Below, piece after piece: positions 1 through 64,000 of a stretch of 64,000 bases of DNA. Below the pieces are notes generated by a model. That model was not told where the DNA came from and ran no database searches. It saw only the letters and a program-made list of their open reading frames with translations. Within the stretch, counting starts at the first letter, position 1. The number at the start of each line of letters is the position of its first letter. The DNA is from Desulforhabdus amnigena (lineage in GTDB: Bacteria; Desulfobacterota; Syntrophobacteria; Syntrophobacterales; Syntrophobacteraceae). The stretch is from positions 4,358,501 to 4,422,500 of the forward strand of contig NZ_BSDR01000001.1 in NCBI RefSeq assembly GCF_027925305.1, written 5' to 3'. The position numbers and the translations under genes were made by a program.

Positions 1-368
1 GATTCGGGATGGTTCCCAAACTTCTGATGGTCTCCCGAAAGGCAGAGCATATTGCGGATTCCATGAGCGTAAACGCCGAGGATATCGCTTTGCATGGCCA
101 GGCGATTCCGGTCTCGACACACCATCTGGAAATTCGGTTCCAGCCCCTCCTGAAGCAATACGAGGGATGCCGCCCAACTGGACATTCGAACGACCGCAGT
201 CTGGTTGTCGGTGAGATTGACAGCGTCCACACAACCCTTCAGATGCCGGGCTTTTTCTTTGAGGTGTTCCACGTTGGCGCCCTGGGGAGGTCCGCATTCA
301 CCGGTAAAGGCAAAATGGCCGGCCTTCAGTACTTTTTCGAGATTGCTTCCTGATTTGTATTCGCTCAT
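1..368 (-). CDS. metF: Methylenetetrahydrofolate reductase (MetF), N-terminal part, truncated by window edge
   Basis: Reading leftward from an ATG at 368, the frame stays open to base 1 and gives about 122 residues beginning MSEYKSGSNLEKVLKAGHFA. It then runs through a TGECGPPQGANVEHLKEKA segment and VDAVNLTDNQTAVVRMSS, which matches the N-terminal TIM-barrel portion of MetF (an acidic residue and the V-N-x-T-D-N motif near the flavin/folate site). MetF interconverts methylene-THF and methyl-THF in the methyl branch of the Wood-Ljungdahl pathway. Its ATG overlaps the TGA of metV in an ATGA junction (365-368), so the two are translationally coupled; in acetogens such as Moorella, MetF and MetV form one complex with Hdr/MvhD proteins. 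The C-terminus lies outside the window. Confidence 0.9.
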   Translation of the reverse strand, partial: MSEYKSGSNLEKVLKAGHFAFTGECGPPQGANVEHLKEKARHLKGCVDAVNLTDNQTAVVRMSSWAASLVLLQEGLEPNFQMVCRDRNRLAMQSDILGVYAHGIRNMLCLSGDHQKFGNHPE

Positions 369-1033
369 TTTACCAGCTCCTCCCTGATCAACCGCCTGGG
401 GCCTCCATCCCGCGCCGTGGTCCAACTCTTTGGCGGTTTGAATTCGAGCAGCTCATCGAGACGCCCCTGCTCCATCATTTTTCGAACGATCATGTCCCAA
501 ATGCAGTCCACATCCTTGGATATTTCACACTTACCGTTATCGGATCCTCCACAGGGGCCGTTGAGAAGGCTTTTGGAACATCGCGCAATAGGGCAAAGAC
601 CACCAAAGTAGTGCACCACACACTGACCACATCCCGCACATCTTTCCGCCCAGACACCATGTTCGATGGCTCCTCCCATGAACTTGGTATTGACTCCCGG
701 AAAAATCCTCGAAGATGGAAAACGCTCAGCGAGAAACTGAGGTCCCACTCCGCAGGCTATCGATATGATCCCATCATATTCTTCGATGATCTCTTTCAAT
801 TCATCCACGTACTCGGGGTCGCACTGGCGTTCGAGGGTATGTTCACCCACTTCCAATGTATTTCCGTTTTTCTTTCCCGCGATTCTCAGAGTGGAAGCGA
901 GGATAGCTGCTTCTTTCGCGCCGCCCACGTTACAGACGGATACGCAGCCCTTGCACCCGACGACAAGAATCTTTTTGAGATCCTTGACCATTTCGATGAT
1001 TTCCTTAACCGGCTTTGCTTCGGCAATGATCAT
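365..1033 (-). CDS. metV: MetV-like zinc/Fe-S partner of methylenetetrahydrofolate reductase
   Basis: This 222-residue protein belongs to the methylenetetrahydrofolate reductase C-terminal domain family (MetV). It has an N-terminal region with V-x-C-x2-C-V (VVGCKGCVSVCNVGG) and a C-terminal Cys-rich stretch, CAGCGQCVV and GGLCPIARCSKSLLNGPCGG, typical of MetV metal binding. Family knowledge: MetV is needed for MetF activity and links it to the Hdr/MvhD electron-transfer module. I chose the ATG at 1033 over an in-frame GTG four codons upstream because GAGGTG sits just before the ATG. The gene follows the mvhD-like gene by about 19 nt and overlaps metF by 4 nt, so this is one operon. Confidence 0.9.
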   Translation of the reverse strand: MIIAEAKPVKEIIEMVKDLKKILVVGCKGCVSVCNVGGAKEAAILASTLRIAGKKNGNTLEVGEHTLERQCDPEYVDELKEIIEEYDGIISIACGVGPQFLAERFPSSRIFPGVNTKFMGGAIEHGVWAERCAGCGQCVVHYFGGLCPIARCSKSLLNGPCGGSDNGKCEISKDVDCIWDMIVRKMMEQGRLDELLEFKPPKSWTTARDGGPRRLIREELVK

Positions 1034-1052
1034 TTTGCACCTCACGGAGTGT

Positions 1053-1469
1053 TTACAGTTTCACCTTGGCTGTCACGGGGCCCAGCTTTTTCACCCTCTC
1101 TGTCATTTCGTACGCCACATCCACAAATTTCTGCCCCTGCGCCGCAGAAAGATTGAATACTCCGATCCTTTCGGGTTCAATGTCCAGTGCATCAAGAATG
1201 CGCTTTACATGATCCACTCGCTTGGTTGCCTTAGTGATTCCGCTGATAAATCGGCAACTGTCTTCCTGGCAGCCGGCCACATAAACACCGTCCGCACCTT
1301 CTTCAAAGGGTTTGAGAAGATGAAGCACTTCTATGCGGCCGGTGCACGGCACCTGGATGAGCCTGACGTTGTCCGGCAAAGTCTTTTTCATTCCATCGGC
1401 TACATTTGCCGCAGCTGAGACGCAATTGGTGCAGCAGAAAGCGATGATTTGCGGCTGAAAGTCGCTCAT
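1053..1469 (-). CDS. mvhD: MvhD/FlpD-type [2Fe-2S] electron-transfer subunit (MetFV-Hdr associated)
   Basis: A small protein of about 138 residues from the MvhD (methyl-viologen-reducing hydrogenase delta subunit) family. It carries the expected Cys set: FCCTNCVSAAANVADG near the N-terminus, VPCTGRIEVLHLL in the middle and VAGCQEDSCRF further on. These ligate a [2Fe-2S] cluster that passes electrons between HdrA and a partner dehydrogenase. The ATG at 1469 is preferred because AAGGAG lies 9 nt before it; in-frame starts extend upstream to 1517. It lies between the hdrA-like gene (gap of about 110 nt) and metV, so it most likely wires HdrA to the MetFV reductase. Confidence 0.88.
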   Translation of the reverse strand: MSDFQPQIIAFCCTNCVSAAANVADGMKKTLPDNVRLIQVPCTGRIEVLHLLKPFEEGADGVYVAGCQEDSCRFISGITKATKRVDHVKRILDALDIEPERIGVFNLSAAQGQKFVDVAYEMTERVKKLGPVTAKVKL

Positions 1470-1579
1470 AATCATGATCTCCTTGAGGTCGTTTCCGCTT
1501 GAATCGTTCTCACCCAACCGGCGCTCCTTCTCACGGAAACTATAACCTGAAAATGGATTTCTTATGCATTCTCCAGTGC

Positions 1580-4330
1580 TTATCCCAAAAGAATCGACGG
1601 AGCCGCACTTAACATTTGATCACTGCAGCCCGGCATGACAATGGCTTTGGCGGGGCATTCGGCCACGCATATTCCGCAGCCCTGGCAAAGCCCAGGGTCG
1701 ATGTAGGCCGCCCCCCTCTCGTGGTCGATGCGGGGTACATGGAACGGGCAGGTCCGGACACAGGTACAACACACCGCACACTTCTCCGGCTTCACTTCGG
1801 CCACCAATCCTTCCACCGTCACGGTATCCCGCGACAGAATTTCCAGAGCTCGCGCGGCCGCGCCCTTGGCCTGTGTGATACTTTCTCCGGTATCCTTGGG
1901 ATACAAGGCCAGGCCCGCCAGGTAAACCCCTTCACTGCTTGCATCCAGGGGTTTCAATTTTTGAGGCGATTCCCCAAAGAAACCGTTTGAATCCAAATTC
2001 ACTTTAAAGATATCAGCCAGTTCATTATTGTTGACCGGAGCGATGGCGGTTTGAAGGGAGACAAAATCGGTTTTCAGAACAACCGGTCTCCCAAGGATCG
2101 GGTCAAAAACCGTTACTTGAAGACGGTCTCCTTCGCCCTCCAGCGCCTGGACCACGGGTTTATTGTCAAGATCATAGCGAATGAAGAGAACCCCCTTCTG
2201 CCTGGCCTCTTTGTAGATATCCTCCCTTTGGCCAAAAGTCCGCATTTCCCTGTAGAGGATGTAGACATCCATATTCGGATTTTTCGTCTTGAGATCCAAA
2301 GCGGTTCGAACGGCAAAAGAGCAGCAAAGGTTGCTGCAATGCGGCATCTGGGGTTCTCTGGAACCGACGCACTGAATGAACACGGCGGAATCAGCCTTCT
2401 CAAAACGTGAGGGATTTTCGATCATTTTTGAGCTGAGTTCCTGCCAGCTATATACGTTCTTGTGTTGTCCGTAGAGGTATTCACGGGGAGTGACGGGGGC
2501 TCCGCCGGGAGCGAGAATGGTCACGCCATGGGCGACATCCAGCTCTTTTCCGTTCTGAAGAACGGTGGTGACGAAACTTCCCGCAAACCCCTTGTTGGCC
2601 TTTATCCTGGAATTCGTCAACACCGTAATGCGCTCATTTTCAGTGATCGCCTTCATCAATCCCTTCAAATAGGCCTGAGCGTCAGCCCCTTCCCAGGTGC
2701 ACCTGACATGGCGGCCATGCCCTCCAAGTTCCCCCTGCTTTTCAACAAGGGTCACCGGATATCCCTGGCAGGCAATGGCCAGAGCGCTCTCCATTCCCGA
2801 GACACCTCCTCCGACGACCAGCGCGCGCTTCACCACCGGAATTTCAATCACAGGCGCTGGAGAGAGAAGCAGAGCACGGGCAACACCCATGCGCAACCGA
2901 TCCTTGAGCTGTCCAGGCGCTTTTTCAATGTCTATGGCTCTCAGGTCTACGGTTTCGTAGAGATAGGGATTGAGGCCGGCCCGCCCGAGGGCTTTTTGAA
3001 GAAGCTTCTCATGGATGATAGGCGTGCAACTGGCAAAGACCAAACGATTTGCATCGGCATCCGTCAGCTTTTCCGTGAGTCTCTTCAAGACATCCCCTTC
3101 GGCGTGGAAGACTTCCGACACACCGGGCAGTTTCGCGGCATACTCTTCAATGCGTTGAGCCAAGGATGCATCCATGCCCGAACAGAGATGATAGGCCACG
3201 AGGATGCGGGGAGGGGCTTCCTCGCGTAATGTGGGAGAATTTTTGCCGGCTGAAGAGGCCTTGGGTTTCAAAAAGGAAGCGATTTCAGAGACGCAGGCTG
3301 TAGCCTGAATGATCGATTGCCCGATATCGTGAGGTCCGCTCACACCACCACAGACAAAGATTCCGGGCAGGCTGGTCGAAACAGGCTTGAACGGTTCAGA
3401 GCGAATATAGTGGTCCGGTTTGAGTTCAATGCCTATTTTCTCTGCCAGCTGCAGAGCTTGCGCAGAGGGTCTGAGCCCGACGGAGAGAACCACCATGTCG
3501 AAGACTTCCGTGTGGAGCTCTCCCACCTCATCTGCATAGCTGATGGATAGATCGTCCGAACCCGGCACCGGGGCTACTGAGTGAACCCTGCTTCGAACGA
3601 GGCGAACGCCTCTTGAAACGGCGTTGTTCAGGTAGTCTTCGAAGCCCTTCCCATGGGTTCTCATGTCCATGAAAAAAATGCAGGTTTCGATCTTTTCATC
3701 GAATTCTTTTGTATTGACCGCTTCTTTGAGAGCATGCATGCAACAGACAGAAGAGCAGTAAGGAGCATCGCACCGGTTGATCTCCCTCGATCCGACACAT
3801 TGGAGCCATGCAACTTTCTCGGGGACTTTGCCATCGGAGGGCCTTTTGAGAACACCCCTTTCGGGACCCAGAGGCTTTTGGATTTGCTCATATTCCACGC
3901 TGGTAACCACATTGGGGAGACGTCCGTAAGAATAGGTGTCATATGCCGACGGCTCAAAGGTCTCAAGGCCTGCAGCGAGTATAACCGCTCCGGCTCTCAG
4001 ATCTTTTTCATCGGGTCCGCTGCGAACGGAAATCTTGAAATCTCCTCTTGTTCCGGCAATATCCAATACCTGGGTATCCAGTAAAACGCTGATATTGGGG
4101 TCCTGTTCACAGGCCGCAATCCTGGGGTCCAGTTTGCAACACGCGCATAGGGGGTAGATTCGATGCAGGGCAGGCATCATGCCGCCAAGGTGCGCTGCAC
4201 GTTCAACGAGTTGAACATCGTATCCTGCAGAGGAAAGGGAAAGAGCAGCCTGAATGCCGGCAATTCCTCCTCCGATAACCATCACAGAGCTTTGCGCTTC
4301 ATTTTGAATCATAACATCGTTCTCCTGCAT
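1580..4330 (-). CDS. hdrA: HdrA-like flavoprotein with two FAD modules and C-terminal ferredoxin domain
   Basis: A 916-residue heterodisulfide reductase A-like protein. It has two consecutive flavin modules, each opening with a dinucleotide-binding motif: VIGGGIAGIQAALSLSSAGY near residue 18 and ALVVGGGVSGMESALAIA near residue 505. Each half has a GSRE motif followed by a Cys cluster (CDAPYCSSVCC and MPHCSNLCC). The N-terminal half also has the LCACCKLDPR segment where HdrA carries its CxxC-ILxPK cluster site. The C-terminus holds two [4Fe-4S] motifs, CAVCCTCVRTCPFHVP and CQGCGICVAECPAKAI. A single HdrA is roughly 650 residues, so this is a tandem fusion. Leading metV and metF, it probably supplies or takes electrons for methylene-THF reduction. 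An ATG six codons in (4312) has a better-spaced AGGAG and may be the true start. No hdrB or hdrC lies in this operon. Confidence 0.88.
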   Translation of the reverse strand: MQENDVMIQNEAQSSVMVIGGGIAGIQAALSLSSAGYDVQLVERAAHLGGMMPALHRIYPLCACCKLDPRIAACEQDPNISVLLDTQVLDIAGTRGDFKISVRSGPDEKDLRAGAVILAAGLETFEPSAYDTYSYGRLPNVVTSVEYEQIQKPLGPERGVLKRPSDGKVPEKVAWLQCVGSREINRCDAPYCSSVCCMHALKEAVNTKEFDEKIETCIFFMDMRTHGKGFEDYLNNAVSRGVRLVRSRVHSVAPVPGSDDLSISYADEVGELHTEVFDMVVLSVGLRPSAQALQLAEKIGIELKPDHYIRSEPFKPVSTSLPGIFVCGGVSGPHDIGQSIIQATACVSEIASFLKPKASSAGKNSPTLREEAPPRILVAYHLCSGMDASLAQRIEEYAAKLPGVSEVFHAEGDVLKRLTEKLTDADANRLVFASCTPIIHEKLLQKALGRAGLNPYLYETVDLRAIDIEKAPGQLKDRLRMGVARALLLSPAPVIEIPVVKRALVVGGGVSGMESALAIACQGYPVTLVEKQGELGGHGRHVRCTWEGADAQAYLKGLMKAITENERITVLTNSRIKANKGFAGSFVTTVLQNGKELDVAHGVTILAPGGAPVTPREYLYGQHKNVYSWQELSSKMIENPSRFEKADSAVFIQCVGSREPQMPHCSNLCCSFAVRTALDLKTKNPNMDVYILYREMRTFGQREDIYKEARQKGVLFIRYDLDNKPVVQALEGEGDRLQVTVFDPILGRPVVLKTDFVSLQTAIAPVNNNELADIFKVNLDSNGFFGESPQKLKPLDASSEGVYLAGLALYPKDTGESITQAKGAAARALEILSRDTVTVEGLVAEVKPEKCAVCCTCVRTCPFHVPRIDHERGAAYIDPGLCQGCGICVAECPAKAIVMPGCSDQMLSAAPSILLG

Positions 4331-4951
4331 GTACTCCCTCAGTCACGATTGAAGGTAAAAAAAGAATCCTTGTGAAAAAATCCCTCATGAGCAATGGATG
4401 CCCCTGAATTGAACCATCAGATGCAGGAGCGATCCGTCCGGGAGAGTCCAAATGGGTCCATCTTCCGTTCAATCCAATGACTCGTTGCCGGATAGAGACT
4501 TTTTCTCACCTTGCCTGATTGCTTCGCTCCTTTGCGAAGGTCCCGCGGAGCCGCTTCTCTGGCCTGTCTCCGAATATCGGAGCCGAGACTGCATTTTTAT
4601 TCCGTTGTCAGAGATGGGTTCATGCGGTTGTTGAATTGCCGCTTTGTGAAATACGAAGCAAGACTATGGATTGCTGACGAAAGACGAGGATAGCCGTACG
4701 AACTCCTCCGAGAGATCCAGGCAAAGAAGGACGGAAGTGGAAAAGGGCAAAAGGGCAATATGAAATCGAATCGCATCCACATCCGGATCAGCGCTCCAGT
4801 TTACTACCACTTTCCCTCAAAAATATCCTATCTGAGAAGGGTCGGTTCCTGACGATTGTCAATGAGTATGCCCGCAGGCAGAAATCATATTCCAGCCTAC
4901 GGGGGCATGCATTTTCCTAAGTACCGAAAATTGTAAGTACGCGGCCATTTC

Positions 4952-5026
4952 TTTGTAGAACGGCTTCCAGCCGTGACAGGAACCGAAAACCGCACGCTGT
5001 GTCGCGATAGGAAGCCGTTCTACAAA
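4952..5026. repeat. 75-bp inverted repeat with 17-bp perfect arms
   Basis: The arms TTTGTAGAACGGCTTCC (4952-4968) and GGAAGCCGTTCTACAAA (5010-5026) are exact reverse complements and enclose about 41 bp. The left arm is followed by AGCCGTGACA and the right arm preceded by TGTCGCGAT, which extends partial pairing. It looks like a REP-type palindromic element. It lies outside any gene. Confidence 0.75.
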
Positions 5027-5448
5027 AAAGCACGGGAAATGGGTGCATAATTGCGATCATGAGGACTATGGAGCAACATAAGAGCGGGCATGTGGATATC
5101 GAATAGGAGCATGAGCGGGAAGAATGACACTCAATTCTCTGAACACTTGAACGGGCTCATTATAGTTTGGAGCGAAGTCATCGTCAATGAGATTCAGAAT
5201 AAATCCAGGGGTTGATATTTTAAGGAAATTCAATGGAGTTGAGAGTCGTGGCGCATGAAAATTTGCAAAACGTCCTATCCTATTACATGTGATCGCCCTG
5301 TGCCGGAAGAACCTTGACTTGGCCGACTCACTGGTTTATGAAGCAAGTTGTGATTTTTATCACTGAAAACAGGCAATAAATCACTCGGTGAAGAATTGTT
5401 TGAGTGGTGTGGTGAAAGCGAAGCATTCCTTCTTCGCCCGGCCTGTAC

Positions 5449-5555
5449 TTAGAGCCTATTCGAAAACCTACCTCGGCAGCGCCCCCCCTTGGCCCCCCTC
5501 GAGGGGGGCCAAGGGGGGCGCAAAGTCCACAGGTTGTTTCCGGATAGGTTCTTAA
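5449..5555. repeat. Repeat family A, copy 1 (MITE/REP-like palindrome)
   Basis: The ends are imperfect inverted repeats (TTAGAGCCTATTCGAAAACC and GGTTGTTTCCGGATAGG followed by TTCTTAA), and the centre is a G/C-only palindrome around CTCGAG. The copy is flanked directly by TTA on both sides. Related copies are at 12454, 12727, 19735, 56715 and 57257. Its right end merges with the start of a family B copy. Confidence 0.85.
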
Positions 5556-5673
5556 TGCGACATTGTCGCATTAACCGCGGAGACACAAAGGACACGGAGA
5601 AAGACTTTCAAGGGAAATCTCTGTGTTCTCCGTGTCTCTGTGGTTTGGATGAAATCTGACAATGTCGAGTTAA
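5553..5673. repeat. Repeat family B, copy 1 (ACCACAGAGACACGGAG type)
   Basis: The ends are TTAATGCGACATTGTCGCATTAA-like and CTGACAATGTCGAGTTAA. The interior has facing arms CCGCGGAGACACAAAGGACA and its partner TCCGTGTCTCTGTGGTTTGG, so the whole element can fold as one long hairpin. Related copies are at 12611 and 57138, with partial copies at 27800 and 29754. Confidence 0.85.
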
Positions 5674-5999
5674 AGGGAACGGTTCTGTTTTAAAGGGTGA
5701 GGAAGGAGGGCGATGTCGGTTGAAATCAATAAACAAAAAGGTTGGGTTGAGACAAAGAAGCTAAGTTCATCGTGTTGTTGGCTCATTCTTGTTGCAGCGA
5801 TCAGCGGTTGAATGCAGCGGGTGGGGTTTGCTCAACGGGAGGCTTCGAGCAGGGGATTTTTTTGTGATTGTAATCGCATGATACAATCATATTTGGCTTC
5901 GGAGTGCAACAGGCAACGATGGCTGAAGCCCCTTGCTTGATGAAATGTTCACGGCGGTCTTCCGTGAAAGGTTCGCTTACGCTTACGGAGTGGATGTTC

Positions 6000-8915
6000 A
6001 TGATGGAAAAAAAATCTTTGAAGCCAACAGTTGGCGCAGTAATGGTGGTGGGGGGCGGAGTGGCAGGTGTGCAATCGGCCCTCGATCTGGCTGAATCGGG
6101 CTATTACGTCTATCTTTTGGAAAAGAGCCCCTCTGTGGGGGGGGTGATGTTGCAGTTGGATAAGACGTTTCCAACAAATTGCCTGAGTTCGTGCCGTGGT
6201 TGTCGTGCTCAGCATGGCGGATTGGCCCAACTGGATGAAACGGTGCCGGTCAACGATTGTTCGACGTGCATCATTTCCCCCAAGCTCGTTGAAAGTGGTC
6301 GCCATGCCAATATCGAATTGATCCCCATGGTCGAGTTGGAGTCCGTGGAAGGGGAAGTGGGGAATTTTCAGGTCAAGGTTCGAAGAAGGCTTCGAAATCT
6401 CGATTGGACCACAGCTCCCCCCATGGCTTCTTTTGGTGATGAGGAAACGGTCAATCTGAATGTGGGTGCAATTATCCTTGCAACCGGTTTCAGGGTCTTC
6501 GATCCCGCAACGTATGATGTCTTCGGTTACGGCAGATATCCAAACGTGATCACCAGCCTGGAATTCGAATCGATCATGAATCCTTACGGCCCTTCTCGAG
6601 GGCGCCCATGTCGTCCTTCCGACAATCAGCTTCCCAAGAAGATTGCCTGGTTGCAATGCATCGGGTCTCGCGATTTGCATGAAGGAGCCCATGGTTATTG
6701 TTCCAGTGTCTGCTGTATGTATGCCATCAAAGAGGCTCTTGCGGCGAAGGATTATTCCAGCGATATCGATACGACGATTTTTTATATGGATATGCGCACC
6801 TTCGGCAAGGAATACGAGGCATATTACAATCTTGCCAGAAACGAGCTGGGAGTGCGTTTCGTCCGTTCCCGTATTCACAGTATAGAACCGGCCGGACCGG
6901 GTTCCGACGACCTCAAGCTGGAATATATGGATGACAAGGGAGAATTCCATGTTGAAAACTTTGACATGGTCGTGCTCTCGGTAGGGTTGGAGGCTCAGAA
7001 GGACGTCAAGGAACTGGCTGGTAAGTTGAAAATAGATCTCGACGAGAGTGGTTTTCCAATCGTTGGCGATTTTGCCCCTGTGGAGACTTCACGTCCGGGT
7101 ATCCTGGCCTGTGGAGCTTTTGCCGGACCCAAGGACGTTCCGTCCTCCATCACGGAAGCTTCCGCATCTTCCGCAGTGTCTGCGGCATTGCTCGCTGCAT
7201 CCCGCAATACCATGGTTTCTGAAAAATCTTATCCTCCCGAAGATCCGATCATTTATGAGAGGCCTCGTGTGGGCGTGTTTCTTTATCAGTGCGGTTCGGA
7301 ACAGACCGGCGTGCTCGATGCGGAGGCTGTTCGGAATTACGCAAAAAGACTGCCCAATGTGGTTTATGTTGCCGACACGGGTCTTTCCTGTGGCGTAGAA
7401 TCTCAAAAAGCCATTTGTGATGCCATAAAGGATAATCAGATCAACCGGGTTGTCGTGGCGGGATGCAGTCCGCGAACTCATGAAAAGTTTTTCCAGGATA
7501 CCATTCGGCAGGCGGGTCTGAACAAGCACCTGTTGGAAATGGCCAATCTTTTGAACCAGGATTCCTGGGTGCACAGTGACGATCCTGTCAGAGCGACGGA
7601 AAAGGCCAAGGATCTCATCGGTATGGCTGTTGCCAAAGCTGTTTTGCTGGAGCCCTTTGCCGAGCAGGAACAAAAGATCACGCAAAAAGCCCTGGTGGTC
7701 GGGGGTGGAGTTGCCGGCATGGTGGCGGCCAAGACACTGGCGGCTCAAGGGTATCCCGTTTGTCTGGTGGAAAAATCCTCGCAGTTGGGCGGATACGCAG
7801 GCAAGCTGTACAAGACCTGGCGCGGCAGTGCCATATCCCCTTTCGTTGATGAACTGGTGAAGAGTGTTCAGGAAAATCCTCAGATCGATGTGCGCCTCTC
7901 CAGCTCCATAACCCATGTGGAAGGCAATGTCGGTCATTTCCAGTCTACCATTCAAAATGGGGGAGGCGAGGAGGTCGTGGAGCATGGGGTTGCGATCCTG
8001 GCAACGGGTGGAAAGGAATTTATCCCCAATGAATACCAGTTCGGAAAGCATCCCCGCATCGTGACGCACCAGCAACTGGATCAACACTTCAAGGCGGGTG
8101 AACCCACCCTCAAGGCGATTCGGTCCGCTGTATTCATTCAGTGCGTCGGATCACGAGAACCCGATCGTCCCTATTGCAGTCGTGTATGCTGTACGCATTC
8201 CATTGAGAGCGCTCTCGAATTGAAGCGGATCAATCCGAATTGCGACGTGTATGTGCTCTACCGGGATATGAGGACCTACGGCGACCGGGAAAAGCTCTAC
8301 AGTGAAGCCCGCAAGGCGGGGGTTCTTTTCGTTCGTTTCTCGCTCGATAACAAGCCGAAGGTGGAATTGGTCGGTGGCGGACTTAAGGTAACGGTATTCG
8401 ATCCCATTCTTCAAAAAGACGTTGTGTTGTCCCCCGACCTCATCACGCTGGCGACGGCTATTCTGCCCAACGATGCGCAAGCATTGTCCGGGTTTTTTAA
8501 GGTTCCCGTCAACAAGGACGGTTTTCTCTGTGAGGCCCATCTCAAGATGCGCCCAGTGGATTGTTCGACAGACGGTGTTTTTCTGTGTGGTCTGGCTCAT
8601 TATCCCAAGTCTTTGGATGAAAGCATTGTGCAGGCTCAAGCGGCTGCATCACGGGCGGCAACTTTTCTCGCAAAGGAAAACATTCATTTCCACGGAGCTG
8701 TTGCTGTGACCAATCAATTGATGTGCAGCAGTTGTGGAACCTGCGTGAATATTTGTCCCTATTCAGCTCCGAAGTTCAACGACAAGGGAAAGGCTGAGAT
8801 CAGTCCCGTGCTTTGCAGAAGTTGCGGCCTTTGTGTGGCTTCCTGCCGCTCCGGCGCCATCAGTCTGCGTGGCTATGAGGATGCACAGATTTTTGCCATG
8901 ATCGACAGTTTATAG
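6000..8915 (+). CDS. hdrA: HdrA-like tandem-FAD flavoprotein of the Flx-Hdr cluster
   Basis: This protein has about 971 residues and the same plan as the HdrA-like protein at 1580-4330. The first flavin module opens with VVGGGVAGVQSALDLAESG. It is followed by a Cys-rich segment with DCSTCIISPKLVE, the HdrA N-terminal cluster motif, plus extra cysteines (NCLSSCRGC). GSRD and CSSVCC come next. The second flavin module opens with ALVVGGGVAGMVAAKTLAA and has GSRE and CSRVCC. The C-terminus carries two ferredoxin motifs, CSSCGTCVNICPY and CRSCGLCVASCRSGAI, the second lacking the usual CP. HdrA is the flavin subunit at which electron bifurcation occurs in Hdr complexes. I chose the ATG at 6000 because GGAG lies 9 nt upstream; 5994 and 6003 are alternatives. 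It leads the operon mvhD-flxCBA-hdrCB. Confidence 0.88.
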   Translation: MMEKKSLKPTVGAVMVVGGGVAGVQSALDLAESGYYVYLLEKSPSVGGVMLQLDKTFPTNCLSSCRGCRAQHGGLAQLDETVPVNDCSTCIISPKLVESGRHANIELIPMVELESVEGEVGNFQVKVRRRLRNLDWTTAPPMASFGDEETVNLNVGAIILATGFRVFDPATYDVFGYGRYPNVITSLEFESIMNPYGPSRGRPCRPSDNQLPKKIAWLQCIGSRDLHEGAHGYCSSVCCMYAIKEALAAKDYSSDIDTTIFYMDMRTFGKEYEAYYNLARNELGVRFVRSRIHSIEPAGPGSDDLKLEYMDDKGEFHVENFDMVVLSVGLEAQKDVKELAGKLKIDLDESGFPIVGDFAPVETSRPGILACGAFAGPKDVPSSITEASASSAVSAALLAASRNTMVSEKSYPPEDPIIYERPRVGVFLYQCGSEQTGVLDAEAVRNYAKRLPNVVYVADTGLSCGVESQKAICDAIKDNQINRVVVAGCSPRTHEKFFQDTIRQAGLNKHLLEMANLLNQDSWVHSDDPVRATEKAKDLIGMAVAKAVLLEPFAEQEQKITQKALVVGGGVAGMVAAKTLAAQGYPVCLVEKSSQLGGYAGKLYKTWRGSAISPFVDELVKSVQENPQIDVRLSSSITHVEGNVGHFQSTIQNGGGEEVVEHGVAILATGGKEFIPNEYQFGKHPRIVTHQQLDQHFKAGEPTLKAIRSAVFIQCVGSREPDRPYCSRVCCTHSIESALELKRINPNCDVYVLYRDMRTYGDREKLYSEARKAGVLFVRFSLDNKPKVELVGGGLKVTVFDPILQKDVVLSPDLITLATAILPNDAQALSGFFKVPVNKDGFLCEAHLKMRPVDCSTDGVFLCGLAHYPKSLDESIVQAQAAASRAATFLAKENIHFHGAVAVTNQLMCSSCGTCVNICPYSAPKFNDKGKAEISPVLCRSCGLCVASCRSGAISLRGYEDAQIFAMIDSL

Positions 8916-9014
8916 AAATACCTGCGGAAGTGGGGAGGAAATGAAAACGGTTGCAACAGCGCGTTTGTGCGGCCTGCCTCCGGCTTCCGGTCAGAAAGAA
9001 TAGGAGAAAGACAT

Positions 9015-9443
9015 ATGTCCGAGTGGGAACCGAAGATTGTTGCCTTCTTGTGCAATTGGAGTTCATATGCGGGAGCGGATTTTGCCGGCCTGAAACGTCT
9101 GAAATACCCTGCAAACATCCGTGTCGTTAAAGTGCCTTGTGCCGGCCGGATCAATCCCAAATTCATCCTTTCCGCCCTCCGTCATGGAGCTGACGGAGTG
9201 TGGATTTCCGGTTGCCACCCCGGGGAGTGCCACTTTGTCGAAGGCAATTACTATGCGCGGCGCAAGTTTGCCCTTCTGAAGAGCTTTCTGGAACACACGG
9301 GGATTGAACCGGGACGAATCCATTTTTCATGGATCCTGGCGACTGAGGCTAATAAATTTGCGCAAATGGCACAAGAGGTGGTTGACGGAGTGAAAGCGCT
9401 GGGGCCAGCCCGTCATTTCATCAAAAAGCAAGCCGAGGTGTAA
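9015..9443 (+). CDS. flxD: MvhD/FlxD-type electron-transfer subunit with one Cys replaced by Ser
   Basis: A 142-residue MvhD-family protein starting MSEWEPKIVAFLCNWSSYAG. It retains the family's GADFAG, VPCAGRI and ISGCHPGECHF blocks and the GNYYARRK stretch. MvhD proteins normally read C-N-W-C-S-Y-A-G-A-D at the N-terminal cluster site; here the second cysteine is serine (codon AGT), so the [2Fe-2S] ligation may be altered or use another residue. The ATG at 9015 has AGGAGA upstream; an earlier in-frame ATG at 8967 lacks a site and the family start fits 9015. The gene sits 4 nt before flxC. Its expected role is to pass electrons between HdrA and FlxABC. Confidence 0.86.
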   Translation: MSEWEPKIVAFLCNWSSYAGADFAGLKRLKYPANIRVVKVPCAGRINPKFILSALRHGADGVWISGCHPGECHFVEGNYYARRKFALLKSFLEHTGIEPGRIHFSWILATEANKFAQMAQEVVDGVKALGPARHFIKKQAEV

Positions 9444-9447
9444 ATCG

Positions 9448-10395
9448 ATGCGAGCATATACCGAGAAAATTCGAGAGGCGGCAAAACGCCTGTTGTCTGA
9501 AAATAAAGTGGACGTGGTGATCGGCTTTCGCGCTGGAACGATTCCCTTCATGAATGAACCGTTCATCGCAAAAAATGTGAAACAGGTGGACCAGCTCGTC
9601 TGGGATGGCAATTGCGGAATCAACTTGGCCAATTATATCACCAAGCGTACCGACCGGATCGCCGTTGTGGCCAAGGGGTGTGATTCCCGAAACATTGTTG
9701 TCCATATCATGGAAAACCAGATCAAACGGGATCAGCTCCACATCCTGGGGGCTCCCTGCAAGGGAATGATCGACAGAAGACGCATCCTTGCAGAACTCAA
9801 GGGAAAAGAACCGCTCCAGGTGGAGGAATTGGACGGCAAGGTGCAGATCAAGGGGCGTGATTTTGAGTTGAGCCTGGATCGCAAGGAATATTTGCAGGAA
9901 AACTGTGCCATCTGTATTCACCGCAACCCCGTCATTTACGATGAATTGCTGGGAGATCTGGTGGAAGAGCAGGATGTGGACCGTTACGAAGACATCCGCA
10001 AGGTGGAAGCGCTTCCTCCTGAAGAGCGTTGGCAATACTTTGAAGACCTGATCTCTTCCTGTATCCGGTGTTATGCCTGCCGGAACGCCTGCCCCGCCTG
10101 TTATTGTCCCACATGTTTTGTGGATGAATCCCGTCCACAGTGGGTGGGGAAGACCATCGATGCAACGGATACCCGGACTTTTCACTTCCTTAGGGCCTAT
10201 CACTTGGCTGGACGCTGTACGGATTGCGGCGCTTGCGAGCGGGCCTGTCCAATGGGAATCAAGGTGCGACAGTTCACCAAAAAGCTCGAGAAGGATGTGA
10301 AGGAACTTTATGGTTACGAGACCGGTTTGACCCTGGAAGGACGGCCTGCGCTCGATACTTACAAGCCCGGTGATCCAGAGTCGTTTATCAAGTGA
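9448..10395 (+). CDS. flxC: FlxC-like ferredoxin-type Fe-S protein
   Basis: A 315-residue protein. Its N-terminal part resembles the coenzyme F420 hydrogenase/dehydrogenase beta family (VAKGCDSRNIVVHIMENQI, LGAPCKGMIDRR). The C-terminal part is a dicluster ferredoxin, CIRCYACRNACPACYCPTCF and CTDCGACERACPMGIKV, with an additional NCAICIHRNP segment between. In the Flx (flavin oxidoreductase) clusters of sulfate reducers, such a ferredoxin-like subunit carries electrons from FlxA/FlxB toward FlxD and HdrA. It starts 4 nt after flxD with GAGGTG as ribosome-binding site. A 138-nt spacer separates it from flxB. The Flx assignment rests on the gene order and domain content. Confidence 0.8.
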   Translation: MRAYTEKIREAAKRLLSENKVDVVIGFRAGTIPFMNEPFIAKNVKQVDQLVWDGNCGINLANYITKRTDRIAVVAKGCDSRNIVVHIMENQIKRDQLHILGAPCKGMIDRRRILAELKGKEPLQVEELDGKVQIKGRDFELSLDRKEYLQENCAICIHRNPVIYDELLGDLVEEQDVDRYEDIRKVEALPPEERWQYFEDLISSCIRCYACRNACPACYCPTCFVDESRPQWVGKTIDATDTRTFHFLRAYHLAGRCTDCGACERACPMGIKVRQFTKKLEKDVKELYGYETGLTLEGRPALDTYKPGDPESFIK

Positions 10396-10533
10396 TGACA
10401 GGGTTGGCATAAAACGTGGGTCAGCGACGGGTGATTGGGAATCACTACGAGCTTATCAGGCATGGGATCACTATGCACAGCCTGCCGAACCGGGATCGCT
10501 GACCGCTGAATACAGATAGGAAGGGACGAATCC
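10396..10533 (+). promoter_or_regulatory. Spacer with inverted repeat inside the flx operon
   Basis: In an otherwise tight operon this 138-nt spacer holds a 9-bp perfect inverted repeat, GGTCAGCGA at 10419-10427 and TCGCTGACC at 10496-10504. It also holds two similar internal stretches, GGGAATCACTACG and GGGATCACTATGC. It could be an RNA hairpin controlling the ratio of the flanking genes or an operator. No function is demonstrable from sequence. Confidence 0.3.
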
Positions 10534-11583
10534 ATGTCGGAAATTTATATCGTCAGAGACAAATTTCCCGGAGTTGTACAACAACTGATGGGCCGCTACC
10601 GGGTGTATGGACCGGTCTTTCAAGGCCAATATCATGAATATGCCGAGCTGAAGAAGGCCGAAGATCTGGACTTGAATTTTCAGAATACCCGCATGTCTCC
10701 CAAGGGGTTGTTCCATCCGGAAGCTGATAAAATGTTTGAATATTCCCTGGCCGAAGGTGATCCGGAAGCCGGGATACTCAAGGAGATTCCCAAGGATTAT
10801 TCGCCGCGGGTTATCCTCGGAATCCGCCCTTGCGACGCCAAGGCGTTTCAACTGGATGATGTCAATTTTATAACGGAAACCATTAAAGACACGTGGTGGG
10901 TGGAGAGAAGAAAGAGCACGACGCTGGTGGGGCTGGCCTGCAACGCGCCCTGCAGCACCTGCTTTTGCACGACCGTGGGAACCGGCCCCTTTGATCCTTC
11001 GGGGTTGGATGTCCTGATGATCGATATGGGCGAAGGATACGTAGTTCGACCCATTACGGACAAGGGAAAAGAGCTGGTTTCCGGTATTGCCGGCGATCCC
11101 GTTCCGCAGGGTGCTTCCGAGAAGATTGAAACGCTCCGGAAAACGGCCGAAGACATGCTCGGGACTCAGTTCGATGTGAAGGCCTTTACCGAGAAGAATA
11201 CGCTGGATCTTTTCAATGATCCTCTTTGGGACGAAGTTCAGTTTTCCTGCATCAACTGCGGCACCTGCACCTTCTTGTGCCCGACCTGCTGGTGTTTCGA
11301 TATCCAGGACGAAGTCTGCGAGGACAAGGGGGAACGTTTGAGACTCTGGGATTCATGCATGTTCCCCCTTTTCACGCTCCACGGATCGGGGCATAATCCC
11401 CGTGCCCAGAAGCTTCAGCGTGTGCGGCAGCGTTTCATGCACAAATTGAAGTACTATCCCGAAAAGTACGGCAATGGGGTGGCTTGTGTGGGATGCGGTC
11501 GCTGTGTGAAGTCCTGTCCCGTCAATATCGATATTCGTCAAGTGGCCCGGATGATGGCGTCCGCTTGTGTCTGCCCGGCTTAA
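10534..11583 (+). CDS. flxB: FlxB-like Fe-S subunit (sulfhydrogenase beta/HydB type)
   Basis: A 349-residue protein of the 4Fe-4S dicluster family that includes sulfhydrogenase beta subunits and anaerobic sulfite reductase A. Diagnostic blocks are VILGIRPCDAKAF near residue 90, ACNAPCSTCFCTTVG near 130, then two ferredoxin motifs, CINCGTCTFLCPTCWC near 235 and CVGCGRCVKSCPVNID near 315. It couples the FAD/NAD(P)-binding FlxA to the other Fe-S subunits. It lies 24 nt before flxA with AGGAAGG upstream of its ATG. Within the cluster it would relay electrons between NAD(H) and ferredoxin-like FlxC. Confidence 0.85.
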   Translation: MSEIYIVRDKFPGVVQQLMGRYRVYGPVFQGQYHEYAELKKAEDLDLNFQNTRMSPKGLFHPEADKMFEYSLAEGDPEAGILKEIPKDYSPRVILGIRPCDAKAFQLDDVNFITETIKDTWWVERRKSTTLVGLACNAPCSTCFCTTVGTGPFDPSGLDVLMIDMGEGYVVRPITDKGKELVSGIAGDPVPQGASEKIETLRKTAEDMLGTQFDVKAFTEKNTLDLFNDPLWDEVQFSCINCGTCTFLCPTCWCFDIQDEVCEDKGERLRLWDSCMFPLFTLHGSGHNPRAQKLQRVRQRFMHKLKYYPEKYGNGVACVGCGRCVKSCPVNIDIRQVARMMASACVCPA

Positions 11584-11607
11584 ACCGGTCGGTTTATAGA
11601 TGGAGGA

Positions 11608-12456
11608 ATGAAGGTGAACAATCCTTATTTGCCTTATCCTGTCCGGATCGAGTCCATCGTGACGGAATCGGAAGATCGTAATCAGAAGACTTTTAAGCTG
11701 GTCTTCCTGAATCCGGAAGATGAAGCCAAATTCAAATACATGCCCGGCCAGTTCGCCGAACTTTCTGTGGCGGGTCAGGGAGAAATTCCCATTGGTATCG
11801 CATCTTCCCCCACGGAAAAGGGGTTCATCAAATTTACAGTGAACAAGGTGGGGAAGGTCAGCAGATACCTTCACAATATGAAAGCTGGGGACATCATCGG
11901 AGTTCGGGGTCCGCTCGGGAACAGTTATCCCTGGGAAACCCTGCAGGGCAAAAATGTGGTGATCATCGGAGGCGGTTTTGCCTTCACGACGCTGCGGTCT
12001 TCGATCATATACATGCTCGAGCCTGAAAACCGGCCCAAGTATGGGAACATCGATGTCGTTTACGGCGCAAGATTTCCCGGCCTGCTGCTGTACAAGGACG
12101 AACTGGCGGCATGGGAGCGAAGGGACGACATCAATATGCACATCACCGTAGATGGAACGACGGATCCCAACTGGAAGTATAATGTAGGGTTTGTTCCGGC
12201 GGTGACGAAGGCTAAGGCCCCAAGTGCCGAGAATTCGTATGCCATCATCTGTGGTCCTCCCATCATGATCAAATTCACTCTTCCGGTTCTGACGGAGCTC
12301 GGCTTTCCTCCCGATCGCATCATTTCAAGCCTCGAGCTGCGTATGAAGTGCGGAATCGGGATCTGCGGACGATGCAACATCGGCACAGAATACGTTTGCA
12401 AGGATGGGCCGGTCTTCACGCTGGAAAAATTGTCCACGCTGCCCAATGAGTACTAA
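11608..12456 (+). CDS. flxA: FlxA-like FAD/NAD(P)-binding oxidoreductase
   Basis: A 282-residue ferredoxin-NADP reductase-like protein. It has an FAD-binding barrel (YMPGQFAELSVAG and GIASSPTEKGFIKFTV), a nucleotide-binding fold (VVIIGGGFAFTTLRSS), and a C-terminal [2Fe-2S] loop, MKCGIGICGRCNIGTEYVC, as in PyrK and sulfhydrogenase gamma subunits. It is the likely NADH entry or exit point of the complex. GGAGG lies only 1 nt before the ATG but 7 nt before an in-frame GTG at 11614, so the protein may begin at MNNPYLPYPV. The stop codon TAA is the first base triplet of a family A repeat, so the repeat abuts the gene exactly. Confidence 0.86.
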   Translation: MKVNNPYLPYPVRIESIVTESEDRNQKTFKLVFLNPEDEAKFKYMPGQFAELSVAGQGEIPIGIASSPTEKGFIKFTVNKVGKVSRYLHNMKAGDIIGVRGPLGNSYPWETLQGKNVVIIGGGFAFTTLRSSIIYMLEPENRPKYGNIDVVYGARFPGLLLYKDELAAWERRDDINMHITVDGTTDPNWKYNVGFVPAVTKAKAPSAENSYAIICGPPIMIKFTLPVLTELGFPPDRIISSLELRMKCGIGICGRCNIGTEYVCKDGPVFTLEKLSTLPNEY

Positions 12457-12568
12457 GAACCTATCCAGAAACCACCTGTGGACTTTGCGACACCCCCCTT
12501 GGTCCCCCCTCGAGGGGGGAATTAAAGGGGGTGTCCGCTGCCGAGGTAGGTTTTCGGATAGCCTCTAA
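12454..12568. repeat. Repeat family A, copy 2
   Basis: It begins TAAGAACCTATCCAGAAACC and ends GGTTTTCGGATAGCCTCTAA, with the G/C palindrome centred on CTCGAG. The TAA at its left edge is also the flxA stop codon, and TAA recurs at the right edge. It lies between flxA and the HdrCB gene of the same apparent operon. Confidence 0.85.
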
Positions 12569-12610
12569 TGAGTAAATGGCATGCTCCCTCCAGGAGGAGG
12601 GATGCATCCA

Positions 12611-12729
12611 ATGCGACATTGTCACATGAACCACAGGGACACGGAGAACACGAAGATTTCATTTGAAAGTCTTCCTTTGTGCCTTCTGTGTCTCCATGGT
12701 TCAGATGAAATCCGACAATGTCAAGCTAA
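12611..12729. repeat. Repeat family B, copy 2
   Basis: It begins TGCGACATTGTCACATGAACC and ends TCCGACAATGTCAAGCTAA. The interior arms CCACAGGGACACGGAGAACA and TCTGTGTCTCCATGGTTCAG face each other. It is followed without a gap by a further family A copy. Confidence 0.85.
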
Positions 12730-12816
12730 GAGCCTATCCAAAAACTTCCTCCGTTCGCCCTTAGATACCTCATGGCGAACGGGGTTGAAGCCGGTGGTTT
12801 TTTTGGATAGGCTTTA
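12727..12816. repeat. Repeat family A, copy 3 (different centre)
   Basis: The ends TAAGAGCCTATCCAAAAAC and TTTTTTTGGATAGGCTT match family A. The centre differs: it carries CCGTTCGCC and GGCGAACGG as facing arms in place of the usual poly-C/poly-G palindrome. The ends are therefore conserved while the interior is variable. Confidence 0.7.
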
Positions 12817-12909
12817 TTTGTCAGAGGGGCTCTAAAGGTAGAGAGACGCAGGTGGTGATCGTCTTTTTACCGGTTTTAAAGGTGTAACACACACAAGGGG
12901 AGAGAATTT

Positions 12910-14130
12910 ATGGAGCCGTTGCTGTTGACCAAGCGTGAAAAGCGCAAATTGGCGAGCCAATATGCCGACTTGTGCCTGACATGCGGTACGTGTGCGGGAG
13001 GTTGTCCAGTCACGGGAGTGGATGGACTGGATATTCGGAAGGTGGTCCGCCTGGCGCTTTTGGGACTGGATCAGGAGGTCATTGATTCCAAGTTTCCCTG
13101 GGTATGCACCATGTGCGGACGTTGCGAATATGCCTGCCCCATGAACATTGATCTTTTGACATTGATTCGTTCCGCTCGAAGCCTGAGGGCCAGGGATAAG
13201 GTGCCGGGAGTCCTTCACAAAGGCGTAGCCATGTGCCTGAAGACCGGCAACAATGTGGGGATTCCCAAGGAAGATTTTATATTTTTGCTGCAGGACCTTG
13301 GAGAGGAGTTGGCGGAAGAGCTTCCCGGGTTCGAAGTCCCCGTAGATAAAAAGGGCGCAAAATACCTTTTCACCATCAACTCCAAAGAACCTTTCGCCGA
13401 ACCCGAAGACATGATGTACTGGTGGCGTATCCTTTATGCAGCCAATGAATCCTGGACCACTACCTCAGAGAACTGGGAAGGCGTCAACTGGGGTTTGTTT
13501 ACCGGTGATGATGAGGCCATGAAAGAGATTGTGGGCCGTATCGTCAAAAACTACAAGGAACTAGGGTGTGAATATCTCGTCCTGCCGGAATGAGGGCACG
13601 CCTATTACGCGACCAGGCTTGGTCTGCAAAAATGGTATGCAAACGAAGGCGTTAAGTTTGTAAGCGTTCATGATCTTTTGAAGAAATATATAGAAGAAGG
13701 CCGCATCAAGATAGACAAATCCGTCCATGAAGAATTGACGACCCTCCATGACCCCTGCAATTATGGCCGTAAGAGTGAGCGCACTTTCGGCCACGGATAT
13801 TACGAAGAACCTCGTTGGGTGACCCAGCAGTGTTGCGAAAACTATGTGGAGATGCATCCCAACCGTGCGAACAATCTGTGCTGTGGTGCAGGTGGGGGAG
13901 CCTGGGCGAGCCCGTATGTTGAAGAGAGGATCTTTTACGGTCGGACAAAAGCCAAGCAAATCAAGGATACAGGCGCAAAGCTCCTGATCGCTCCCTGCCA
14001 CAACTGCCGCGACCAGATCATGAAGAGCCTGCGCAAGGAATATGACTTCATGGATGTGGAGGTCAAGTATCTTTGGGAATTGGTGGCGGACTCCCTGATC
14101 ATCGAACCCAGGGAAGAAGCAGAAGAATAG
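12910..14130 (+). CDS. Selenocysteine-containing HdrC/HdrB fusion (HdrD/DsrK-like Fe-S subunit)
   Basis: One frame of 407 codons including the stop is interrupted only by TGA at 13591-13593 (residue 228), and I read this as selenocysteine. N-terminal to it is an HdrC-like ferredoxin domain, CLTCGTCAGGCPVTG and CTMCGRCEYACPMNI. C-terminal to it is one complete CCG domain: DPCNYGR, NLCCGAGGG and APCHNCRDQ. The TGA falls in LVLPE-U-GHAYYATRLG, exactly where HdrD/DsrK/GlpC relatives have the conserved E-C-G-H-A cysteine. There is no frame change across the site, and a stem-loop suited to a bacterial SECIS follows. The protein would carry a noncubane [4Fe-4S] cluster that reduces a disulfide-like or unknown acceptor, completing an Flx-Hdr complex. 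A strong terminator follows. A nonsense mutation is the alternative, but the intact homologous downstream half argues against it. Confidence 0.88.
13591..13628 (+). promoter_or_regulatory. Putative bacterial SECIS element following the in-frame UGA
   Basis: After the TGA (13591-13593) a hairpin GACCA-GGCT-TGGTC occupies 13611-13624, a 5-bp perfect stem with a 4-nt loop starting GG. The loop lies about 22 nt beyond the UGA. Known bacterial SECIS elements sit immediately downstream of UGA within the coding region, with a short upper stem and a G in the apical loop, which this fits. Folding was judged by eye only. Confidence 0.6.
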
Positions 14131-14158
14131 GGTCAGGTTTTTCCCTTTAATGAACGAC

Positions 14159-14200
14159 AGCCCCAGAATCGCGCATAGCGCGCGTGAATGGGGCTTTTGT
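14159..14200 (+). terminator. Rho-independent terminator after the flx-hdr operon
   Basis: AGCCCCA (14159-14165) pairs with TGGGGCT (14189-14195), with an inner GCGC pairing, followed by TTTTGT. It lies 29 nt after the stop of the selenoprotein gene, at the expected end of the operon. Confidence 0.8.
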
Positions 14201-14371
14201 ATTTCCAGCATATGATGTAAAAGATTTATATTGTGAACAGTTGAAATCTTGACTTCTGCATGATGATCAAAAGTCTTGATTTTGTCCGTGCATAGAAAGG
14301 GTTATCAAAAGTCTGCTCAGGAGTTCAATGTGCGCCACGGAACTTGATAGAGAAGTTTCTTTGCACCCTTG

Positions 14372-14620
14372 GGGAGTTGGCGGATTCCAATATCCCGTTA
14401 TTCACCACGGAGGTACAGAGATCGCAGCGCGGCCAAAGCCGCAACCAAACATTCACCACAGAGGCACAGAGGACACAGAGTGAAGAGATGATCCTGTCTG
14501 CTGCGGAGGCGGCAGACAAGATTCTCCATGCCGACTCCCGGCATGGAGAATAGTTGCTTTTCTCTGTGCCCTCCGTGCCTCCGTGGTGAATAGGGATTTC
14601 AAGAGCGACTCACTCCCTTA
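14372..14620. repeat. Repeat family C, copy 1 (full length, with nested hairpin)
   Basis: It starts GGAGTTGGCGGATTCCAATA and ends TTTCAAGAGCGACTCACTCC. The inner arms ATTCACCACGGAGGTACAGA and CCGTGCCTCCGTGGTGAATA face each other. Nested inside is a 13-bp perfect hairpin, ATTCTCCATGCCG (14521-14533) with CGGCATGGAGAAT (14539-14551). The element fills most of the gap between the terminator and the next gene; I see no gene here. Confidence 0.8.
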
Positions 14621-14651
14621 GCCTTTGGTCTACATTACGATAGAGTAAACA

Positions 14652-15875
14652 ATGAGTAAGAAACAAGATGTCAAGAAAAGCAGGAAAGTTGAATTCAGAC
14701 TGACTCCCGAAGAGTGCAGCGAACTGGAAATGATCGCTGACCGGTTGATGGTTCAAGATCCCAATGGCGAGAGCCTTGGGAACTACCTTAAAACCCTTCG
14801 TGGTGTGTTGGGCGGCAGAGAGCACCTCATAGCGGCTTTGATCGATAAGCTCGGCAAGAATCCGACATCAGTGGGGTTCAAGACTTTTGTGGCCGTCAAG
14901 GACAGCATTCAGGGAAAACAGCTTCAACGGGTAGTCAAGCAGACTGGATATCGTTTTGCTCAAAAAGGTTTCGTTGTGGAACCCGGTGGGGCTTCCGCCG
15001 AAAAAGTGGTTTTGATTCCGAAGGAGGTTCGAAAACCTCTGGCGTACCTGATTCCGGCGGAAGGGACCTTCGGCTTTATGACCGCTCTGATTCCAGAGAG
15101 CAAGTATCCCGCACCCATGGCGGTTTCAGCATTTTTCGAGGATGACTTCGATCACCTGTTTGTTCGTGTCGTAGATAGTTCCTATCGGACTTTTAGAGAA
15201 TACATTCAAAAGATTGGCGAGAATCTTTCAAGAAAGAAACCTTGTGAGGTCCCTATCCGGCATGCTGCGAGAGTCTTTTTTGAACTCCTTGAGTGGTTCC
15301 CCAAAAAGGAAAGCCTCCCTGAAATAGAGGAAGCCAGGCAGCTGCTCCAGCCATATCATGATCCCCAAGAGCCGCCGTATGCGTATGAATTGATGCCTGC
15401 TTTAGACGATCGCGAACGGCTCTTTCATGATGTGGATGTTGAGGCGCTTTGGGAAGATATCGACCCATCCTGGCTCGTATTTCCCCAAAGTGATTTGTTG
15501 CCCTACTGGGAAAAAATCCAGGAACTGGAAACCCCGGTTTTGGTTTTGCCGTCTGAAGTTCAACACGAACGCATCACGGATTGGCTCAGAAAGGCTGTAG
15601 ATGAAATATGTGTGGGAGCGCGGAGGTTTTTCTATCAGCGTTTTTTTGAAGAACAAGCATTGCTCTTCAAACTCTCCTCCGAGGAATCAGCGGCCCTGGG
15701 CTGTTGGGCTATTGCACAGCACCTGAGGAGCGGGGCGCCCGCAGGTGAAAATCCCTTTTTTATCCGTCTGGTCGTCTATTCCATTCAGTATCACTGGGGT
15801 GAAGAGGCCAAAACACAGTCCGTTCAAGACGAGGAGTATCGGGAAAGCGAGTCTGGGTTGATCCTTCCGAAGTAG
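14652..15875 (+). CDS. Conserved-looking hypothetical protein, 407 residues
   Basis: A soluble, acidic-looking protein with no signal peptide or membrane segment. The first 15 residues are strongly basic (MSKKQDVKKSRKVEFRLTPE), followed by TPEECSELEMIADRLMV, which resembles the start of a ribbon-helix-helix or helical DNA-binding region. The rest, including a Trp-rich C-terminal part (LEALWEDIDPSWLVFPQ-like), matches no family I recognise. It is flanked on both sides by family C repeats and reads alone in its direction before the YjbQ-like gene. The reading frame is long and codon use looks ordinary, so it is likely a real gene. No clear ribosome-binding site precedes the ATG. Function unknown. 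Confidence 0.65.
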   Translation: MSKKQDVKKSRKVEFRLTPEECSELEMIADRLMVQDPNGESLGNYLKTLRGVLGGREHLIAALIDKLGKNPTSVGFKTFVAVKDSIQGKQLQRVVKQTGYRFAQKGFVVEPGGASAEKVVLIPKEVRKPLAYLIPAEGTFGFMTALIPESKYPAPMAVSAFFEDDFDHLFVRVVDSSYRTFREYIQKIGENLSRKKPCEVPIRHAARVFFELLEWFPKKESLPEIEEARQLLQPYHDPQEPPYAYELMPALDDRERLFHDVDVEALWEDIDPSWLVFPQSDLLPYWEKIQELETPVLVLPSEVQHERITDWLRKAVDEICVGARRFFYQRFFEEQALLFKLSSEESAALGCWAIAQHLRSGAPAGENPFFIRLVVYSIQYHWGEEAKTQSVQDEEYRESESGLILPK

Positions 15876-15911
15876 CAATACTTTGGGGTTCTCAAGGGCA
15901 ACATGTTCGTA

Positions 15912-15980
15912 AGGGAGTTGGCGGATTCCGATATTCCGTTGCTTACCACGGAGGGCACGGAGAAGATTTCTGTTCCTTTT
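15912..15980. repeat. Repeat family C, half copy
   Basis: GGGAGTTGGCGGATTCCGAT followed by CTTACCACGGAGGGCACGGA matches the left half of family C; the right half is absent. It supplies an in-frame ATG-led extension to the next gene (from 15903) that is unlikely to be translated. Confidence 0.7.
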
Positions 15981-16064
15981 TGCGTCGATGAACTGCTTTC
16001 ATACCTGGCCCGCATGGAAAGAATCAACTTTGAAATGTACCGGATATTCTATGGAGATCAAGCC

Positions 16065-16463
16065 ATGTTGGAAACCATACAAGTCAATACTTCTGATCAT
16101 GCCGTCATGGTGGATGTGACGGATTTGATTTCCCGCAAAGTGCAGGCGAGCGGTGTTCGAAGCGGCCTTTGCATCGTCTATATTCCGCATACAACGGCCG
16201 CTGTGACGGTCAATGAGGGGGCGGACCCAGCCGTTGCAGCCGATATAATCAATACACTGGACCGGTTGGTGCCCTGGCGGGCCGGGTACAAACATACAGA
16301 AGGGAATGCCGCTGCCCATATCAAGGCGATGCTCGTCGGAGGAAGCAGCCAAATCATCATCGACAACGGACACCTTGTACTGGGTACGTGGGAACGTATT
16401 TTCCTCTGCGAATTTGACGGACCCCGAACGAGAAAGATTCGTATAAAGATTTTGGAAGATTAG
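16065..16463 (+). CDS. yjbQ: YjbQ/UPF0047 family protein
   Basis: A 132-residue protein of the secondary thiamine-phosphate synthase-like YjbQ (UPF0047) family. It shows the family's IPHTTAAVTVNEGADPAVAADI block, the W-x-A-G-Y-K-H-T-E-G-N-A-A-A-H-I region and the closing LGTWERIFLCEFDGPRTRKI. These carry the conserved His and Glu residues near a putative metal/phosphate site. YjbQ proteins have weak thiamine phosphate synthase activity in vitro, but the physiological role is not settled. The ATG at 16065 has GGAG 8 nt upstream. The frame is open back to 15903, but that stretch is mostly repeat C sequence. Confidence 0.88.
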   Translation: MLETIQVNTSDHAVMVDVTDLISRKVQASGVRSGLCIVYIPHTTAAVTVNEGADPAVAADIINTLDRLVPWRAGYKHTEGNAAAHIKAMLVGGSSQIIIDNGHLVLGTWERIFLCEFDGPRTRKIRIKILED

Positions 16464-16659
16464 AAAGATTTGCAGATCCTGCAGACTAAAAAGATGGTAA
16501 GTTATTCAATTTAAAACATTTTTATTCGAGCTGTCGACGAATGTCCGTAAATAAAATAGGTTGTCGGGGTGGAAAAGTGTTTTTCGATGACTATATTGCG
16601 ACTTGATGTCCGCGCGGATCAGAAAATGACTTTAAACGGATAACTGAAGGAGGATATAC

Positions 16660-17037
16660 GTGGCTGAAAGACTGCAAATTTACAAGTGTGAAGTATGTGG
16701 AAACGTTGTTGAAGTTCTTAACGGTGGAGCGGGAGAGCTCGTATGCTGTGGTCAACCCATGAAACTATTGGATGAAAAGACTGCCGATACGGGGAAGGAA
16801 AAGCATGTGCCGGTAGTTGAAAAGACGGCAACCGGATTCAAGGTAAAAGTAGGGAGCGTTCCTCACCCCATGGAAGAGGCACACTTCATTCAGTGGATCG
16901 AGCTGATCGACGAAAACGGCAAAGCGTACCGCCAGTTCCTCAAACCGGGCCAAGCCCCGGAAGCAGTATTCTGTGTGGATGCCAAGACGGTGACCGCGCG
17001 GGAGCACTGCAACGTACACGGAGTTTGGAAAGGATAA
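16660..17037 (+). CDS. dfx: Desulfoferrodoxin (superoxide reductase)
   Basis: A 125-residue desulfoferrodoxin starting with GTG behind a strong GAAGGAGG. The N-terminal desulforedoxin domain has YKCEVCGN and LVCCGQPM, ligating the structural FeCys4 centre. The C-terminal superoxide reductase domain has [22 protein letters not shown] and CNVHGVW, giving the His4-Cys active iron. It reduces superoxide to peroxide without releasing oxygen, a common defence in sulfate reducers and other anaerobes. It ends 4 nt before the ferritin gene, so the two are probably co-expressed for oxygen and iron stress. Confidence 0.95.
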
Positions 17038-17041
17038 GGCA

Positions 17042-17575
17042 ATGCTGAGTGAGAGAATGGAAAAGGCGTTGAACGAGCAGGTGAATGCTGAACTCTATTC
17101 TGCTTACCTTTACCTGTCCATGGCCTCATATTTTAGGAAGATCAACCTCAATGGCTTTGCCCGGTGGATGGAAGTGCAATCTCTGGAGGAAGTGACTCAT
17201 GCGATGAAGTTCTATAATTTTATCAATGAGCGTGGAGAACAGACGATTTTGAAGCCCCTTGAAGGTCCACCCATCAGCTGGGAGACCCCCCTGGCGGCTT
17301 TTGAGGATGCTTACAGTCATGAGCTGAAGGTTACTGACCTCATCAATAATCTGGTCAATCTGGCCATCGAAGAAAAAGATCATGCCACCAACAACTTTCT
17401 CCAGTGGTTTGTGAGTGAACAGGTGGAAGAAGAAGCCAGCGCCAACGAGGTGGTTCAGAAACTCCTGCTGGTGAGGGACGGACAGGGAAGTTTTTTCATG
17501 CTCGATCAGGAACTCGGAAAACGCATGTTCAACATTCCCGTAGGTACAACCATTGTCGCCGGAGTCACTGCGTAA
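17042..17575 (+). CDS. ftnA: Ferritin (bacterial non-haem, FtnA type)
   Basis: A 177-residue ferritin. The four-helix di-iron site is visible: NEQVNAELYSAYLYLSMA (Glu near residue 17), EVQSLEEVTHAMKFYNF (Glu and His), then LAIEEKDHATNNF and VSEQVEEEASANEV. These residues form the ferroxidase centre that oxidises and stores Fe(II) in the 24-subunit shell. It follows dfx by 4 nt, which couples iron sequestration to superoxide removal. Confidence 0.94.
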   Translation: MLSERMEKALNEQVNAELYSAYLYLSMASYFRKINLNGFARWMEVQSLEEVTHAMKFYNFINERGEQTILKPLEGPPISWETPLAAFEDAYSHELKVTDLINNLVNLAIEEKDHATNNFLQWFVSEQVEEEASANEVVQKLLLVRDGQGSFFMLDQELGKRMFNIPVGTTIVAGVTA

Positions 17576-17603
17576 CAGCCGAACCGGTTTCCCCTTGAAG
17601 AGT

Positions 17604-17646
17604 CTCTTTCGAACTTTGTTGGATCGAAGTTATCGAAAGAGGATTT
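17604..17646 (+). terminator. Hairpin downstream of ferritin, possible terminator
   Basis: CTCTTTCGA (17604-17612) pairs perfectly with TCGAAAGAG (17633-17641), and ACTT/AAGT extends the pairing inward. The run after it is GATTTTCC, a weak U-tract. It sits about 30 nt after the ferritin stop. The remaining 220 nt up to nuoE show a second small hairpin (17775-17792) but no gene. Confidence 0.45.
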
Positions 17647-17867
17647 TCCAGCCTATGAAAATGGACGATATCTCTACGAGACTTTCGAACGTTCGGGATG
17701 ACGAAAGACCAACTTCAAGCCCTGCACAGTATGTGTGAACAGCAAATGCGATGATGACTGGAGGTATAAGACCTGCCGGTTCAAGTTCCGGCGTGATGGA
17801 AGGTCGGCCGGCTGGATGTATAAAAGGAAATGTTGGAATTTCCACCGACTTGTGATGTGAAGAGGGA

Positions 17868-18446
17868 ATGGGAAACCGAAAGGAACCCGGTTCCCTCTTT
17901 TTCTTTGAACCTGATTTGTATCAAACGCTCAGGGATTCGATCACTATGCTTCCGATTGAGATGAAAAAAAAGATTGTCGATAAGATTGCCCATGCGGAAA
18001 GCCCCCGGGAGCAAGCCATTGATGTCATGACTGAAATGCAAAATTATTACGGTTACATGAGCGACGAAGCGATGGTGGAAGCCGGGGAGCTGCTGGGAAT
18101 GACACCTCTGGAATTGGAAGAATTGGCAACGTTTTATAATTTCATTTACCGTCAGCCTGTCGGAAAATATGTCATTCATATTTGCGACAGCACGGTCTGC
18201 TGGATGAATGGATATGAATCCCTGCTCGATTACCTCTGCTCGCTGCTGAATGTCGAGCTCGGAGGCACCAGTTCGGATGGGTTGTTCACTCTCCTGCCCG
18301 TCTGTTGCCTCGGATACTGTGACCATGCTCCGGCGATGATCATCAATCGGGAAATCTACGGTGAATTGACTCCTGAAAAAATTGAACGAATCATCGGTAA
18401 ACTGAGAGACCGGGCATATTCTGCCGAGAAGGGAATCGGTGAGTAA
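17868..18446 (+). CDS. nuoE: NADH dehydrogenase subunit NuoE ([2Fe-2S], 24 kDa type)
   Basis: A protein of up to 192 residues closely following the NuoE pattern: a helical N-terminal region, DVMTEMQNYYGYMSDEAM, ATFYNFIYRQPVGKY, then the thioredoxin-like [2Fe-2S] domain. The ligands are in CDSTVCWMNG and LPVCCLGYCDHAP. It is part of the NADH-oxidising module with NuoF. The ATG at 17868 has GAGGG almost touching it; an ATG at 17946 (MLPIEMKKKIVDK) is the alternative start and fits shorter homologues. It overlaps nuoF by 8 nt. Confidence 0.9.
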   Translation: MGNRKEPGSLFFFEPDLYQTLRDSITMLPIEMKKKIVDKIAHAESPREQAIDVMTEMQNYYGYMSDEAMVEAGELLGMTPLELEELATFYNFIYRQPVGKYVIHICDSTVCWMNGYESLLDYLCSLLNVELGGTSSDGLFTLLPVCCLGYCDHAPAMIINREIYGELTPEKIERIIGKLRDRAYSAEKGIGE

Positions 18447-19713
18447 GATGTACCCACAAGTGCTCTTTAGAAACCGCAAGGCCAAGCGGATCGCTACGCT
18501 CGATGAATACTGCGGGGGTGGGGGGTATCAGGCGCTGGGGGATGTCCTTGCGAAATACGCTCCCAAGGAAGTTTGTGCTCTGGTTGAAAAAGCCAACCTT
18601 CGAGGAAGAGGAGGCGCCGGGTTTCCTGCAGCCAAAAAATGGGAGGCTGTCCCCGAGGATGGAGCCTTTCCGAGATATTTGGTCGCCAATTCCGACGAGA
18701 TGGAACCGGGTACTTTCAAGGATCGTGTTCTGATCCATGCCGATCCTCATACGATCATCGAGGGGGTAGCCATAGCGGCCTATGCGATTTCCGCCTCCAA
18801 GGCATTCATCTTTGTGCGTCCCGATTATGAGAGCAGTGCATGGATTCTCGAAAATGAAATCGAAAAGGCAAAGCAGGCAGGATATCTTGGGAAAAATATT
18901 CTGGGCAGTGGTTACTCACTGGAAGTCATCGTCCATCGCAGCGGCGGTCGCTATATATGTGGGGAGGGCACGGCTCTGCTCAATGCTCTCATGGGAAAAA
19001 GGGCCAATCCCAAGAAGCCTCCTCCGTATCCCACCGTGGAAGGGCTTTGGGGACGCCCCACGGTTGTGAACAACATTGAGACCCTGGCTAATGTGCCACA
19101 CATTGTGCGCAATGGGCCGGAGTGGTTTAATGAACTCTCCATGGTTGAAAAGAGTGGGGGGACCAAGATATTTTCTGTGAGCGGAAGAGTGAAAAATCCG
19201 GGATGCTTTGAATTGCCGATGGGGGTGCCTTTGAGGGAAATCATCGAAGAGCATGCCGGAGGAATGCTTCCCGGGTTGGAGTTCAAAACGTGCCTGCCCG
19301 GCGGAGCTTCTACTCGATTTTTGACACCGGACCTGCTCGATGTCCGAATGGATTTCGACAGCATGGCTGAAGTCGGTCACAGGATGGGAACCGGGGCCAT
19401 CATCGTTTTCGACCGGAAAACGTGCCTGGTGGGAGCGACTCTGAATTTGACGCAGTTTTTCATGAGAGAATCCTGCGGTTGGTGCACCCCTTGCCGGGAA
19501 GGATTGCCGTATCTGAAGGATTTATTGTGGCGTATTGAAAACGGTGAAGGAAAAGAAGAATATATCCCCATGATCCAGAGCATGTGCAAACATTTGTGGA
19601 ATTCCTACTGCGCTCTGGCTCCCGGTGCTGCATCCCCCATTGAAAGCCTTCTGACTTTTTTCGAAGATGAAGTGCGTGAGCATATAGTCCAAAAGGGATG
19701 CCCCTTCAAATAG
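18439..19713 (+). CDS. nuoF: NADH dehydrogenase subunit NuoF (FMN, NADH-binding, 51 kDa type)
   Basis: A 424-residue NuoF. Key parts are LRGRGGAGFPAAKKW (NADH-binding glycine-rich loop), ANSDEMEPGTFKDR (FMN/NADH site), ICGEGTALLNALMGKR, PTVVNNIETLANV, and the [4Fe-4S] ligands in ESCGWCTPCREG plus the later Cys in SYCALAPGAA. It accepts hydride from NADH onto FMN and passes electrons to Fe-S clusters. The start is drawn at the GTG at 18439, overlapping nuoE; an ATG at 18448, just past the nuoE stop, is equally possible. A family A repeat separates it from nuoG. Confidence 0.93.
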   Translation: MSKMYPQVLFRNRKAKRIATLDEYCGGGGYQALGDVLAKYAPKEVCALVEKANLRGRGGAGFPAAKKWEAVPEDGAFPRYLVANSDEMEPGTFKDRVLIHADPHTIIEGVAIAAYAISASKAFIFVRPDYESSAWILENEIEKAKQAGYLGKNILGSGYSLEVIVHRSGGRYICGEGTALLNALMGKRANPKKPPPYPTVEGLWGRPTVVNNIETLANVPHIVRNGPEWFNELSMVEKSGGTKIFSVSGRVKNPGCFELPMGVPLREIIEEHAGGMLPGLEFKTCLPGGASTRFLTPDLLDVRMDFDSMAEVGHRMGTGAIIVFDRKTCLVGATLNLTQFFMRESCGWCTPCREGLPYLKDLLWRIENGEGKEEYIPMIQSMCKHLWNSYCALAPGAASPIESLLTFFEDEVREHIVQKGCPFK

Positions 19714-19734
19714 ATATTTGGGAATGTCGAGGCC

Positions 19735-19849
19735 TTAAGGGCTTATCTGGAAACATCCTGTGGACTTTGGAATCCCCCTCGTCCTCTCCTCGAGGGAGGA
19801 ATTGAAGGGGTGTGTTCGCAGCCGAGGATAGGTTTTCGCATAGGTTCTA
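19735..19849. repeat. Repeat family A, copy 4 (diverged), between nuoF and nuoG
   Basis: It begins TTAAGGGCTTATCTGGAAAC and ends GGTTTTCGCATAGGTTCTA, with a degraded centre around CTCGAG. It begins 21 nt after the nuoF stop and lies inside an operon. Confidence 0.7.
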
Positions 19850-19926
19850 TGTAGGCTGAGTTGCAGAAAATGGCGCGAATGGCCGTTTTGCGTTTTCATT
19901 CCGCTACGGATATGAAAAGGAATGCC

Positions 19927-22326
19927 ATGCCCAGGTTGACGATCGACGATTTTGAGATTGAAGTCCCTGCGGGGACAAAGGTGATTGAAGCGGCTGAACG
20001 GTTGGGAATCATGATCCCCCGGTTCTGCTATCACAAGGGGTTGGGGTCCGTGGGTGCTTGTCGCGTCTGTGCCGTAAAATTTCTGCAGGGGCCTTTCAAG
20101 GGTGTCCAGATGAGTTGCATGATCGATGCCCAGGACGGCATGGTGGTTTCCACCACGGACGCAGAAGCGGTGGCGTTTCGCAAGCAGGTGATCGAGTGGC
20201 TCATGTTGAACCACCCACACGATTGCCCTGCGTGTGATGAGGGGGGGCACTGTCTTCTCCAGGATGAGACCGTTTCGGGAGGGCACGGCATTCGCCGGTA
20301 CGAAGGCAGGAAACGGACCTATCATGATCAGTACCTGGGGCCGTTTATCGCGCATGAAATGAACCGGTGTATCCATTGCTATCGCTGTGTGCGGTTTTAC
20401 CAGGAATTTGCCGGATATCGTGATCTGGGAACATTGCAGATTGCCAACCGTGTGTATTTTGGGCGTTTCCAGGATGGGCGCCTGGAAAGCCCTTTTTCCG
20501 GGAATCTTGCCGATATTTGTCCAACAGGTGTGTATACGGACAGGACAGCTCGCTACAAAGTGCGGCGTTGGGATCTCCAAAGAGCATCTTCTCTCTGCAT
20601 CCATTGTTCTCTGGGCTGCAACACGGTGGCCGGTGCGCGATACCGCGAAGTCCTGAGGATAGAAGCCCGCCTCAACGATAAAGTGAATGGCTATTTCATA
20701 TGTGATCGTGGTCGGTTCAGCTATCCGTATGCCAGCCGCCCCGATAGGCCGCGAAGGGCGAGAGCCGGTGGAAATGAAACCTCAATGGACGAAGCAATCC
20801 GCGCGGCCGCCCAAAAATTGTCCCGCATTCGGCAGGATGCCGGAGAAAAATCCGTTGCATGTTTGGGAAGTGTACGCAGCAGCCTTGAAACGCTGGGGGC
20901 TCTGAAGCGCCTGAGTCGCATTCAGGGTTGGCGTTCAGCGAGTTTTTTCGAAAATAGACATGTGCAACGCAAGGCCATCGATGCAGTTTCCAGCCTGGAT
21001 GGCCGGCTTGCCGTCTCCCTTCGCGAAATTGAGAAATCCGATTTTATCCTTGCGGTGGGAGTGGATCCCATCAATGAAGCTCCCATGCTGGCTTTGGCCA
21101 TGCGTCAGGCCTACCGGAAAGGGGCGGCCGTCACTGTCATGGACCCGAGACCCATATCTCTTCCACTGGAATTCGAACATTTGCCCGTGGCTCCCCGTGA
21201 CTTGGACGCCGGTCTTCATGCTCTTGTCCATGGGGCGGAAGGGCAAAGCAGTCCCAGGTTGGAAAGAAGCCGAAGCCCCGTTATTGTCTGTGGTTCCCAG
21301 GTGGTTCGGGACACGACCCCCCTGAAGGCTGCCGAATGCGCCAATTATATCGAGGGACTGAAAGGGCAGTGCGGCCTTTTTTATGTATTACCCGGCGCCA
21401 ATGCCTTTGGCGCTGCATTCCTCTCTTCTCCTGAACAGCATGCTTTTGCCGATATGATTGAAGAGGTGGAAAAGGGATCCATAAAAGCCCTGATTGTTGT
21501 GGAAAGTGATCCTCTGCGTCTCTTCCCCGATGCAGCGAGGTTGAAGGCCGCTTTTCAACAACTCGACCTGTTGCTGGTAATAGATTATCTCCCCTCTCAA
21601 ATCGCTCAATATGCTGATGTTTTCCTCCCCTCGTCCACGATCTTTGAAACTGGAGGAAGTTATATCAATCAGGAAGGACGCCTGCAGTTTGGTCAAGCGG
21701 TTCATCGTGTGGGAATGCCCATTCGGCAGGTGAGCGGTGGAAGCCATCCTCCCAGGATCTACGGCAGCGAAGTCCCGGGTGGAGAACCGAAAGCCGCCTG
21801 GGAATTGCTCGGGGAACTCTCCGGAGCTCTTGCTCCGGAAGGGGCGGGATTTCAGGAAGAACATCCCTGGAATAGCCTGGCGGAAGAAAATCCTGTTTTG
21901 GGCCGATTGAATGCAAAGGATTACCCCTTTGACGGAGTCCGGGTTATACCGGAAAGGGCTGAGGGGATTGCCCGGGCGGTCCGGCCGGAACAGCGGTTTG
22001 AGCCCCCTTCCGAGGAGCCTCTGGAACTTTTTCTCGTAGATTGGACCTTCGGTACGGAGGAGCTCTCCTTATATGCCGAGGTGATGCAACAGGTGGAGGC
22101 GGAACCGCTTCTTTTCATGCACGCTGATGATGCGGCAAAGAAGGGGCTGGCGGACGGCGACAAAGTCGCTATCCGCCTTGAGGATGGTTCCCTTGAAGTT
22201 CTTCTGGGTGTTCGGGAAAATATGGGGCGTGGAGTCCTGTTTCTGCCGCGCCACCGCAGGATTGAATGGCAAAAAATCAAGAATGTCTCAGTGAAGGTTC
22301 CCTTGGAGCACATCGAGAAGGTATGA
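19927..22326 (+). CDS. nuoG: NADH dehydrogenase-type subunit NuoG (Fe-S and molybdopterin-fold)
   Basis: A protein of about 799 residues. The N-terminal [2Fe-2S] domain has RFCYHKGLGSVGACRVCAVKF. The His-Cys3 cluster is HPHDCPACDEGGHC, followed by CIHCYRCVRF and a later CPTG. The molybdopterin oxidoreductase-like part starts with CIHCSLGCNTVAGARYREV and ICDRGRF, and ends in a degraded molydopterin dinucleotide-binding domain (LADGDKVAIRLEDGS). The ATG at 19927 (MPRLTIDDFE) is chosen for its AAGGA. Complex I NuoG or a NAD-dependent hydrogenase/formate dehydrogenase subunit of the same family would look alike. No nuoB, C, D or membrane subunits follow; the next gene is rpe. Confidence 0.88.
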   Translation: MPRLTIDDFEIEVPAGTKVIEAAERLGIMIPRFCYHKGLGSVGACRVCAVKFLQGPFKGVQMSCMIDAQDGMVVSTTDAEAVAFRKQVIEWLMLNHPHDCPACDEGGHCLLQDETVSGGHGIRRYEGRKRTYHDQYLGPFIAHEMNRCIHCYRCVRFYQEFAGYRDLGTLQIANRVYFGRFQDGRLESPFSGNLADICPTGVYTDRTARYKVRRWDLQRASSLCIHCSLGCNTVAGARYREVLRIEARLNDKVNGYFICDRGRFSYPYASRPDRPRRARAGGNETSMDEAIRAAAQKLSRIRQDAGEKSVACLGSVRSSLETLGALKRLSRIQGWRSASFFENRHVQRKAIDAVSSLDGRLAVSLREIEKSDFILAVGVDPINEAPMLALAMRQAYRKGAAVTVMDPRPISLPLEFEHLPVAPRDLDAGLHALVHGAEGQSSPRLERSRSPVIVCGSQVVRDTTPLKAAECANYIEGLKGQCGLFYVLPGANAFGAAFLSSPEQHAFADMIEEVEKGSIKALIVVESDPLRLFPDAARLKAAFQQLDLLLVIDYLPSQIAQYADVFLPSSTIFETGGSYINQEGRLQFGQAVHRVGMPIRQVSGGSHPPRIYGSEVPGGEPKAAWELLGELSGALAPEGAGFQEEHPWNSLAEENPVLGRLNAKDYPFDGVRVIPERAEGIARAVRPEQRFEPPSEEPLELFLVDWTFGTEELSLYAEVMQQVEAEPLLFMHADDAAKKGLADGDKVAIRLEDGSLEVLLGVRENMGRGVLFLPRHRRIEWQKIKNVSVKVPLEHIEKV

Positions 22327-22352
22327 TCTGATGTGATGAAAATCAGGCTAAA

Positions 22353-22446
22353 TTTATCCGCAGATTACGCTGATTAAAAAGAGCTTACCGCCCCAAGATA
22401 AGATGTTTTTTTAAATCTACGAAAATCTGCGCAATCTGCGGATAAA
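22353..22446. repeat. Repeat family E (ATCCGCAGATT inverted repeat)
   Basis: TTTATCCGCAGATT (22353-22366) and AATCTGCGGATAAA (22433-22446) are exact reverse complements, with further partial pairing inside. It lies between nuoG and rpe. Similar ATCTGCG-rich elements occur dispersed in many bacterial genomes. Confidence 0.75.
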
Positions 22447-22474
22447 AAGATGAAGCGGAAATTCAGGAGAAAAA

Positions 22475-23125
22475 ATGAGAAAACTTTCGGCGTCAATATT
22501 GTCTGCGGACTTCGGTAAACTTGCCGACGAAGTGAGAGCAGTGGAAGCGGCCGGGACGGATTGGATCCATGTGGATGTCATGGATGGGCATTTTGTTCCT
22601 AATATTACTATCGGACCGGACGTGGTCCGCGCAGTTCGCAAGGTCACCTCGTTACCCCTGGATGTGCACCTGATGATCGAAAAGCCCGAACGCTATGTGG
22701 AAGCCTTTGTGGATGCCGGGGCCGATTGGCTGGGGGTCCACGTGGAAGCCTGCCCTCATTTGCACCGCACGATTCAAAGCATCAAGGAATTGGGAGCCAA
22801 AGCCATCGTGACGGTGAATCCGGGAACCCCTCTCATGAGTATCGAAGATGTTCTGGGCGAGGTGGACATGGTGCTCCTGATGACCGTGAATCCCGGTTTT
22901 GGCGGACAGAAATTCATTTCCGGTGCGCTGCCCAAAATACGCAGGTGCCGGCAATGGATCGATGAAAGAAATCTGCCGGTCCTTCTGGAAGTCGATGGAG
23001 GCGTGAATCGCGATACGATCGACGCTTTGGTGGATGCGGGCGTGGATGTTTTCGTGGCAGGTTCCGCCGTTTTCAATGGTGGGGATTATGCCGGGAATAT
23101 TAAGCGATTGAAAGACCGCATGTAA
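22475..23125 (+). CDS. rpe: Ribulose-phosphate 3-epimerase
   Basis: A 216-residue TIM-barrel epimerase interconverting ribulose 5-phosphate and xylulose 5-phosphate in the pentose phosphate pathway. Characteristic blocks are SASILSADFGKLADEV, WIHVDVMDGHFVPNITIGP (metal-binding His and Asp), VHLMIEKP, TVNPGFGGQKFI and EVDGGVNRDTI (catalytic Asp), with AGSAVF binding phosphate. AGGAG precedes the ATG. It is separated from nuoG by about 150 nt holding a family E repeat, so it may have its own transcript. Confidence 0.96.
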   Translation: MRKLSASILSADFGKLADEVRAVEAAGTDWIHVDVMDGHFVPNITIGPDVVRAVRKVTSLPLDVHLMIEKPERYVEAFVDAGADWLGVHVEACPHLHRTIQSIKELGAKAIVTVNPGTPLMSIEDVLGEVDMVLLMTVNPGFGGQKFISGALPKIRRCRQWIDERNLPVLLEVDGGVNRDTIDALVDAGVDVFVAGSAVFNGGDYAGNIKRLKDRM

Positions 23126-23204
23126 GGGAATTGGTGATAGATCAAGCTCTGCACGGTCCCTCGTTGCTCAAGATCGCAATTATGCAGCCATATGCAAAGC
23201 ATGT

Positions 23205-23282
23205 AGGTTGGGTTGAGCGGCAGCAAAACTCAACATGGGTCTTCGTTGGGTTATGGCGCAAAAGAAGCGCCTGACCCAACCT
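23205..23282. repeat. Repeat family F (AGGTTGGGT inverted-repeat element)
   Basis: AGGTTGGGT (23205-23213) and ACCCAACCT (23274-23282) frame about 78 bp with further internal GTTGGGTT and CTCAACA motifs. It sits between the convergent rpe and methyltransferase genes. Elements of this TAGGTTGGGTT type are widely dispersed in proteobacteria. A fragment of the same type is seen near 5738. Confidence 0.65.
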
Positions 23283-23297
23283 TTCAGAACCGACAGA

Positions 23298-23333
23298 CAA
23301 AAAGTCCCTCGAAATTTGAAACCCGGAGGGTCT
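23298..23333 (-). terminator. Terminator-like hairpin for the leftward methyltransferase operon
   Basis: On the minus strand AGACCCTC and GAGGGACT pair with one mismatch around a 15-nt loop, followed by TTTTTGTC. It starts directly after the stop codon at 23335. Confidence 0.5.
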
Positions 23334-23334
23334 T

Positions 23335-23931
23335 TCAGTTTTCCTTGGCCAATACGGCGAGAATGCCCACGCCCCAGACTTCCAGAGAGTCCTTGAGGGA
23401 AAGCTTAGCGGCTGTCAGCGCTTCTTTGAAATCCCGGCTTCCAAAGCGGTTTTCAGTGGGATGCAGCAGAATGTGTTTTGTGATGAAGTTCTGATAAAGG
23501 GTAGGGTAGAGCTCCTCCACATAAAAGATTCCACCGGGCTTGAGAACCCTTGTGATTTCACGCAATGCACCCTGCCAGTCAGGAACGTGGTGCAGGACTC
23601 CGAAGTCGAAGACGGCATCCAGGACGTTATCGGCGTAAGGCAGGTTTAAAACATCCCCAACGTACATCGAGATTTTGCTTTTTTCCTCTGGCGAAAGGAA
23701 TCGATTTCCCATGCGGATCATCTTGAGGTCGAGATCCATGGCGTGGATCGCTTTGGGGTGGAACTCCCCGAGGATCAGGCCGGCGCCGGCCCCTCTTCCG
23801 CATCCCACTTCCAGAACGAGAGAGTCGGGAGTGAGTTCCTGCACTCTCTTCATCCAGCGAATCTCAAACCCCTGTTCCATGACGCGAAGGGGATTATTGA
23901 CAACCAATCGTTCAGCCCAGTTCAGCTTCAT
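23335..23931 (-). CDS. Class I SAM-dependent methyltransferase
   Basis: A protein of about 198 residues with a Rossmann-type SAM-binding domain: LVLEVGCGRGAGAGLIL (motif I), AMDLDLKMIRMGNRFL, YVGDVLNLPYADNVLDAVFDF and VLKPGGIFYVEEL. It resembles methyltransferase type 11/UbiE-like enzymes, but the substrate cannot be told. The ATG at 23931 (MKLNWAERLVV) is preferred with GAGGGT upstream and lies 10 nt after the stop of the menG/ubiE gene, so the two form an operon. That pairing hints at a role on a quinone or lipid substrate, which is only an inference. Confidence 0.85.
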   Translation of the reverse strand: MKLNWAERLVVNNPLRVMEQGFEIRWMKRVQELTPDSLVLEVGCGRGAGAGLILGEFHPKAIHAMDLDLKMIRMGNRFLSPEEKSKISMYVGDVLNLPYADNVLDAVFDFGVLHHVPDWQGALREITRVLKPGGIFYVEELYPTLYQNFITKHILLHPTENRFGSRDFKEALTAAKLSLKDSLEVWGVGILAVLAKEN

Positions 23932-23941
23932 TGCGTGACCC

Positions 23942-24739
23942 TCATTGTTTTCTGCCCACGTGGACCACTGCGATTCCATTCGTAAGCCGGCGGTAGGTCA
24001 CCTTCTTGAACCCGATTTCCTCGAGAATGTATTTCAATTTTTCAGGACCGGGAAACATGCGGATGGATTCCGGAAGATAGGTATAGGCGTGCCGGGATCC
24101 CCCCAATATTTTTCCCACACCCGGCATAATGTAAAATGAGTAAAAGTCGTAAAGGGATCGAAACCAGGGGGTGACGGGTTCGGAAAATTCCAGGCACATG
24201 AATTTCCCGCCGGGTTTCAAAACCCGGTACATTTCCCTGAAGCCTTTTTCCATGTGTGTGAGATTCCGTATTCCAAACCCCACCATGGCGGCATCGAAGC
24301 TTTCATCCGCAAAGGCGATCTTTTCGGCATCCCCCTGTATATACATTATGTTATCGGCGTAGGGAGTTGCTGCTGCCTTTGGAATTCCGGTTTTCATCAT
24401 GGCCCAGTTGATGTCGTACAGCATGACACGTCCTGAAGACCCGATAAACGGCGCGGCCATGAGGGCAAGATCCGCCGTCCCTCCGCAAACGTCGATGACA
24501 CGATCCCCTTCCTGGAGGCCCATCATCCTGATAGCGATCCGTTTCCAGATATAATGTGTTCCGAAGCTCAGGAGGGTATTCATGAAATCATATTTGTACG
24601 CTACCGTGTTGAAATGGCGCCGTACCCAATTGACTTTCTCGTCTTCGGGAACGGTCAGGAATCCAAAATGTGTCGAGGGAGAGCTACCGGCAGGGGGGAG
24701 AGTGGTTTCTTCCGGTATGGTGGAGTTAGAAGATTTCAT
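23942..24739 (-). CDS. menG: Demethylmenaquinone/ubiquinone C-methyltransferase (MenG/UbiE type)
   Basis: A 265-residue methyltransferase of the UbiE/MenG family. It shows the family signature regions VNWVRRHFNTVAYKYDFMNTLLSFGTHYIWKR, DVCGGTADLALMAA (SAM motif I), DAAMVGFGIRNLTHMEKGFREMYRVLKPGGKFMCLEFSEP, and YDFYSFYIMPGVGKILGGS. It adds the final ring methyl group to demethylmenaquinone; an anaerobe of this kind would be expected to use menaquinone. The first 30 residues are Ser/Pro/Thr-rich and poorly conserved, so the start could lie downstream. It is followed by a second methyltransferase gene 10 nt on. Confidence 0.88.
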   Translation of the reverse strand: MKSSNSTIPEETTLPPAGSSPSTHFGFLTVPEDEKVNWVRRHFNTVAYKYDFMNTLLSFGTHYIWKRIAIRMMGLQEGDRVIDVCGGTADLALMAAPFIGSSGRVMLYDINWAMMKTGIPKAAATPYADNIMYIQGDAEKIAFADESFDAAMVGFGIRNLTHMEKGFREMYRVLKPGGKFMCLEFSEPVTPWFRSLYDFYSFYIMPGVGKILGGSRHAYTYLPESIRMFPGPEKLKYILEEIGFKKVTYRRLTNGIAVVHVGRKQ

Positions 24740-25078
24740 AAGCTTTCCTGTAATGAACCTTAAGGCATATGAAGCAAAACGGCTGCAGAACCGGAGAGGA
24801 CACAGAGAGCGCAGAGAATAAGGAAAATTCAGAAACCGGCTGTTTTTCCCTTTCTGGAATATCTGCGTATCTGCGGATATGCAAGCGGGGGAACGGCTAC
24901 CCTGTTTTTACAAACGGATCGGCAGCACAAGGGGAAACGTTCGAAAACCCTCTCACTGAAGGCAAATCAACCGGCTGAGACAATCAGCCCCGACCGATCT
25001 CAGATCGCGACGGGCCTTTCGGCCCGTCGCGATCTGAGATCGGTCATTGATTTCCGAATGCAATTGCGGGACGGAACG
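24740..25078. other. Intergenic stretch with repeat fragments and a long hairpin
   Basis: About 340 nt without a gene. It contains short pieces resembling families B and E (GGACACAGAGAGCGCAGAG and ATCTGCGTATCTGCGGA) and the perfect hairpin at 24992-25045. Confidence 0.5.
24992..25045. repeat. Perfect 25-bp stem hairpin downstream of rpmB
   Basis: The left arm at 24992-25016 begins GACCGATCTCAGATCG and the right arm at 25021-25045 ends CGATCTGAGATCGGTC; all 25 positions pair around a TTTC loop. It lies 33 nt after the rpmB stop on the minus strand. No run of T follows on either strand, so it is not a canonical intrinsic terminator, although it could still stop or protect the transcript. Confidence 0.75.
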
Positions 25079-25273
25079 TTAAGCGGGCTTGACCACGAGG
25101 CCGGATCGGATGCAACGAGTGCAGGCGCGAACCCGGCGAACCGTACCGTCTTTATCCACGTGACGCACCGACTGCAAATTGGGCAACCACAACCGCTTGG
25201 TTTTATTATTTGCATGGCTGACATTGTTGCCAACCTGGGGGGTCTTTCCGCAGAATTCACATTTTCTGCTCAT
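25079..25273 (-). CDS. rpmB: Ribosomal protein L28 (zinc-ribbon form)
   Basis: A 64-residue L28 beginning [20 protein letters not shown] and continuing with [11 protein letters not shown] and [18 protein letters not shown]. The two CxxC pairs (CEFC and CTRC) mark the zinc-binding (C+) form. AAAGGAAG lies upstream of the ATG at 25273. The frame is open for about 100 more codons upstream, but that part is low-quality coding and overlaps repeat-like sequence. It stands alone on the minus strand. Confidence 0.95.
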
Positions 25274-25627
25274 GGCTTTGCTTCCTTTCTTTACGGATAT
25301 GTGATTTGCTGAAAACGAACCTGTTCTTTTCAGACGCTTATGTTCAACAGAGAGCCTTCCTATTTCACGAAAAAAACCTTCTACCATACGGGCATGTTTA
25401 GGGCAAGCCATTTTGCAAGATAAACATTTATGAAAACCAATTTGCACCAACCTGACCATTATTTCAGCAATTTTCATTTTGAAAAACCTATACCCCCTGC
25501 CCCCCTCAGGGGGAATTTTTAGGATAAAAGTCCCCTTTGAAGGGGGGATCAAGGGGGATGTCGGAAATGCCAATATCATGAGAGACATCCAAAATGAGAA
25601 TTGCTGCCATTATTTCTCAATATGGGA

Positions 25628-25764
25628 GTATGTCGCTCTTGAAATCCTCATTTACCACGGAGGCACAGAAATCACAGAGGAATTCCATAAGAATTCCAAA
25701 ATCTTCTTCGTGCCATCCGTGTCTCAGTAGTGAATAACGGGATATTGGAATCCGCCGACTTTCT
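25628..25764. repeat. Repeat family C, copy 3 (inverted orientation)
   Basis: It begins GAGTATGTCGCTCTTGAAAT and ends GGGATATTGGAATCCGCCGA, the reverse orientation of the copy at 14372. The inner arms TTACCACGGAGGCACAGAAA and CCATCCGTGTCTCAGTAGTG face each other. Confidence 0.75.
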
Positions 25765-25823
25765 ATAATAATCCATCCTGAAAATTTTTCATCACCTGTC
25801 AGAAAAATGGAAGGTGAATTTTC

Positions 25824-25842
25824 TTGACAGAATATATGTCAA
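25824..25842 (+). promoter_or_regulatory. Possible operator/promoter upstream of the cytochrome peroxidase
   Basis: TTGACAGAATATATGTCAA is a perfect 6-bp inverted repeat with a 7-bp centre. TTGACA also matches a -35 box, although no good -10 follows at the right distance. It lies 157 nt before the gene. CCTGTCA at 25796-25802 adds another half-site-like match. Dyads of this shape are typical of Crp/Fnr- or TetR-size regulators; none is identified. Confidence 0.35.
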
Positions 25843-25998
25843 ATGCTACCTCTGCAATCTCATAAAGAGTCTTATTGCCGAATTTCCCTCCCTAGTAAAT
25901 TATGTCCAGGAGCTACTTAGCCCGGTCTTGGATTGTTGTCCACAAACTGCCTATGGTCGCTTTATTTTGTGAAGACCCTTAAAAAGGAGAGAAAAGCG

Positions 25999-27399
25999 AT
26001 GTCGAATCGAAGGAAGAGACAATGGGTTTGTTGGGGAGTGGTCTGTGCATTGCTGATCGTGGGTTGCTGGGCCTACGCTGCCGAGATGCTGCAAAGCAGT
26101 TACAGTCCGGTGGTCATGAAAGAGCCGTTTGCGGACACGATGGCCCGCATGAAGGCCGCCAAGGCCGAAGTGATGAAACGCCAGATGACCCTGCTGGAGG
26201 AGCGCTACGATCTAGCCGACCGTCCGGCAAAAGGGGTTATGATGTCGGAAGGCAGGAAAGCCGTCCAAGAAGGGGTCCGGGTAAAGCTGCCCAAGGGGGT
26301 GAGCTGGGAGCAGTTGGCCGGCATGAGTGCGGAGGAGATCAAGGAAAAGAACCTGTGGCCCAAAGGGTTTTATCCACTGCCTCATCCCAACCACGCGGAA
26401 GGCGGCATGGTTTTTCCCCAGTTCCACATCGACGAAATCAAGAAACAGGAAGGACGGGATTTGACCCGTTTTGATCTGGACTTCGACCTTCCGGCCCATT
26501 TCCTTCCGACGTTTCCACCGCCCATCTATCTCACAACCCGTCCCGACCTCGGTGACGTATCGCAGGGAAAAGTCGTCACCATTATGAACTACTTTGAGCT
26601 GTTTAATGGCATTCTCAACCCGAAGCAATTGGAAGGGCTCAGGCTTCTGGTCACACCCTTTCCCCAGCAGCAATTCAACCAGACCGACGATCGGCGTTCC
26701 GAACTTGCCAGCCGTGGAGTCACCTGCTTTGATTGCCATGTGAACGGGCACAGCAATGGCGCCACCCATCTGGTGGGCGACATCCGCCCCCAAGAATTCC
26801 GGCATCGCTTGGACACACCTCCCCTTCGCGGCGTGAACGTCCAGCGCCTGTTCGGGTCGCAGCGGGCGCTCAAGAGCGTGGAGGATTTCACGGAGTTTGA
26901 ACAACGGGCTGCCTACTTTGACGGGGACCCCGTGATTGCTACAAAGAAAGGTGTGAACATCCTGGAACGCGGCAGCCAAGTGCATTTCATGGCGGAATTC
27001 CAGGAGATCCTGGATTTTCCCCCGGCCCCCAAGTTGAACATTTACGGAAAACTGGATCCTGCAAAAGCCAGTGAATCCGAGATGCGCGGCCAGGAAATCT
27101 TCTTTGGCAAGGCTCAGTGCGCCGTGTGCCATCCCGCTCCCTACTACACGGATGGTTCGATGCACAACCTGAAAGCCGAGCGGTTTTTCAAGCCTGTTAT
27201 GATCAACGGGCGTATGGCTTCCGCCGATGGCCCCATCAAGACTTTTCCGTTGCGCGGAATCAAAGATTCCCCTCCATATCTCCACGACGGACGGCTGCTG
27301 ACTCTTGCCGATACCGTGGAATTCTTCAATTTGATTCAGGGCCTCAAGCTGAATGAGCAGGAAAAGAAAGACCTGGTGAATTTCATGGCTGCCCTTTAA
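25999..27399 (+). CDS. Di-haem cytochrome c peroxidase-family protein, exported
   Basis: A 466-residue secreted c-type cytochrome. The N-terminus has a basic start and a hydrophobic signal or anchor (WVCWGVVCALLIVGCWAYAA, residues about 9-28). Two haem attachment motifs are visible, CFDCH near residue 248 and CAVCH near residue 374. The ending TFPLRGIKDSPPYLHDGRLLTLADTVEFF is the MauG/cytochrome c peroxidase signature. Such enzymes reduce peroxide, or oxidise substrates through a high-valent haem, in the periplasm. Total length exceeds typical CcpA (about 330-350 residues) because of an N-terminal extension rich in charged helices. The ATG at 25999 follows AAAGGAG. A strong hairpin follows the gene. 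Confidence 0.88.
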   Translation: MSNRRKRQWVCWGVVCALLIVGCWAYAAEMLQSSYSPVVMKEPFADTMARMKAAKAEVMKRQMTLLEERYDLADRPAKGVMMSEGRKAVQEGVRVKLPKGVSWEQLAGMSAEEIKEKNLWPKGFYPLPHPNHAEGGMVFPQFHIDEIKKQEGRDLTRFDLDFDLPAHFLPTFPPPIYLTTRPDLGDVSQGKVVTIMNYFELFNGILNPKQLEGLRLLVTPFPQQQFNQTDDRRSELASRGVTCFDCHVNGHSNGATHLVGDIRPQEFRHRLDTPPLRGVNVQRLFGSQRALKSVEDFTEFEQRAAYFDGDPVIATKKGVNILERGSQVHFMAEFQEILDFPPAPKLNIYGKLDPAKASESEMRGQEIFFGKAQCAVCHPAPYYTDGSMHNLKAERFFKPVMINGRMASADGPIKTFPLRGIKDSPPYLHDGRLLTLADTVEFFNLIQGLKLNEQEKKDLVNFMAAL

Positions 27400-27419
27400 G
27401 AACCTGTCGACTCGTTGAC

Positions 27420-27457
27420 CTCACTGTCACGCCCGCGCAGGCGGGCGTGACAGTGAG
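27420..27457 (+). terminator. 17-bp perfect hairpin after the cytochrome gene
   Basis: CTCACTGTCACGCCCGC (27420-27436) and GCGGGCGTGACAGTGAG (27441-27457) pair fully around GCAG. The position, 20 nt after the stop, suggests a transcript end, but no T-run follows, so it may instead be a REP-like element. Confidence 0.55.
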
Positions 27458-27732
27458 TGAGTTCGATACCTGTTTTTCCGGCTTGCGGGCAGCGCACCTT
27501 AATCTGATCGTGTGAATCTCTGCCCCATGGATTTCAGATCTGCTTCGACTTCGTAGAGTCTTTTCATTGCATCCTTTCAAGATTTGGCCTATCCTCTAAG
27601 ATCTTTCGTTTCCCTCATCCGGACATTTACCGGATCAACCTTGACCTCGGATGTCTGTCACAACACCTCTCACCATACTTGGAGAATATCAGAGCCTGCG
27701 TCATGAATTTATCCCAGTTTCATGCGCGGATT

Positions 27733-27796
27733 GAAAACGCTCTTGAAAAACGATGTTATCATGAGCTATGAACCATGAGCCTTTTTCTCATATAAG
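27733..27796 (+). repeat. Repeat family D, copy 1 (partial)
   Basis: GAAAACGCTCTTGAAAAACG, ATGTTATCATGAGC and CATGAGCCTTTTTCTCATAT match the 3' two-thirds of the copy at 29798. A partial family B copy follows directly. The rest of 27458-27732 shows no gene. Confidence 0.75.
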
Positions 27797-27799
27797 ACT

Positions 27800-27897
27800 A
27801 TAGAAAGACGGAGCAAATAAAGAATTTCATTTGACAGTCTTTCTCTGTGCCCTTTGTTTCTCCGTGGTTCGAATGAAATCTGACAATGTCAAGTTAT
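27800..27897. repeat. Repeat family B, partial copy upstream of the SLC13 permease
   Basis: TTTCATTTGACAGTCTTTCT, TTTCTCCGTGGTTCGAATGA and AATCTGACAATGTCAAGTTA match family B. The last part contains an ATG (27886) in frame with the permease, which is probably not the true start. Confidence 0.75.
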
Positions 27898-27921
27898 GAA
27901 GCCTATCAGATAGGAGGAAAT

Positions 27922-29748
27922 GTGGGTCAAGACCTGATGATCGTTCTCGGTGTCTTCGTGGGCTCCGCGGTGTTGTTTGCAAGCAATCGCATTCGTAATG
28001 ACGTTGTGGCAATTATGGTTTTGCTTGCCCTGATGTTGACGGGGGTTTTGACGGTCTCCGAATCTCTCGCCGGTTTCAGCGATCCAGTGGTCATGGTGAC
28101 CATCGCCATGTTCATCCTGGGCGAGGCCATGGTGAATACCGGTATTGCTCAGAAGACGGGGGAGGCCGTGCTGAAAGCGGGCCGCGGCAGCGAAACCCGT
28201 TTGATCGGTCTTCTGATGATCGCCACAGGAGGAATCGGGGCTTTCATGAGCTCCACCGCCGTAGTGGCACTCTTCATTCCTGTCGCCCTCACCGTTGCCG
28301 CCAAGGCCGGCCTGAACCCTAAACGGATGCTGATGCCGCTTTCCGTCGCTGGCCTCGTCAGCGGCATGATGACCCTCATCGCCACCGCCCCCAACCTGGT
28401 TGTCGACAATGCCCTCAGGGTGCACGGTTTGGCTCCACTGGGCTTCTTCAGTTTCACCCCTTTTGCCATCGCCGTTCTCGCGGTCGCCGTGACTTACATG
28501 CTGTTCATGGGGAGGCGAATGCTCTCCCGGGAGGTCCGTGCCGAAGGTGGTCCCCGGGGTACGACCATGGCGGACTTGATCAAGAGCTACGGCCTTGTGG
28601 ATCGGGTCCATCGACTACTGGTTCCCGCAGACTCACCGCTCATAGATCGCGCCGTAGCACGCATGAAGTTGAGGATAGACTATGGGATCAATCTCATCGG
28701 ATTCGAGAAACACCACCTCCGCAGACGCATCCTGATGCCCCCCGCGCCGGATACGGTGTTCGAAGCGGGCGACCAGATTTTCGTGGTGGCCGATGAAGGG
28801 GATCTGAGGCATTTCAAGGAGGCGTTGGGATTGACACACCTGACGCTGCTAGGGGAGTTGGGACAGCGGGAGGTGGTGGAGGAAATAGGCCTGGCCGAGA
28901 TCATGCTTACCCCGGAATCCAAACTGATCGGCCAAACGCTGGAAGAGATCCAATTTCACGCCCACTACAATTTAACAGTGCTTGCCGTACGTCGGCGCGG
29001 AAAGCCCCTGATTGCCGATCTCGCCCATCTCCCGCTGGATTTCGGAGACGCTTTGCTCGTCTCTGGAAGCTGGTCCGATATCTTGAGACTGCGCAAAGAA
29101 AGAGAGCACATTGTCGTGCTCACGCTTCCGGAAGAATTCCATGCTCTGGCACCCGCCCGCCAGCGGGCTCCGCTGGCTCTCGCCATTCTGGCGGCCATGG
29201 TTGCCGTCATGGCGTTCAGGCTTCTTCCCAATGTCGCCGCTGCGCTGCTGGCAGCCTTCGCTTTAGTGGCTACCCGCTGTGTCAAGCTGGACGCGGTTTA
29301 TCGCGTCATTGGCTGGCAGGCTGTGGTCCTCATGGGCGCCATTCTGCCACTCGCAACCGCATTCAACAAGACAGGTGCAACCCGTTACATCTCCACCAGT
29401 CTCGTCGATTCTCTGGGCAGCCTGGGGCCCCCGACCATGTTGGCGGCAGTGTTTCTCATCACTACGGCCACCGGTTTTTTCATATCCAATACCGCTACAG
29501 CGGTGCTTATCGCACCCATCGCCATCGAGGCGGCACTGACGGTCGGTGTTCCGCCGCAAGCCTTTGCCATGACCGTGGCTATCGCCTGCTCAGCCGCTTA
29601 TGCGACACCTGTCTCATCGCCCGTCAATACGTTGGTCCTGGATCCGGGCGGCTATACCTTCATGGACTTCGTCAAGGTAGGGCTTCCCCTCCAGTTGCTG
29701 ACCCTGGTCGTTACAGTGGCTCTTGCCCGGTTGCTTTTCTCTTTTTGA
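27922..29748 (+). CDS. SLC13/DASS-type permease with two RCK_C (TrkA-C) domains
   Basis: A membrane transporter of about 608 residues. The N-terminal half has several hydrophobic helices (LMIVLGVFVGSAVLF, VAIMVLLALMLTGVLTV and others) and the loop SSTAVVALFIPVALTVA. A cytoplasmic part from about residue 225 to 400 contains two RCK_C-like domains (ESPLIDRAV-like and TPESKLIGQTLEEI stretches). A second transmembrane half follows, with TGFFISNTATAVLIAPIA and TPVSSPVNTLVLDPGGY. This matches SLC13/CitT family permeases that move dicarboxylates, sulfate or similar anions with Na+. I place the start at GTG 27922 because TAGGAGG precedes it; the upstream ATG at 27886 lies in a repeat. The substrate is not evident. 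Confidence 0.85.
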   Translation: MGQDLMIVLGVFVGSAVLFASNRIRNDVVAIMVLLALMLTGVLTVSESLAGFSDPVVMVTIAMFILGEAMVNTGIAQKTGEAVLKAGRGSETRLIGLLMIATGGIGAFMSSTAVVALFIPVALTVAAKAGLNPKRMLMPLSVAGLVSGMMTLIATAPNLVVDNALRVHGLAPLGFFSFTPFAIAVLAVAVTYMLFMGRRMLSREVRAEGGPRGTTMADLIKSYGLVDRVHRLLVPADSPLIDRAVARMKLRIDYGINLIGFEKHHLRRRILMPPAPDTVFEAGDQIFVVADEGDLRHFKEALGLTHLTLLGELGQREVVEEIGLAEIMLTPESKLIGQTLEEIQFHAHYNLTVLAVRRRGKPLIADLAHLPLDFGDALLVSGSWSDILRLRKEREHIVVLTLPEEFHALAPARQRAPLALAILAAMVAVMAFRLLPNVAAALLAAFALVATRCVKLDAVYRVIGWQAVVLMGAILPLATAFNKTGATRYISTSLVDSLGSLGPPTMLAAVFLITTATGFFISNTATAVLIAPIAIEAALTVGVPPQAFAMTVAIACSAAYATPVSSPVNTLVLDPGGYTFMDFVKVGLPLQLLTLVVTVALARLLFSF

Positions 29749-29753
29749 ATCGT

Positions 29754-29945
29754 GGGACATTGTCACATCAACTCCCATGGCCTGATGAGTCACAACGAAA
29801 AATGAAAAATGGACAAAGAGATACAAGGCAATAGGGAAAGCGGGAAACGTTCTTGAAAAGCGATGTTATCATGAGCCATGAGCCATGAAGCATGAGCCTT
29901 TTTTTCATATAAACCACAGAGACACGGAGGACATGGAGAAAGATC
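29754..29945. repeat. Repeat family B copy interrupted by a family D copy
   Basis: GGGACATTGTCACATCAA (29756-29773) is the left end of family B and AACCACAGAGACACGGAGGA (from 29911) is its continuation. The roughly 137 nt between them holds the complete family D copy. The right half of B is missing. Confidence 0.65.
29798..29911 (+). repeat. Repeat family D, copy 2
   Basis: It starts CGAAAAATGAAAAATGGACA and runs through AGATACAAGGCAATAGGG, GAAACGTTCTTGAAAAGCGA and GTTATCATGAGCCATGAGCC to TTTTTTTCATATAA. The copy at 35087-35205 is the same sequence in inverse orientation. Together they bracket the ABC exporter genes. Confidence 0.85.
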
Positions 29946-29958
29946 CTCGTCCTCCCAC

Positions 29959-31080
29959 TCACGCCATGCTCCCCAATGCCTTGCGAAAACGGCCGAGAGA
30001 CAGGCTGAAGAGGATGGCGCCGATGGCGGCCAGAGCGGCGAACTGCGGCCATACGACCTCCAGCCCCGCACCGCGGTAGAGGATGGCCTGGGCGAGCATG
30101 ACGAAATGGGTGTTGGGCGCTCCCAGCATGAGGAACTGCACCAGGTCGGGCATGCTTTCCCTGGGTGTGATACTGCCCGAGAGCATCTGCAGGGGCAGAA
30201 GCACCAGCATCAGCAGCAGTCCGAACTGGGGCATGGAGCGTGCGATGGTGCCGAGGAAAATTCCCATGGAGGTTGTGGCGAAAAGATGGAGGGCTGTGCC
30301 GGCCAGGAAAAGCATGAGCGAGCCCTCGATGGGCACCGATAAAAGCCCCTGGACGACGAAGACCAGCGAAAGGGCCGTGGCGGAAAGCACCACCAGGGCC
30401 ATGGTCCACACTTTGCTCATCATGATCTCGAAAGGGGTGACGGGCATCACCAGCAGATGCTCGATGGTTCCATGCTCGCGCTCGCGAATCAGGGCGGCTC
30501 CGGTGAGCACGATGGCGAGCATGGTGACATTGTTGATCACCTCCATGACTGCGCCGAACCAGGATTTTTTGAGCGATGGGTTGAACCTGACCCGCAGTTC
30601 GAGATCCACCGGCGATGCGGCCGCCGCTCTGTGCCCCTGAAGGAAGGCGTTGACCTCGCCGCTGACTATTGTCTGGATGTACCTGCTGCCGGTAAAGGCC
30701 TGGCTCATGCGTGTGGCATCGACATTGAGCTGGATGGTGGGCCGGCGGCCGGCCAGCACATCGCGCTGGAAATCCGGCGGAATGTCGAGGGCGAAGGTGT
30801 AGAGCCCGGTGTCCATGCCGGCATCCATCTCGGACCGGGAGATCAGCACGGGTGGGATGAAATAGGGTAGATAGAAGGCTGAGACAATCCGGTTGGAGAG
30901 ATGCGAATGGTCCTCGTCCACGATGGCGATGGGCGCCTTGTTGAGAGTTTCCGGCATGGCCGTGGCGGCTGAGTAGACTCCAGCGGTAAAAACATAGACG
31001 ATCAGCACGAGCATGATCGGGTCGCGGATGAGGCTGCGCAGTTCCTTGATGCCCAGGTGCAGGATATTGGAGAACCGCAC
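29959..31080 (-). CDS. yhhJ: ABC-2 type permease (YhhJ-like) of an exporter
   Basis: A 373-residue inner-membrane permease, the same length class as E. coli YhhJ. It has one N-terminal transmembrane segment (IMLVLIVYVFTAGVYSAAT), a periplasmic domain with VDEDHSHLSNRI and FALDIPPDFQRDV, and a C-terminal bundle of about five helices containing ALIREREHGTIEHLLVMPVTPFEIM, the ABC-2 signature. The GTG at 31080 is 2 nt after the stop of the rbbA-like gene and has AGGAG 8 nt upstream. It is the last gene of the operon yhiI-rbbA-yhhJ, which together form a drug/lipid or unknown-substrate exporter. Confidence 0.88.
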   Translation of the reverse strand: MRFSNILHLGIKELRSLIRDPIMLVLIVYVFTAGVYSAATAMPETLNKAPIAIVDEDHSHLSNRIVSAFYLPYFIPPVLISRSEMDAGMDTGLYTFALDIPPDFQRDVLAGRRPTIQLNVDATRMSQAFTGSRYIQTIVSGEVNAFLQGHRAAAASPVDLELRVRFNPSLKKSWFGAVMEVINNVTMLAIVLTGAALIREREHGTIEHLLVMPVTPFEIMMSKVWTMALVVLSATALSLVFVVQGLLSVPIEGSLMLFLAGTALHLFATTSMGIFLGTIARSMPQFGLLLMLVLLPLQMLSGSITPRESMPDLVQFLMLGAPNTHFVMLAQAILYRGAGLEVVWPQFAALAAIGAILFSLSLGRFRKALGSMA

Positions 31081-31082
31081 GA

Positions 31083-33968
31083 TCAACGCTCCTGTTTTTT
31101 CAGCAGCACGGTGCTCAGAGCGATCAACACCGGAACGGCGATGGCCAGGGGAATGAACGATGCGTAGAGGTCGGAAAAACTCAGTGATTTGGAGAATGCG
31201 CCGCGCGAAATGATCAGGAAATGGGTGGTGGGATAGATTTTGCCGATCAGTCCTCCCACTCCCTCTAGAGACGATACGGGATCGATCATCCCCGAGAACT
31301 GTTTTGCCGGCAGGATGGTCAGTACGGCAGTGCCGAAAAGCGCGGCAATCTGGCTCCGCATGAAGGTCGAAATCAACAGGCCGAAGGCAGTGGCCGCCAT
31401 GACATACAGCAGGGCCCCGGTCGTCAAGGTGGGGAAGCTTCCCTTCACGGGGACTCGGAAGACAGTGACGGCGAGCAGCACCAGGAACAGAAAACTGAGC
31501 ATGGCCAGCGCCACATAGGGAATCTGCTTGCCGAGCAGGAATTCCAGGCGGGTGACGGGAGTGACGTAAAGATTGACGATGGAGCCGAGCTCCTTCTCGC
31601 GTACTACGGAAAGCGCGGCCAGAACGGCCGGAATCAGCATGAGCAGCAGCGGGATCACCGCCGGCACCATGGCGGGCAGGCTCTTGACGTCGGGGTTGTA
31701 GCGGAAGCGTGTCTCGATGTTGGCTGGCCCCGCCACTGCATCCGAACCCAGCGCCTCGGCGGTGCGTGTGGTCAGCCAGTGTGTGTGCATGCCCTGCACA
31801 TAGCCGCGCACGGTCTCGGCGCGAGTGGGCATGGCACCGTCGATCCATGCCCCCACCGCCACGGGATCTCCCCGTGCGATGTCCCGTCCGAACCCGGGGG
31901 GGATCTCGATGGCCAGGCTGATCTCGCCTGCGCGCATGCGGCGGTCCAATTCCTCGTAGTCGGTGATTGGTGCTTTTTCGACGAAATAGCGCGACCCTGC
32001 CAGGTTGAGCGTGTAGTCTCGGCTGATGCCGGTCTGGTCGCGGTCCAGCATCGCGAAAGAGAGATCCTCCACATCCATGTTGATGCCAAAACCCATCACC
32101 AACATCAAAATCGCGCTGCCCAGCAAGGCCAGGGTCAGTCGTATCGGGTCCCGGAGCAGTTGCAGCCCTTCGAGCCGGGTGTAGCTGAAGAGGCGGCGCA
32201 AACTGAATTTCGATGCTGTTTGTCCGAAAGCCAACGATCCGTTATGCCCGCTCATCTTTGACAGGGGGGCGGAAATCCGTCCACGACCTGGATTTCCGCC
32301 GGGAGCTTGCGGGAATGACGACCTGGAGGAGGACAGCCCAGTTTCCGGTAAGTCCCGGCGTTTTTCAGACAGTTTCCGGTCTTTTGCAGCAGCCTCTTCC
32401 AGGTAGGCGATGAAGGCCTCCTCCAGCGTTTGCGAGCCGCGCTTTGCTCTCAACCCCTCCGGGGTATCGCTCACCAGCACGCGTCCGGCATGCATCAACG
32501 AGATGCGGTCGCATCGCTCCGCCTCGTTCATGAAATGGGTGGAGATGAAAATGGTGACTTTGTCCCGGCGCGCCAGGTCGATCATGATCTGCCAGAAGGC
32601 GTCGCGCGCCACGGGGTCGACCCCGGAAGTCGGCTCATCGAGGATCAGTATCTCCGGTCCGTGGATCATGGCCACGGCCAGCGACAGCCGCTGGCGGACG
32701 CCGAGTGGCAGCGCATCGGGCAAAGCGTCCATGACATCCGAGAGGCCGAAGCGTTCCGACATCTCTCTCATGCGGGCGGGAATTTTCTCGACAGGCATGC
32801 GGAAAAGCCGGGCGTGCAGCTCCAGGTTTTGCCGGACAGTGAGCTCCGAGTAGAGCGAAAAGGCCTGAGACATGTAGCCCACGCGGCGGCGGGTGTCGAG
32901 GTCGCGCGGGTCCACGGGGCGGCCGAACAACCAGGCCTGCCCCTCACTGGCCGGCAGCAGCCCCGTCAGCATTTTCATGGTCGTGGTTTTGCCGCAGCCG
33001 TTGGAGCCGAGGAAACCGAAGATTTCGCCACGGCCGATGCGAAAGCTCACGTGGTCGACGGCGATGAAATCCCCGAAGCGCATGGTGAGATCGCGCGCCT
33101 CGATGGCGATGTCGGATTCTTCACCTTCTTCGCGAGGGGGAATGTGCACCGGCTGGTAGCCTTCGCGCTTTTCCCGGGGCAGCAGGGCGATGAAGGCTTC
33201 TTCGAGCGTGGTTGTGCCGGTGTTTTGGAGCAGTTCCCGAGGGGCTCCGGTCGCCAGCACCCGGCCGCCGTCCATTGCCACCAGCCAGTCGAAGCTGAAG
33301 GCCTCCTCCATGTAGGCCGTGGCGACCACAACACTCATACCGGGCCGGGCGGCCCGGATCTGCTCGATGAGTTCCCAGAACTGGCGCCGCGACAGGGGAT
33401 CGACGCCAGTGGTGGGCTCGTCGAGGATCAGGAGGTCGGGGTCGTGGATGAGGGCGCAGCAAAGTCCGAGTTTTTGCTTCATGCCGCCAGAGAGCTTGCC
33501 CGCGGGCCGCCCTGAAAAAGGGGACAGGCTGGTCGCTTGCAGCAGTTCTCCGATGCGTTGTTCCCGTTCGCTGCGGTCATGGCCGAACAGGCGGCCGAAG
33601 AAATCGGCATTCTCGAAGACGGAAAGGGTCGGGTAAAGGTTCTTGCCCAGCCCCTGGGGCATGTAAGCCACGCGTGGGCCTACCAGCCGGCGATGTTCTG
33701 CTTCAGCCATGTCGCCGCCCAGCACCTCGATGTGTCCGCTCTGAATCGCGTGGGCTCCGGCAATGAGCGCGAACAGGCTGGACTTGCCGACTCCGTCCGG
33801 GCCGATCATGCCGACCATTTTTCCGGCCGGTATATCCAGGTGGATCGCATCCAGCGCCTGCGTCCTGCCGTAGCGCAGGCTTACATTGGAAAGGCGCACC
33901 ACCGGCGCGGAACCTGCACTGCCGCTCTCTTTATTCTGCATGGTGGTATCAGGCCGGTGTTCATTCAT
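31083..33968 (-). CDS. rbbA: RbbA-like double-ATPase ABC transporter fused to ABC-2 permease
   Basis: A protein of about 961 residues with two ATPase domains and one permease domain. NBD1 has [17 protein letters not shown] and [15 protein letters not shown]2 has GSNGCGKTT and [12 protein letters not shown], but its signature loop reads LPLGVRQR instead of LSGGQ. After a Ser/Pro/Gly-rich linker (about residues 560-600) comes an ABC-2 permease with a TM near 625, a periplasmic domain, and [28 protein letters not shown]. coli RbbA (YhiH) has the same plan at 911 residues and was described as ribosome-associated, but gene context with yhiI and yhhJ supports an exporter. Its ATG at 33968 overlaps the upstream stop in an ATGA junction. 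Confidence 0.88.
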
Positions 33969-35041
33969 TGCGGCACTTTCACCTGCAGGTGGGCCGGCCA
34001 CGGGGTCTGCGGATCGAGCCGCACATAGGCCATACCGGGCAGCCCTGTCTTGACGTGCAGGATGTGGGCACGAAGCAGATCAGGAGGGATCTGCGCCTTG
34101 ATGCGGAACATGAGTTTTTCGCGTTCGCTGGCGGTTTCCACCGTTTTGGGTGTGAACTGCGCCACGCTGGCCACGAAAGAGACATATGCCGGAATGACAT
34201 ACTGGGGGGCCGCATCCAGCACCAGGCGCACTTCCGAGCCCAGCGCCAAACGCCCGGCTGCGGCCGTGGGCAGGAAGAAGGTCATGTAGACATCCTTCAG
34301 ATCGACCAGGTTCAGCACCCGTCCGCCTGCCCCTACCACTTCACTGAGCTGCGCCACCCGGTACTGCACGCGTCCGTCGCGAGGCGCCTTGAGATCGCTG
34401 TCGGCGATGTCGACCCGGATGCGTTCGGCGGTGGCCATTGCGGCCTCAACGGCCGACTGTGCTCCGCTTACTTCCGAACGGGCCGTTGCGATGGCCGCTT
34501 CGGCCGCCGCCACCTGGGCCCGCGCGGCGCTGACGGCGGCTTCGTAACTTTGCATGCGAGCTTGATCGTCATCCGCCTCCTGCTTTGAAACGCCGCCTTC
34601 ACGGGCCAGCGCCGAGGTGCGGGCTGCGCGCTTCCGGGCGGCGTTGAGTTCCGCCTGGCGCTGCACCACCACGGCCTCTGCCGCCGCTTTCTCGCTCTCG
34701 CGCTGAGCAAGCCGGCTGCGTGTGGTCGCTACCTCGCTTTGCGCCTGCCGCGCCTGGGCTTCGGCCTGCCGAAGCTGCGCCTGGAGCACCTCCGTATCTA
34801 TCTGCGCCACCACCTGGCCGGCGGTCACGAAGTCCCCTTCATCGACGAGAATGGCCTTGATCCTCCCCGCCAGCTTGGCCGCCACATTGATCTCTGTGGC
34901 TTCGATGCGCCCGTTGCCGCCGACGATGCCCTTGTCGCTTTCCTCGCCCTTGAGGTATTGCCAGGTCGCCAGCGCGGCCATCACAAGGATCACTCCACCC
35001 CACGCGGCCCGTCTCAACCATGCTCTGTTCTGAACACTCAT
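33965..35041 (-). CDS. yhiI: HlyD/EmrA-family membrane fusion protein (YhiI-like)
   Basis: A 358-residue periplasmic adaptor. A single N-terminal membrane anchor ([18 protein letters not shown]) precedes the biotinyl-lipoyl half-motif [22 protein letters not shown] long Ala/Gln/Arg-rich alpha-helical coiled-coil hairpin spans about residues 85-210, and the second half-motif [22 protein letters not shown] completes the fold, followed by the beta-barrel. It would bridge the RbbA/YhhJ inner-membrane parts to an outer-membrane channel. It leads the operon with GGGAG before its ATG. Its coding sequence is clearly more G+C-rich by eye than genes to either side. Confidence 0.9.
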
Positions 35042-35086
35042 TCATGCACTCCCGTCCGCTGGTCATGCGCACAATGAGGTGATGAC

Positions 35087-35205
35087 CTTATATATGAAAA
35101 AGGGCTCATGGCTCATGGCTCATGATAACATCGCTTCTCAAGAGCGTTTCCTGCTTCCCCTATTGCCTTGTATCTCCTTGACTTTTTCATTTTTTTTCGG
35201 TCACC
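35087..35205 (-). repeat. Repeat family D, copy 3 (inverted)
   Basis: Read leftward it is the family D sequence of 29798-29911. Its edge overlaps the 3' end of the squalene-hopene cyclase gene: the last codons and the TGA stop (35187-35189) lie within the element. Confidence 0.85.
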
Positions 35206-37253
35206 CAGCGTCCTGGAGGGCTGACTTTTGCTTCGAGCTTCCGGAGGTATTGGCCCAATGCCATGAGGGGGAAGCAGTTGCGGTAGTTGTCATAACGGAT
35301 GAAGAAATGCTTGGGAAAACCGGTTCCCGTAAAGCAGGTCTCCTCCCAGCTCCCATCGCTTCGCTGTGTATCGACGAGGTACTGCACACCCCGCTTGACC
35401 TCGGGGCAGTCTTCCTCTCCGCAGGCCATGAGTCCCATGAGCGCCCACGCGGTCTGAGAAGGCGTGCTTGTTCCCCGGCCGCGCAGATCGGGATTCATGT
35501 AGGACTCACAGGTTTCCCCCCAGCCCCCGTCGGGATTCTGATGTGCTTTGAGCCAGCTCACGGCCGCTTGAATGTAGGCGGCCCCAGGATCTTCCCCGAT
35601 GGCTATGAGGCCTCTCAGTGCCGCCCAGGTGCCGTAGATATAGTTCACTCCCCATCGGCCCCACCAGCTTCCGTCCGGCTCCTGCATCCTGCGGATGAAC
35701 TGAATACCTCTTTGCGCCTGCGGATGGGTCGGAGGATAGCCGTAATGCCCCATGGCTTCGAGGACTCTGCCCGTCACATCCACGGACGGATAATCCACCA
35801 TTGCTTCCTGGTCGGCAAATGGGATGCGGTTGAGGATGATCATATCATTGTCGCGATCGAAGGCCCCCCAACCGCCCGAAGAGCTTTGCATGCCAAGACA
35901 CCACTCCATTCCACGCATCTTCACTTCGTGGAGCTTATCGCATCCGCTCTGACTCGCCCGGTGCAGTGTCGTGAGCACAAAGGCTGAATCGTCCACATCC
36001 GGGTAGCGTGTATTGACGAACTCAAAAGCCCATCCGCCTGGCGGACAGCAGCTCTTGACCTGCCAGTCGCCGCCGGTTGTCGTCTGCTTGGAGGCAAGCC
36101 ACGAGACCGCATTTCTGATGGCCGGGTGTTCCGGGGAAATGCCGGCCTCTATAAGGGCTAGGGTCGTCAAGGTCGTATCCCATACAGGGGAAATGCACGA
36201 TTGCATACGCAGCCCCTGGTCGTCTTTCAGGCAGAAACCCTTTATGGCGTGCATGCCTTTTACCATCGCCGGATGATCCAGTGGATAACCCAGGTAGTGC
36301 AGGGCCAGGATGGAGTAGACCATAGGAGGCTGGATGCCTCCCCAGTCTCCGCTCTCTTCCTGGTGATCGAGAATCCACTTTTCCGCTTCCCGGATAGCCC
36401 GGCTTCGCAGCCGGCGGAACGGGCGTTTTTCGAATTCCTTGGCTATGCGGTCGAAAATGAAAAAAAGCTTGTGTACCCACGATTTGAACCGCATGGGAGA
36501 GCCGTTCGATGGAAGATAGAGTTCCTGGACATTCTTGCTCTCGGGCAGCGTGTATACCGGCCGGGCAGTGAGGACGATGGAGAGGGGGACGACCGTAGCC
36601 CGCGCCCAGCTCGAGAGTTCATAGATGCTGAAATAGAAATGTGAAGGCAGCAAAACCAGCTCGACAGGCATGGAAGGGACCTTCTGCCAATCGTACTGGC
36701 CGAAGAGCGCCAGCCAGATTTTCGTGAATACTCGCGACCGCTCGATGCCTCCCCGACGAAGAATAAAGCCGCGGGCCCTGCGAAGCGGTGGCGATTCCGG
36801 ATCCTCACCCGCCAGCTTGAGTGCGAAATAGGCTTCAATGGTAGTACTGAGGTCTCCTTCGTCGCCGTAGTAGAGTCCCCACGCGCCGTTCTCGTTCTGC
36901 TGGCTCAAGAGGTACCGTACTATATCCCGTTCCATCCCGTGATCGGCGCATTCGATCAAACGGAGCAGCAGAAGGTATTCGGCAGTGATCGTGACATTCG
37001 ATTCCAGTTCGGACCACCAGTACCCTTCCGCATACTGTGTTCGCAGGAAGAAATCACAGGTGCTGTCGACCGCCTTGCGAATCCGGGCGACGCTGGAGCC
37101 TTCGATTCCACCGGAATGAAGACATGCCTGCGTGGCTTGCAAACGGATGCGTTCTCCCGCGATCTCTACCGGTCTATCTTTCCAGAAACTATCCTTTCCC
37201 TCCGATACTGCCGGTTTGTCCTGTTCAAATTTATTTTTCGACAATATAGCCAT
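35187..37253 (-). CDS. shc: Squalene-hopene cyclase
   Basis: A 688-residue terpene cyclase converting squalene to hopene or diplopterol, the first dedicated step of hopanoid synthesis, on the inner membrane. The catalytic acid motif D-V-D-D is at residues 419-422 (PDVDDSAF). Several QW-type repeats are visible, such as QQNENGAWGLYYGDEGD, QEESGDWGG, QSSSGGWGAFD, QEPDGSWWGRWG, QNPDGGWGE and QRSDGSWEE. Length is normal for bacterial Shc. GGAAGGAG precedes the ATG at 37253. The C-terminus ends inside a family D repeat, so the last few residues may be element-derived. It is the last gene of the RND-MlaC-shc run. Confidence 0.95.
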   Translation of the reverse strand: MAILSKNKFEQDKPAVSEGKDSFWKDRPVEIAGERIRLQATQACLHSGGIEGSSVARIRKAVDSTCDFFLRTQYAEGYWWSELESNVTITAEYLLLLRLIECADHGMERDIVRYLLSQQNENGAWGLYYGDEGDLSTTIEAYFALKLAGEDPESPPLRRARGFILRRGGIERSRVFTKIWLALFGQYDWQKVPSMPVELVLLPSHFYFSIYELSSWARATVVPLSIVLTARPVYTLPESKNVQELYLPSNGSPMRFKSWVHKLFFIFDRIAKEFEKRPFRRLRSRAIREAEKWILDHQEESGDWGGIQPPMVYSILALHYLGYPLDHPAMVKGMHAIKGFCLKDDQGLRMQSCISPVWDTTLTTLALIEAGISPEHPAIRNAVSWLASKQTTTGGDWQVKSCCPPGGWAFEFVNTRYPDVDDSAFVLTTLHRASQSGCDKLHEVKMRGMEWCLGMQSSSGGWGAFDRDNDMIILNRIPFADQEAMVDYPSVDVTGRVLEAMGHYGYPPTHPQAQRGIQFIRRMQEPDGSWWGRWGVNYIYGTWAALRGLIAIGEDPGAAYIQAAVSWLKAHQNPDGGWGETCESYMNPDLRGRGTSTPSQTAWALMGLMACGEEDCPEVKRGVQYLVDTQRSDGSWEETCFTGTGFPKHFFIRYDNYRNCFPLMALGQYLRKLEAKVSPPGRWVTEKK

Positions 37254-37285
37254 GTTTACATTCTCCTTCCGTCAACACGGCTCGC

Positions 37286-37396
37286 TCATCACGATCTGGA
37301 TTGTGTTTCGACCTTTTCCCTGATATATACTCCGTTTAACACAATGGTCAATAGGAATTCATCACGATCTGGATTGTGTTTCGACCTTTTCCCTGA
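37286..37396. repeat. 38-bp direct repeat duplicating the 3' end of the MlaC-like gene
   Basis: The same 38 nt (starting TCATCACGATCTGGATTGTG) occurs at 37286-37323 and 37359-37396. The second copy is the 3' end of the MlaC-like gene; the first lies 73 nt further downstream in the gap before shc. Confidence 0.85.
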
Positions 37397-38003
37397 GCTG
37401 GTTCAAGAGGTCTTTGAAGGGCTTGTTGTTCAGGATGGAAGCGAATTGCTGCCGGTAGTTGTTGACCAGGCTTATACCCTCGATCACCACATCGTAGACC
37501 TTCCACTCGGATCCACTGAGAACGAGCCTGTAGTCGATCTCGAAGTCGGGCTCCTTGTCGTTGGCCACACGGGTCTTCACCAGGGCGTATCGGCCTTCGA
37601 TCTGCTCTCCCTGGTAGAGGGTGCGAGTGGTCGGCGTGGCAGTCGCCTCCACCCGACTTATATAAGTGTTGAAAAGAAGCTGTTTGAAAAGCTGGAGGAA
37701 TTCTTGCCGCTCCTCTGCGGAGATTTCCTTCCAAGGCCTTCCCAGGGCTCGTTTGGCCATCTCGTCGAAGTCGAAGTATTCCTCGGTGATGGTGAGGATT
37801 TCCTCCCTGCGCTGTTGGAGGCTGGGACCACCTCCAAAGAGGGAGCTCTTGATGATCTGCAATCCACGATCCGACCCCGATTGAATCAACTGAAGCGGGG
37901 ACGAGGAAGCCGCCATGATCGAAGGCGAATACATCACAGAAGTGATCAGCAAAAAGACACCTGCAACAAAACGAAGAATCTGCTTATCCCGATGCATATT
38001 CAT
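37362..38003 (-). CDS. MlaC/Ttg2D/HpnM-family periplasmic protein
   Basis: A 213-residue exported protein: a signal peptide (FVAGVFLLITSVMYSPSIMA-like, cut near residue 31), then an MlaC-type lipid-binding domain. The family features are YFDFDEMAKRALGRPWKEIS, FLQLFKQLLFNTYISRVE, and VYDVVIEGISLVNNYRQQF. MlaC carries phospholipids across the periplasm, and HpnM is its hopanoid-cluster relative. Placement between the RND outer-membrane factor (24 nt upstream) and shc favours a role in hopanoid or lipid handling, which is an inference. An ATG two codons in (37997) has the better-spaced AAAGGG. A paralogue lies at 54585-55211. Confidence 0.88.
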   Translation of the reverse strand: MNMHRDKQILRFVAGVFLLITSVMYSPSIMAASSSPLQLIQSGSDRGLQIIKSSLFGGGPSLQQRREEILTITEEYFDFDEMAKRALGRPWKEISAEERQEFLQLFKQLLFNTYISRVEATATPTTRTLYQGEQIEGRYALVKTRVANDKEPDFEIDYRLVLSGSEWKVYDVVIEGISLVNNYRQQFASILNNKPFKDLLNQLREKVETQSRS

Positions 38004-38027
38004 ACCCTTTCATGCAATCTTCATACG

Positions 38028-39434
38028 TTATTCCGTCCCCCCGCCCAATACTGCGTAAAGCTGCACCTGGTTGGCAAGCCTTGCAAGGCGTATGGAGATG
38101 AGCCCCTGCTGTGCGGAGTAGAGAGAGCGCTGCGCATCCAGTACGCTCAGGTAGGTATCGGTCCCTTTCTCATAACGGGCATAGGAGAGCTGGTAGGTTT
38201 CGGCGGTGGCCTCCACCAGGGACTGCTGCGCTTCCATTTGATCCCCCACGGTCCCCTTGATGGCAAGCGCATCGGCAACATCCCTGAATGCTCCTTGAAT
38301 CGCCTTTTCGTATTGATTCTGGGCGATCTCCCTGTCCGTCCTGCTTACCTTGAGCGCCGACCATGTGGCAGGATCGAAAATCGGTAGAGCGATGTTGGCT
38401 GCGTAATTCCAGGTATCCGAACCGGCTTTGAAGAGGCCCGACAGGTCGCTGCTTGTGGTGCCTATGGCGGTCGTGAGCGAAATGCGGGGGAAAAAAGCCG
38501 CCCGGGCGGCCCCGATATTGGCGTTGGCTGCCTTGAGCAAGCTCTCGGCCTGAAGAATATCCGGGCGATGCAGGAGCACTTCGGATGGCAGGCCGGGTGA
38601 GATGTCCGGCAGGGATTTGACGGCGCTCAACCCCTCGGGCAACAGGTCGGGCGGCACAGGCGCGCCCACCAGCAGGTTCAGGGCATTCTCATCTTGAGCC
38701 GCCAGTCCGGTGTACCGGGCAACGTCCACCCGCGCCGTATCCACTCTCTGTTGAACCTGTCGAAGGTCCAGCTTGGGCGCGAGTCCCACTTCAAAGCGCC
38801 GTTGAATCAAATTGTAGGAGGCCTGCTGGGCTTCGAGGGTGGACTGGGCCAGTTGCAGGTTTTCCCGGTCAGCGGCGAGGGTCAGGTAAGCGTTGGCAAC
38901 CTCGGATATCAGCAGGATCTGTGCGCTGCGGCGGGCGTGCTCCGTGGCGAAAAATTCCTCCAGGGCCTGCTTTTCCAGGCTCCGGATGCGGCCGAAAAAG
39001 TCAATCTCCCAGGAACTGACGCCCAGATTGAGGCTATACTGTTCCACGGTCGATTGAGTGGAATTGGAATTGCCGGTCAAAACGCGCTGCTTGATGGCGT
39101 TGCCGGTCGTATCCACCGTTGGTAAAAGTTCGGCGCGCTGGATGCGGTACAATGCGCGAGCCCTCTCCACATTCAATGCTGCTACCCGCAGATCGCGGTT
39201 GTTTTCCAGGGCCATGCCGATGATCTCTTGCAGCTTTTCATCGGTGAAGAATTCCCGCCATCGCAGATCGGTGGCGAGAGGAGCATTCGGCATGGCTGAG
39301 GTCTCTTTGTAGGCGGAGCCACTCGGCCACTCCCTGGAAACCGGCGCCTCGGGCCGTGTGTATTTCGGGATCATCGTGCAGCCGGTGAGAAAAACGGCCG
39401 TTATCGCCAAAAGGGGGAACAACTTCCTTATCAT
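38028..39434 (-). CDS. RND efflux outer-membrane lipoprotein (OprM/NodT family)
   Basis: A 468-residue TolC-like channel with a lipoprotein signal peptide and lipobox FLTGC (Cys19), so it is anchored in the outer membrane. Two OEP repeats are visible with WREFFTDEKLQEIIGMALENNRDLRVAALN and DLRQVQQRVDTARVDVARYTG in the first, and the matching GLFKAGSDTWNYAANIALPIFD and ALAIKGTVGDQMEAQQSLVEA in the second. It is the exit duct for the adaptor and pump encoded immediately upstream; its ATG lies 1 nt past the pump's stop codon. The operon order adaptor-pump-channel is standard. Confidence 0.93.
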   Translation of the reverse strand: MIRKLFPLLAITAVFLTGCTMIPKYTRPEAPVSREWPSGSAYKETSAMPNAPLATDLRWREFFTDEKLQEIIGMALENNRDLRVAALNVERARALYRIQRAELLPTVDTTGNAIKQRVLTGNSNSTQSTVEQYSLNLGVSSWEIDFFGRIRSLEKQALEEFFATEHARRSAQILLISEVANAYLTLAADRENLQLAQSTLEAQQASYNLIQRRFEVGLAPKLDLRQVQQRVDTARVDVARYTGLAAQDENALNLLVGAPVPPDLLPEGLSAVKSLPDISPGLPSEVLLHRPDILQAESLLKAANANIGAARAAFFPRISLTTAIGTTSSDLSGLFKAGSDTWNYAANIALPIFDPATWSALKVSRTDREIAQNQYEKAIQGAFRDVADALAIKGTVGDQMEAQQSLVEATAETYQLSYARYEKGTDTYLSVLDAQRSLYSAQQGLISIRLARLANQVQLYAVLGGGTE

Positions 39435-39435
39435 G

Positions 39436-42400
39436 TCACTGTGCCTCCGATGGGCTTACTGCCTCCGAAACGGGTGCTTCCGTCGGGGAGCCTTTCTTCT
39501 TGCCGAACAGTTGAACCACCACCACGTAGAACAGAGGGATGAATGGAGTCGCCAGGAAGGTGGCGGCCATCATTCCACCCAGGACACCGGTGCCGATGGC
39601 CGTCTGTGCCCCCGCACCTGCGCCGGTTGCAAGGGCCAGGGGAAGGACGCCGAACCCGAAGGCCAGCGAGGTCATGATGATGGGACGGAGCCTCAATTTC
39701 GCCCCTTCCAGCGTGGCCTCGACCAGCCCCATGCCCTCCTTGACCTTATCCATGGCGAACTGAACAATCAAAATGGCGTTTTTGGTCGTGAGTCCCAAAA
39801 CAGTCAGAAGCCCGATCTGGAAATAGACATCGTTGGGGAATCCACGAAGCGATGCGGCCACAATGCTGCCGATGACTCCCAGCGGAAGAGTCAGCATGAT
39901 CGAAATGGGCAGGGTCCAGCTCTCGTAGAGCGCCGCCAGGCAGAGAAAAATCACGATCATGGAAAAGGCGTACAGCAGAGGAGCCTGGGACTTTGACATC
40001 CGCTCCTGGTAGGAGAGTCCTGTCCAGTCAAACCCGATGTCCTTGGGAAGCTTCGAAGTGATTTCCTCCATGGCCTGCATCGCTTCCCCCGAGCTCTTCC
40101 CCGGCGGAGAGGAGCCCCAAATGTTCATCGACGGGAAGGCATTGAAGCGTTCCAGCCGGGGAGACCCATAAGCCCAGCGGCCCGAGGAGAAAGAGGTGAA
40201 AGGCGTCATAGTGCCCGCCCCATTGCGCACGTAGAGTTGCTCGATGTCACTTGGCAGCATGCGGTAGGGGGCATCGGCCTGAACGTAGACTCGCTTGACC
40301 CGTCCGCCCTGGATGAAGTCGTTGACATAGGCGCTGCCGAAGGCCGCCGAGATGGTGTTGTGGATGGCGTCGATAGGAACGCCCAGGGCACCCGCCTTTT
40401 CCCAGTCCACGTCGATGCGGTATTGAGGTACGTCCTCCAGGCCGTTGGGGCGCACGCGGGTCAGTCGCGGGTCCTCTTTGGCCATGCCGAGCAACTGGTT
40501 GCGTGCCGCTGTCAATGCCTCGTGGCCGACTCCACCCCGGTCCTGCAACTGGAAGTCGAACCCGCCCGCCTGGCCCAGTTCAACGACTGCCGGCGGTGGA
40601 AAGGCGAACACCTGTGCATTGCGAATCTTGGCGAACCTGGCCATGGCGCGCCTTACCAGGGCATCGGCTTTGAGGTCCGGGCGGTTGCGCTCGTCCCAAT
40701 CCCTGAGCTTGACAAAGGACAACCCGACGTTCTGCCCTGCGCCTGAAAAACCCCGGCCTGCAAGGGTTAAGCAGGTGGCCACCGTTTCCTTTTCATCCTC
40801 CAGAAAATAGTCTCGGACCTCGTTCATGACCTGGTCGGTCTGCTCCAGGGTCGAGCCCGCCGGCAGCGTTGCCTGCACGAACACGATACCCTGGTCTTCA
40901 TCCGGGAGATAGGCGGTGGGCATTCGCTGGAAGAGAAACCCCAGGGCTGCCACCAGGAGAACGTAAATGAGCAGGTAGCGGAGCTTCCTGCCGAGGATAT
41001 GACCCACCATGGCCTGGAACTTGTCCCGGGCTCTGCGGAACATCCGGTCGAACCACCGAAAAAAGGGGCGGAAAAGGAAGAAGGCGTTGTCCGCGGGTTC
41101 ATGGCCCTTGGGAATGGGCTTGAGGAGCGATGCGCACAGGACCGGTGTGAGAATGAGGGCCACAAGAACCGAAAGCAGCATGGCGGCAATGACGGTCACC
41201 GAAAACTGACGGTAGATGACGCCCGTCGAGCCCGCAAAGAACGCCATGGGGCCGAAAACCGCAGAGAGCACCAGGCCGATTCCGATGAGCGCGCTGGTGA
41301 TCTCTCCCATGGATTTGCGGGTCGCCTCCTTGGCCGGGAGCCCTTCCTCGTGCATGACCCGCTCCACGTTTTCCACCACGACGATGGCATCGTCCACCAG
41401 GAGACCAATGGCGAGCACCATGGCAAACATGGTCAGCATGTTGATGGAAAACCCGAACAGCCCCAGAACGGCGAAGGTCCCCAGGATAACCACGGGTACC
41501 GCCATGGTCGGAATCAGGGTGGCCCGGATATTTCCCATGAAAAGATACATGACCAGGAAGACCAGCAGGATCGCTTCGAAGAGGGTTTTCACTACCTCTT
41601 CTATGGCCACTTTGACAAAGGGCGTCGTGTCATAGGGATAGATGACCTTCATGCCGGGAGGAAAGTAACCGGACAGTTCCTCCATCTTCGCCCTCACGGC
41701 ATCGGCGGTATCCAGCGCATTGGCGCCGGCGGCCTGCCGGATGGCCATGGCGGCGCTGGGTTTGCCGTTGAAGAGGGCATTCATTTCGTAGCGCTCGGTG
41801 CCCAGTTCCGCACGTCCCACATCCCGCACGCGCACGATGGAGCCGTCCGGATTGATGCGCAGCGGAATGGCTGCGAACTCATCCGGAGTTTTGAGCAGGT
41901 TCTGGACGATGATGGAGGCGTTCAGACGCTGGCCTTCCATCGCCGGTGCAGCGCCGAACTGTCCGGCGGAGACCTCGACATTGTAGCTGCGCAGGCGTCC
42001 GATGACGTCATCGATCGTCAGCTTGTAATCGTTCAACTTCTCGGGATTGAGCCAGATACGCATGGCGTACTGGGAACCGAAGCTTTCCACTTCCCCCACC
42101 CCCGGCACCCGGGCCAGTACCTTCTCGATGTTGGATTGGGCATAGTCCCTCAAGTCGTTTCCATCCATGCTGCCGTCTTCCGACACCAGGCCCACGATGA
42201 TGAGGTAGTTTCGCGTGGATTTGCTGACTTTGACGCCCTGGCGCTGCACCACGTCGGGCAAACTTGCCATGGCGAGCTGGAGCTTGTTCTGCACCTGGGA
42301 CCAGGCGAGGTCCGGATCGGTTCCCGGCGTAAAGGTGAGCTCGATCCTCCCCGCGCCGGACGAATCGCTTGTGGCCGACATGTAGAGCAGCTTGTCGAAT

Positions 42401-42615
42401 CCGGTCATTTTTTGTTCGATGATCTGGACCACGCTGTTTTCAACCGTTTCGGCGGAGGCGCCGGGATAGAAGGCGTCAATGGCGATGGAGGGAGGTGCGA
42501 TGGGAGGATACTGGGAGATGGGCAGATTGTAGATCGCCAGCCCGCCCGCCAACATCATGATGATGGCGATGACCCAGGCAAAAACCGGGCGATCCAGAAA
42601 GAAATTCGATAGCAT
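39436..42615 (-). CDS. acrB: RND multidrug efflux pump (AcrB/MexB, HAE1 family)
   Basis: A 1059-residue inner-membrane proton antiporter. It begins [20 protein letters not shown], the AcrB start, and contains [21 protein letters not shown] with the Asp-Asp pair of the proton relay in TM4. The TM-flanked periplasmic porter loops and the C-terminal [14 protein letters not shown] (relay Lys) and [22 protein letters not shown] are also present. It expels hydrophobic compounds through the adaptor and OprM-like channel. GGAGGAG precedes the ATG. Substrate range cannot be predicted; the neighbouring TetR regulator suggests induction by a toxic ligand. Confidence 0.95.
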
Positions 42616-42627
42616 TACACTCCTCCG

Positions 42628-43920
42628 TTATTTCGCTTGCTCAGGCCGGCTCTTCTTGTTCGGGGCTGCCGTGTCGGCTCTGGGGCCGGCTGAGGCGGCA
42701 CCGGTTTGCGGCGATTGGGTCGTATCCGCATTCGGGATAGCTTCTGCGGTGGTCTGTTTGTTGTTCAGGGAAACGTCCTTCACGGCGATGCCCGGCCGCA
42801 CGTTCAGCATGCCTTCGATGATCACGCGGTCTCCGGCGGAGAGGCCCGAAGAGACGAGCCATTGGTTTCCGATGGCTCGATTGAGGGTCAGTATGCGCTG
42901 CTGGACCGTGCCGGCCTCATCCACGACCAGCGCGATGGATTCTCCCTTCGGGTTGCGGCTCACCCCTTGCTGAGGGACCAGGATGGCCTGTTCCGCGATC
43001 CCTTCCTGCACGACAGCCCGCACGAACATGCCCGGCAGGAGCAGATGTTCTGGGTTGGGGACCACGATGCGCACGGTGTAAGACCCTGTAGCTGGGTCCA
43101 CCGTGACGTCGCGGAATTGCAGCTTGCCTTCCATGGGATACGGTGTTCCGTCCTCCAGGAGAATACGGACGGATTTCCCGTTTTTCCCATCGGCACTGAG
43201 CTGGCCGGTTTCCAGGTTGCGCTTCAGGCGGAGCAGTTCGGCGGACGACTGGGTCACGTCCACGTAAATGGGGTCCAGCTGCTGAATGGTTGCAAGGGAT
43301 GCCGCCTGATAAGCTGTCACCAGCGCCCCGTCCGTTACGCTGGACTTGCCGATGCGCCCGGAAATGGGGGCGTTGACCTGGGTGTAGCCCAGATTGATGC
43401 GGGCCGCCTCAACCTGTGTTTTCCAGTATTCAATCTCGGCTTTGGCCTGTTCCACGGCAGCTGCGGCATCGTCATAGTCCTGCCTGCTGACCGCTTTATC
43501 GACGAGCAATTCCTTGTAGCGTTCGGCCCTCGACCGGATGGACGGCAGGTTGGCCTGCGCTTTGCCGAGCGATGCCTTGGCGGAGTCGAGAGCTACCTGA
43601 AAGGGAGCGGGATCGATCTGGTAAAGCAGCTGCCCCGCCTTGACATCGGAACCTTCCCTGAACTGGCGCTTCTGGATGATGCCGTTGACCTGCGGCCGGA
43701 TTTCCGAGACAAGGTAGGGAGACGTACGCCCCGGCAGCTCGGTGGTCAACTCGACCCTCCGCGGCTCGATGGTCACCGTGGCCACTTCCGGGAGTGGGGG
43801 GGGAGCCTGCTGCTGTTGCGCATTTCCTTTTTCGCACCCCCCCAGCATAAGAAGGCTCATTAGGGCCGCCAAAGCCAAAGTCCATCTGAGTGGTTCATAA
43901 TCGCTCTTGTTCAGTTGCAT
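42628..43920 (-). CDS. acrA: RND periplasmic adaptor (AcrA/MexA family lipoprotein)
   Basis: A 430-residue membrane fusion lipoprotein, with signal and lipobox MLGGC. The lipoyl-domain halves are SPYLVSEIRPQVNGIIQKRQFREGSDVKAGQLLYQIDPAPFQ and INLGYTQVNAPISGRIGKSSVTDGALV, with a coiled-coil hairpin between. The beta-barrel and membrane-proximal domain follow, with YPMEGKLQFRDVTVDPATGSYTVRI and VPQQGVSRNPKG. I use ATG 43920 (GAGGT upstream) rather than the adjacent TTG. The Ala/Pro-rich tail after residue 385 is not conserved. It is the first structural gene of the efflux operon and ends 13 nt before the pump gene. Confidence 0.93.
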   Translation of the reverse strand: MQLNKSDYEPLRWTLALAALMSLLMLGGCEKGNAQQQQAPPPLPEVATVTIEPRRVELTTELPGRTSPYLVSEIRPQVNGIIQKRQFREGSDVKAGQLLYQIDPAPFQVALDSAKASLGKAQANLPSIRSRAERYKELLVDKAVSRQDYDDAAAAVEQAKAEIEYWKTQVEAARINLGYTQVNAPISGRIGKSSVTDGALVTAYQAASLATIQQLDPIYVDVTQSSAELLRLKRNLETGQLSADGKNGKSVRILLEDGTPYPMEGKLQFRDVTVDPATGSYTVRIVVPNPEHLLLPGMFVRAVVQEGIAEQAILVPQQGVSRNPKGESIALVVDEAGTVQQRILTLNRAIGNQWLVSSGLSAGDRVIIEGMLNVRPGIAVKDVSLNNKQTTAEAIPNADTTQSPQTGAASAGPRADTAAPNKKSRPEQAK

Positions 43921-43965
43921 CAAAGACCTCCAGAATATTTGAGTGATGACCGTATTACCTTGAAA

Positions 43966-44043
43966 ACATGGTTCATGGTAAACCGCTCTTCAAGAGCTTC
44001 CCTATTGCCTTGGATCTCTTTGCTTTTTTCATTTTTTTGTGAT
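43966..44043 (-). repeat. Repeat family D, copy 4 (shorter)
   Basis: Read leftward it shows AAAAATGAAAAAAGCAAAGA, ATCCAAGGCAATAGGGAAGC and TCTTGAAGAGCGG, matching family D but lacking part of the middle and the far end. It lies between the tetR gene and the adaptor gene. Confidence 0.7.
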
Positions 44044-44084
44044 CGCTCCGTCCATGGGGAGGAATCAAAAAACGATGCACGGAA

Positions 44085-44708
44085 TCACGATTCAATCAGT
44101 CCTTTGAAAAAGATATCCAGGATGGTATCCGGATCTTCCGGGTAAGGATGCCTCTCGGGCGCATCGAGCCAGAGGAGGAGAAAAGCATCGAGGACGCTGT
44201 CGAGAGCTACAGCCAGGGAATAGGGGCTGGAAATTGGCTTGAACCGCTTGTTTTTGATTCCGCTCTCGAAAATCGAGGCGAGCCTTTCCAGGAAACCGTA
44301 CATGCGTTTTCTCAACTCTTCATCCAGACCCGCCTTGATGTTGAAGCTCGCCCCCTTGCTTTCGGCGAGAAAGAGGCGAACAAAGGGAAGATTGCTGCGA
44401 AACCTTTCACCTTTGGTCATGACGTAGTTGCGCAGTTTTTCAACCTCGTCATCCGACGCCTCGATCGCCTGCACCATGACCTTTTCAAATGTGTCGCATT
44501 TTTCCAGAACAAGGGCCTTGTAGAGATCCTCTTTGTTCTGGAAGAATTTGTAGAGTGTTCCGATAGCGAACTCAGCCTTCCCGGCGATCTCGTGCATGGA
44601 AACATTGTGATATCCCTTCTCGGAAAAAAGATCCAAGGCGGCCGCGAGGATTTCCTGACGTTGTCGCAATTTCTCCCTTTCCCGCCTTGTGAGCTTTTCT
44701 TTTTTCAT
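44085..44708 (-). CDS. TetR/AcrR-family regulator of the efflux operon
   Basis: A 207-residue regulator with an N-terminal helix-turn-helix (residues about 14-60: ILAAALDLFSEKGYHNVSMHEIAGKAEFAIGTLYKFFQNKEDLY) and a ligand-binding helical C-terminal domain. The first 15 residues are highly charged and basic. I chose ATG 44708 with AGAGGT 6 nt before it. It precedes the adaptor gene on the same strand, 164 nt apart, with a family D copy in the gap. It probably represses itself and the efflux genes, released by a pump substrate. Confidence 0.9.
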   Translation of the reverse strand: MKKEKLTRREREKLRQRQEILAAALDLFSEKGYHNVSMHEIAGKAEFAIGTLYKFFQNKEDLYKALVLEKCDTFEKVMVQAIEASDDEVEKLRNYVMTKGERFRSNLPFVRLFLAESKGASFNIKAGLDEELRKRMYGFLERLASIFESGIKNKRFKPISSPYSLAVALDSVLDAFLLLWLDAPERHPYPEDPDTILDIFFKGLIES

Positions 44709-44750
44709 TACTTGACCTCTTTCTGAGCTTTTTATCAAAATTTTATGAAT

Positions 44751-44780
44751 ATGACGTCACGTTATGTAATATATCGTCAT
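44751..44780. promoter_or_regulatory. Putative TetR operator upstream of the regulator gene
   Basis: ATGACG (44751-44756) and CGTCAT (44775-44780) form an inverted repeat 43 nt upstream of the tetR start. Between them are AT-rich bases including TTATGTAATAT. Size and position suit autoregulation by the TetR protein. The rest of 44781-45093 shows no gene. Confidence 0.4.
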
Positions 44781-45093
44781 GATACCTTCGTCAAGAAGAA
44801 TTCCTCACTCATGACCAGGTACATGTCCACATAAGTGCTTGGAAAAAACTAATTTGTCATGTGTGCTTAAAGCATGCGGGAATAGACGGATTGGAAACGG
44901 ACTACTTGTTTGCCTGTGTACTGAACGGGTGTTGATCGAGTGAATATGAATACCGGATGGTGTACAAAGTTGAGAAAGACATCCTCCTTCTTGCACAGCT
45001 TAGATACCACCTTTATACCACTATTGATTAACACGCCGAAACGCAAAAAAACCGGATCTCGACCTTGATCGGCGGCGTTGTAAGGGAGGGGAC

Positions 45094-47001
45094 TCAAAGC
45101 TTTCTTATGTGATTCTTGAGGCTTGAGATGGCTTGCCTTGTAAATTTCATGTCCTTGTAATAGATCTGCTCAAACTCATCCACGAAGAGACGGGCGTTAT
45201 CCTGAAGCGCTTTATCTTCAACCCGCCGGATAAATTCTTCCAGCCCTTCCCCCTTGCCCTTTTCATAGCCGTGTGACGCCATCTTTCTCAAGAACTGCGC
45301 GACGATTTTTTCGTGAGGGCCTTTCTTGCGGTGGACATGGAAGAGGTAGCCGCAGAAACCCAAAGTCAGGAGAAGCAGAGGAAGAAAAATGTATTGGAGC
45401 AGGGCTCTTTTGCTCATGCCCCACTTCAAATGGGGCTTTTCGAAGCTCGACCGTACGGCGTCGAGAATCTGCAATTGCTTATTGAGGTCGTAGCTGATGA
45501 CCCATTTGTTCCAGTAGTAGTTGAACGTATCCAGCATCAGCTTCAGTCGCATGGAGCCACCCTCAAGCGACCTCATGGTTGCATTTTCAGCGTGGGGTGG
45601 CGTCGGATCGATTCGAAGCCAGCCATCGTTCAGGTAGGCTTCGACCCAGACATGAGCATTGCTCTGGAGGACGAGGTAATAGCCTCCCGCCCTATTGTAA
45701 TAGCCTCCCCTGTACCCTCCGACCACGCGGGATGGAACCCCTCCCATTCTCAGCATCACGGCCAGAGCGGATGCAAAGTATTCGCAGTTTCCCCGCCTGT
45801 AAACGAAGAGAAAATCTTCCAGGGGTGTTTCCGAAACGGGCAGGTCCTGAAGAGAATATTTATAGCCGCCCCCCGTGAAGAGATGTTGAAGCGTTTTAAT
45901 CCAGTCATTCCCCCTGACGCCCTCTTTCAAAGTTTTCACGAACTCCAGAATGCGGGGAGAAAAACCGGGGGGAAGTTGCAAATATCGGTCCCAGTCCATT
46001 CCCGTTTCCGGAATCCACGGGGCCATTACGGAAATCGCCCGGTACCTCGTGCGCTTCTCGAGCGGCGTCCGCAGTGTGTAGGTCAGGTCTCCCGATTTCC
46101 TGACGCCCTCTCCGGAAATGTGGACGGGTTTATCCAGGGCAAAAAGATACCGGTTGCCGTAGGGTTCGAGATAAATGGTTTGAGTGATCTGGTGTCCGTC
46201 GAGGGGAGGGAGAGGCATTTCCGGCCTGGAGGAATCCGTCCTCCAGGCGGAGCCGTCGAATGTATCGAGCACAATGCCGCGCCAGTAGAGATCGTGTTCT
46301 TCCACTTTGGACATTTCGGCCCGTAATACGACCTGGTTGTTTTCCTGAATATTCGAAACTTCTCCCAGAGCGACCTCGTCACTGAAGCCGGCCCGGGAAG
46401 TTTCGGGTCTGCTGAGGAAATTGAAAAGAGGATAGTTGGTTCGAGGGAGTATGATGAAAAAAACGATACAGAGGGGAAGAGTGATGCCGCAGATGAGGAG
46501 GGCCTGATGGAAAATTTTGAGGATGTCTCCTCTATTGACGGCGAGGTCTTCTGCTTGGGAAAAATAAGCGAGCAGTATCAGGGAAAAGGTGGATAGGATG
46601 ATCAAAATGGAGAAATAGATCAGGAAAACAGAACTGAGAGATATGAGGCTCGATCCGACGAGGAGAAACATGCAGAGCACAAGGATCTGCATGTAGTCCC
46701 GGAATTTCTTTTCTTCGAGCAGCTTGATGGCGGCGAGGATGAGGAGTGCGTTCAGGATGGGTTCGATGAGATGGATGGCGGATATTCTGAAAGCGAAAAA
46801 CAGGAGGACGAGAAAGGAAATGCCGTTCAATATCCAGCGTGGGATCTCGAAAGTTTTCCGGATTTCCAGGTAGACCGAAAAAAAGAGCAGGGCCGCAAAA
46901 GAAAGTGAAATATAGATTTCCACATATCGCATCACGGCCGCATAACCCGTGAGAACGGATGCATAGGTTATAAGCTTCAGAATACCTTTAATTTTCACCA
47001 T
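45094..47001 (-). CDS. Transglutaminase-like membrane protein (TgpA/DUF3488 type)
   Basis: A protein of about 635 residues. The N-terminal 200 residues are a bundle of transmembrane helices. A periplasmic transglutaminase core follows with the Cys-His-Asp triad in GNCEYFASALAVMLRMGGVPSRVVGGYRGG, NAHVWVEAYLNDGW and LRIDPTPP. A further TM (ALLQYIFLPLLLLTLGFCGYLF) and a C-terminal DUF4129-like tail close the protein. Homologues in Pseudomonas (TgpA) are essential, with an unknown substrate. The preceding DUF58 and MoxR genes are its usual partners. The ATG at 47001 overlaps the DUF58 gene by 14 nt; an in-frame TTG at 47019 is possible. Confidence 0.9.
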   Translation of the reverse strand: MVKIKGILKLITYASVLTGYAAVMRYVEIYISLSFAALLFFSVYLEIRKTFEIPRWILNGISFLVLLFFAFRISAIHLIEPILNALLILAAIKLLEEKKFRDYMQILVLCMFLLVGSSLISLSSVFLIYFSILIILSTFSLILLAYFSQAEDLAVNRGDILKIFHQALLICGITLPLCIVFFIILPRTNYPLFNFLSRPETSRAGFSDEVALGEVSNIQENNQVVLRAEMSKVEEHDLYWRGIVLDTFDGSAWRTDSSRPEMPLPPLDGHQITQTIYLEPYGNRYLFALDKPVHISGEGVRKSGDLTYTLRTPLEKRTRYRAISVMAPWIPETGMDWDRYLQLPPGFSPRILEFVKTLKEGVRGNDWIKTLQHLFTGGGYKYSLQDLPVSETPLEDFLFVYRRGNCEYFASALAVMLRMGGVPSRVVGGYRGGYYNRAGGYYLVLQSNAHVWVEAYLNDGWLRIDPTPPHAENATMRSLEGGSMRLKLMLDTFNYYWNKWVISYDLNKQLQILDAVRSSFEKPHLKWGMSKRALLQYIFLPLLLLTLGFCGYLFHVHRKKGPHEKIVAQFLRKMASHGYEKGKGEGLEEFIRRVEDKALQDNARLFVDEFEQIYYKDMKFTRQAISSLKNHIRKL

Positions 47002-47821
47002 ACAATGCAAGCTTTTCAAGAAGTCTCAGCTTGTGTGCCGTCGTCATGTTCGGCTTGAATGTCTCTCCACCTATACAGAGGCCTATGGGGATGCGCGACC
47101 GGACCATCTTGAGCACAGTATAGGTAACGCACGAAATGACGGATTCGAGGTCCTTTTTTTCCATCCGATCCAAATCGATCATGAAATGTTGCATATCCAC
47201 AGAGGAAAGTTCTTTGGTCTTCAACTGACCCGTTTTGGCGGTGGACTTCCAACTGATGTACCTGAGAGGATCTCCTGGAACATAATTTCTGATGGAAAGG
47301 AGATCCGCTTCAAATCCGGCCAGGTCTGCGGAAAGATCGCCTTTTGCGCGGGTCCGATGGTCGTGGCACTGGAGTAGCCGGCATTTGAGGGGTTTTGGGA
47401 AAACGACGAGCCGGTGTTCCTGATCCAGGGTTTTATACCGTGTGAAAAAGCTGAAAGGAAAAACAGAGGAAATGCGAATCTTCTCCACAACATTCGTGCC
47501 TCTCTTTTTAAAGCACATGGTCAGTCGGTGGAGTTCACTCGATTTGGCGCCGACAAAGGGGATGAGAATTTCCTGGTCCTGCAGGGCGATCTTGATCAAA
47601 AAGGCGGGCATGAACTTTCTGTGATTTATGAGCTTGATTCCTACGGGGACATCGGTTTTCGCATAAATTTCATCGGGAAATTCCAGAAGGATGTCCATTC
47701 CGCATAGATTCTTTCTTCCGAAAATCCCCGAAACCACCATGTAGCTCAAAAGGGCGGAAGTGACGATATAGACCAGATTGTTTCCCGTATTCACGGCTGA
47801 AAAGCCTATCAGGATGGTCAA
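46988..47821 (-). CDS. DUF58 domain protein (MoxR-associated)
   Basis: This protein of about 277 residues starts with two hydrophobic segments (ILIGFSAVNTGNNLVYIVTSALLSYMVVSG). It continues with a beta-rich domain and the DUF58 signature IRNYVPGDPLRYISWKSTAKTGQLKTKEL, ending in a VWA-like part without clear MIDAS residues. The start is uncertain: the only canonical codon here is TTG at 47821. However, the frame upstream (VIKINKAGFIYILL) looks like the conserved N-terminus of homologues and runs into the moxR stop without ATG, GTG or TTG. It lies in a moxR-DUF58-tgpA operon, a common bacterial module of unknown envelope function. Confidence 0.85.
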   Translation of the reverse strand: MTILIGFSAVNTGNNLVYIVTSALLSYMVVSGIFGRKNLCGMDILLEFPDEIYAKTDVPVGIKLINHRKFMPAFLIKIALQDQEILIPFVGAKSSELHRLTMCFKKRGTNVVEKIRISSVFPFSFFTRYKTLDQEHRLVVFPKPLKCRLLQCHDHRTRAKGDLSADLAGFEADLLSIRNYVPGDPLRYISWKSTAKTGQLKTKELSSVDMQHFMIDLDRMEKKDLESVISCVTYTVLKMVRSRIPIGLCIGGETFKPNMTTAHKLRLLEKLALYGEN

Positions 47822-47856
47822 GAGAATATAGATGAATCCGGCCTTGTTGATTTTGA

Positions 47857-48789
47857 TTACAGAGGGGCTGGAACGGCTCCAAGCAGTGATTTTATGATCT
47901 CCTTTTTGTTTGCATTGTCGTATTCCTCTCGAAACAGAACACGGTGAGGGATCACATATTCCCCGACTTCTTTCACGTCTTCCGGGACTACGAAATCTTT
48001 ACCCTTGAGGTAGGCGTTTGCCTTGGCCGTCTGGATGAGCGCCAGGGCCCCCCGTGTGGAAAGCCCTGCCTGGAGGTATTTGCTGTTCCGGGTCGCCTCG
48101 ATCACATTCAGCAAATAATCCAGCATCTTTTCAGAAACGCAGATTCCGTTCCTGATGTAATCCTGAACTTCGAGGACCTCTTCTTTTCCTATGGCGGGGG
48201 CAATGGAATAGATTTCCTTTCGCTTGCTCCCGCCCTTCAATATCTCTCTTTCGGCAGCCCGGCCGGGATACCCAATGCTGATTTTCATCATGAACCGGTC
48301 GAGTTGCGACTCGGGAAGAGGGAACGTTCCGAACTGTTCTCCAGGGTTTTGAGTCGCAATGACAAAGAAGGGACGGGGAAGGTCGTAGGTCCTCCCCTCG
48401 ATGGTGACCTGTTTTTCACCCATGGCTTCCAGAAGTGCACTCTGGGTTTTTGGGGTGGCCCTATTGATTTCGTCCACCAGGACGATGTGGTTGAAGATGG
48501 GGCCGGGATGAAATTCAAATGCGCCCGTGTTCTTGTTGAAGATGGAAAGCCCAGTGATATCCGATGGGAGAAGATCGCTTGTGAACTGGATCCGGCCGAA
48601 GGTGAGGCCAAGTATTTTCGCAATGGCTATGGCCAGGGTTGTCTTGCCGAGGCCGGGCATGTCTTCTATGAGCAGATGGCCTCTTGAAAACACGCAGGTG
48701 AGCGCGAGCCTCAGGGCAGCTTCCTTCCCATGGATATAGTTGGAGAGAAGGTCGATGGCAGCTTCTATTCTTCCACTTTCTATGGGCAT
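47857..48789 (-). CDS. moxR: MoxR-type AAA+ ATPase
   Basis: A 310-residue AAA ATPase. It has Walker A in EDMPGLGKTTLA, Walker B and the sensor region in VLVDEINRATPKTQSALLEAMGEKQVT, an arginine-finger region FPLPESQLDRFMMK, and the C-terminal lid with LSTRGALALIQTAKANAYLKG. MoxR ATPases act as chaperone-like remodelers with DUF58/VWA partners. The ATG at 48789 is used; an upstream TTG at 48798 is in frame. It follows purM by 46 nt and leads the DUF58 and transglutaminase genes. Confidence 0.92.
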   Translation of the reverse strand: MPIESGRIEAAIDLLSNYIHGKEAALRLALTCVFSRGHLLIEDMPGLGKTTLAIAIAKILGLTFGRIQFTSDLLPSDITGLSIFNKNTGAFEFHPGPIFNHIVLVDEINRATPKTQSALLEAMGEKQVTIEGRTYDLPRPFFVIATQNPGEQFGTFPLPESQLDRFMMKISIGYPGRAAEREILKGGSKRKEIYSIAPAIGKEEVLEVQDYIRNGICVSEKMLDYLLNVIEATRNSKYLQAGLSTRGALALIQTAKANAYLKGKDFVVPEDVKEVGEYVIPHRVLFREEYDNANKKEIIKSLLGAVPAPL

Positions 48790-48835
48790 TGTCTTCAAAG
48801 GACCATTCGCTTCAAAAGGGTTCGGGCGGATTTTT

Positions 48836-49882
48836 CTATCGTTTCTCTATATATACGGCAGGAGCATTTTCATCCTTGGGAACAATCTCTCCAATGCGGT
48901 AGGCTCGCTGCCCCATGGCATTGAGCAATTCAATGATTTCCTGGGTGTCTTTTGGCTCAGTGACAAGTGCATAGCCGATTCCGTTGTTGAAAACATGGTA
49001 CATTTCTTCATCGGGGATGTCGGCGCGTTCCTGGAGGTAGCGGAAAATGGGGGGGACTTCCCATGATCCTTGATGAATCAATGCCTGACAAGCGCGGGGA
49101 AGGATGCGGGGAATATTGTCGTAAAAACCTCCCCCCGTAATGTGGACCATTCCTGCAATAGTGAATTGACGCAAAATTTTCAAAACGGGTTCCACGTAGA
49201 TGCGTGTCGGTTCCAGGAGTTCTTCCGCAGCGGTGCGATTGCACTCTTGAATGAAGCTGTCCGGCTGCAGCTTGAGCTGTTCGAAAACGACCTTACGCAC
49301 CAGGCTGTACCCGTTGGAATGGAGGCCGCTCGATGCCATGCCGACGATGTCATTTCCCACATGGATCGTCGATCCATCAATGATTTCACTATTATCCACC
49401 AGGCCTACGGCAAAGCCCGCCATGTCGTATTCATCGATGCCATAAAAATCCGGCATTTCCGCTGTCTCTCCGCCCACCAGAGAGCAGTTCGCTTCTTTAC
49501 AGCCCGCCACAATTCCGCTGATGAGCTGTTCCACCATGTCCAGATCCAGCCGGCCCAAAGCAAGGTAGTCCAGGAAGAAAAGCGGTCTTGCTCCTTGAAC
49601 GATAATGTCGTTTACACACATGGCCACCAGGTCGATGCCGACGGTATTGTGCCGGTTTGCCCACATGGCCACCTTCAATTTCGTTCCCACGCCGTCCGTG
49701 GACGATACCAGAACGGGCTTATTCATTTCATGACAATTGATGGAGTAGAGTCCCCCAAACCCGCCAATGTCCGTAATGACACCGCTTGTGAATGTGGAAC
49801 GCACGAGAGGTTTGATGCGTTTCACCAGTTCATTGGCCTTGTCCAGATCTACACCCGCTTCCCGATATAGGTTCTTGTTCAT
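48836..49882 (-). CDS. purM: Phosphoribosylformylglycinamidine cyclo-ligase (AIR synthase)
   Basis: A 348-residue PurM, the purine-pathway enzyme that closes the imidazole ring using ATP. Family blocks include DKANELVKRIKPLVRSTF, LVSSTDGVGTKLKVAMWANRHNTVGIDLVAMCVNDIIVQGARPLFFLDYLA, GCKEANCSLVGGETAEMPDFY, SGLHSNGYSLVRKVV and HITGGGFYDNIPRILP. The usual length is matched. Its co-orientation with moxR suggests one transcript, although function is unrelated. The 215-nt gap to the divergent mltG gene should carry both promoters. Confidence 0.97.
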   Translation of the reverse strand: MNKNLYREAGVDLDKANELVKRIKPLVRSTFTSGVITDIGGFGGLYSINCHEMNKPVLVSSTDGVGTKLKVAMWANRHNTVGIDLVAMCVNDIIVQGARPLFFLDYLALGRLDLDMVEQLISGIVAGCKEANCSLVGGETAEMPDFYGIDEYDMAGFAVGLVDNSEIIDGSTIHVGNDIVGMASSGLHSNGYSLVRKVVFEQLKLQPDSFIQECNRTAAEELLEPTRIYVEPVLKILRQFTIAGMVHITGGGFYDNIPRILPRACQALIHQGSWEVPPIFRYLQERADIPDEEMYHVFNNGIGYALVTEPKDTQEIIELLNAMGQRAYRIGEIVPKDENAPAVYIEKR

Positions 49883-50097
49883 GGATATCGAATTCTCCCC
49901 CGAATAATGAAGTCACTGAAGTCAGAAAAAAATAGTAACCATAGATATACCATGTATCGGTTTCAACACCAAAGATTCTAAATCTTTTTATCGTTTTTTT
50001 ATCCTGGTGGTTTTGTGGACCTTGCGGATTCGCGCTCCGAGTTGTCCTTCCTTTTTTTTCATGTTAATGAAAGTTGTCTTTTCTTGAGGAGGTGAAG

Positions 50098-51174
50098 ATG
50101 GGTCATTTCTGCAGGATCCGGGAAACGTTTTATTATTTCGCCCTTGCTGTGATAGGGGTGGGCTGTATCCTGGGGGGACTGTTGGCTTTTGATTTTTGGC
50201 TCTTTTTGCGGTTGCCCGGCAACTTCGCGCGGGAATCGAAAGAAGTGAGCATCCGTTCCGGGATGAATGCATCGGCTGTTTCCCGGCTTCTCTATCGGCA
50301 GGGTGTGATCTCGGACGCCCGGAAGTTTTACTTTCTTTGCCGGTTTCGGCGTGTGGGTCAAAAACTCCAGGCGGGGGAGTATGCCTTTTCCTCTTTTTCC
50401 ACACCCGGCCAGGTGCTCGATCAGATCGTCTCCGGAAGAGTCGCTGTGCAGCGTGTAACTGTGCCCGAAGGTTCGACGGTGCGGGACATTGCACGGATTT
50501 TGAAAGAAAAGGGCCTGGCGTCGGATGAGATTATCCTGAGTGCAGCCGGTGATTCGAACCTGCTCCGAACATTGGGAATCGATGCAAACAGCATGGAGGG
50601 ATATCTTTTCCCTGATACTTATTATTTCAATAGATCGCAAGACGAGAAGGCCATCTTGAAAACCATGGTGCATCAGTTCTGGAGGCATCTGCCGGCCGGT
50701 TGGCAGGAACGCGCCGGGGAACTCGGGCTGACCCTGCATGAAGTATTGACTCTGGCTTCCATCGTGGAAAAAGAAGCTGTCATGGATTCGGAGCGGCCGG
50801 TTATAGCGGGAGTGTTTTTCAACCGTCTGGACCGGGATATGCCTCTCCAGAGTGATCCTACGGCGGTTTATGACCTGGAGGGTTTTTCTGGACCCATTTT
50901 ATGGAACCATTTGAAGCGTGAAAGTCCTTATAATACTTATCGAAATAGGGGGCTTCCCATAGGGCCCATATGCAATCCGGGAGCCAAATCCATCAAGGCG
51001 GTATTGTTTGCCGAAAATGTTCCCTATCTTTATTTTGTGAGCAACAGCGATGGGACTCATCACTTCTCGACAAGCCTGGAAGAACATTCCCAGGCTGTTT
51101 TCCGCTACAGGCAACTGAAAAAATCGACGGTCGCCGGTGAGGAATCCGGTTCTGCCGATACTTCTTCTCCTTAA
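50098..51174 (+). CDS. mltG: Endolytic murein transglycosylase MltG (YceG)
   Basis: A 358-residue inner-membrane protein with one N-terminal transmembrane helix (YYFALAVIGVGCILGGLLAF) and a periplasmic LysM-like plus YceG domain. The catalytic Glu is in LTLASIVEKEAV, and the conserved PLQSDPTAVYDL, SPYNTYRNRGLPIGPICNPG and YLYFVSNSDGTHHFS follow. It cleaves nascent glycan strands and sets their length. GAGGAGGTG immediately precedes the ATG at 50098. It is followed by the nucleotidyltransferase gene 27 nt on, so the two may be co-transcribed. Confidence 0.95.
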   Translation: MGHFCRIRETFYYFALAVIGVGCILGGLLAFDFWLFLRLPGNFARESKEVSIRSGMNASAVSRLLYRQGVISDARKFYFLCRFRRVGQKLQAGEYAFSSFSTPGQVLDQIVSGRVAVQRVTVPEGSTVRDIARILKEKGLASDEIILSAAGDSNLLRTLGIDANSMEGYLFPDTYYFNRSQDEKAILKTMVHQFWRHLPAGWQERAGELGLTLHEVLTLASIVEKEAVMDSERPVIAGVFFNRLDRDMPLQSDPTAVYDLEGFSGPILWNHLKRESPYNTYRNRGLPIGPICNPGAKSIKAVLFAENVPYLYFVSNSDGTHHFSTSLEEHSQAVFRYRQLKKSTVAGEESGSADTSSP

Positions 51175-51201
51175 ACCCGCAGTGTCAAGGTTGAGGTATG
51201 C

Positions 51202-52026
51202 ATGAAGCATTCCAAATCAGAAAAGGTGGCAAATGTCGTCTTTGCTGCAGGCAAGGGAAGTCGCATGCTCGGCTACGAAGGAAACAAGACGCTGCTTCCC
51301 CTGGTTCCCAAAGATTCCCTTTATAAAGGGGAACGTCCCCTGCTTGTGGAAGTTTTGACGAACCTGCCTTCGGGTCCCAAAGGAATCGTTGTCCATCATT
51401 GCGCGGAGGATGTGCAGCGGATCACCAAAGGCTTCGGTGCGGTGTACCTTTTTCAGCCGGTCACCAACGGGACGGGAGGAGCTTTACTCGCCGCGCGCCC
51501 CTTTCTGGAATCCGTTTCCGAAGAGGCCGTCATCATCACCATGGGAGATGTTCCCATGATAGAACCCACCACGTATGAAAAACTGGTGAGCGGACTGGGC
51601 GCGCACCAACTCATGGTCCTCGGGTTTGTTCCGCGGGACAGGGGGCAATACGGCATGCTGGAAATGGAGGGCGACCGTGTGTTGCGCATCGTGGAATGGA
51701 AGTACTGGAAAACGTTTTCAGCGGAGGAACAATCCAGGCTGAAATATTGTAACGCCGGGGTCTATGCGGTGCGGCGTAACGCACTGCTTCCGTACTTGGA
51801 GCAGCTTGCCGGGCGGCCTCATCGCGTGCGAAAGCAGCGGGGAGAGGAGTGGGTCACCATCGAAGAGTATTTCCTTACGGACCTGGTGGAATGGATGAGC
51901 GCCGATGGACTTTCCATCGGGATCGTCGAGGCCCTGGAAGAAGAAGTCATGGGTGTGGATACGCCTGAAGCTCTTGGAAAAGCTCAGGCGCGATATGCAG
52001 AAAAGCTGCGCAATCAAAGGAGCTGA
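51202..52026 (+). CDS. Sugar-1-phosphate nucleotidyltransferase (GlmU N-domain-like)
   Basis: A 274-residue nucleotidyltransferase. The signature VFAAGKGSRMLGYEGNKTLLPL matches the GxGxRM-K motif of the family; VTNGTGGALLAARPFL and ITMGDVPMIEPTTYEKL (metal-binding Asp) resemble the GlmU uridyltransferase domain. CNAGVYAVRRNALLPYL is the acceptor-site region. There is no left-handed beta-helix acetyltransferase domain, so it is not complete GlmU (about 450 residues). It probably makes UDP-GlcNAc or another NDP-sugar for the envelope; the sugar is unknown. Confidence 0.85.
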   Translation: MKHSKSEKVANVVFAAGKGSRMLGYEGNKTLLPLVPKDSLYKGERPLLVEVLTNLPSGPKGIVVHHCAEDVQRITKGFGAVYLFQPVTNGTGGALLAARPFLESVSEEAVIITMGDVPMIEPTTYEKLVSGLGAHQLMVLGFVPRDRGQYGMLEMEGDRVLRIVEWKYWKTFSAEEQSRLKYCNAGVYAVRRNALLPYLEQLAGRPHRVRKQRGEEWVTIEEYFLTDLVEWMSADGLSIGIVEALEEEVMGVDTPEALGKAQARYAEKLRNQRS

Positions 52027-52027
52027 G

Positions 52028-52819
52028 CTACGGAGTCAGAGACACCCTTGCCCAGTAGCGGTTTCCTTTTTCGATTACATCGATGGGAATTCCAAAGGCT
52101 TGAGTCAACAGCTCCGATCTTAGCATTTCGTTTTTCCTGCCCTGTGCCAGGCAGCGTCCGCCTTCCATGAGAAATACATGAGAAAAGACGGGCATGATTT
52201 CTTCCAGATAATGTGTCACAAAAATCATTGTGGGGGCATCCGGCGCCCTGCCCAGGTCTTCCAGGGTCCGCAGGAGCTGTTCGCGTGCCACTATGTCGAG
52301 GCCCGAGCAGGGCTCATCCAGGATGAGAAGCTGCGGATGATGGATGAGAGACCGGGCGATGAGCAGCCGCTGCTTTTCTCCCTGGGAGAGAACTCCGTAG
52401 GGAAGGTCCAGAACGTGCTGGCAATGGAGACGCTCTGCCAGATTTCGGGCCTGATGGTAATCTTTCTCCTCCGGAGTTTGAAAAATACCGATGGATGCGT
52501 ATTTCCCACTGACGATGAGGTCCAACGGCTTTTCGGATGAAGGGATCTGAGCCTGAAGGAAGGAGCCCACCCACCCGATTTTTTTCCTCAATTCCCGCAA
52601 ATCGATCTGTCCGAATTTTTCTCCCAGAACGGTGATTTGACCTTTGGAAGGCCACAGGTATCCCGCCAAAAGCTGGAGAAGTGTGGTCTTTCCCGAACCG
52701 TTGGCCCCGAGCACCACCCAGTGGTGTCCGGGAGATACGGACCAGTGAATCCGGTCCAGGATCACACGACGCCGACGGATAAAAGTCACTTCCTCTAACG
52801 AAATCCATTCAGAATGCAC
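52028..52819 (-). CDS. ABC transporter ATP-binding protein (YlmA/ModF-like)
   Basis: An ATPase of about 263 residues: Walker A GANGSGKTT, Q-loop region VGSFLQAQIP, signature LSQGEKQRLLIARSL, Walker B LLILDEPCSGLD and H-loop FVTHYLEEI. It resembles single-domain ATPases such as YlmA and the metal/molybdate-type ModF halves. No permease is next to it. The frame is open to 52894, but those residues are encoded by a fragment of repeat C, so I favour GTG 52819 (AGAGAG upstream). It ends 1 nt from the convergent nucleotidyltransferase stop and follows the quinone oxidoreductase gene by about 81 nt. Confidence 0.82.
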   Translation of the reverse strand: MHSEWISLEEVTFIRRRRVILDRIHWSVSPGHHWVVLGANGSGKTTLLQLLAGYLWPSKGQITVLGEKFGQIDLRELRKKIGWVGSFLQAQIPSSEKPLDLIVSGKYASIGIFQTPEEKDYHQARNLAERLHCQHVLDLPYGVLSQGEKQRLLIARSLIHHPQLLILDEPCSGLDIVAREQLLRTLEDLGRAPDAPTMIFVTHYLEEIMPVFSHVFLMEGGRCLAQGRKNEMLRSELLTQAFGIPIDVIEKGNRYWARVSLTP

Positions 52820-52849
52820 AACAGATGCTCTCTTCAAAAAATGGAGGTT

Positions 52850-52876
52850 TCTAATTGGAATCCGCCAATCCCTTAA
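52850..52876. repeat. Fragment of repeat family C
   Basis: TCTAATTGGAATCCGCCAATC is the reverse of the family C end (GGCGGATTCCAATATCCC). The copy is short, and its translation adds a spurious N-terminus to the ABC ATPase gene. Confidence 0.6.
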
Positions 52877-52900
52877 AATCCGATTATTCCGCATACCAGC

Positions 52901-53914
52901 TCAACCACCGGTTTGCCAGGTCAGGACGACTTTTCCAAAGTGCTTCCCTTCACGTAAGTACTGATGAGCCCTTTCGACTTCATGGATGGGATAAATCTTG
53001 TCTATGATGGGGCACACTCTGCCCGATTTCAAGAGGGGGCCCACATGCTCCGCAAAGTCTTGGGCCAGAGCGGCCTTTTCTTCCCTGGATTGGCTGCGCA
53101 GAACAGACCCTATGATGCGCAGTCTTTTGGTGAGAAGGGGAGCCAGGGGGATTTCACATTTATTGCCCCCCATAAGACCGATGATTACGAGACGTCCCCG
53201 GCTTTTGAGAATATCCAGATGCCTGGCAAGATAAGAGGCTCCGATCCAATCCAGGATGGCATCCACTCCCTTGCCCCCGGTCAGTTCCATGGTCCGGGCT
53301 GCGAAATCCTCTTCCTTGTAGTTGATGCCGTATGATGCGCCGAGGTCGAGACATTTAGCGATTTTTTCGGAATCGCCGGCTGTGATGATCGTTTGAACGC
53401 CCGCTTCCCTGGCAAGCTGAATGGCCGCTGTTCCTACGCCGCTCCCGCCCCCGTGGATCAGCAGTGTTTCATCCGCCCTGACGGCCGCCTCTCTGAAGAG
53501 GTTGTGGAATGCCGTGAAAAATACTTCGGCAGTGGCCGCAGCTTCGACAAAACTGAGGTTTTCGGGAATGGAAACCAGGTGATCGTGAGGGACGGCTACA
53601 TAGCGGCCGTAGCCTCCGCCGGCCACTATGCCGAAAACCCTGTCGCTCAGACCCCATGCCTCCACATCGGAGGATTTTTGGACGACAAATCCGGCAAAAT
53701 CCAGACCCATCACGGAAGATGCGCCGGGGGGAGGCGGGTACAAGCCGCGGCGCTGCAAAAGATCCGCCCGATTGACCGAACATGCTTCCACCTGTACCAG
53801 AACTTCACCGGCCTGGAGCGTGGGGCGGGGAATTTCGTCCAGAATCAGGGAATTCCAGTCCCCTCTCTTGCCGGATTCCCGGATAACTACGGCCTGCATC
53901 ATATCCTCATTCAT
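52901..53914 (-). CDS. Zinc-independent NAD(P)H quinone oxidoreductase (PIG3-like MDR)
   Basis: A 337-residue medium-chain reductase/dehydrogenase of the quinone oxidoreductase type. The hallmark of the PIG3 subgroup is VNRADLLQRRGLYPPPPGASSVMGLDFAG. The nucleotide-binding part has LIHGGGSGVGTAAIQLAREAG and VDAILDWIGASYL, and the end LTKRLRIIGSVLRSQS is typical. It reduces quinones or enones with NADPH and lacks the zinc-ligand pattern of alcohol dehydrogenases. Its ATG overlaps the radC stop in an ATGA junction, with GGAGGG upstream. It is part of the mlaC-like/radC/qor chain. Confidence 0.9.
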   Translation of the reverse strand: MNEDMMQAVVIRESGKRGDWNSLILDEIPRPTLQAGEVLVQVEACSVNRADLLQRRGLYPPPPGASSVMGLDFAGFVVQKSSDVEAWGLSDRVFGIVAGGGYGRYVAVPHDHLVSIPENLSFVEAAATAEVFFTAFHNLFREAAVRADETLLIHGGGSGVGTAAIQLAREAGVQTIITAGDSEKIAKCLDLGASYGINYKEEDFAARTMELTGGKGVDAILDWIGASYLARHLDILKSRGRLVIIGLMGGNKCEIPLAPLLTKRLRIIGSVLRSQSREEKAALAQDFAEHVGPLLKSGRVCPIIDKIYPIHEVERAHQYLREGKHFGKVVLTWQTGG

Positions 53915-54594
53915 TCCATCCCTCCATTTTCACTGAAAGAATAATGGTTTGGACCTGCGATGATGATGTGGTCATGGACGAGGATATCCAGATCGGTCAG
54001 AATACGTTTCAATTTGCGCGTCAACTGTCGATCTGCGGCAGAAGGTGTGGGATCTCCGCCCGGATGATTGTGAGCGAAGATGACCGCCGTAGCACGATGC
54101 TTCAGGGCGGCCTCCACCACAAGCCTTGGGAAAACCGCCGTTCGGTTCACGCTGCCTCTCTGGATCCGTTCCATGGCAATCAACGCATTGCGGCTGGTCA
54201 GTGCGAGTATGCAGAAGACTTCATTGCGTTCCGTTTGTAGATGAGCCGACAGGTAGGCGGCTGCTTCCTGGGTGGAATTGAATGTGGGAGTCGATTTCCA
54301 GCGGTCCTTCTGATAGCGGTCCATGAGGCGGGGGATCGTGTTGATCAGAATAGCGGCGTTCGTCCCCACGCCGGGGATCTTTTCGAGGCTGACCCGCGGG
54401 GCGTCAAACACTGCTGCGAGGCTGCCGAATTCCTTCATGAGTTCCTTTGCAATGGGTTTGACGTCCCGGCGAGGAATGGCGTAGGAAAGCACCAGTTCCA
54501 GTACTTCATGATCATGAAACCCTTCGAAACCGCTGCGCTCAAATCTTTCCCGCAGCCTTTGCCTGTGTCCTTCGACGCCGGTGCCTACTTCCAC
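53911..54594 (-). CDS. radC: RadC-family JAB1/MPN-domain protein
   Basis: A 227-residue RadC. The N-terminal helix-hairpin-helix part has LVLSYAIPRRDVKPIAKELMKEFGSL and KIPGVGTNAAILI. The JAMM metalloprotease-like motif is FAHNHPGGDPTPSAADRQLTRKLK, giving H-x-H-x(n)-S-x2-D. The family is historically named DNA repair protein, but its biochemical role is not settled. It overlaps the preceding mlaC-like gene by 10 nt and the following oxidoreductase by 4 nt, so all three are co-translated. Confidence 0.93.
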   Translation of the reverse strand: MEVGTGVEGHRQRLRERFERSGFEGFHDHEVLELVLSYAIPRRDVKPIAKELMKEFGSLAAVFDAPRVSLEKIPGVGTNAAILINTIPRLMDRYQKDRWKSTPTFNSTQEAAAYLSAHLQTERNEVFCILALTSRNALIAMERIQRGSVNRTAVFPRLVVEAALKHRATAVIFAHNHPGGDPTPSAADRQLTRKLKRILTDLDILVHDHIIIAGPNHYSFSENGGME

Positions 54595-55211
54595 TCTGCA
54601 ACCTTTTCACGCAATTTTTTCAGAAGAGCGTCGAAGTCTTCATTGGCCAGAATGGAATTGAACTGGCTCCGGTAATTGCTCACAAGGCTTACACCCTCCA
54701 CGATGACATCATAGACCTTCCATTTACCGTCCTTGAGCTGCAGTCGATAATCCACGGCCACATCGGTATTCTTATAGTTCAATACTCGTGTCTTTACGAA
54801 GGCATATGTCCCCTTGATCTCTTCGTTGTCGTAAACCACTTTTTCTTCCGAGCCGGTATAAGTTTCTACACGGTCCACATATGTATTGAAGAGGAGCTGC
54901 TTGAAAAGATCTACGAACTCCTTTTGCTTTTGAGCCGGTTGATCCTTCCAGGGGCGGCCGAGAGCCCGCTTTCCCATTTCATAAAAATCAAAGTATTCGT
55001 CAACGATGGTGAGAATTTCCGCTCTGCGCTGCCGAATTGTCGGAGCCTTCCCCGCCTGCGAACTGTGCAGTATATCCAGGGCCCGGTCAGTCCCCGACTG
55101 AATCACCTGCAAGGGGCCCGAGTCTGCCGAGACCAACGCGACGGCCGAAAGAAGGAAGAATGCGAGAGGCATCGCTTTGATTGCATACCTGAAAGTCATT
55201 CTAATAGTCAT
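54585..55211 (-). CDS. MlaC/Ttg2D/HpnM-family periplasmic protein, second copy
   Basis: A protein of about 208 residues with a signal peptide (FRYAIKAMPLAFFLLSAVALVSA) and an MlaC-type domain: LQVIQSGTDRALDILHSS, YFDFYEMGKRALGRPWKDQ, VDLFKQLLFNTYVDRVE and VYDVIVEGVSLVSNYRSQFNSIL. It is a clear paralogue of the protein at 37362, sharing most of the conserved blocks. ATG 55211 is selected because AAGGAG precedes it; an ATG five codons upstream is weaker. No Mla ABC components adjoin it; instead it overlaps radC. Confidence 0.9.
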   Translation of the reverse strand: MTIRMTFRYAIKAMPLAFFLLSAVALVSADSGPLQVIQSGTDRALDILHSSQAGKAPTIRQRRAEILTIVDEYFDFYEMGKRALGRPWKDQPAQKQKEFVDLFKQLLFNTYVDRVETYTGSEEKVVYDNEEIKGTYAFVKTRVLNYKNTDVAVDYRLQLKDGKWKVYDVIVEGVSLVSNYRSQFNSILANEDFDALLKKLREKVAEWK

Positions 55212-55593
55212 TATATTCTCCTTCATATTCTAAATGATCCTGCAATTTACAATAAATATTGCATGTCAATCATAAAAAAAAGCTATTGTATCAGTATTTT
55301 GGGACTGCGGCGATTTTTTTTTATTGATTCCGTTTCGACTCGGGCAAAGGCCCCAATAAAAGTTTTTCCCATGCGCGCTGTCGAATAGCCTCTATTTGAA
55401 GACGAACCATCGCCTGGACACCATCGAGAAGAACCTGCAATGAGAAGAGCGTCGGAAAACTGGACTTGACTGTTTCCCTCCTGTTATCATGATAATGACC
55501 TTGACAAGGTTCCGATCAATTTATAAAAGCGAGCACAAATCTGAAGGCCGTTTGCTCAACTGCAATGTCAACCTCTCATTAAGGAGCACAGGA
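55212..55593. other. Divergent intergenic region, mlaC-like to fabD
   Basis: About 380 nt with no convincing gene. It is AT-rich near 55240-55330. TTGACT at 55466 and nearby TATCATGATAATG may belong to a promoter for fabD, but I cannot define it. The reading frame upstream of fabD is open to 55489 without a ribosome-binding site. Confidence 0.45.
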
Positions 55594-56514
55594 ATGAAGG
55601 ATTGGGTCTTTCTCTTTCCTGGCCAGGGATCTCAATATGTTGGAATGGGAATCGAGTTCTACGAAGCCTACAGTGAGGTTCGCGAGCTTTTTTCACATGC
55701 CGGTGATATTCTTAAGATGGATGTTGCCAAACTCTGCTTTGAGGGTCCTGAAGATGTTTTGGTCATGACAGAGAATGTTCAGCCCGCCATAACCGTTGTC
55801 AACCTGGCTTGTTTTACGGTTTTGCAGCTTCATGAAATCTATCCTGTTGCGGCTGCCGGGCACAGTTTGGGTGAGTACAGCGCACTTTACGCCGCCGGTG
55901 TAATGAGCCTCAAAGACGTTCTAAACCTGGTGAAATGGCGTGGTGTGTACATGCAGGAAGCTGCAGAACAGGAACCCGGTTCAATGGCCGCCATTATGGA
56001 TCTGGATGAAGAAAAAATCCTGGAAATTTGCCGTGTTTGTGGAGTTGAAGTTGCCAATATCAACTGCCCTGACCAGACAATTATCACTGGGCGCGTCGAA
56101 CCCATTCAACAAGCCATCGCCATGAGTGATGAGGCGGGGGCGAAAAAATGCATGCAGCTCAATGTCAGCGGCCCCTGGCATAGCCGATGTATGCATCTCG
56201 CTCGGGAAAAATTCGAACCTATTGTGAATGAATGCGAATTTTATGACCCTCAGATTCCCGTGATCAACAATATTGACGCTATGCCGCTCAAGAGTGCAGG
56301 CGAATTGAAAGCCAAACTGGTGGATCAGATCTGTGGTTCAGTTCTCTGGCGCCAGTCTATGGAAAAGCTCATTGAAATGGGACATACTCATTTTGTAGAG
56401 GTCGGGCCCAAAAAAGTGCTTCGTGGCCTCATGCGGAGGATCAACCGCAATGTGAAGGTGTATAATGTAGAAGATACGGCAAGCCTTGCAAGCTTTCTGC
56501 AGGCGAATCAATAG
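55594..56514 (+). CDS. fabD: Malonyl CoA-acyl carrier protein transacylase (FabD type)
   Basis: A 306-residue acyltransferase, the standard FabD length. It begins MKDWVFLFPGQGSQYVGMG, has the oxyanion region ENVQPAITVVNLA, the nucleophile elbow GHSLGEYSALYAAG (Ser in GHSLG) and the catalytic His in SGPWHSRCM, and ends with VEVGPKKVLRGLMRRI. It transfers malonyl groups to ACP for fatty acid synthesis. The ATG at 55594 follows AAGGAG. It stands apart from other fab genes, so it may instead load a separate acyl pathway; the sequence alone does not distinguish these. Confidence 0.93.
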   Translation: MKDWVFLFPGQGSQYVGMGIEFYEAYSEVRELFSHAGDILKMDVAKLCFEGPEDVLVMTENVQPAITVVNLACFTVLQLHEIYPVAAAGHSLGEYSALYAAGVMSLKDVLNLVKWRGVYMQEAAEQEPGSMAAIMDLDEEKILEICRVCGVEVANINCPDQTIITGRVEPIQQAIAMSDEAGAKKCMQLNVSGPWHSRCMHLAREKFEPIVNECEFYDPQIPVINNIDAMPLKSAGELKAKLVDQICGSVLWRQSMEKLIEMGHTHFVEVGPKKVLRGLMRRINRNVKVYNVEDTASLASFLQANQ

Positions 56515-56662
56515 CCGCTTTCCTGCAAACGGCCCCATTGTACTCCATACATTGCGGAGTATTTCACAGTTCCGGTTTCAAGCGGAAATTCCTGTTCGAA
56601 CGACCATTGAACGCTCATAGGGCTATTTGGCCCCCCGCCCGACGTTTCTCGCAAGGTGACGG

Positions 56663-56696
56663 TCTATAGAGACATGGCTTGAAATGTCTCTATAGA
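56663..56696. repeat. 13-bp perfect hairpin
   Basis: TCTATAGAGACAT and ATGTCTCTATAGA pair around GGCTTGAA. It lies about 150 nt after fabD. AT-rich and unlike families A-F; without a T-run it is not clearly a terminator. Confidence 0.6.
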
Positions 56697-56714
56697 AAGC
56701 CCGTATCTTATCTC

Positions 56715-56829
56715 TTAGAGCCTATCCGAAAACCTACCTCGGCAGCGGCCCCCCCCTTGGTCCCCCCTCGAGGGGGGACCAAGGGGGGGGGCCGCAAAGT
56801 CCCACAGGTGGTTTCCGGATAGGTTCTAA
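56715..56829. repeat. Repeat family A, copy 5
   Basis: It begins TTAGAGCCTATCCGAAAACC and ends GTTTCCGGATAGGTTCTAA. The centre is nearly perfectly palindromic around CTCGAG, with G/C runs on both sides. This is the best-preserved copy. Confidence 0.88.
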
Positions 56830-57137
56830 GTGCATGAAAAATATTGCGGTGCAAAAAATTGTTCAGGTTCGTAATATTTTGTTCTTAATTATGATTTTGA
56901 ATTCATCTTGATCTTTGTGCAAAATAATATTGCATTTTCAGGATACTGAGTGCACTGATGCCGCACGAAAAGGAGAATGGATTCAGGTGCCGAAATGAGA
57001 ATTGCGGGCGCAATTCCGGGTTGCTCCTCGTTTTTTCAGAATCGCAGTTCGCTTTCATTGGAGATGGCACGTGGCTTGCCTTCTACTGATTTCCAAGGAT
57101 ATTCGAACATCTGTCCTTTTGAATTTTTATCACTTTC

Positions 57138-57259
57138 TTAACTCGACAGGGTCGGATTTCATCTAAACCGCGCAGATACGGAGCACATAGAAATTTCATT
57201 TGAAGGTTTTTCTCCGTGCCCTCTGTGTCTCCGTGGTTAATGTGACAATGTCGCATTAA
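57138..57259. repeat. Repeat family B, copy 3
   Basis: It begins TTAACTCGACAGGGTCGGAT and ends GTGACAATGTCGCATTAA. The interior arms ACCGCGCAGATACGGAGCAC and GTGTCTCCGTGGTTAATG face each other. It abuts a family A copy, with the terminal TTAA shared by both. Confidence 0.85.
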
Positions 57260-57372
57260 GAACCTATCCGGAAACCACCTGTGGACTTTGCGACACCCCC
57301 CTTTAATTCCCCCCTCAAGGGGGGGACCAAGGGGGGTGTCCGCTGCGAGGTAGGTTTTCGGATAGGCTCTAA
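57257..57372. repeat. Repeat family A, copy 6
   Basis: It begins TAAGAACCTATCCGGAAACC and ends GGTTTTCGGATAGGCTCTAA, with TAA at both edges. The central G/C runs are interrupted by CTTTAATT on one side. The response regulator's reading frame runs back into it, but the true start is downstream. Confidence 0.85.
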
Positions 57373-57412
57373 GAGCATTCGATTCTCATTTTGGTGCGGA
57401 GGAGCCACCGTC

Positions 57413-57820
57413 ATGGCAAAGATTTTGGTTTTGGACGATATTGCGGATGTAGGTATTTTGATACGAAAGATCCTTAAGGGTAAAGGGCATGAAGTATTTG
57501 CCTTTACGGAAGAGGAAGAGGCCATTTCCTTTGTTCGGTCGCATCCTGTGGATCTGGCCATACTGGATATCAAACTGAAAAAAATGACTGGCATTGAAGT
57601 CTTGGAAGAGCTCAAGAAGATGGATCCTCACATCCATGCCATGATGCTTACCGGTTACCCCACCTTGGAAACGGCCAGAGCGGCCTTGAAACTTGGGGTG
57701 GATGAGTACTGCGTGAAGCCTCTCGAGACAGACGAGCTTGAACAGAAGGTTGAACGGATTTTGGAATCCACCGGTCAAAAAATGGATGACGACGCCCAAA
57801 AGGAGGATTTGGAAGAGTAA
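57413..57820 (+). CDS. Single-domain response regulator (CheY-like)
   Basis: A 135-residue receiver domain without an output domain. It has the acidic pair Asp8-Asp9, the phosphoacceptor Asp52 in AILDIKLKKMTG, Thr80 in MMLTGYPT and Lys102 in CVKPLETDEL. The ATG at 57413 has GGAGGAG upstream. No histidine kinase is adjacent. The gene lies about 70 nt before a dikinase-like gene on the same strand, so phosphotransfer or regulation of that neighbour is possible but unproven. Confidence 0.92.
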   Translation: MAKILVLDDIADVGILIRKILKGKGHEVFAFTEEEEAISFVRSHPVDLAILDIKLKKMTGIEVLEELKKMDPHIHAMMLTGYPTLETARAALKLGVDEYCVKPLETDELEQKVERILESTGQKMDDDAQKEDLEE

Positions 57821-57892
57821 CGATATTCCTTGTCCTCTTCAAAGGGGGAATTCAAGAGACTCCGGACAGGATGATGACTTCTGTCGTGGCGT

Positions 57893-60481
57893 ATGGGTAT
57901 TTACACGGAAAGCGATGCGATGTCCTTTTATAGCTTCTTGAAATTGATGGCTTACAGGATTTTTACTCCTGGCGCTTTGCTGCGCAGGAAGTACGGAGCC
58001 TTCAAGTCTCTATTGGAATTCGACCGGGTCGCCCACAGGGAAATGGCGGTTCTGGAAGGTTTTTATCACAATGGTGAAGCCGTCGACTTCTGTGCAGTGA
58101 AAAAGAGTTGCCGGAGGCTCACCCATGCCGTGTCGAAAATGATCGAAAATCTGATCGTCATGGCTCCCCGAACCTACAACATTTTGCAGGAAATCTTTCT
58201 CTCCATTTCCTCCAACATCTGTGATCTTCTGACAGTGGACCAAAAGGCCGCCTCACCACCTTTTGCTTTGACCTATCAAGAAATAGGACCCGAAGATGCG
58301 GAGAAAGTGGGTGGAAAGGCCGCCCATCTCGCTGTCATTCATCGTGAACTGGGCATACCGGTGCCAAGAGGTTTTGCGGTCACCTCCAGTGCTTTTCATT
58401 ATTTTTGTGACTTCAATAACTTGGGTCCGACAATTCTGGACGCCCTGGCCGATCTGGACATCCATTCCCCCTCGTCCCTGGAGGCAACCTCCAGGGAACT
58501 TGTCTCCCGTTTCATGAATGCGTCGGTGCCTCCGGAAATCGAAGAGATACTTTTGAAAGGGTACGACGATCTTTTCCAAACCGAAGACCACGCTCCCACC
58601 GTTTCCATGAGAAGCAGCGCCGTCGGAGAGGATGCCGCCCTCTCTTTTGCCGGCCAGTACCGGACGGTCCTCAATGTAACCCGGGAACAGTTGTGTTCGG
58701 CCTATAAGAAAGTGATTGCCAGCAAGTACTCACCCATGGCTCTTTACTACCGCATCCGGAACGGCCTTCTGGACCAGGAAACCCCGATGGCCGTGCTTGT
58801 TTTGGAAATGGTGGATGTCGAAGCCGGCGGGATTTTATATTCCGCGGATCCTCTCTCTTCAGTTTCCGAAACGGTGCGCATCTATTCCATTTGGGGCCTG
58901 GGGGAATTGCTTGTCAAAGGAATTGTCGCTCCGGATCTGCTGGAAGTTTCCCGTGAAGGCGATTTCCCGCTCTTGAATTCAAGGCAGGCGTCCAAGGAAT
59001 TCAAGGCTGTTTTGCACGTTGAAAAAGGGATCGAAACGGTTTCCCTGGATGAAGGGGAACGCGGCCGGCTTTCCCTGGACGAGGAAAGTGCAAGGCAGCT
59101 CGCACGGTGGGGAGTGCAACTGGAAGCTCACTTTGGATCCCCCCAGGATGTTGAATGGTGCAAGGACCGAAAAGGAAACCTTTACATACTGCAGTCCCGC
59201 CCTCTTGGAATGGAGCAATCGCTTCAGGAGTCCCGCAAGAAAAAAGAGACGGCTGTTCCCAATGCCGTTCTTCTCGCCGCCGGAGAAAAGGCCTCTGCGG
59301 GGGTGGGGGCGGGCAAGGTGGTAAAAACTACATCGAAAATGGATTTAAAAGACATTCCAAGAGGTGCCGTGCTGGTGGCTCCGGTCACTTCGCCGAAATT
59401 TACACAAATCATAGAACGATTGAGTGCTGTGGTGACCGACGTGGGGTCCATTGCAGGGCATTTCGCTTCTGTCGCAAGGGAGTGGGGGATTCCTCTCCTT
59501 GTGAATACGGAAATAGCTACGCAGGTCCTGAAGGATGGGGAAACCGTAACGGTAGATGCCGACGGAGGACGTGTTTATGCCGGGGTTGCTCAAGATCTGC
59601 TCCCTTTGACCTGCGATCTTCGAGGGTCTCCGCAGGAAACCCCCTTCAGAAGACGCTTGCGCAGAGTGCTCGATTGGATATCCCCCTTGAACTTGACGGA
59701 CCCGCAGAATGAAAATTTTTCTCCCGAACACTGCAAGACAGTCCACGATGCTCTGCGCTTCATTCATGAAAAGGCGGTGGAGGAAATGTTTTCCATTGGG
59801 GCGGACAGGCATCAGAGGAGTGTGAGGGGGGCCAAGAAGCTTTTGACGGACATTCCCATCGCGGTCTACGTTCTCGATCTGGGAGAAGGGCTGCACCCCA
59901 GCGCCCACTTTAAGAAAAAGGTCGCTCTGCAGGATATAGCCAACCGGCCTTTGAAGGCGCTCTGGAGAGGACTTTCCCATCCCAGCATAGAGTGGGCCTC
60001 TGGATTGCGCCATCTGGATTGGCAGGAATTCGACCGGGTGAGCGGTGGAATTTTCAGCATGGAATCCCAGTTTCTCTCGAGTTTCGCTCTGATCGCCCGG
60101 GATTATCTCAATATGAATATTCGCTTCGGCTACCATTTTGTGGTGCTCGATACTCTATGCGGTCTCAATCCAAGAGAAAACTACGTTTCCCTCCATTTCG
60201 AAGGGGGGGGAGGGGACTATGAGGGACGGACGCTCAGGGTGCTTTTTCTTTCGCGCGTTTTGGAACATTATGGCTTTGAAGTGCACCCCGAAGGAGATAT
60301 GATAACCGCTCAAGTGAAGAAGCTGTCTTCTGAAGAATCTGAAGTCTTCCTGGAGATGGCAGGCAGAATGTTTGGTTTCACGCGTCTTCTGGACATTCGT
60401 TTGAAGGGGCGGGAGGAAGTGGAAGAGCTTGTGGATGAGTTCCTTTCAAATGGTGTTCGACCTGTTGAAAGCCATCCATAA
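57893..60481 (+). CDS. PEP synthase/dikinase-like phosphotransferase with unusual flanking domains
   Basis: An 862-residue protein. Residues about 1-125 form a helical region of unknown family. A PPDK/PEP-synthase ATP-grasp domain follows (about 126-440), with VGGKAAHLAVIHRELGIPVP, SMRSSAVGEDAALSFAGQY, and the closing VEWCKDRKGNLYILQSRPL. A phosphohistidine swivelling domain (about 470-560) contains TDVGSIAGHFASVAREWGIPLLV, with the catalytic His at residue 523. The last 300 residues do not resemble the PEP-binding barrel of PpsA and are unrecognised. It should form a phospho-His intermediate from ATP, but the acceptor is unknown; rifampicin phosphotransferase shows that such proteins can use other acceptors. 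ATG 57893 lacks a good ribosome-binding site; 57920 is an alternative. Confidence 0.82.
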   Translation: MGIYTESDAMSFYSFLKLMAYRIFTPGALLRRKYGAFKSLLEFDRVAHREMAVLEGFYHNGEAVDFCAVKKSCRRLTHAVSKMIENLIVMAPRTYNILQEIFLSISSNICDLLTVDQKAASPPFALTYQEIGPEDAEKVGGKAAHLAVIHRELGIPVPRGFAVTSSAFHYFCDFNNLGPTILDALADLDIHSPSSLEATSRELVSRFMNASVPPEIEEILLKGYDDLFQTEDHAPTVSMRSSAVGEDAALSFAGQYRTVLNVTREQLCSAYKKVIASKYSPMALYYRIRNGLLDQETPMAVLVLEMVDVEAGGILYSADPLSSVSETVRIYSIWGLGELLVKGIVAPDLLEVSREGDFPLLNSRQASKEFKAVLHVEKGIETVSLDEGERGRLSLDEESARQLARWGVQLEAHFGSPQDVEWCKDRKGNLYILQSRPLGMEQSLQESRKKKETAVPNAVLLAAGEKASAGVGAGKVVKTTSKMDLKDIPRGAVLVAPVTSPKFTQIIERLSAVVTDVGSIAGHFASVAREWGIPLLVNTEIATQVLKDGETVTVDADGGRVYAGVAQDLLPLTCDLRGSPQETPFRRRLRRVLDWISPLNLTDPQNENFSPEHCKTVHDALRFIHEKAVEEMFSIGADRHQRSVRGAKKLLTDIPIAVYVLDLGEGLHPSAHFKKKVALQDIANRPLKALWRGLSHPSIEWASGLRHLDWQEFDRVSGGIFSMESQFLSSFALIARDYLNMNIRFGYHFVVLDTLCGLNPRENYVSLHFEGGGGDYEGRTLRVLFLSRVLEHYGFEVHPEGDMITAQVKKLSSEESEVFLEMAGRMFGFTRLLDIRLKGREEVEELVDEFLSNGVRPVESHP

Positions 60482-60557
60482 TAGAGATCCGGTTATTACG
60501 CAATGGTTGATGATTGCACTTTTGCACGAGTCTTAATTTTATCCGCATAGAGCATAT

Positions 60558-61721
60558 ATGACTGTACATAAAATCAACTGGATTACGGATCAACTGGCCG
60601 TGTCGCATGCGCCCATGTCCTACGAGGAACTGGAATCCATAAAGGAGCAAGGGATCAGCGCTATCGTCAACTTGTGCGGGGAATTTTGCGATCTGCACGA
60701 AATCGAATCAAGCTACGGCTTCGAGGTCTATTATCTTCCTATAGCCGATGAAAATGCTCCTCCCCTGGAAGAAATGGAAAAGGCGCTGGCCTGGTTGGAC
60801 GAGGCCATCTACCTCGGCAAGAAAGTGTTGGTTCATTGCAGGTTTGGGATCGGCAGGACAGGCACCTTCGTGACTTCCTACCTGCTCCGCCGGGGATTCG
60901 GGCTGAAACTTGCGGGAAAGAGGCTCAAAAATTTTCGTTCAGCTCCCAGCAGCTTCACACAGTGGTGGCTCCTTCGCAAATACGGAAAGCGTTCAGGCAA
61001 GCTCACCATCCGTGAACCCTCGCTGGAAGCAACCCACCTGGTGGATCTCTCTCCGTTCTTTAAAGCGTATGAAGACATTGTGACTGCCTTGGAAGGCGCT
61101 GTTCACGGTATATCGTCCACTTGCGGCCCAATCCCCCGCTGTGGCCGGGAAACGGATGCATGCTGCGGGAGATACCTCCACCTTCAATTCATCGAGGCCA
61201 CGTACTTGAAGTACTACCTCGACAAGAATCTGACTCATGAAAACCGCATGGCGGCCATCGATCGGGCGGTGACCGCCAGCCGGGTCCTTTTGAAAAAACC
61301 CCCCCTGGAAGTCGGGATCTTGATTCCTTCCTACGATTCCCCCGAAACATTGTGCGAAATGAGCAAGAAATGGTGTGGAGAAACAGCTTACCGGTGTCCC
61401 CTCAGTGTGGATGGCAAATGCATCGCCTTTTCTTACCGCCCCATTGCCTGCCGGGCCTATGGAATCCCGCTCATCTACCAGGGAAAGCATCAAAACGGCA
61501 TTTGGAAAGACTTGCCCGAAAACCGTCAGCCTGTCCCTTTTGACCTGGATCATGCCAACAGATTGCTTTATGAAATTTCCGGGCAGCTTTTTCATGCCTT
61601 GAATGATACCTTTCTGGAGGGTAAGAGCTTCCTTTTTCCGATCACTCAAGTGGTTTCGGGAAAATTTGTGGGGGATTATTTCTCCCTTCTGGCCGGAATG
61701 GGGGGCAAGGGCAGTTCCTGA
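60558..61721 (+). CDS. Dual-specificity/tyrosine phosphatase fused to YkgJ-like Cys-rich domain
   Basis: A 387-residue two-domain protein. Residues 1-160 form a protein tyrosine phosphatase of the dual-specificity type, with signature HCRFGIGRTG (nucleophile Cys94, Arg100) and a likely general-acid Asp in PIADENAPPLEEM. Residues from about 190 to 310 carry a YkgJ/CxxCxxCC-type metal-binding pattern: TCGPIPRCGRETDACCGR, then EMSKKWCGETAYRCPLSVDGKCIAFSYRPIACRAYGIP. The fusion suggests a phosphatase whose partner domain binds zinc or an Fe-S cluster. It follows the dikinase-like gene by 77 nt on the same strand. No strong ribosome-binding site precedes its ATG. The physiological substrate is unknown. 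Confidence 0.82.
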   Translation: MTVHKINWITDQLAVSHAPMSYEELESIKEQGISAIVNLCGEFCDLHEIESSYGFEVYYLPIADENAPPLEEMEKALAWLDEAIYLGKKVLVHCRFGIGRTGTFVTSYLLRRGFGLKLAGKRLKNFRSAPSSFTQWWLLRKYGKRSGKLTIREPSLEATHLVDLSPFFKAYEDIVTALEGAVHGISSTCGPIPRCGRETDACCGRYLHLQFIEATYLKYYLDKNLTHENRMAAIDRAVTASRVLLKKPPLEVGILIPSYDSPETLCEMSKKWCGETAYRCPLSVDGKCIAFSYRPIACRAYGIPLIYQGKHQNGIWKDLPENRQPVPFDLDHANRLLYEISGQLFHALNDTFLEGKSFLFPITQVVSGKFVGDYFSLLAGMGGKGSS

Positions 61722-61866
61722 GGGATTTGGCGGATTCTAATATCCCCCTTTATTCACCACGGAGACACGGAGGACACGGAGAAGATTTTGGAATTTTTAT
61801 GGGATTCTTCCGTGATCTCTGTACCTCCCTGGTAAATGGGGATTTCAAGAGCGACTCACTCCCTGA
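61720..61866. repeat. Repeat family C, copy 4
   Basis: Starts directly at the stop codon of the phosphatase (GAGGGATTTGGCGGATTCTA) and ends CAAGAGCGACTCACTCCCTG. The inner arms ATTCACCACGGAGACACGGA and ATCTCTGTACCTCCCTGGTA face each other. It lies between convergent genes and could serve as their common terminator. Confidence 0.8.
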
Positions 61867-61906
61867 GTCCTGACGGCAGCCTTTGGCGAGCCAACGGTTG
61901 TTTCTT

Positions 61907-63565
61907 TTATGTATTGAAAATATCAAGAAATACCCGTTCATGGGCTTTTTCTTTCGGGGAAGAGAAGATCCTCCTGTTTTCTCTGCGCACCTCTCTGGCT
62001 TCTTCCAGGAAATAGTCAAGCAGGTGGAGGTCTTCCTTTTTGAGTGCTCCCGCTTTTTGCGCCGTGGAAAATTTGGAGAGTACCGCCAGGATTCCAAAGA
62101 GATAGAGGCTGAGTGCGGTGATTCTTCGCAGGAGGAACTCTTTTTGAGGGATCTTCTTCCCATGGATGAGCATTGCCGCGAAAAGCATCCGTCTGAGGGA
62201 CGCGGCGTTTTTTCTCGCAAATCCGGCGGCCTTCCGCATGACTCCTTCCTCGAACTCGAGGGGCCATTCCATCTTCCTGAGGAGTCTGTCCATGAGGAAC
62301 AGGAGTTTCCTAACCTTGTTGCCTTTCAGTGTTCCCATTCGGCCCTCCAGCTTGCGGATCATGAAAAGGGGGGGATAAATGGAATGGATTTCCGTGGTTC
62401 CCTCAAAAACGGTGGCGACACGAAAGTCCCGCATGCGCTTTTCATAGGGATTGGAAGTGATGTAGCCGGACCCGCCGGCCACTTGAAGGGCATCGTAGAG
62501 GACGTCCCAGGCCCGTGTGGTTCCAAAGAGCTTGCAGTGAGAGGTTTCAACGGCCACGTTGGCTAAGGGGTCTTTTTCCAGAATTCCCGTAATAAAGTCG
62601 TTCATGGACGAGATGACCAGGCTGTAGACTTTGGCTTTCACCAGCTTTTCCTGCACCAGGGGAAAACTCCGGATGGGAACGCCGAATTGAATGCGGCTGG
62701 AAGCGCGTTTCGTCATATCCTCGAGAGATTGCCGTATCATGCCGAGAGAAGCCGCTCCCAGGCCGAGCCTCCCATAATTGAGGATGGTCATGGCGATCTT
62801 GAAACCGTCGCCGGGTTTTCCCAGCAGATTTTCAACGGGCACGTGCACGTTCTTGAATTGAATGGCCGCAGTGGAGCTGGCTTTGAGTCCCATCTTGGGC
62901 ATATCCCTGCCGATTTTTACCCCTTCCCACGCGGTTTCCACGATGAAGGCCCCCATGAATCCCGGTTTTCGAGGATCCATTTGAGCGAATACGGTGAGCC
63001 CCCCGGCATAGTTGGCATTGGTGATGTAGGTCTTCTGTCCGTTGAGAATGTAATGGCTCCCATCTTCCGAAAGCTCGGCCCTCGTTTCGATGTGCTGTGC
63101 ATCCGATCCGACTCGTGGTTCAGTGAGTGCGTAAGAGAAGATCATGTCTCCGGAAGCTGCAGGGACAAGATATTTTTGCTTCTGGGATTCGTTTCCAAAA
63201 AGCAGAATTCCTTTCACCCCTATGGAGAGATGGGCGATGGATGCCAGCACTACTGAGATGTCGCGGCGAACCAGTTCCTCGATGGTTTTCAGATATTCCC
63301 AGCCGTTGAATCCGAGCCCCCCATACATTTCGGGAATGGAGAGACCGAAGAAACCGCTCTCCTTCATCATTTCCAGCATTTTGGCCGGGATTCTTCCCGC
63401 TTCCTCTATACTCCGGGGATCGAACTCCTTGAGCATTTCCAGGTATGCATGGACGACTCCCTGGATTTTCTCGAGGTTTCGGGGAGCTCGAAAGGAATTG
63501 AAGATCTCTTTATCCAGGGTTCCCTGGTAGATTCTGTCCATGAAGGTTGCTGCCTGCATCCGCAT
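61907..63565 (-). CDS. Acyl-CoA dehydrogenase with VLCAD-like C-terminal extension
   Basis: A 552-residue flavoprotein oxidising acyl-CoA to enoyl-CoA. The FAD-binding block is YALTEPRVGSDAQHIETRAELSEDGSHYILNGQKTYITNA. Also visible are LGLKASSTAAIQFKNVHVP-like and QVAGGSGYITSNPYEKRMRDFRVATVFEGTTEIH, in which Glu388 of FEGT occupies the catalytic-base position. The last 150 residues exceed the ordinary 380-residue enzyme and resemble the C-terminal domain of very-long-chain enzymes, which binds the membrane. It probably acts in long-chain fatty acid oxidation. Start ATG 63565 is used; an ATG two codons in has AAAGG upstream. No etfAB genes are adjacent. Confidence 0.9.
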   Translation of the reverse strand: MRMQAATFMDRIYQGTLDKEIFNSFRAPRNLEKIQGVVHAYLEMLKEFDPRSIEEAGRIPAKMLEMMKESGFFGLSIPEMYGGLGFNGWEYLKTIEELVRRDISVVLASIAHLSIGVKGILLFGNESQKQKYLVPAASGDMIFSYALTEPRVGSDAQHIETRAELSEDGSHYILNGQKTYITNANYAGGLTVFAQMDPRKPGFMGAFIVETAWEGVKIGRDMPKMGLKASSTAAIQFKNVHVPVENLLGKPGDGFKIAMTILNYGRLGLGAASLGMIRQSLEDMTKRASSRIQFGVPIRSFPLVQEKLVKAKVYSLVISSMNDFITGILEKDPLANVAVETSHCKLFGTTRAWDVLYDALQVAGGSGYITSNPYEKRMRDFRVATVFEGTTEIHSIYPPLFMIRKLEGRMGTLKGNKVRKLLFLMDRLLRKMEWPLEFEEGVMRKAAGFARKNAASLRRMLFAAMLIHGKKIPQKEFLLRRITALSLYLFGILAVLSKFSTAQKAGALKKEDLHLLDYFLEEAREVRRENRRIFSSPKEKAHERVFLDIFNT

Positions 63566-63631
63566 CCTTTCCGACCCTCTCTCCGGACGTTTTTTGTGAT
63601 TCCAGAGACAGATAGTTCCGGCCGCTGCAGA

Positions 63632-64000
63632 TCAATCGCACAGCCCCGATTTTGTCTTCAAACGGAGCAAACCGGGGCTCTTATGAAAATACATATGAGG
63701 CGAATCGACTTTTAACTTCAAGAAGTATTTTTCCACATCGTCGAAGAGCACGGGTTGCGTGGGCCAGGTGTATTCTTTTTCTCTACGCTGAAACTCTTTC
63801 CACTGTACCTCTGATTCCGGAAAGGTTTCAAATACTCTCTTTTTGGCTTGATCGCATAAAAACATGGCGCACGAGATGGGGCGGACTCTCCAGCGGCAGC
63901 CCTCTTCCCCGAGATAGACGCATCTGCCCGTTTTATTGGGCTGCTGCAGGATTTCGAAAATAGAGCGCATTTCCTCTGGAGTGGAGAGGAGGAAGGTGAT
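63632..64000 (-). CDS. YkgJ-like Cys-rich metal-binding protein, N-terminus cut by window edge
   Basis: Reading leftward from base 64000 the frame is open for 122 codons to a TGA at 63632. It shows GRCVYLGEEGCRWRVRPISCAMFLCDQ, the C-x(n)-R-P-x-x-C-x-x-F/Y-x-C half of the YkgJ (zinc/iron-chelating CxxCxxCC) family. The usual N-terminal Cys cluster lies beyond the window. An in-frame ATG at 63970 exists, but the sequence before it (ITFLLSTPEE) is also coding-like, so the true start is outside. The metal-binding half of the phosphatase at 60558 is of the same type. The acyl-CoA dehydrogenase gene lies 66 nt downstream on the same strand. Confidence 0.8.
   Translation of the reverse strand: MTFLLSTPEEMRSIFEILQQPNKTGRCVYLGEEGCRWRVRPISCAMFLCDQAKKRVFETFPESEVQWKEFQRREKEYTWPTQPVLFDDVEKYFLKLKVDSPHMYFHKSPGLLRLKTKSGLCD

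Follow-up and report, generated by a model that had tools for sequence, protein, structure and literature searches.

The Flx-Hdr gene cluster of Desulforhabdus amnigena, a sulfate reducer of Syntrophobacter type, includes a gene for an HdrD/DsrK-like protein, a fusion of HdrC and HdrB, in which a single in-frame TGA codon is almost certainly translated as selenocysteine (Sec), as judged by comparison with homologous sequences. That this protein (hereafter Sec-HdrD) both contains Sec and belongs to the Flx-HdrA complex is probable. The gene lies on the plus strand of the window, the whole stretch of 64,000 nucleotides that was analysed, and its features are as follows:

12910..14127, plus strand: HdrD/DsrK-like (HdrC+HdrB fusion) selenoprotein of 406 amino acids (frame with one TGA, Pfam and NCBIfam matches, orthologues)
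12964..13149, plus strand: HdrC-like 4Fe-4S dicluster domain with C22, C25, C28, C32, C66, C69, C72 and C76 (Fer4_8, invariant Cys)
13360..13680, plus strand: degenerate first CCG domain, limits approximate (alignments with HdrB, HdrD-like and EtfD proteins)
13591..13593, plus strand: TGA codon for selenocysteine, residue 228 (TGA in close orthologues, TGC or TGT in Cys homologues)
13609..13627, plus strand: SECIS hairpin (fold, missing synonymous change at A234, T235 and G238, compensatory changes in other Sec clades)
13741..14019, plus strand: second CCG domain with the complete noncubane-cluster motif C283, C324, C325, C363 and C366 (PF02754, Cys invariant or nearly so)

The frame of 406 codons starts with an ATG that is preceded by a good ribosome-binding sequence, is closed by a TAG at 14128–14130, and is open except for the TGA (context VLPE-U-GHAYYATRLGLQ). 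An earlier sequence-only reading of this DNA had claimed that one frame continues through the TGA with Hdr-family homology on either side, and the domain searches agree: Fer4_8 matches residues 19–80, CCG (PF02754) matches residues 278–370 (both Pfam), and the NCBIfam profiles for HmcF, TmcB and DsrK span residue 228. The scores against these profiles are far under the curated cut-offs (DsrK, 165 against 400 bits; HmcF, 197 against 750; TmcB, 185 against 735), and we therefore regard Sec-HdrD as a relative of HmcF, TmcB and DsrK and not as one of them. It shares with them the dicluster part and one intact CCG domain, but differs in having Sec in place of Cys and no linked membrane complex.

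The same TGA is found throughout the close relatives of the gene. Specifically, in 60 genomes of relatives the best match nearly always contains exactly one in-frame TGA, and all 38 distinct close orthologues (77–93 per cent identity) have TGA as the codon for residue 228, with no Cys replacement among them. Across 83 relatives from named public genomes, identified in a scan of GTDB genomes and including the isolate Desulfacinum hydrothermale DSM 13146, which carries the orthologue, the column holds TGA (64 sequences), TGC (17) or TGT (2) and no other codon. Cys-type homologues have Cys at this place, including DsrK of the same genome (TGC, in the motif E-C-G-H) and a 60 per cent identical paralogue (also TGC), which bears out the proposal that the TGA stands in for the Cys of a conserved E-C-G-H-A motif. 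Sec predominates on a tree of 160 sequences (125 rows, with Cys in 32 and another residue in 3), whose supported branches require the Sec label to have changed at least 12 times. L110 (genome G012), a Cys paralogue, contains a single in-frame TAG and was for that reason omitted from the protein alignment of relatives. One small branch of paralogues encodes Leu (TTA), Thr (ACC) and Gly (GGC) at the Sec column (L113, L115 and L116, in genomes G021, G025 and G024, respectively), and residue 228 is therefore not indispensable in this branch; L113 and L115 still have an intact SECIS-like hairpin, which would fit a recent loss of Sec.

A stem-loop with a loop opening on GG had been placed at 13611–13624, and its sequence, GACCA-GGCT-TGGTC, is exactly as described, with an extension by GC/GC at 13609–13610 and 13626–13627. 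The whole hairpin, GC-GACCA-GGCT-TGGTC-(T)-GC, pairs 13609–13615 with 13620–13627 around the loop GGCT (13616–13619) and has a bulged T at 13625. Like a SECIS element, it lies just downstream of the UGA, its loop starting 22 nt past that codon, and a G opens the loop. Taken in one sequence and scored by a simple SECIS rule, the hairpin is no better than chance: 20 per cent of synonymous reshuffles equal it, and an equally good hairpin turns up at roughly half of the gene's codon positions. The fold of the single sequence has z-scores of −1.1 over 47 nt and −2.2 over 28 nt, and Rfam at gathering scores gave no match across the window. Because the hairpin is unremarkable in a single sequence, the case for a SECIS element rests on comparison.

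Of the 195 columns that offer four synonymous codons or more in the 38 orthologues, only three lack any synonymous change, and all three (A234, T235 and G238) are in the hairpin; pS is 0.36 over codons 229–243 versus 0.81–0.86 elsewhere. Three other clades contributed 19 Sec-coding sequences, and in these a 7-bp helix at the corresponding site is 94 per cent paired, with double changes at six of the seven pairs, whereas sliding the partner by 1–3 columns in the same sequences leaves at most 44 per cent paired. RNAalifold recovers the same helix. In the D. amnigena clade, the inner stem is shifted and one T is bulged; compensatory changes in this bulged-T form occur in relatives of Desulfarculus type that share the Flx cluster (AACTA-GGCT-TAGTT). 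Some Cys relatives retain a fossil of the stem without the loop G; in the Cys paralogue L088, for example, the stem is kept and the GG of the loop is lost.

The stretch of protein from the TGA to the next start codon is conserved (pN/pS of 0.18), and the constraint on the protein runs up to and beyond that start codon. The notion that the TGA is a true stop, in a pseudogene, by a sequencing error or between two separate genes, could draw on the non-significance of the single-sequence hairpin and on a TTG-started ORF at 13678, but it has next to no probability left and is ruled out by the identical TGA in dozens of independent genomes, which therefore is not a misread TGC or TGT, by Cys homologues that read straight through, and by purifying selection on codons 229–256, from the TGA to the first possible start codon.

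The genome also has the means to insert Sec: a search for selA, selB, selD and tRNA-Sec, suggested by the sequence-only reading, found all four, each above its cut-off and the tRNA with anticodon TCA. The selD gene itself holds an in-frame TGA that needs readthrough, and near it lies an MvhD-like frame with CTW-TGA-AYAA (L040); both are likely to be further selenoproteins of this genome.

Upstream of the Sec-HdrD gene, five genes complete the cluster:

5904..8915, plus strand: HdrA of the Flx-Hdr cluster (NF040770 HdrA2, 790 bits, below the cut-off of 1100; synteny)
8967..9443, plus strand: MvhD/FlxD subunit (PF02662)
9448..10395, plus strand: FlxC-like 4Fe-4S subunit (Fer4_8, synteny)
10534..11583, plus strand: FlxB-like 4Fe-4S subunit of the AsrA/sulfhydrogenase-beta type (PF17179, TIGR02910)
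11608..12456, plus strand: FlxA-like FAD/NAD-binding subunit (PF00175, PF00970, PF10418)

The proposed Flx-Hdr cluster is real, with FlxA, FlxB, FlxC, FlxD (MvhD) and HdrA together, and the plus-strand order hdrA, mvhD, flxC, flxB, flxA, Sec-hdrD recurs in 13 or more other genomes; most are of Syntrophobacter type, and metagenome-assembled genomes (MAGs) of Desulfarculus type are also among them. All these parts are found in a different order in a Thermodesulfatator MAG, where Sec-HdrD is represented by a 39 per cent identical relative, and four orthologues (L081, L083, L085 and L089) occur without a visible Flx cluster. The AsrA/AsrB-like partners could belong to a different NADH module. The cluster contains no separate HdrB or HdrC, only the one HdrC+HdrB fusion. 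It thereby differs from FlxABCD-HdrABC of Desulfovibrio vulgaris, in which the equivalents of HdrA, the MvhD-like FlxD, FlxC, FlxB and FlxA are likewise clustered: here, one HdrD-like selenoprotein replaces HdrB and HdrC. As in D. vulgaris, DsrC is encoded in the genome, in one copy. A second set of genes, HdrA-MvhD-MetV, is on the minus strand at 365–4330, and matches to HdrB and HdrC lie just beyond the window.

Several observations concern the neighbours of Sec-HdrD and its relatives. In Desulfobacterota outside the Syntrophobacter group, seven relatives (L166, L176, L179, L185, L194, L195 and L208) stand beside HdrA, MvhD and MetV (methylene-THF reductase C-terminal family), several of them with a TGA-coded MvhD. 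The MvhD/FlxD subunit of the D. amnigena cluster has Ser (AGT, 9060–9062) at residue 32, in CNW-S-SYAG, a position of the FlpD motif that holds Cys or Sec in almost every relative; this Ser recurs in one relative, L079. On the 3' side of the Sec-HdrD gene, 14652–15875 encodes a 407-amino-acid protein without a Pfam or NCBIfam match that is present in most orthologous loci, where its gene adjoins a YjbQ/UPF0047 gene.

Sec-HdrD is a member of a known selenoprotein family, because Sec-containing 'Fe-S oxidoreductase (GlpC)' proteins have been listed since 2006 (PMC1794560; PMC9312934; PMC13188914), and their UGH motif has been given (PMC13188914). Consistent with this assignment, EUGHA occupies residues 227–231 of a COG0247-type protein with a Fer4_8 dicluster and CCG. 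Syntrophobacter fumaroxidans is listed with three Sec GlpC proteins (PMC1794560), and genome G006, which we infer to be this species, has exactly three full-length TGA-containing matches, one of them a 91 per cent identical orthologue of Sec-HdrD that was probably among the three counted in 2006. The assignment to this family, whose reference sequence is WP_174406253.1, was made through the motif and the S. fumaroxidans count. With the GlpC/COG0247/PTHR43551 UGH family, the D. amnigena protein has in common the U-G-H motif, the organism group and the operon partners HdrA and MvhD/FrhD (PMC1794560; PMC13188914); it differs in being linked to flxABC and not to hydrogenase genes. HdrD4 of Desulfobacterium autotrophicum, an HdrC+HdrB fusion without a membrane part, has also been reported to contain Sec (PMC2702500); the likeness is drawn from this published description, and the operon context may differ. 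In the literature, the family takes its name from GlpC and its Sec has been given no structural role, and our literature search found no paper that ties selenocysteine to HdrD in an Flx cluster. What we add to this known family is therefore one member, together with the Flx link and a structural reading of Sec228, neither of which we found stated.

The structural reading starts from alignments. HMMER aligns E-U228-G-H230-A with T-C581-P-H583-C584 of EtfD (PDB 9ojn). There, Cys581 serves as a ligand to a linear 3Fe-4S cluster, and the noncubane cluster in the other CCG domain is coordinated by His583 (PMC13083937). In a profile alignment with the HdrB proteins of the same genome, residue 228 corresponds to the first Cys of a CxxC. 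Pairwise tblastn with a few distant paralogues had placed it at the second Cys, a candidate overruled by EtfD, the HdrB profile and a bridging paralogue (NCPEGYY), all of which point to the first. The predicted structure (mean pLDDT of 87, pTM of 0.88; a model without clusters) is closest in fold to EtfD (E-value 7e-15), then to HdrB and HdrC. EtfD and Sec-HdrD share the domain order of the soluble part; EtfD differs in having membrane helices, the linear cluster in its first CCG domain and no Sec.

An HdrB with two noncubane clusters has the five-Cys motif in both CCG domains. In Sec-HdrD, the motif is complete in the second, whereas the first keeps only one of the five cluster positions, residue 228 with its Sec, followed by His230. 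The sequence-only reading had linked Sec to the noncubane-cluster site of an HdrC/HdrB fusion: the fusion stands, but Sec228 sits in the first, cluster-less CCG domain, and the intact five-Cys site is in the second. On the strength of the EtfD and HdrB alignments, the missing Cys of the first motif, the complete second motif and the EtfD-like predicted fold, we read Sec228 as a selenol that most likely stands alone, facing the noncubane cluster that remains. Sec may make this site more nucleophilic.

Disulfide cleavage in HdrB takes place between two noncubane clusters. Sec-HdrD is probably the catalytic selenoprotein of the Flx-HdrA complex, standing in for separate HdrB and HdrC. By analogy with the known Flx-Hdr model, electrons from NADH would enter at FlxA and pass through FlxB, FlxC and MvhD to HdrA, which would bifurcate them to ferredoxin and, through the two N-terminal 4Fe-4S clusters of Sec-HdrD, to the noncubane cluster of its second CCG domain. 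Sec228 would face this remaining cluster and either take the second sulfur as a selenenyl-sulfide or shuttle sulfur, and the substrate would be DsrC or a small disulfide; Sec228 may thus serve as a second thiol-accepting group, perhaps for DsrC. Such a selenol/cluster mechanism is a possibility to which we give somewhat less than even weight. A little more tentative still is the broader proposal that heterodisulfide reductase has, in this branch, a selenol doing the work of one of its two noncubane 4Fe-4S clusters, giving a disulfide-splitting site of 'one cluster plus one selenocysteine' in an NADH-driven bifurcating Flx-HdrA-HdrD complex.

Sec228 might instead directly ligate the noncubane cluster of the second CCG domain and tune its potential, without acting as a free catalytic selenol. 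His230 aligns with EtfD His583, which reaches over the domain interface to ligate the noncubane cluster (PMC13083937), so residues of the Sec228 loop can reach that cluster, but the EtfD residue that matches Sec228 itself, Cys581, ligates the linear cluster and not the noncubane one (PMC13083937), and the second CCG domain supplies all five Cys itself; direct ligation is accordingly unlikely, if far from negligible. Somewhat less probable again is the view that Cys would do equally well and that Sec merely guards against oxidation or adds a small gain in rate. The many exchanges of Sec and Cys on the tree, the Cys paralogues in the same genome and the Leu, Thr or Gly of a few paralogues fit this view, but the retention of Sec in every one of the close orthologues argues against it. 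We consider it improbable that the first CCG domain holds a metal or a small leftover cluster bound by Sec228 and other groups: Sec228 is the one kept ligand position of the former cluster site, and the EtfD site holds a smaller, linear cluster (PMC13083937), but the remaining Cys of the first motif are gone.

Sec-HdrD is well supported as a selenoprotein and probably forms the disulfide-reducing end of an NADH-dependent Flx-Hdr complex in bacteria that reduce sulfate or live syntrophically. Through the alignment with EtfD and HdrB, a listed name, 'Fe-S oxidoreductase, UGH', becomes the hypothesis that selenium occupies the place of a former cluster ligand, opposite the remaining noncubane cluster. 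Together, the gene neighbourhood and the position of Sec suggest that selenium may have a role in breaking disulfides, and the hypothesis would tie selenium supply to the energy metabolism of these bacteria.
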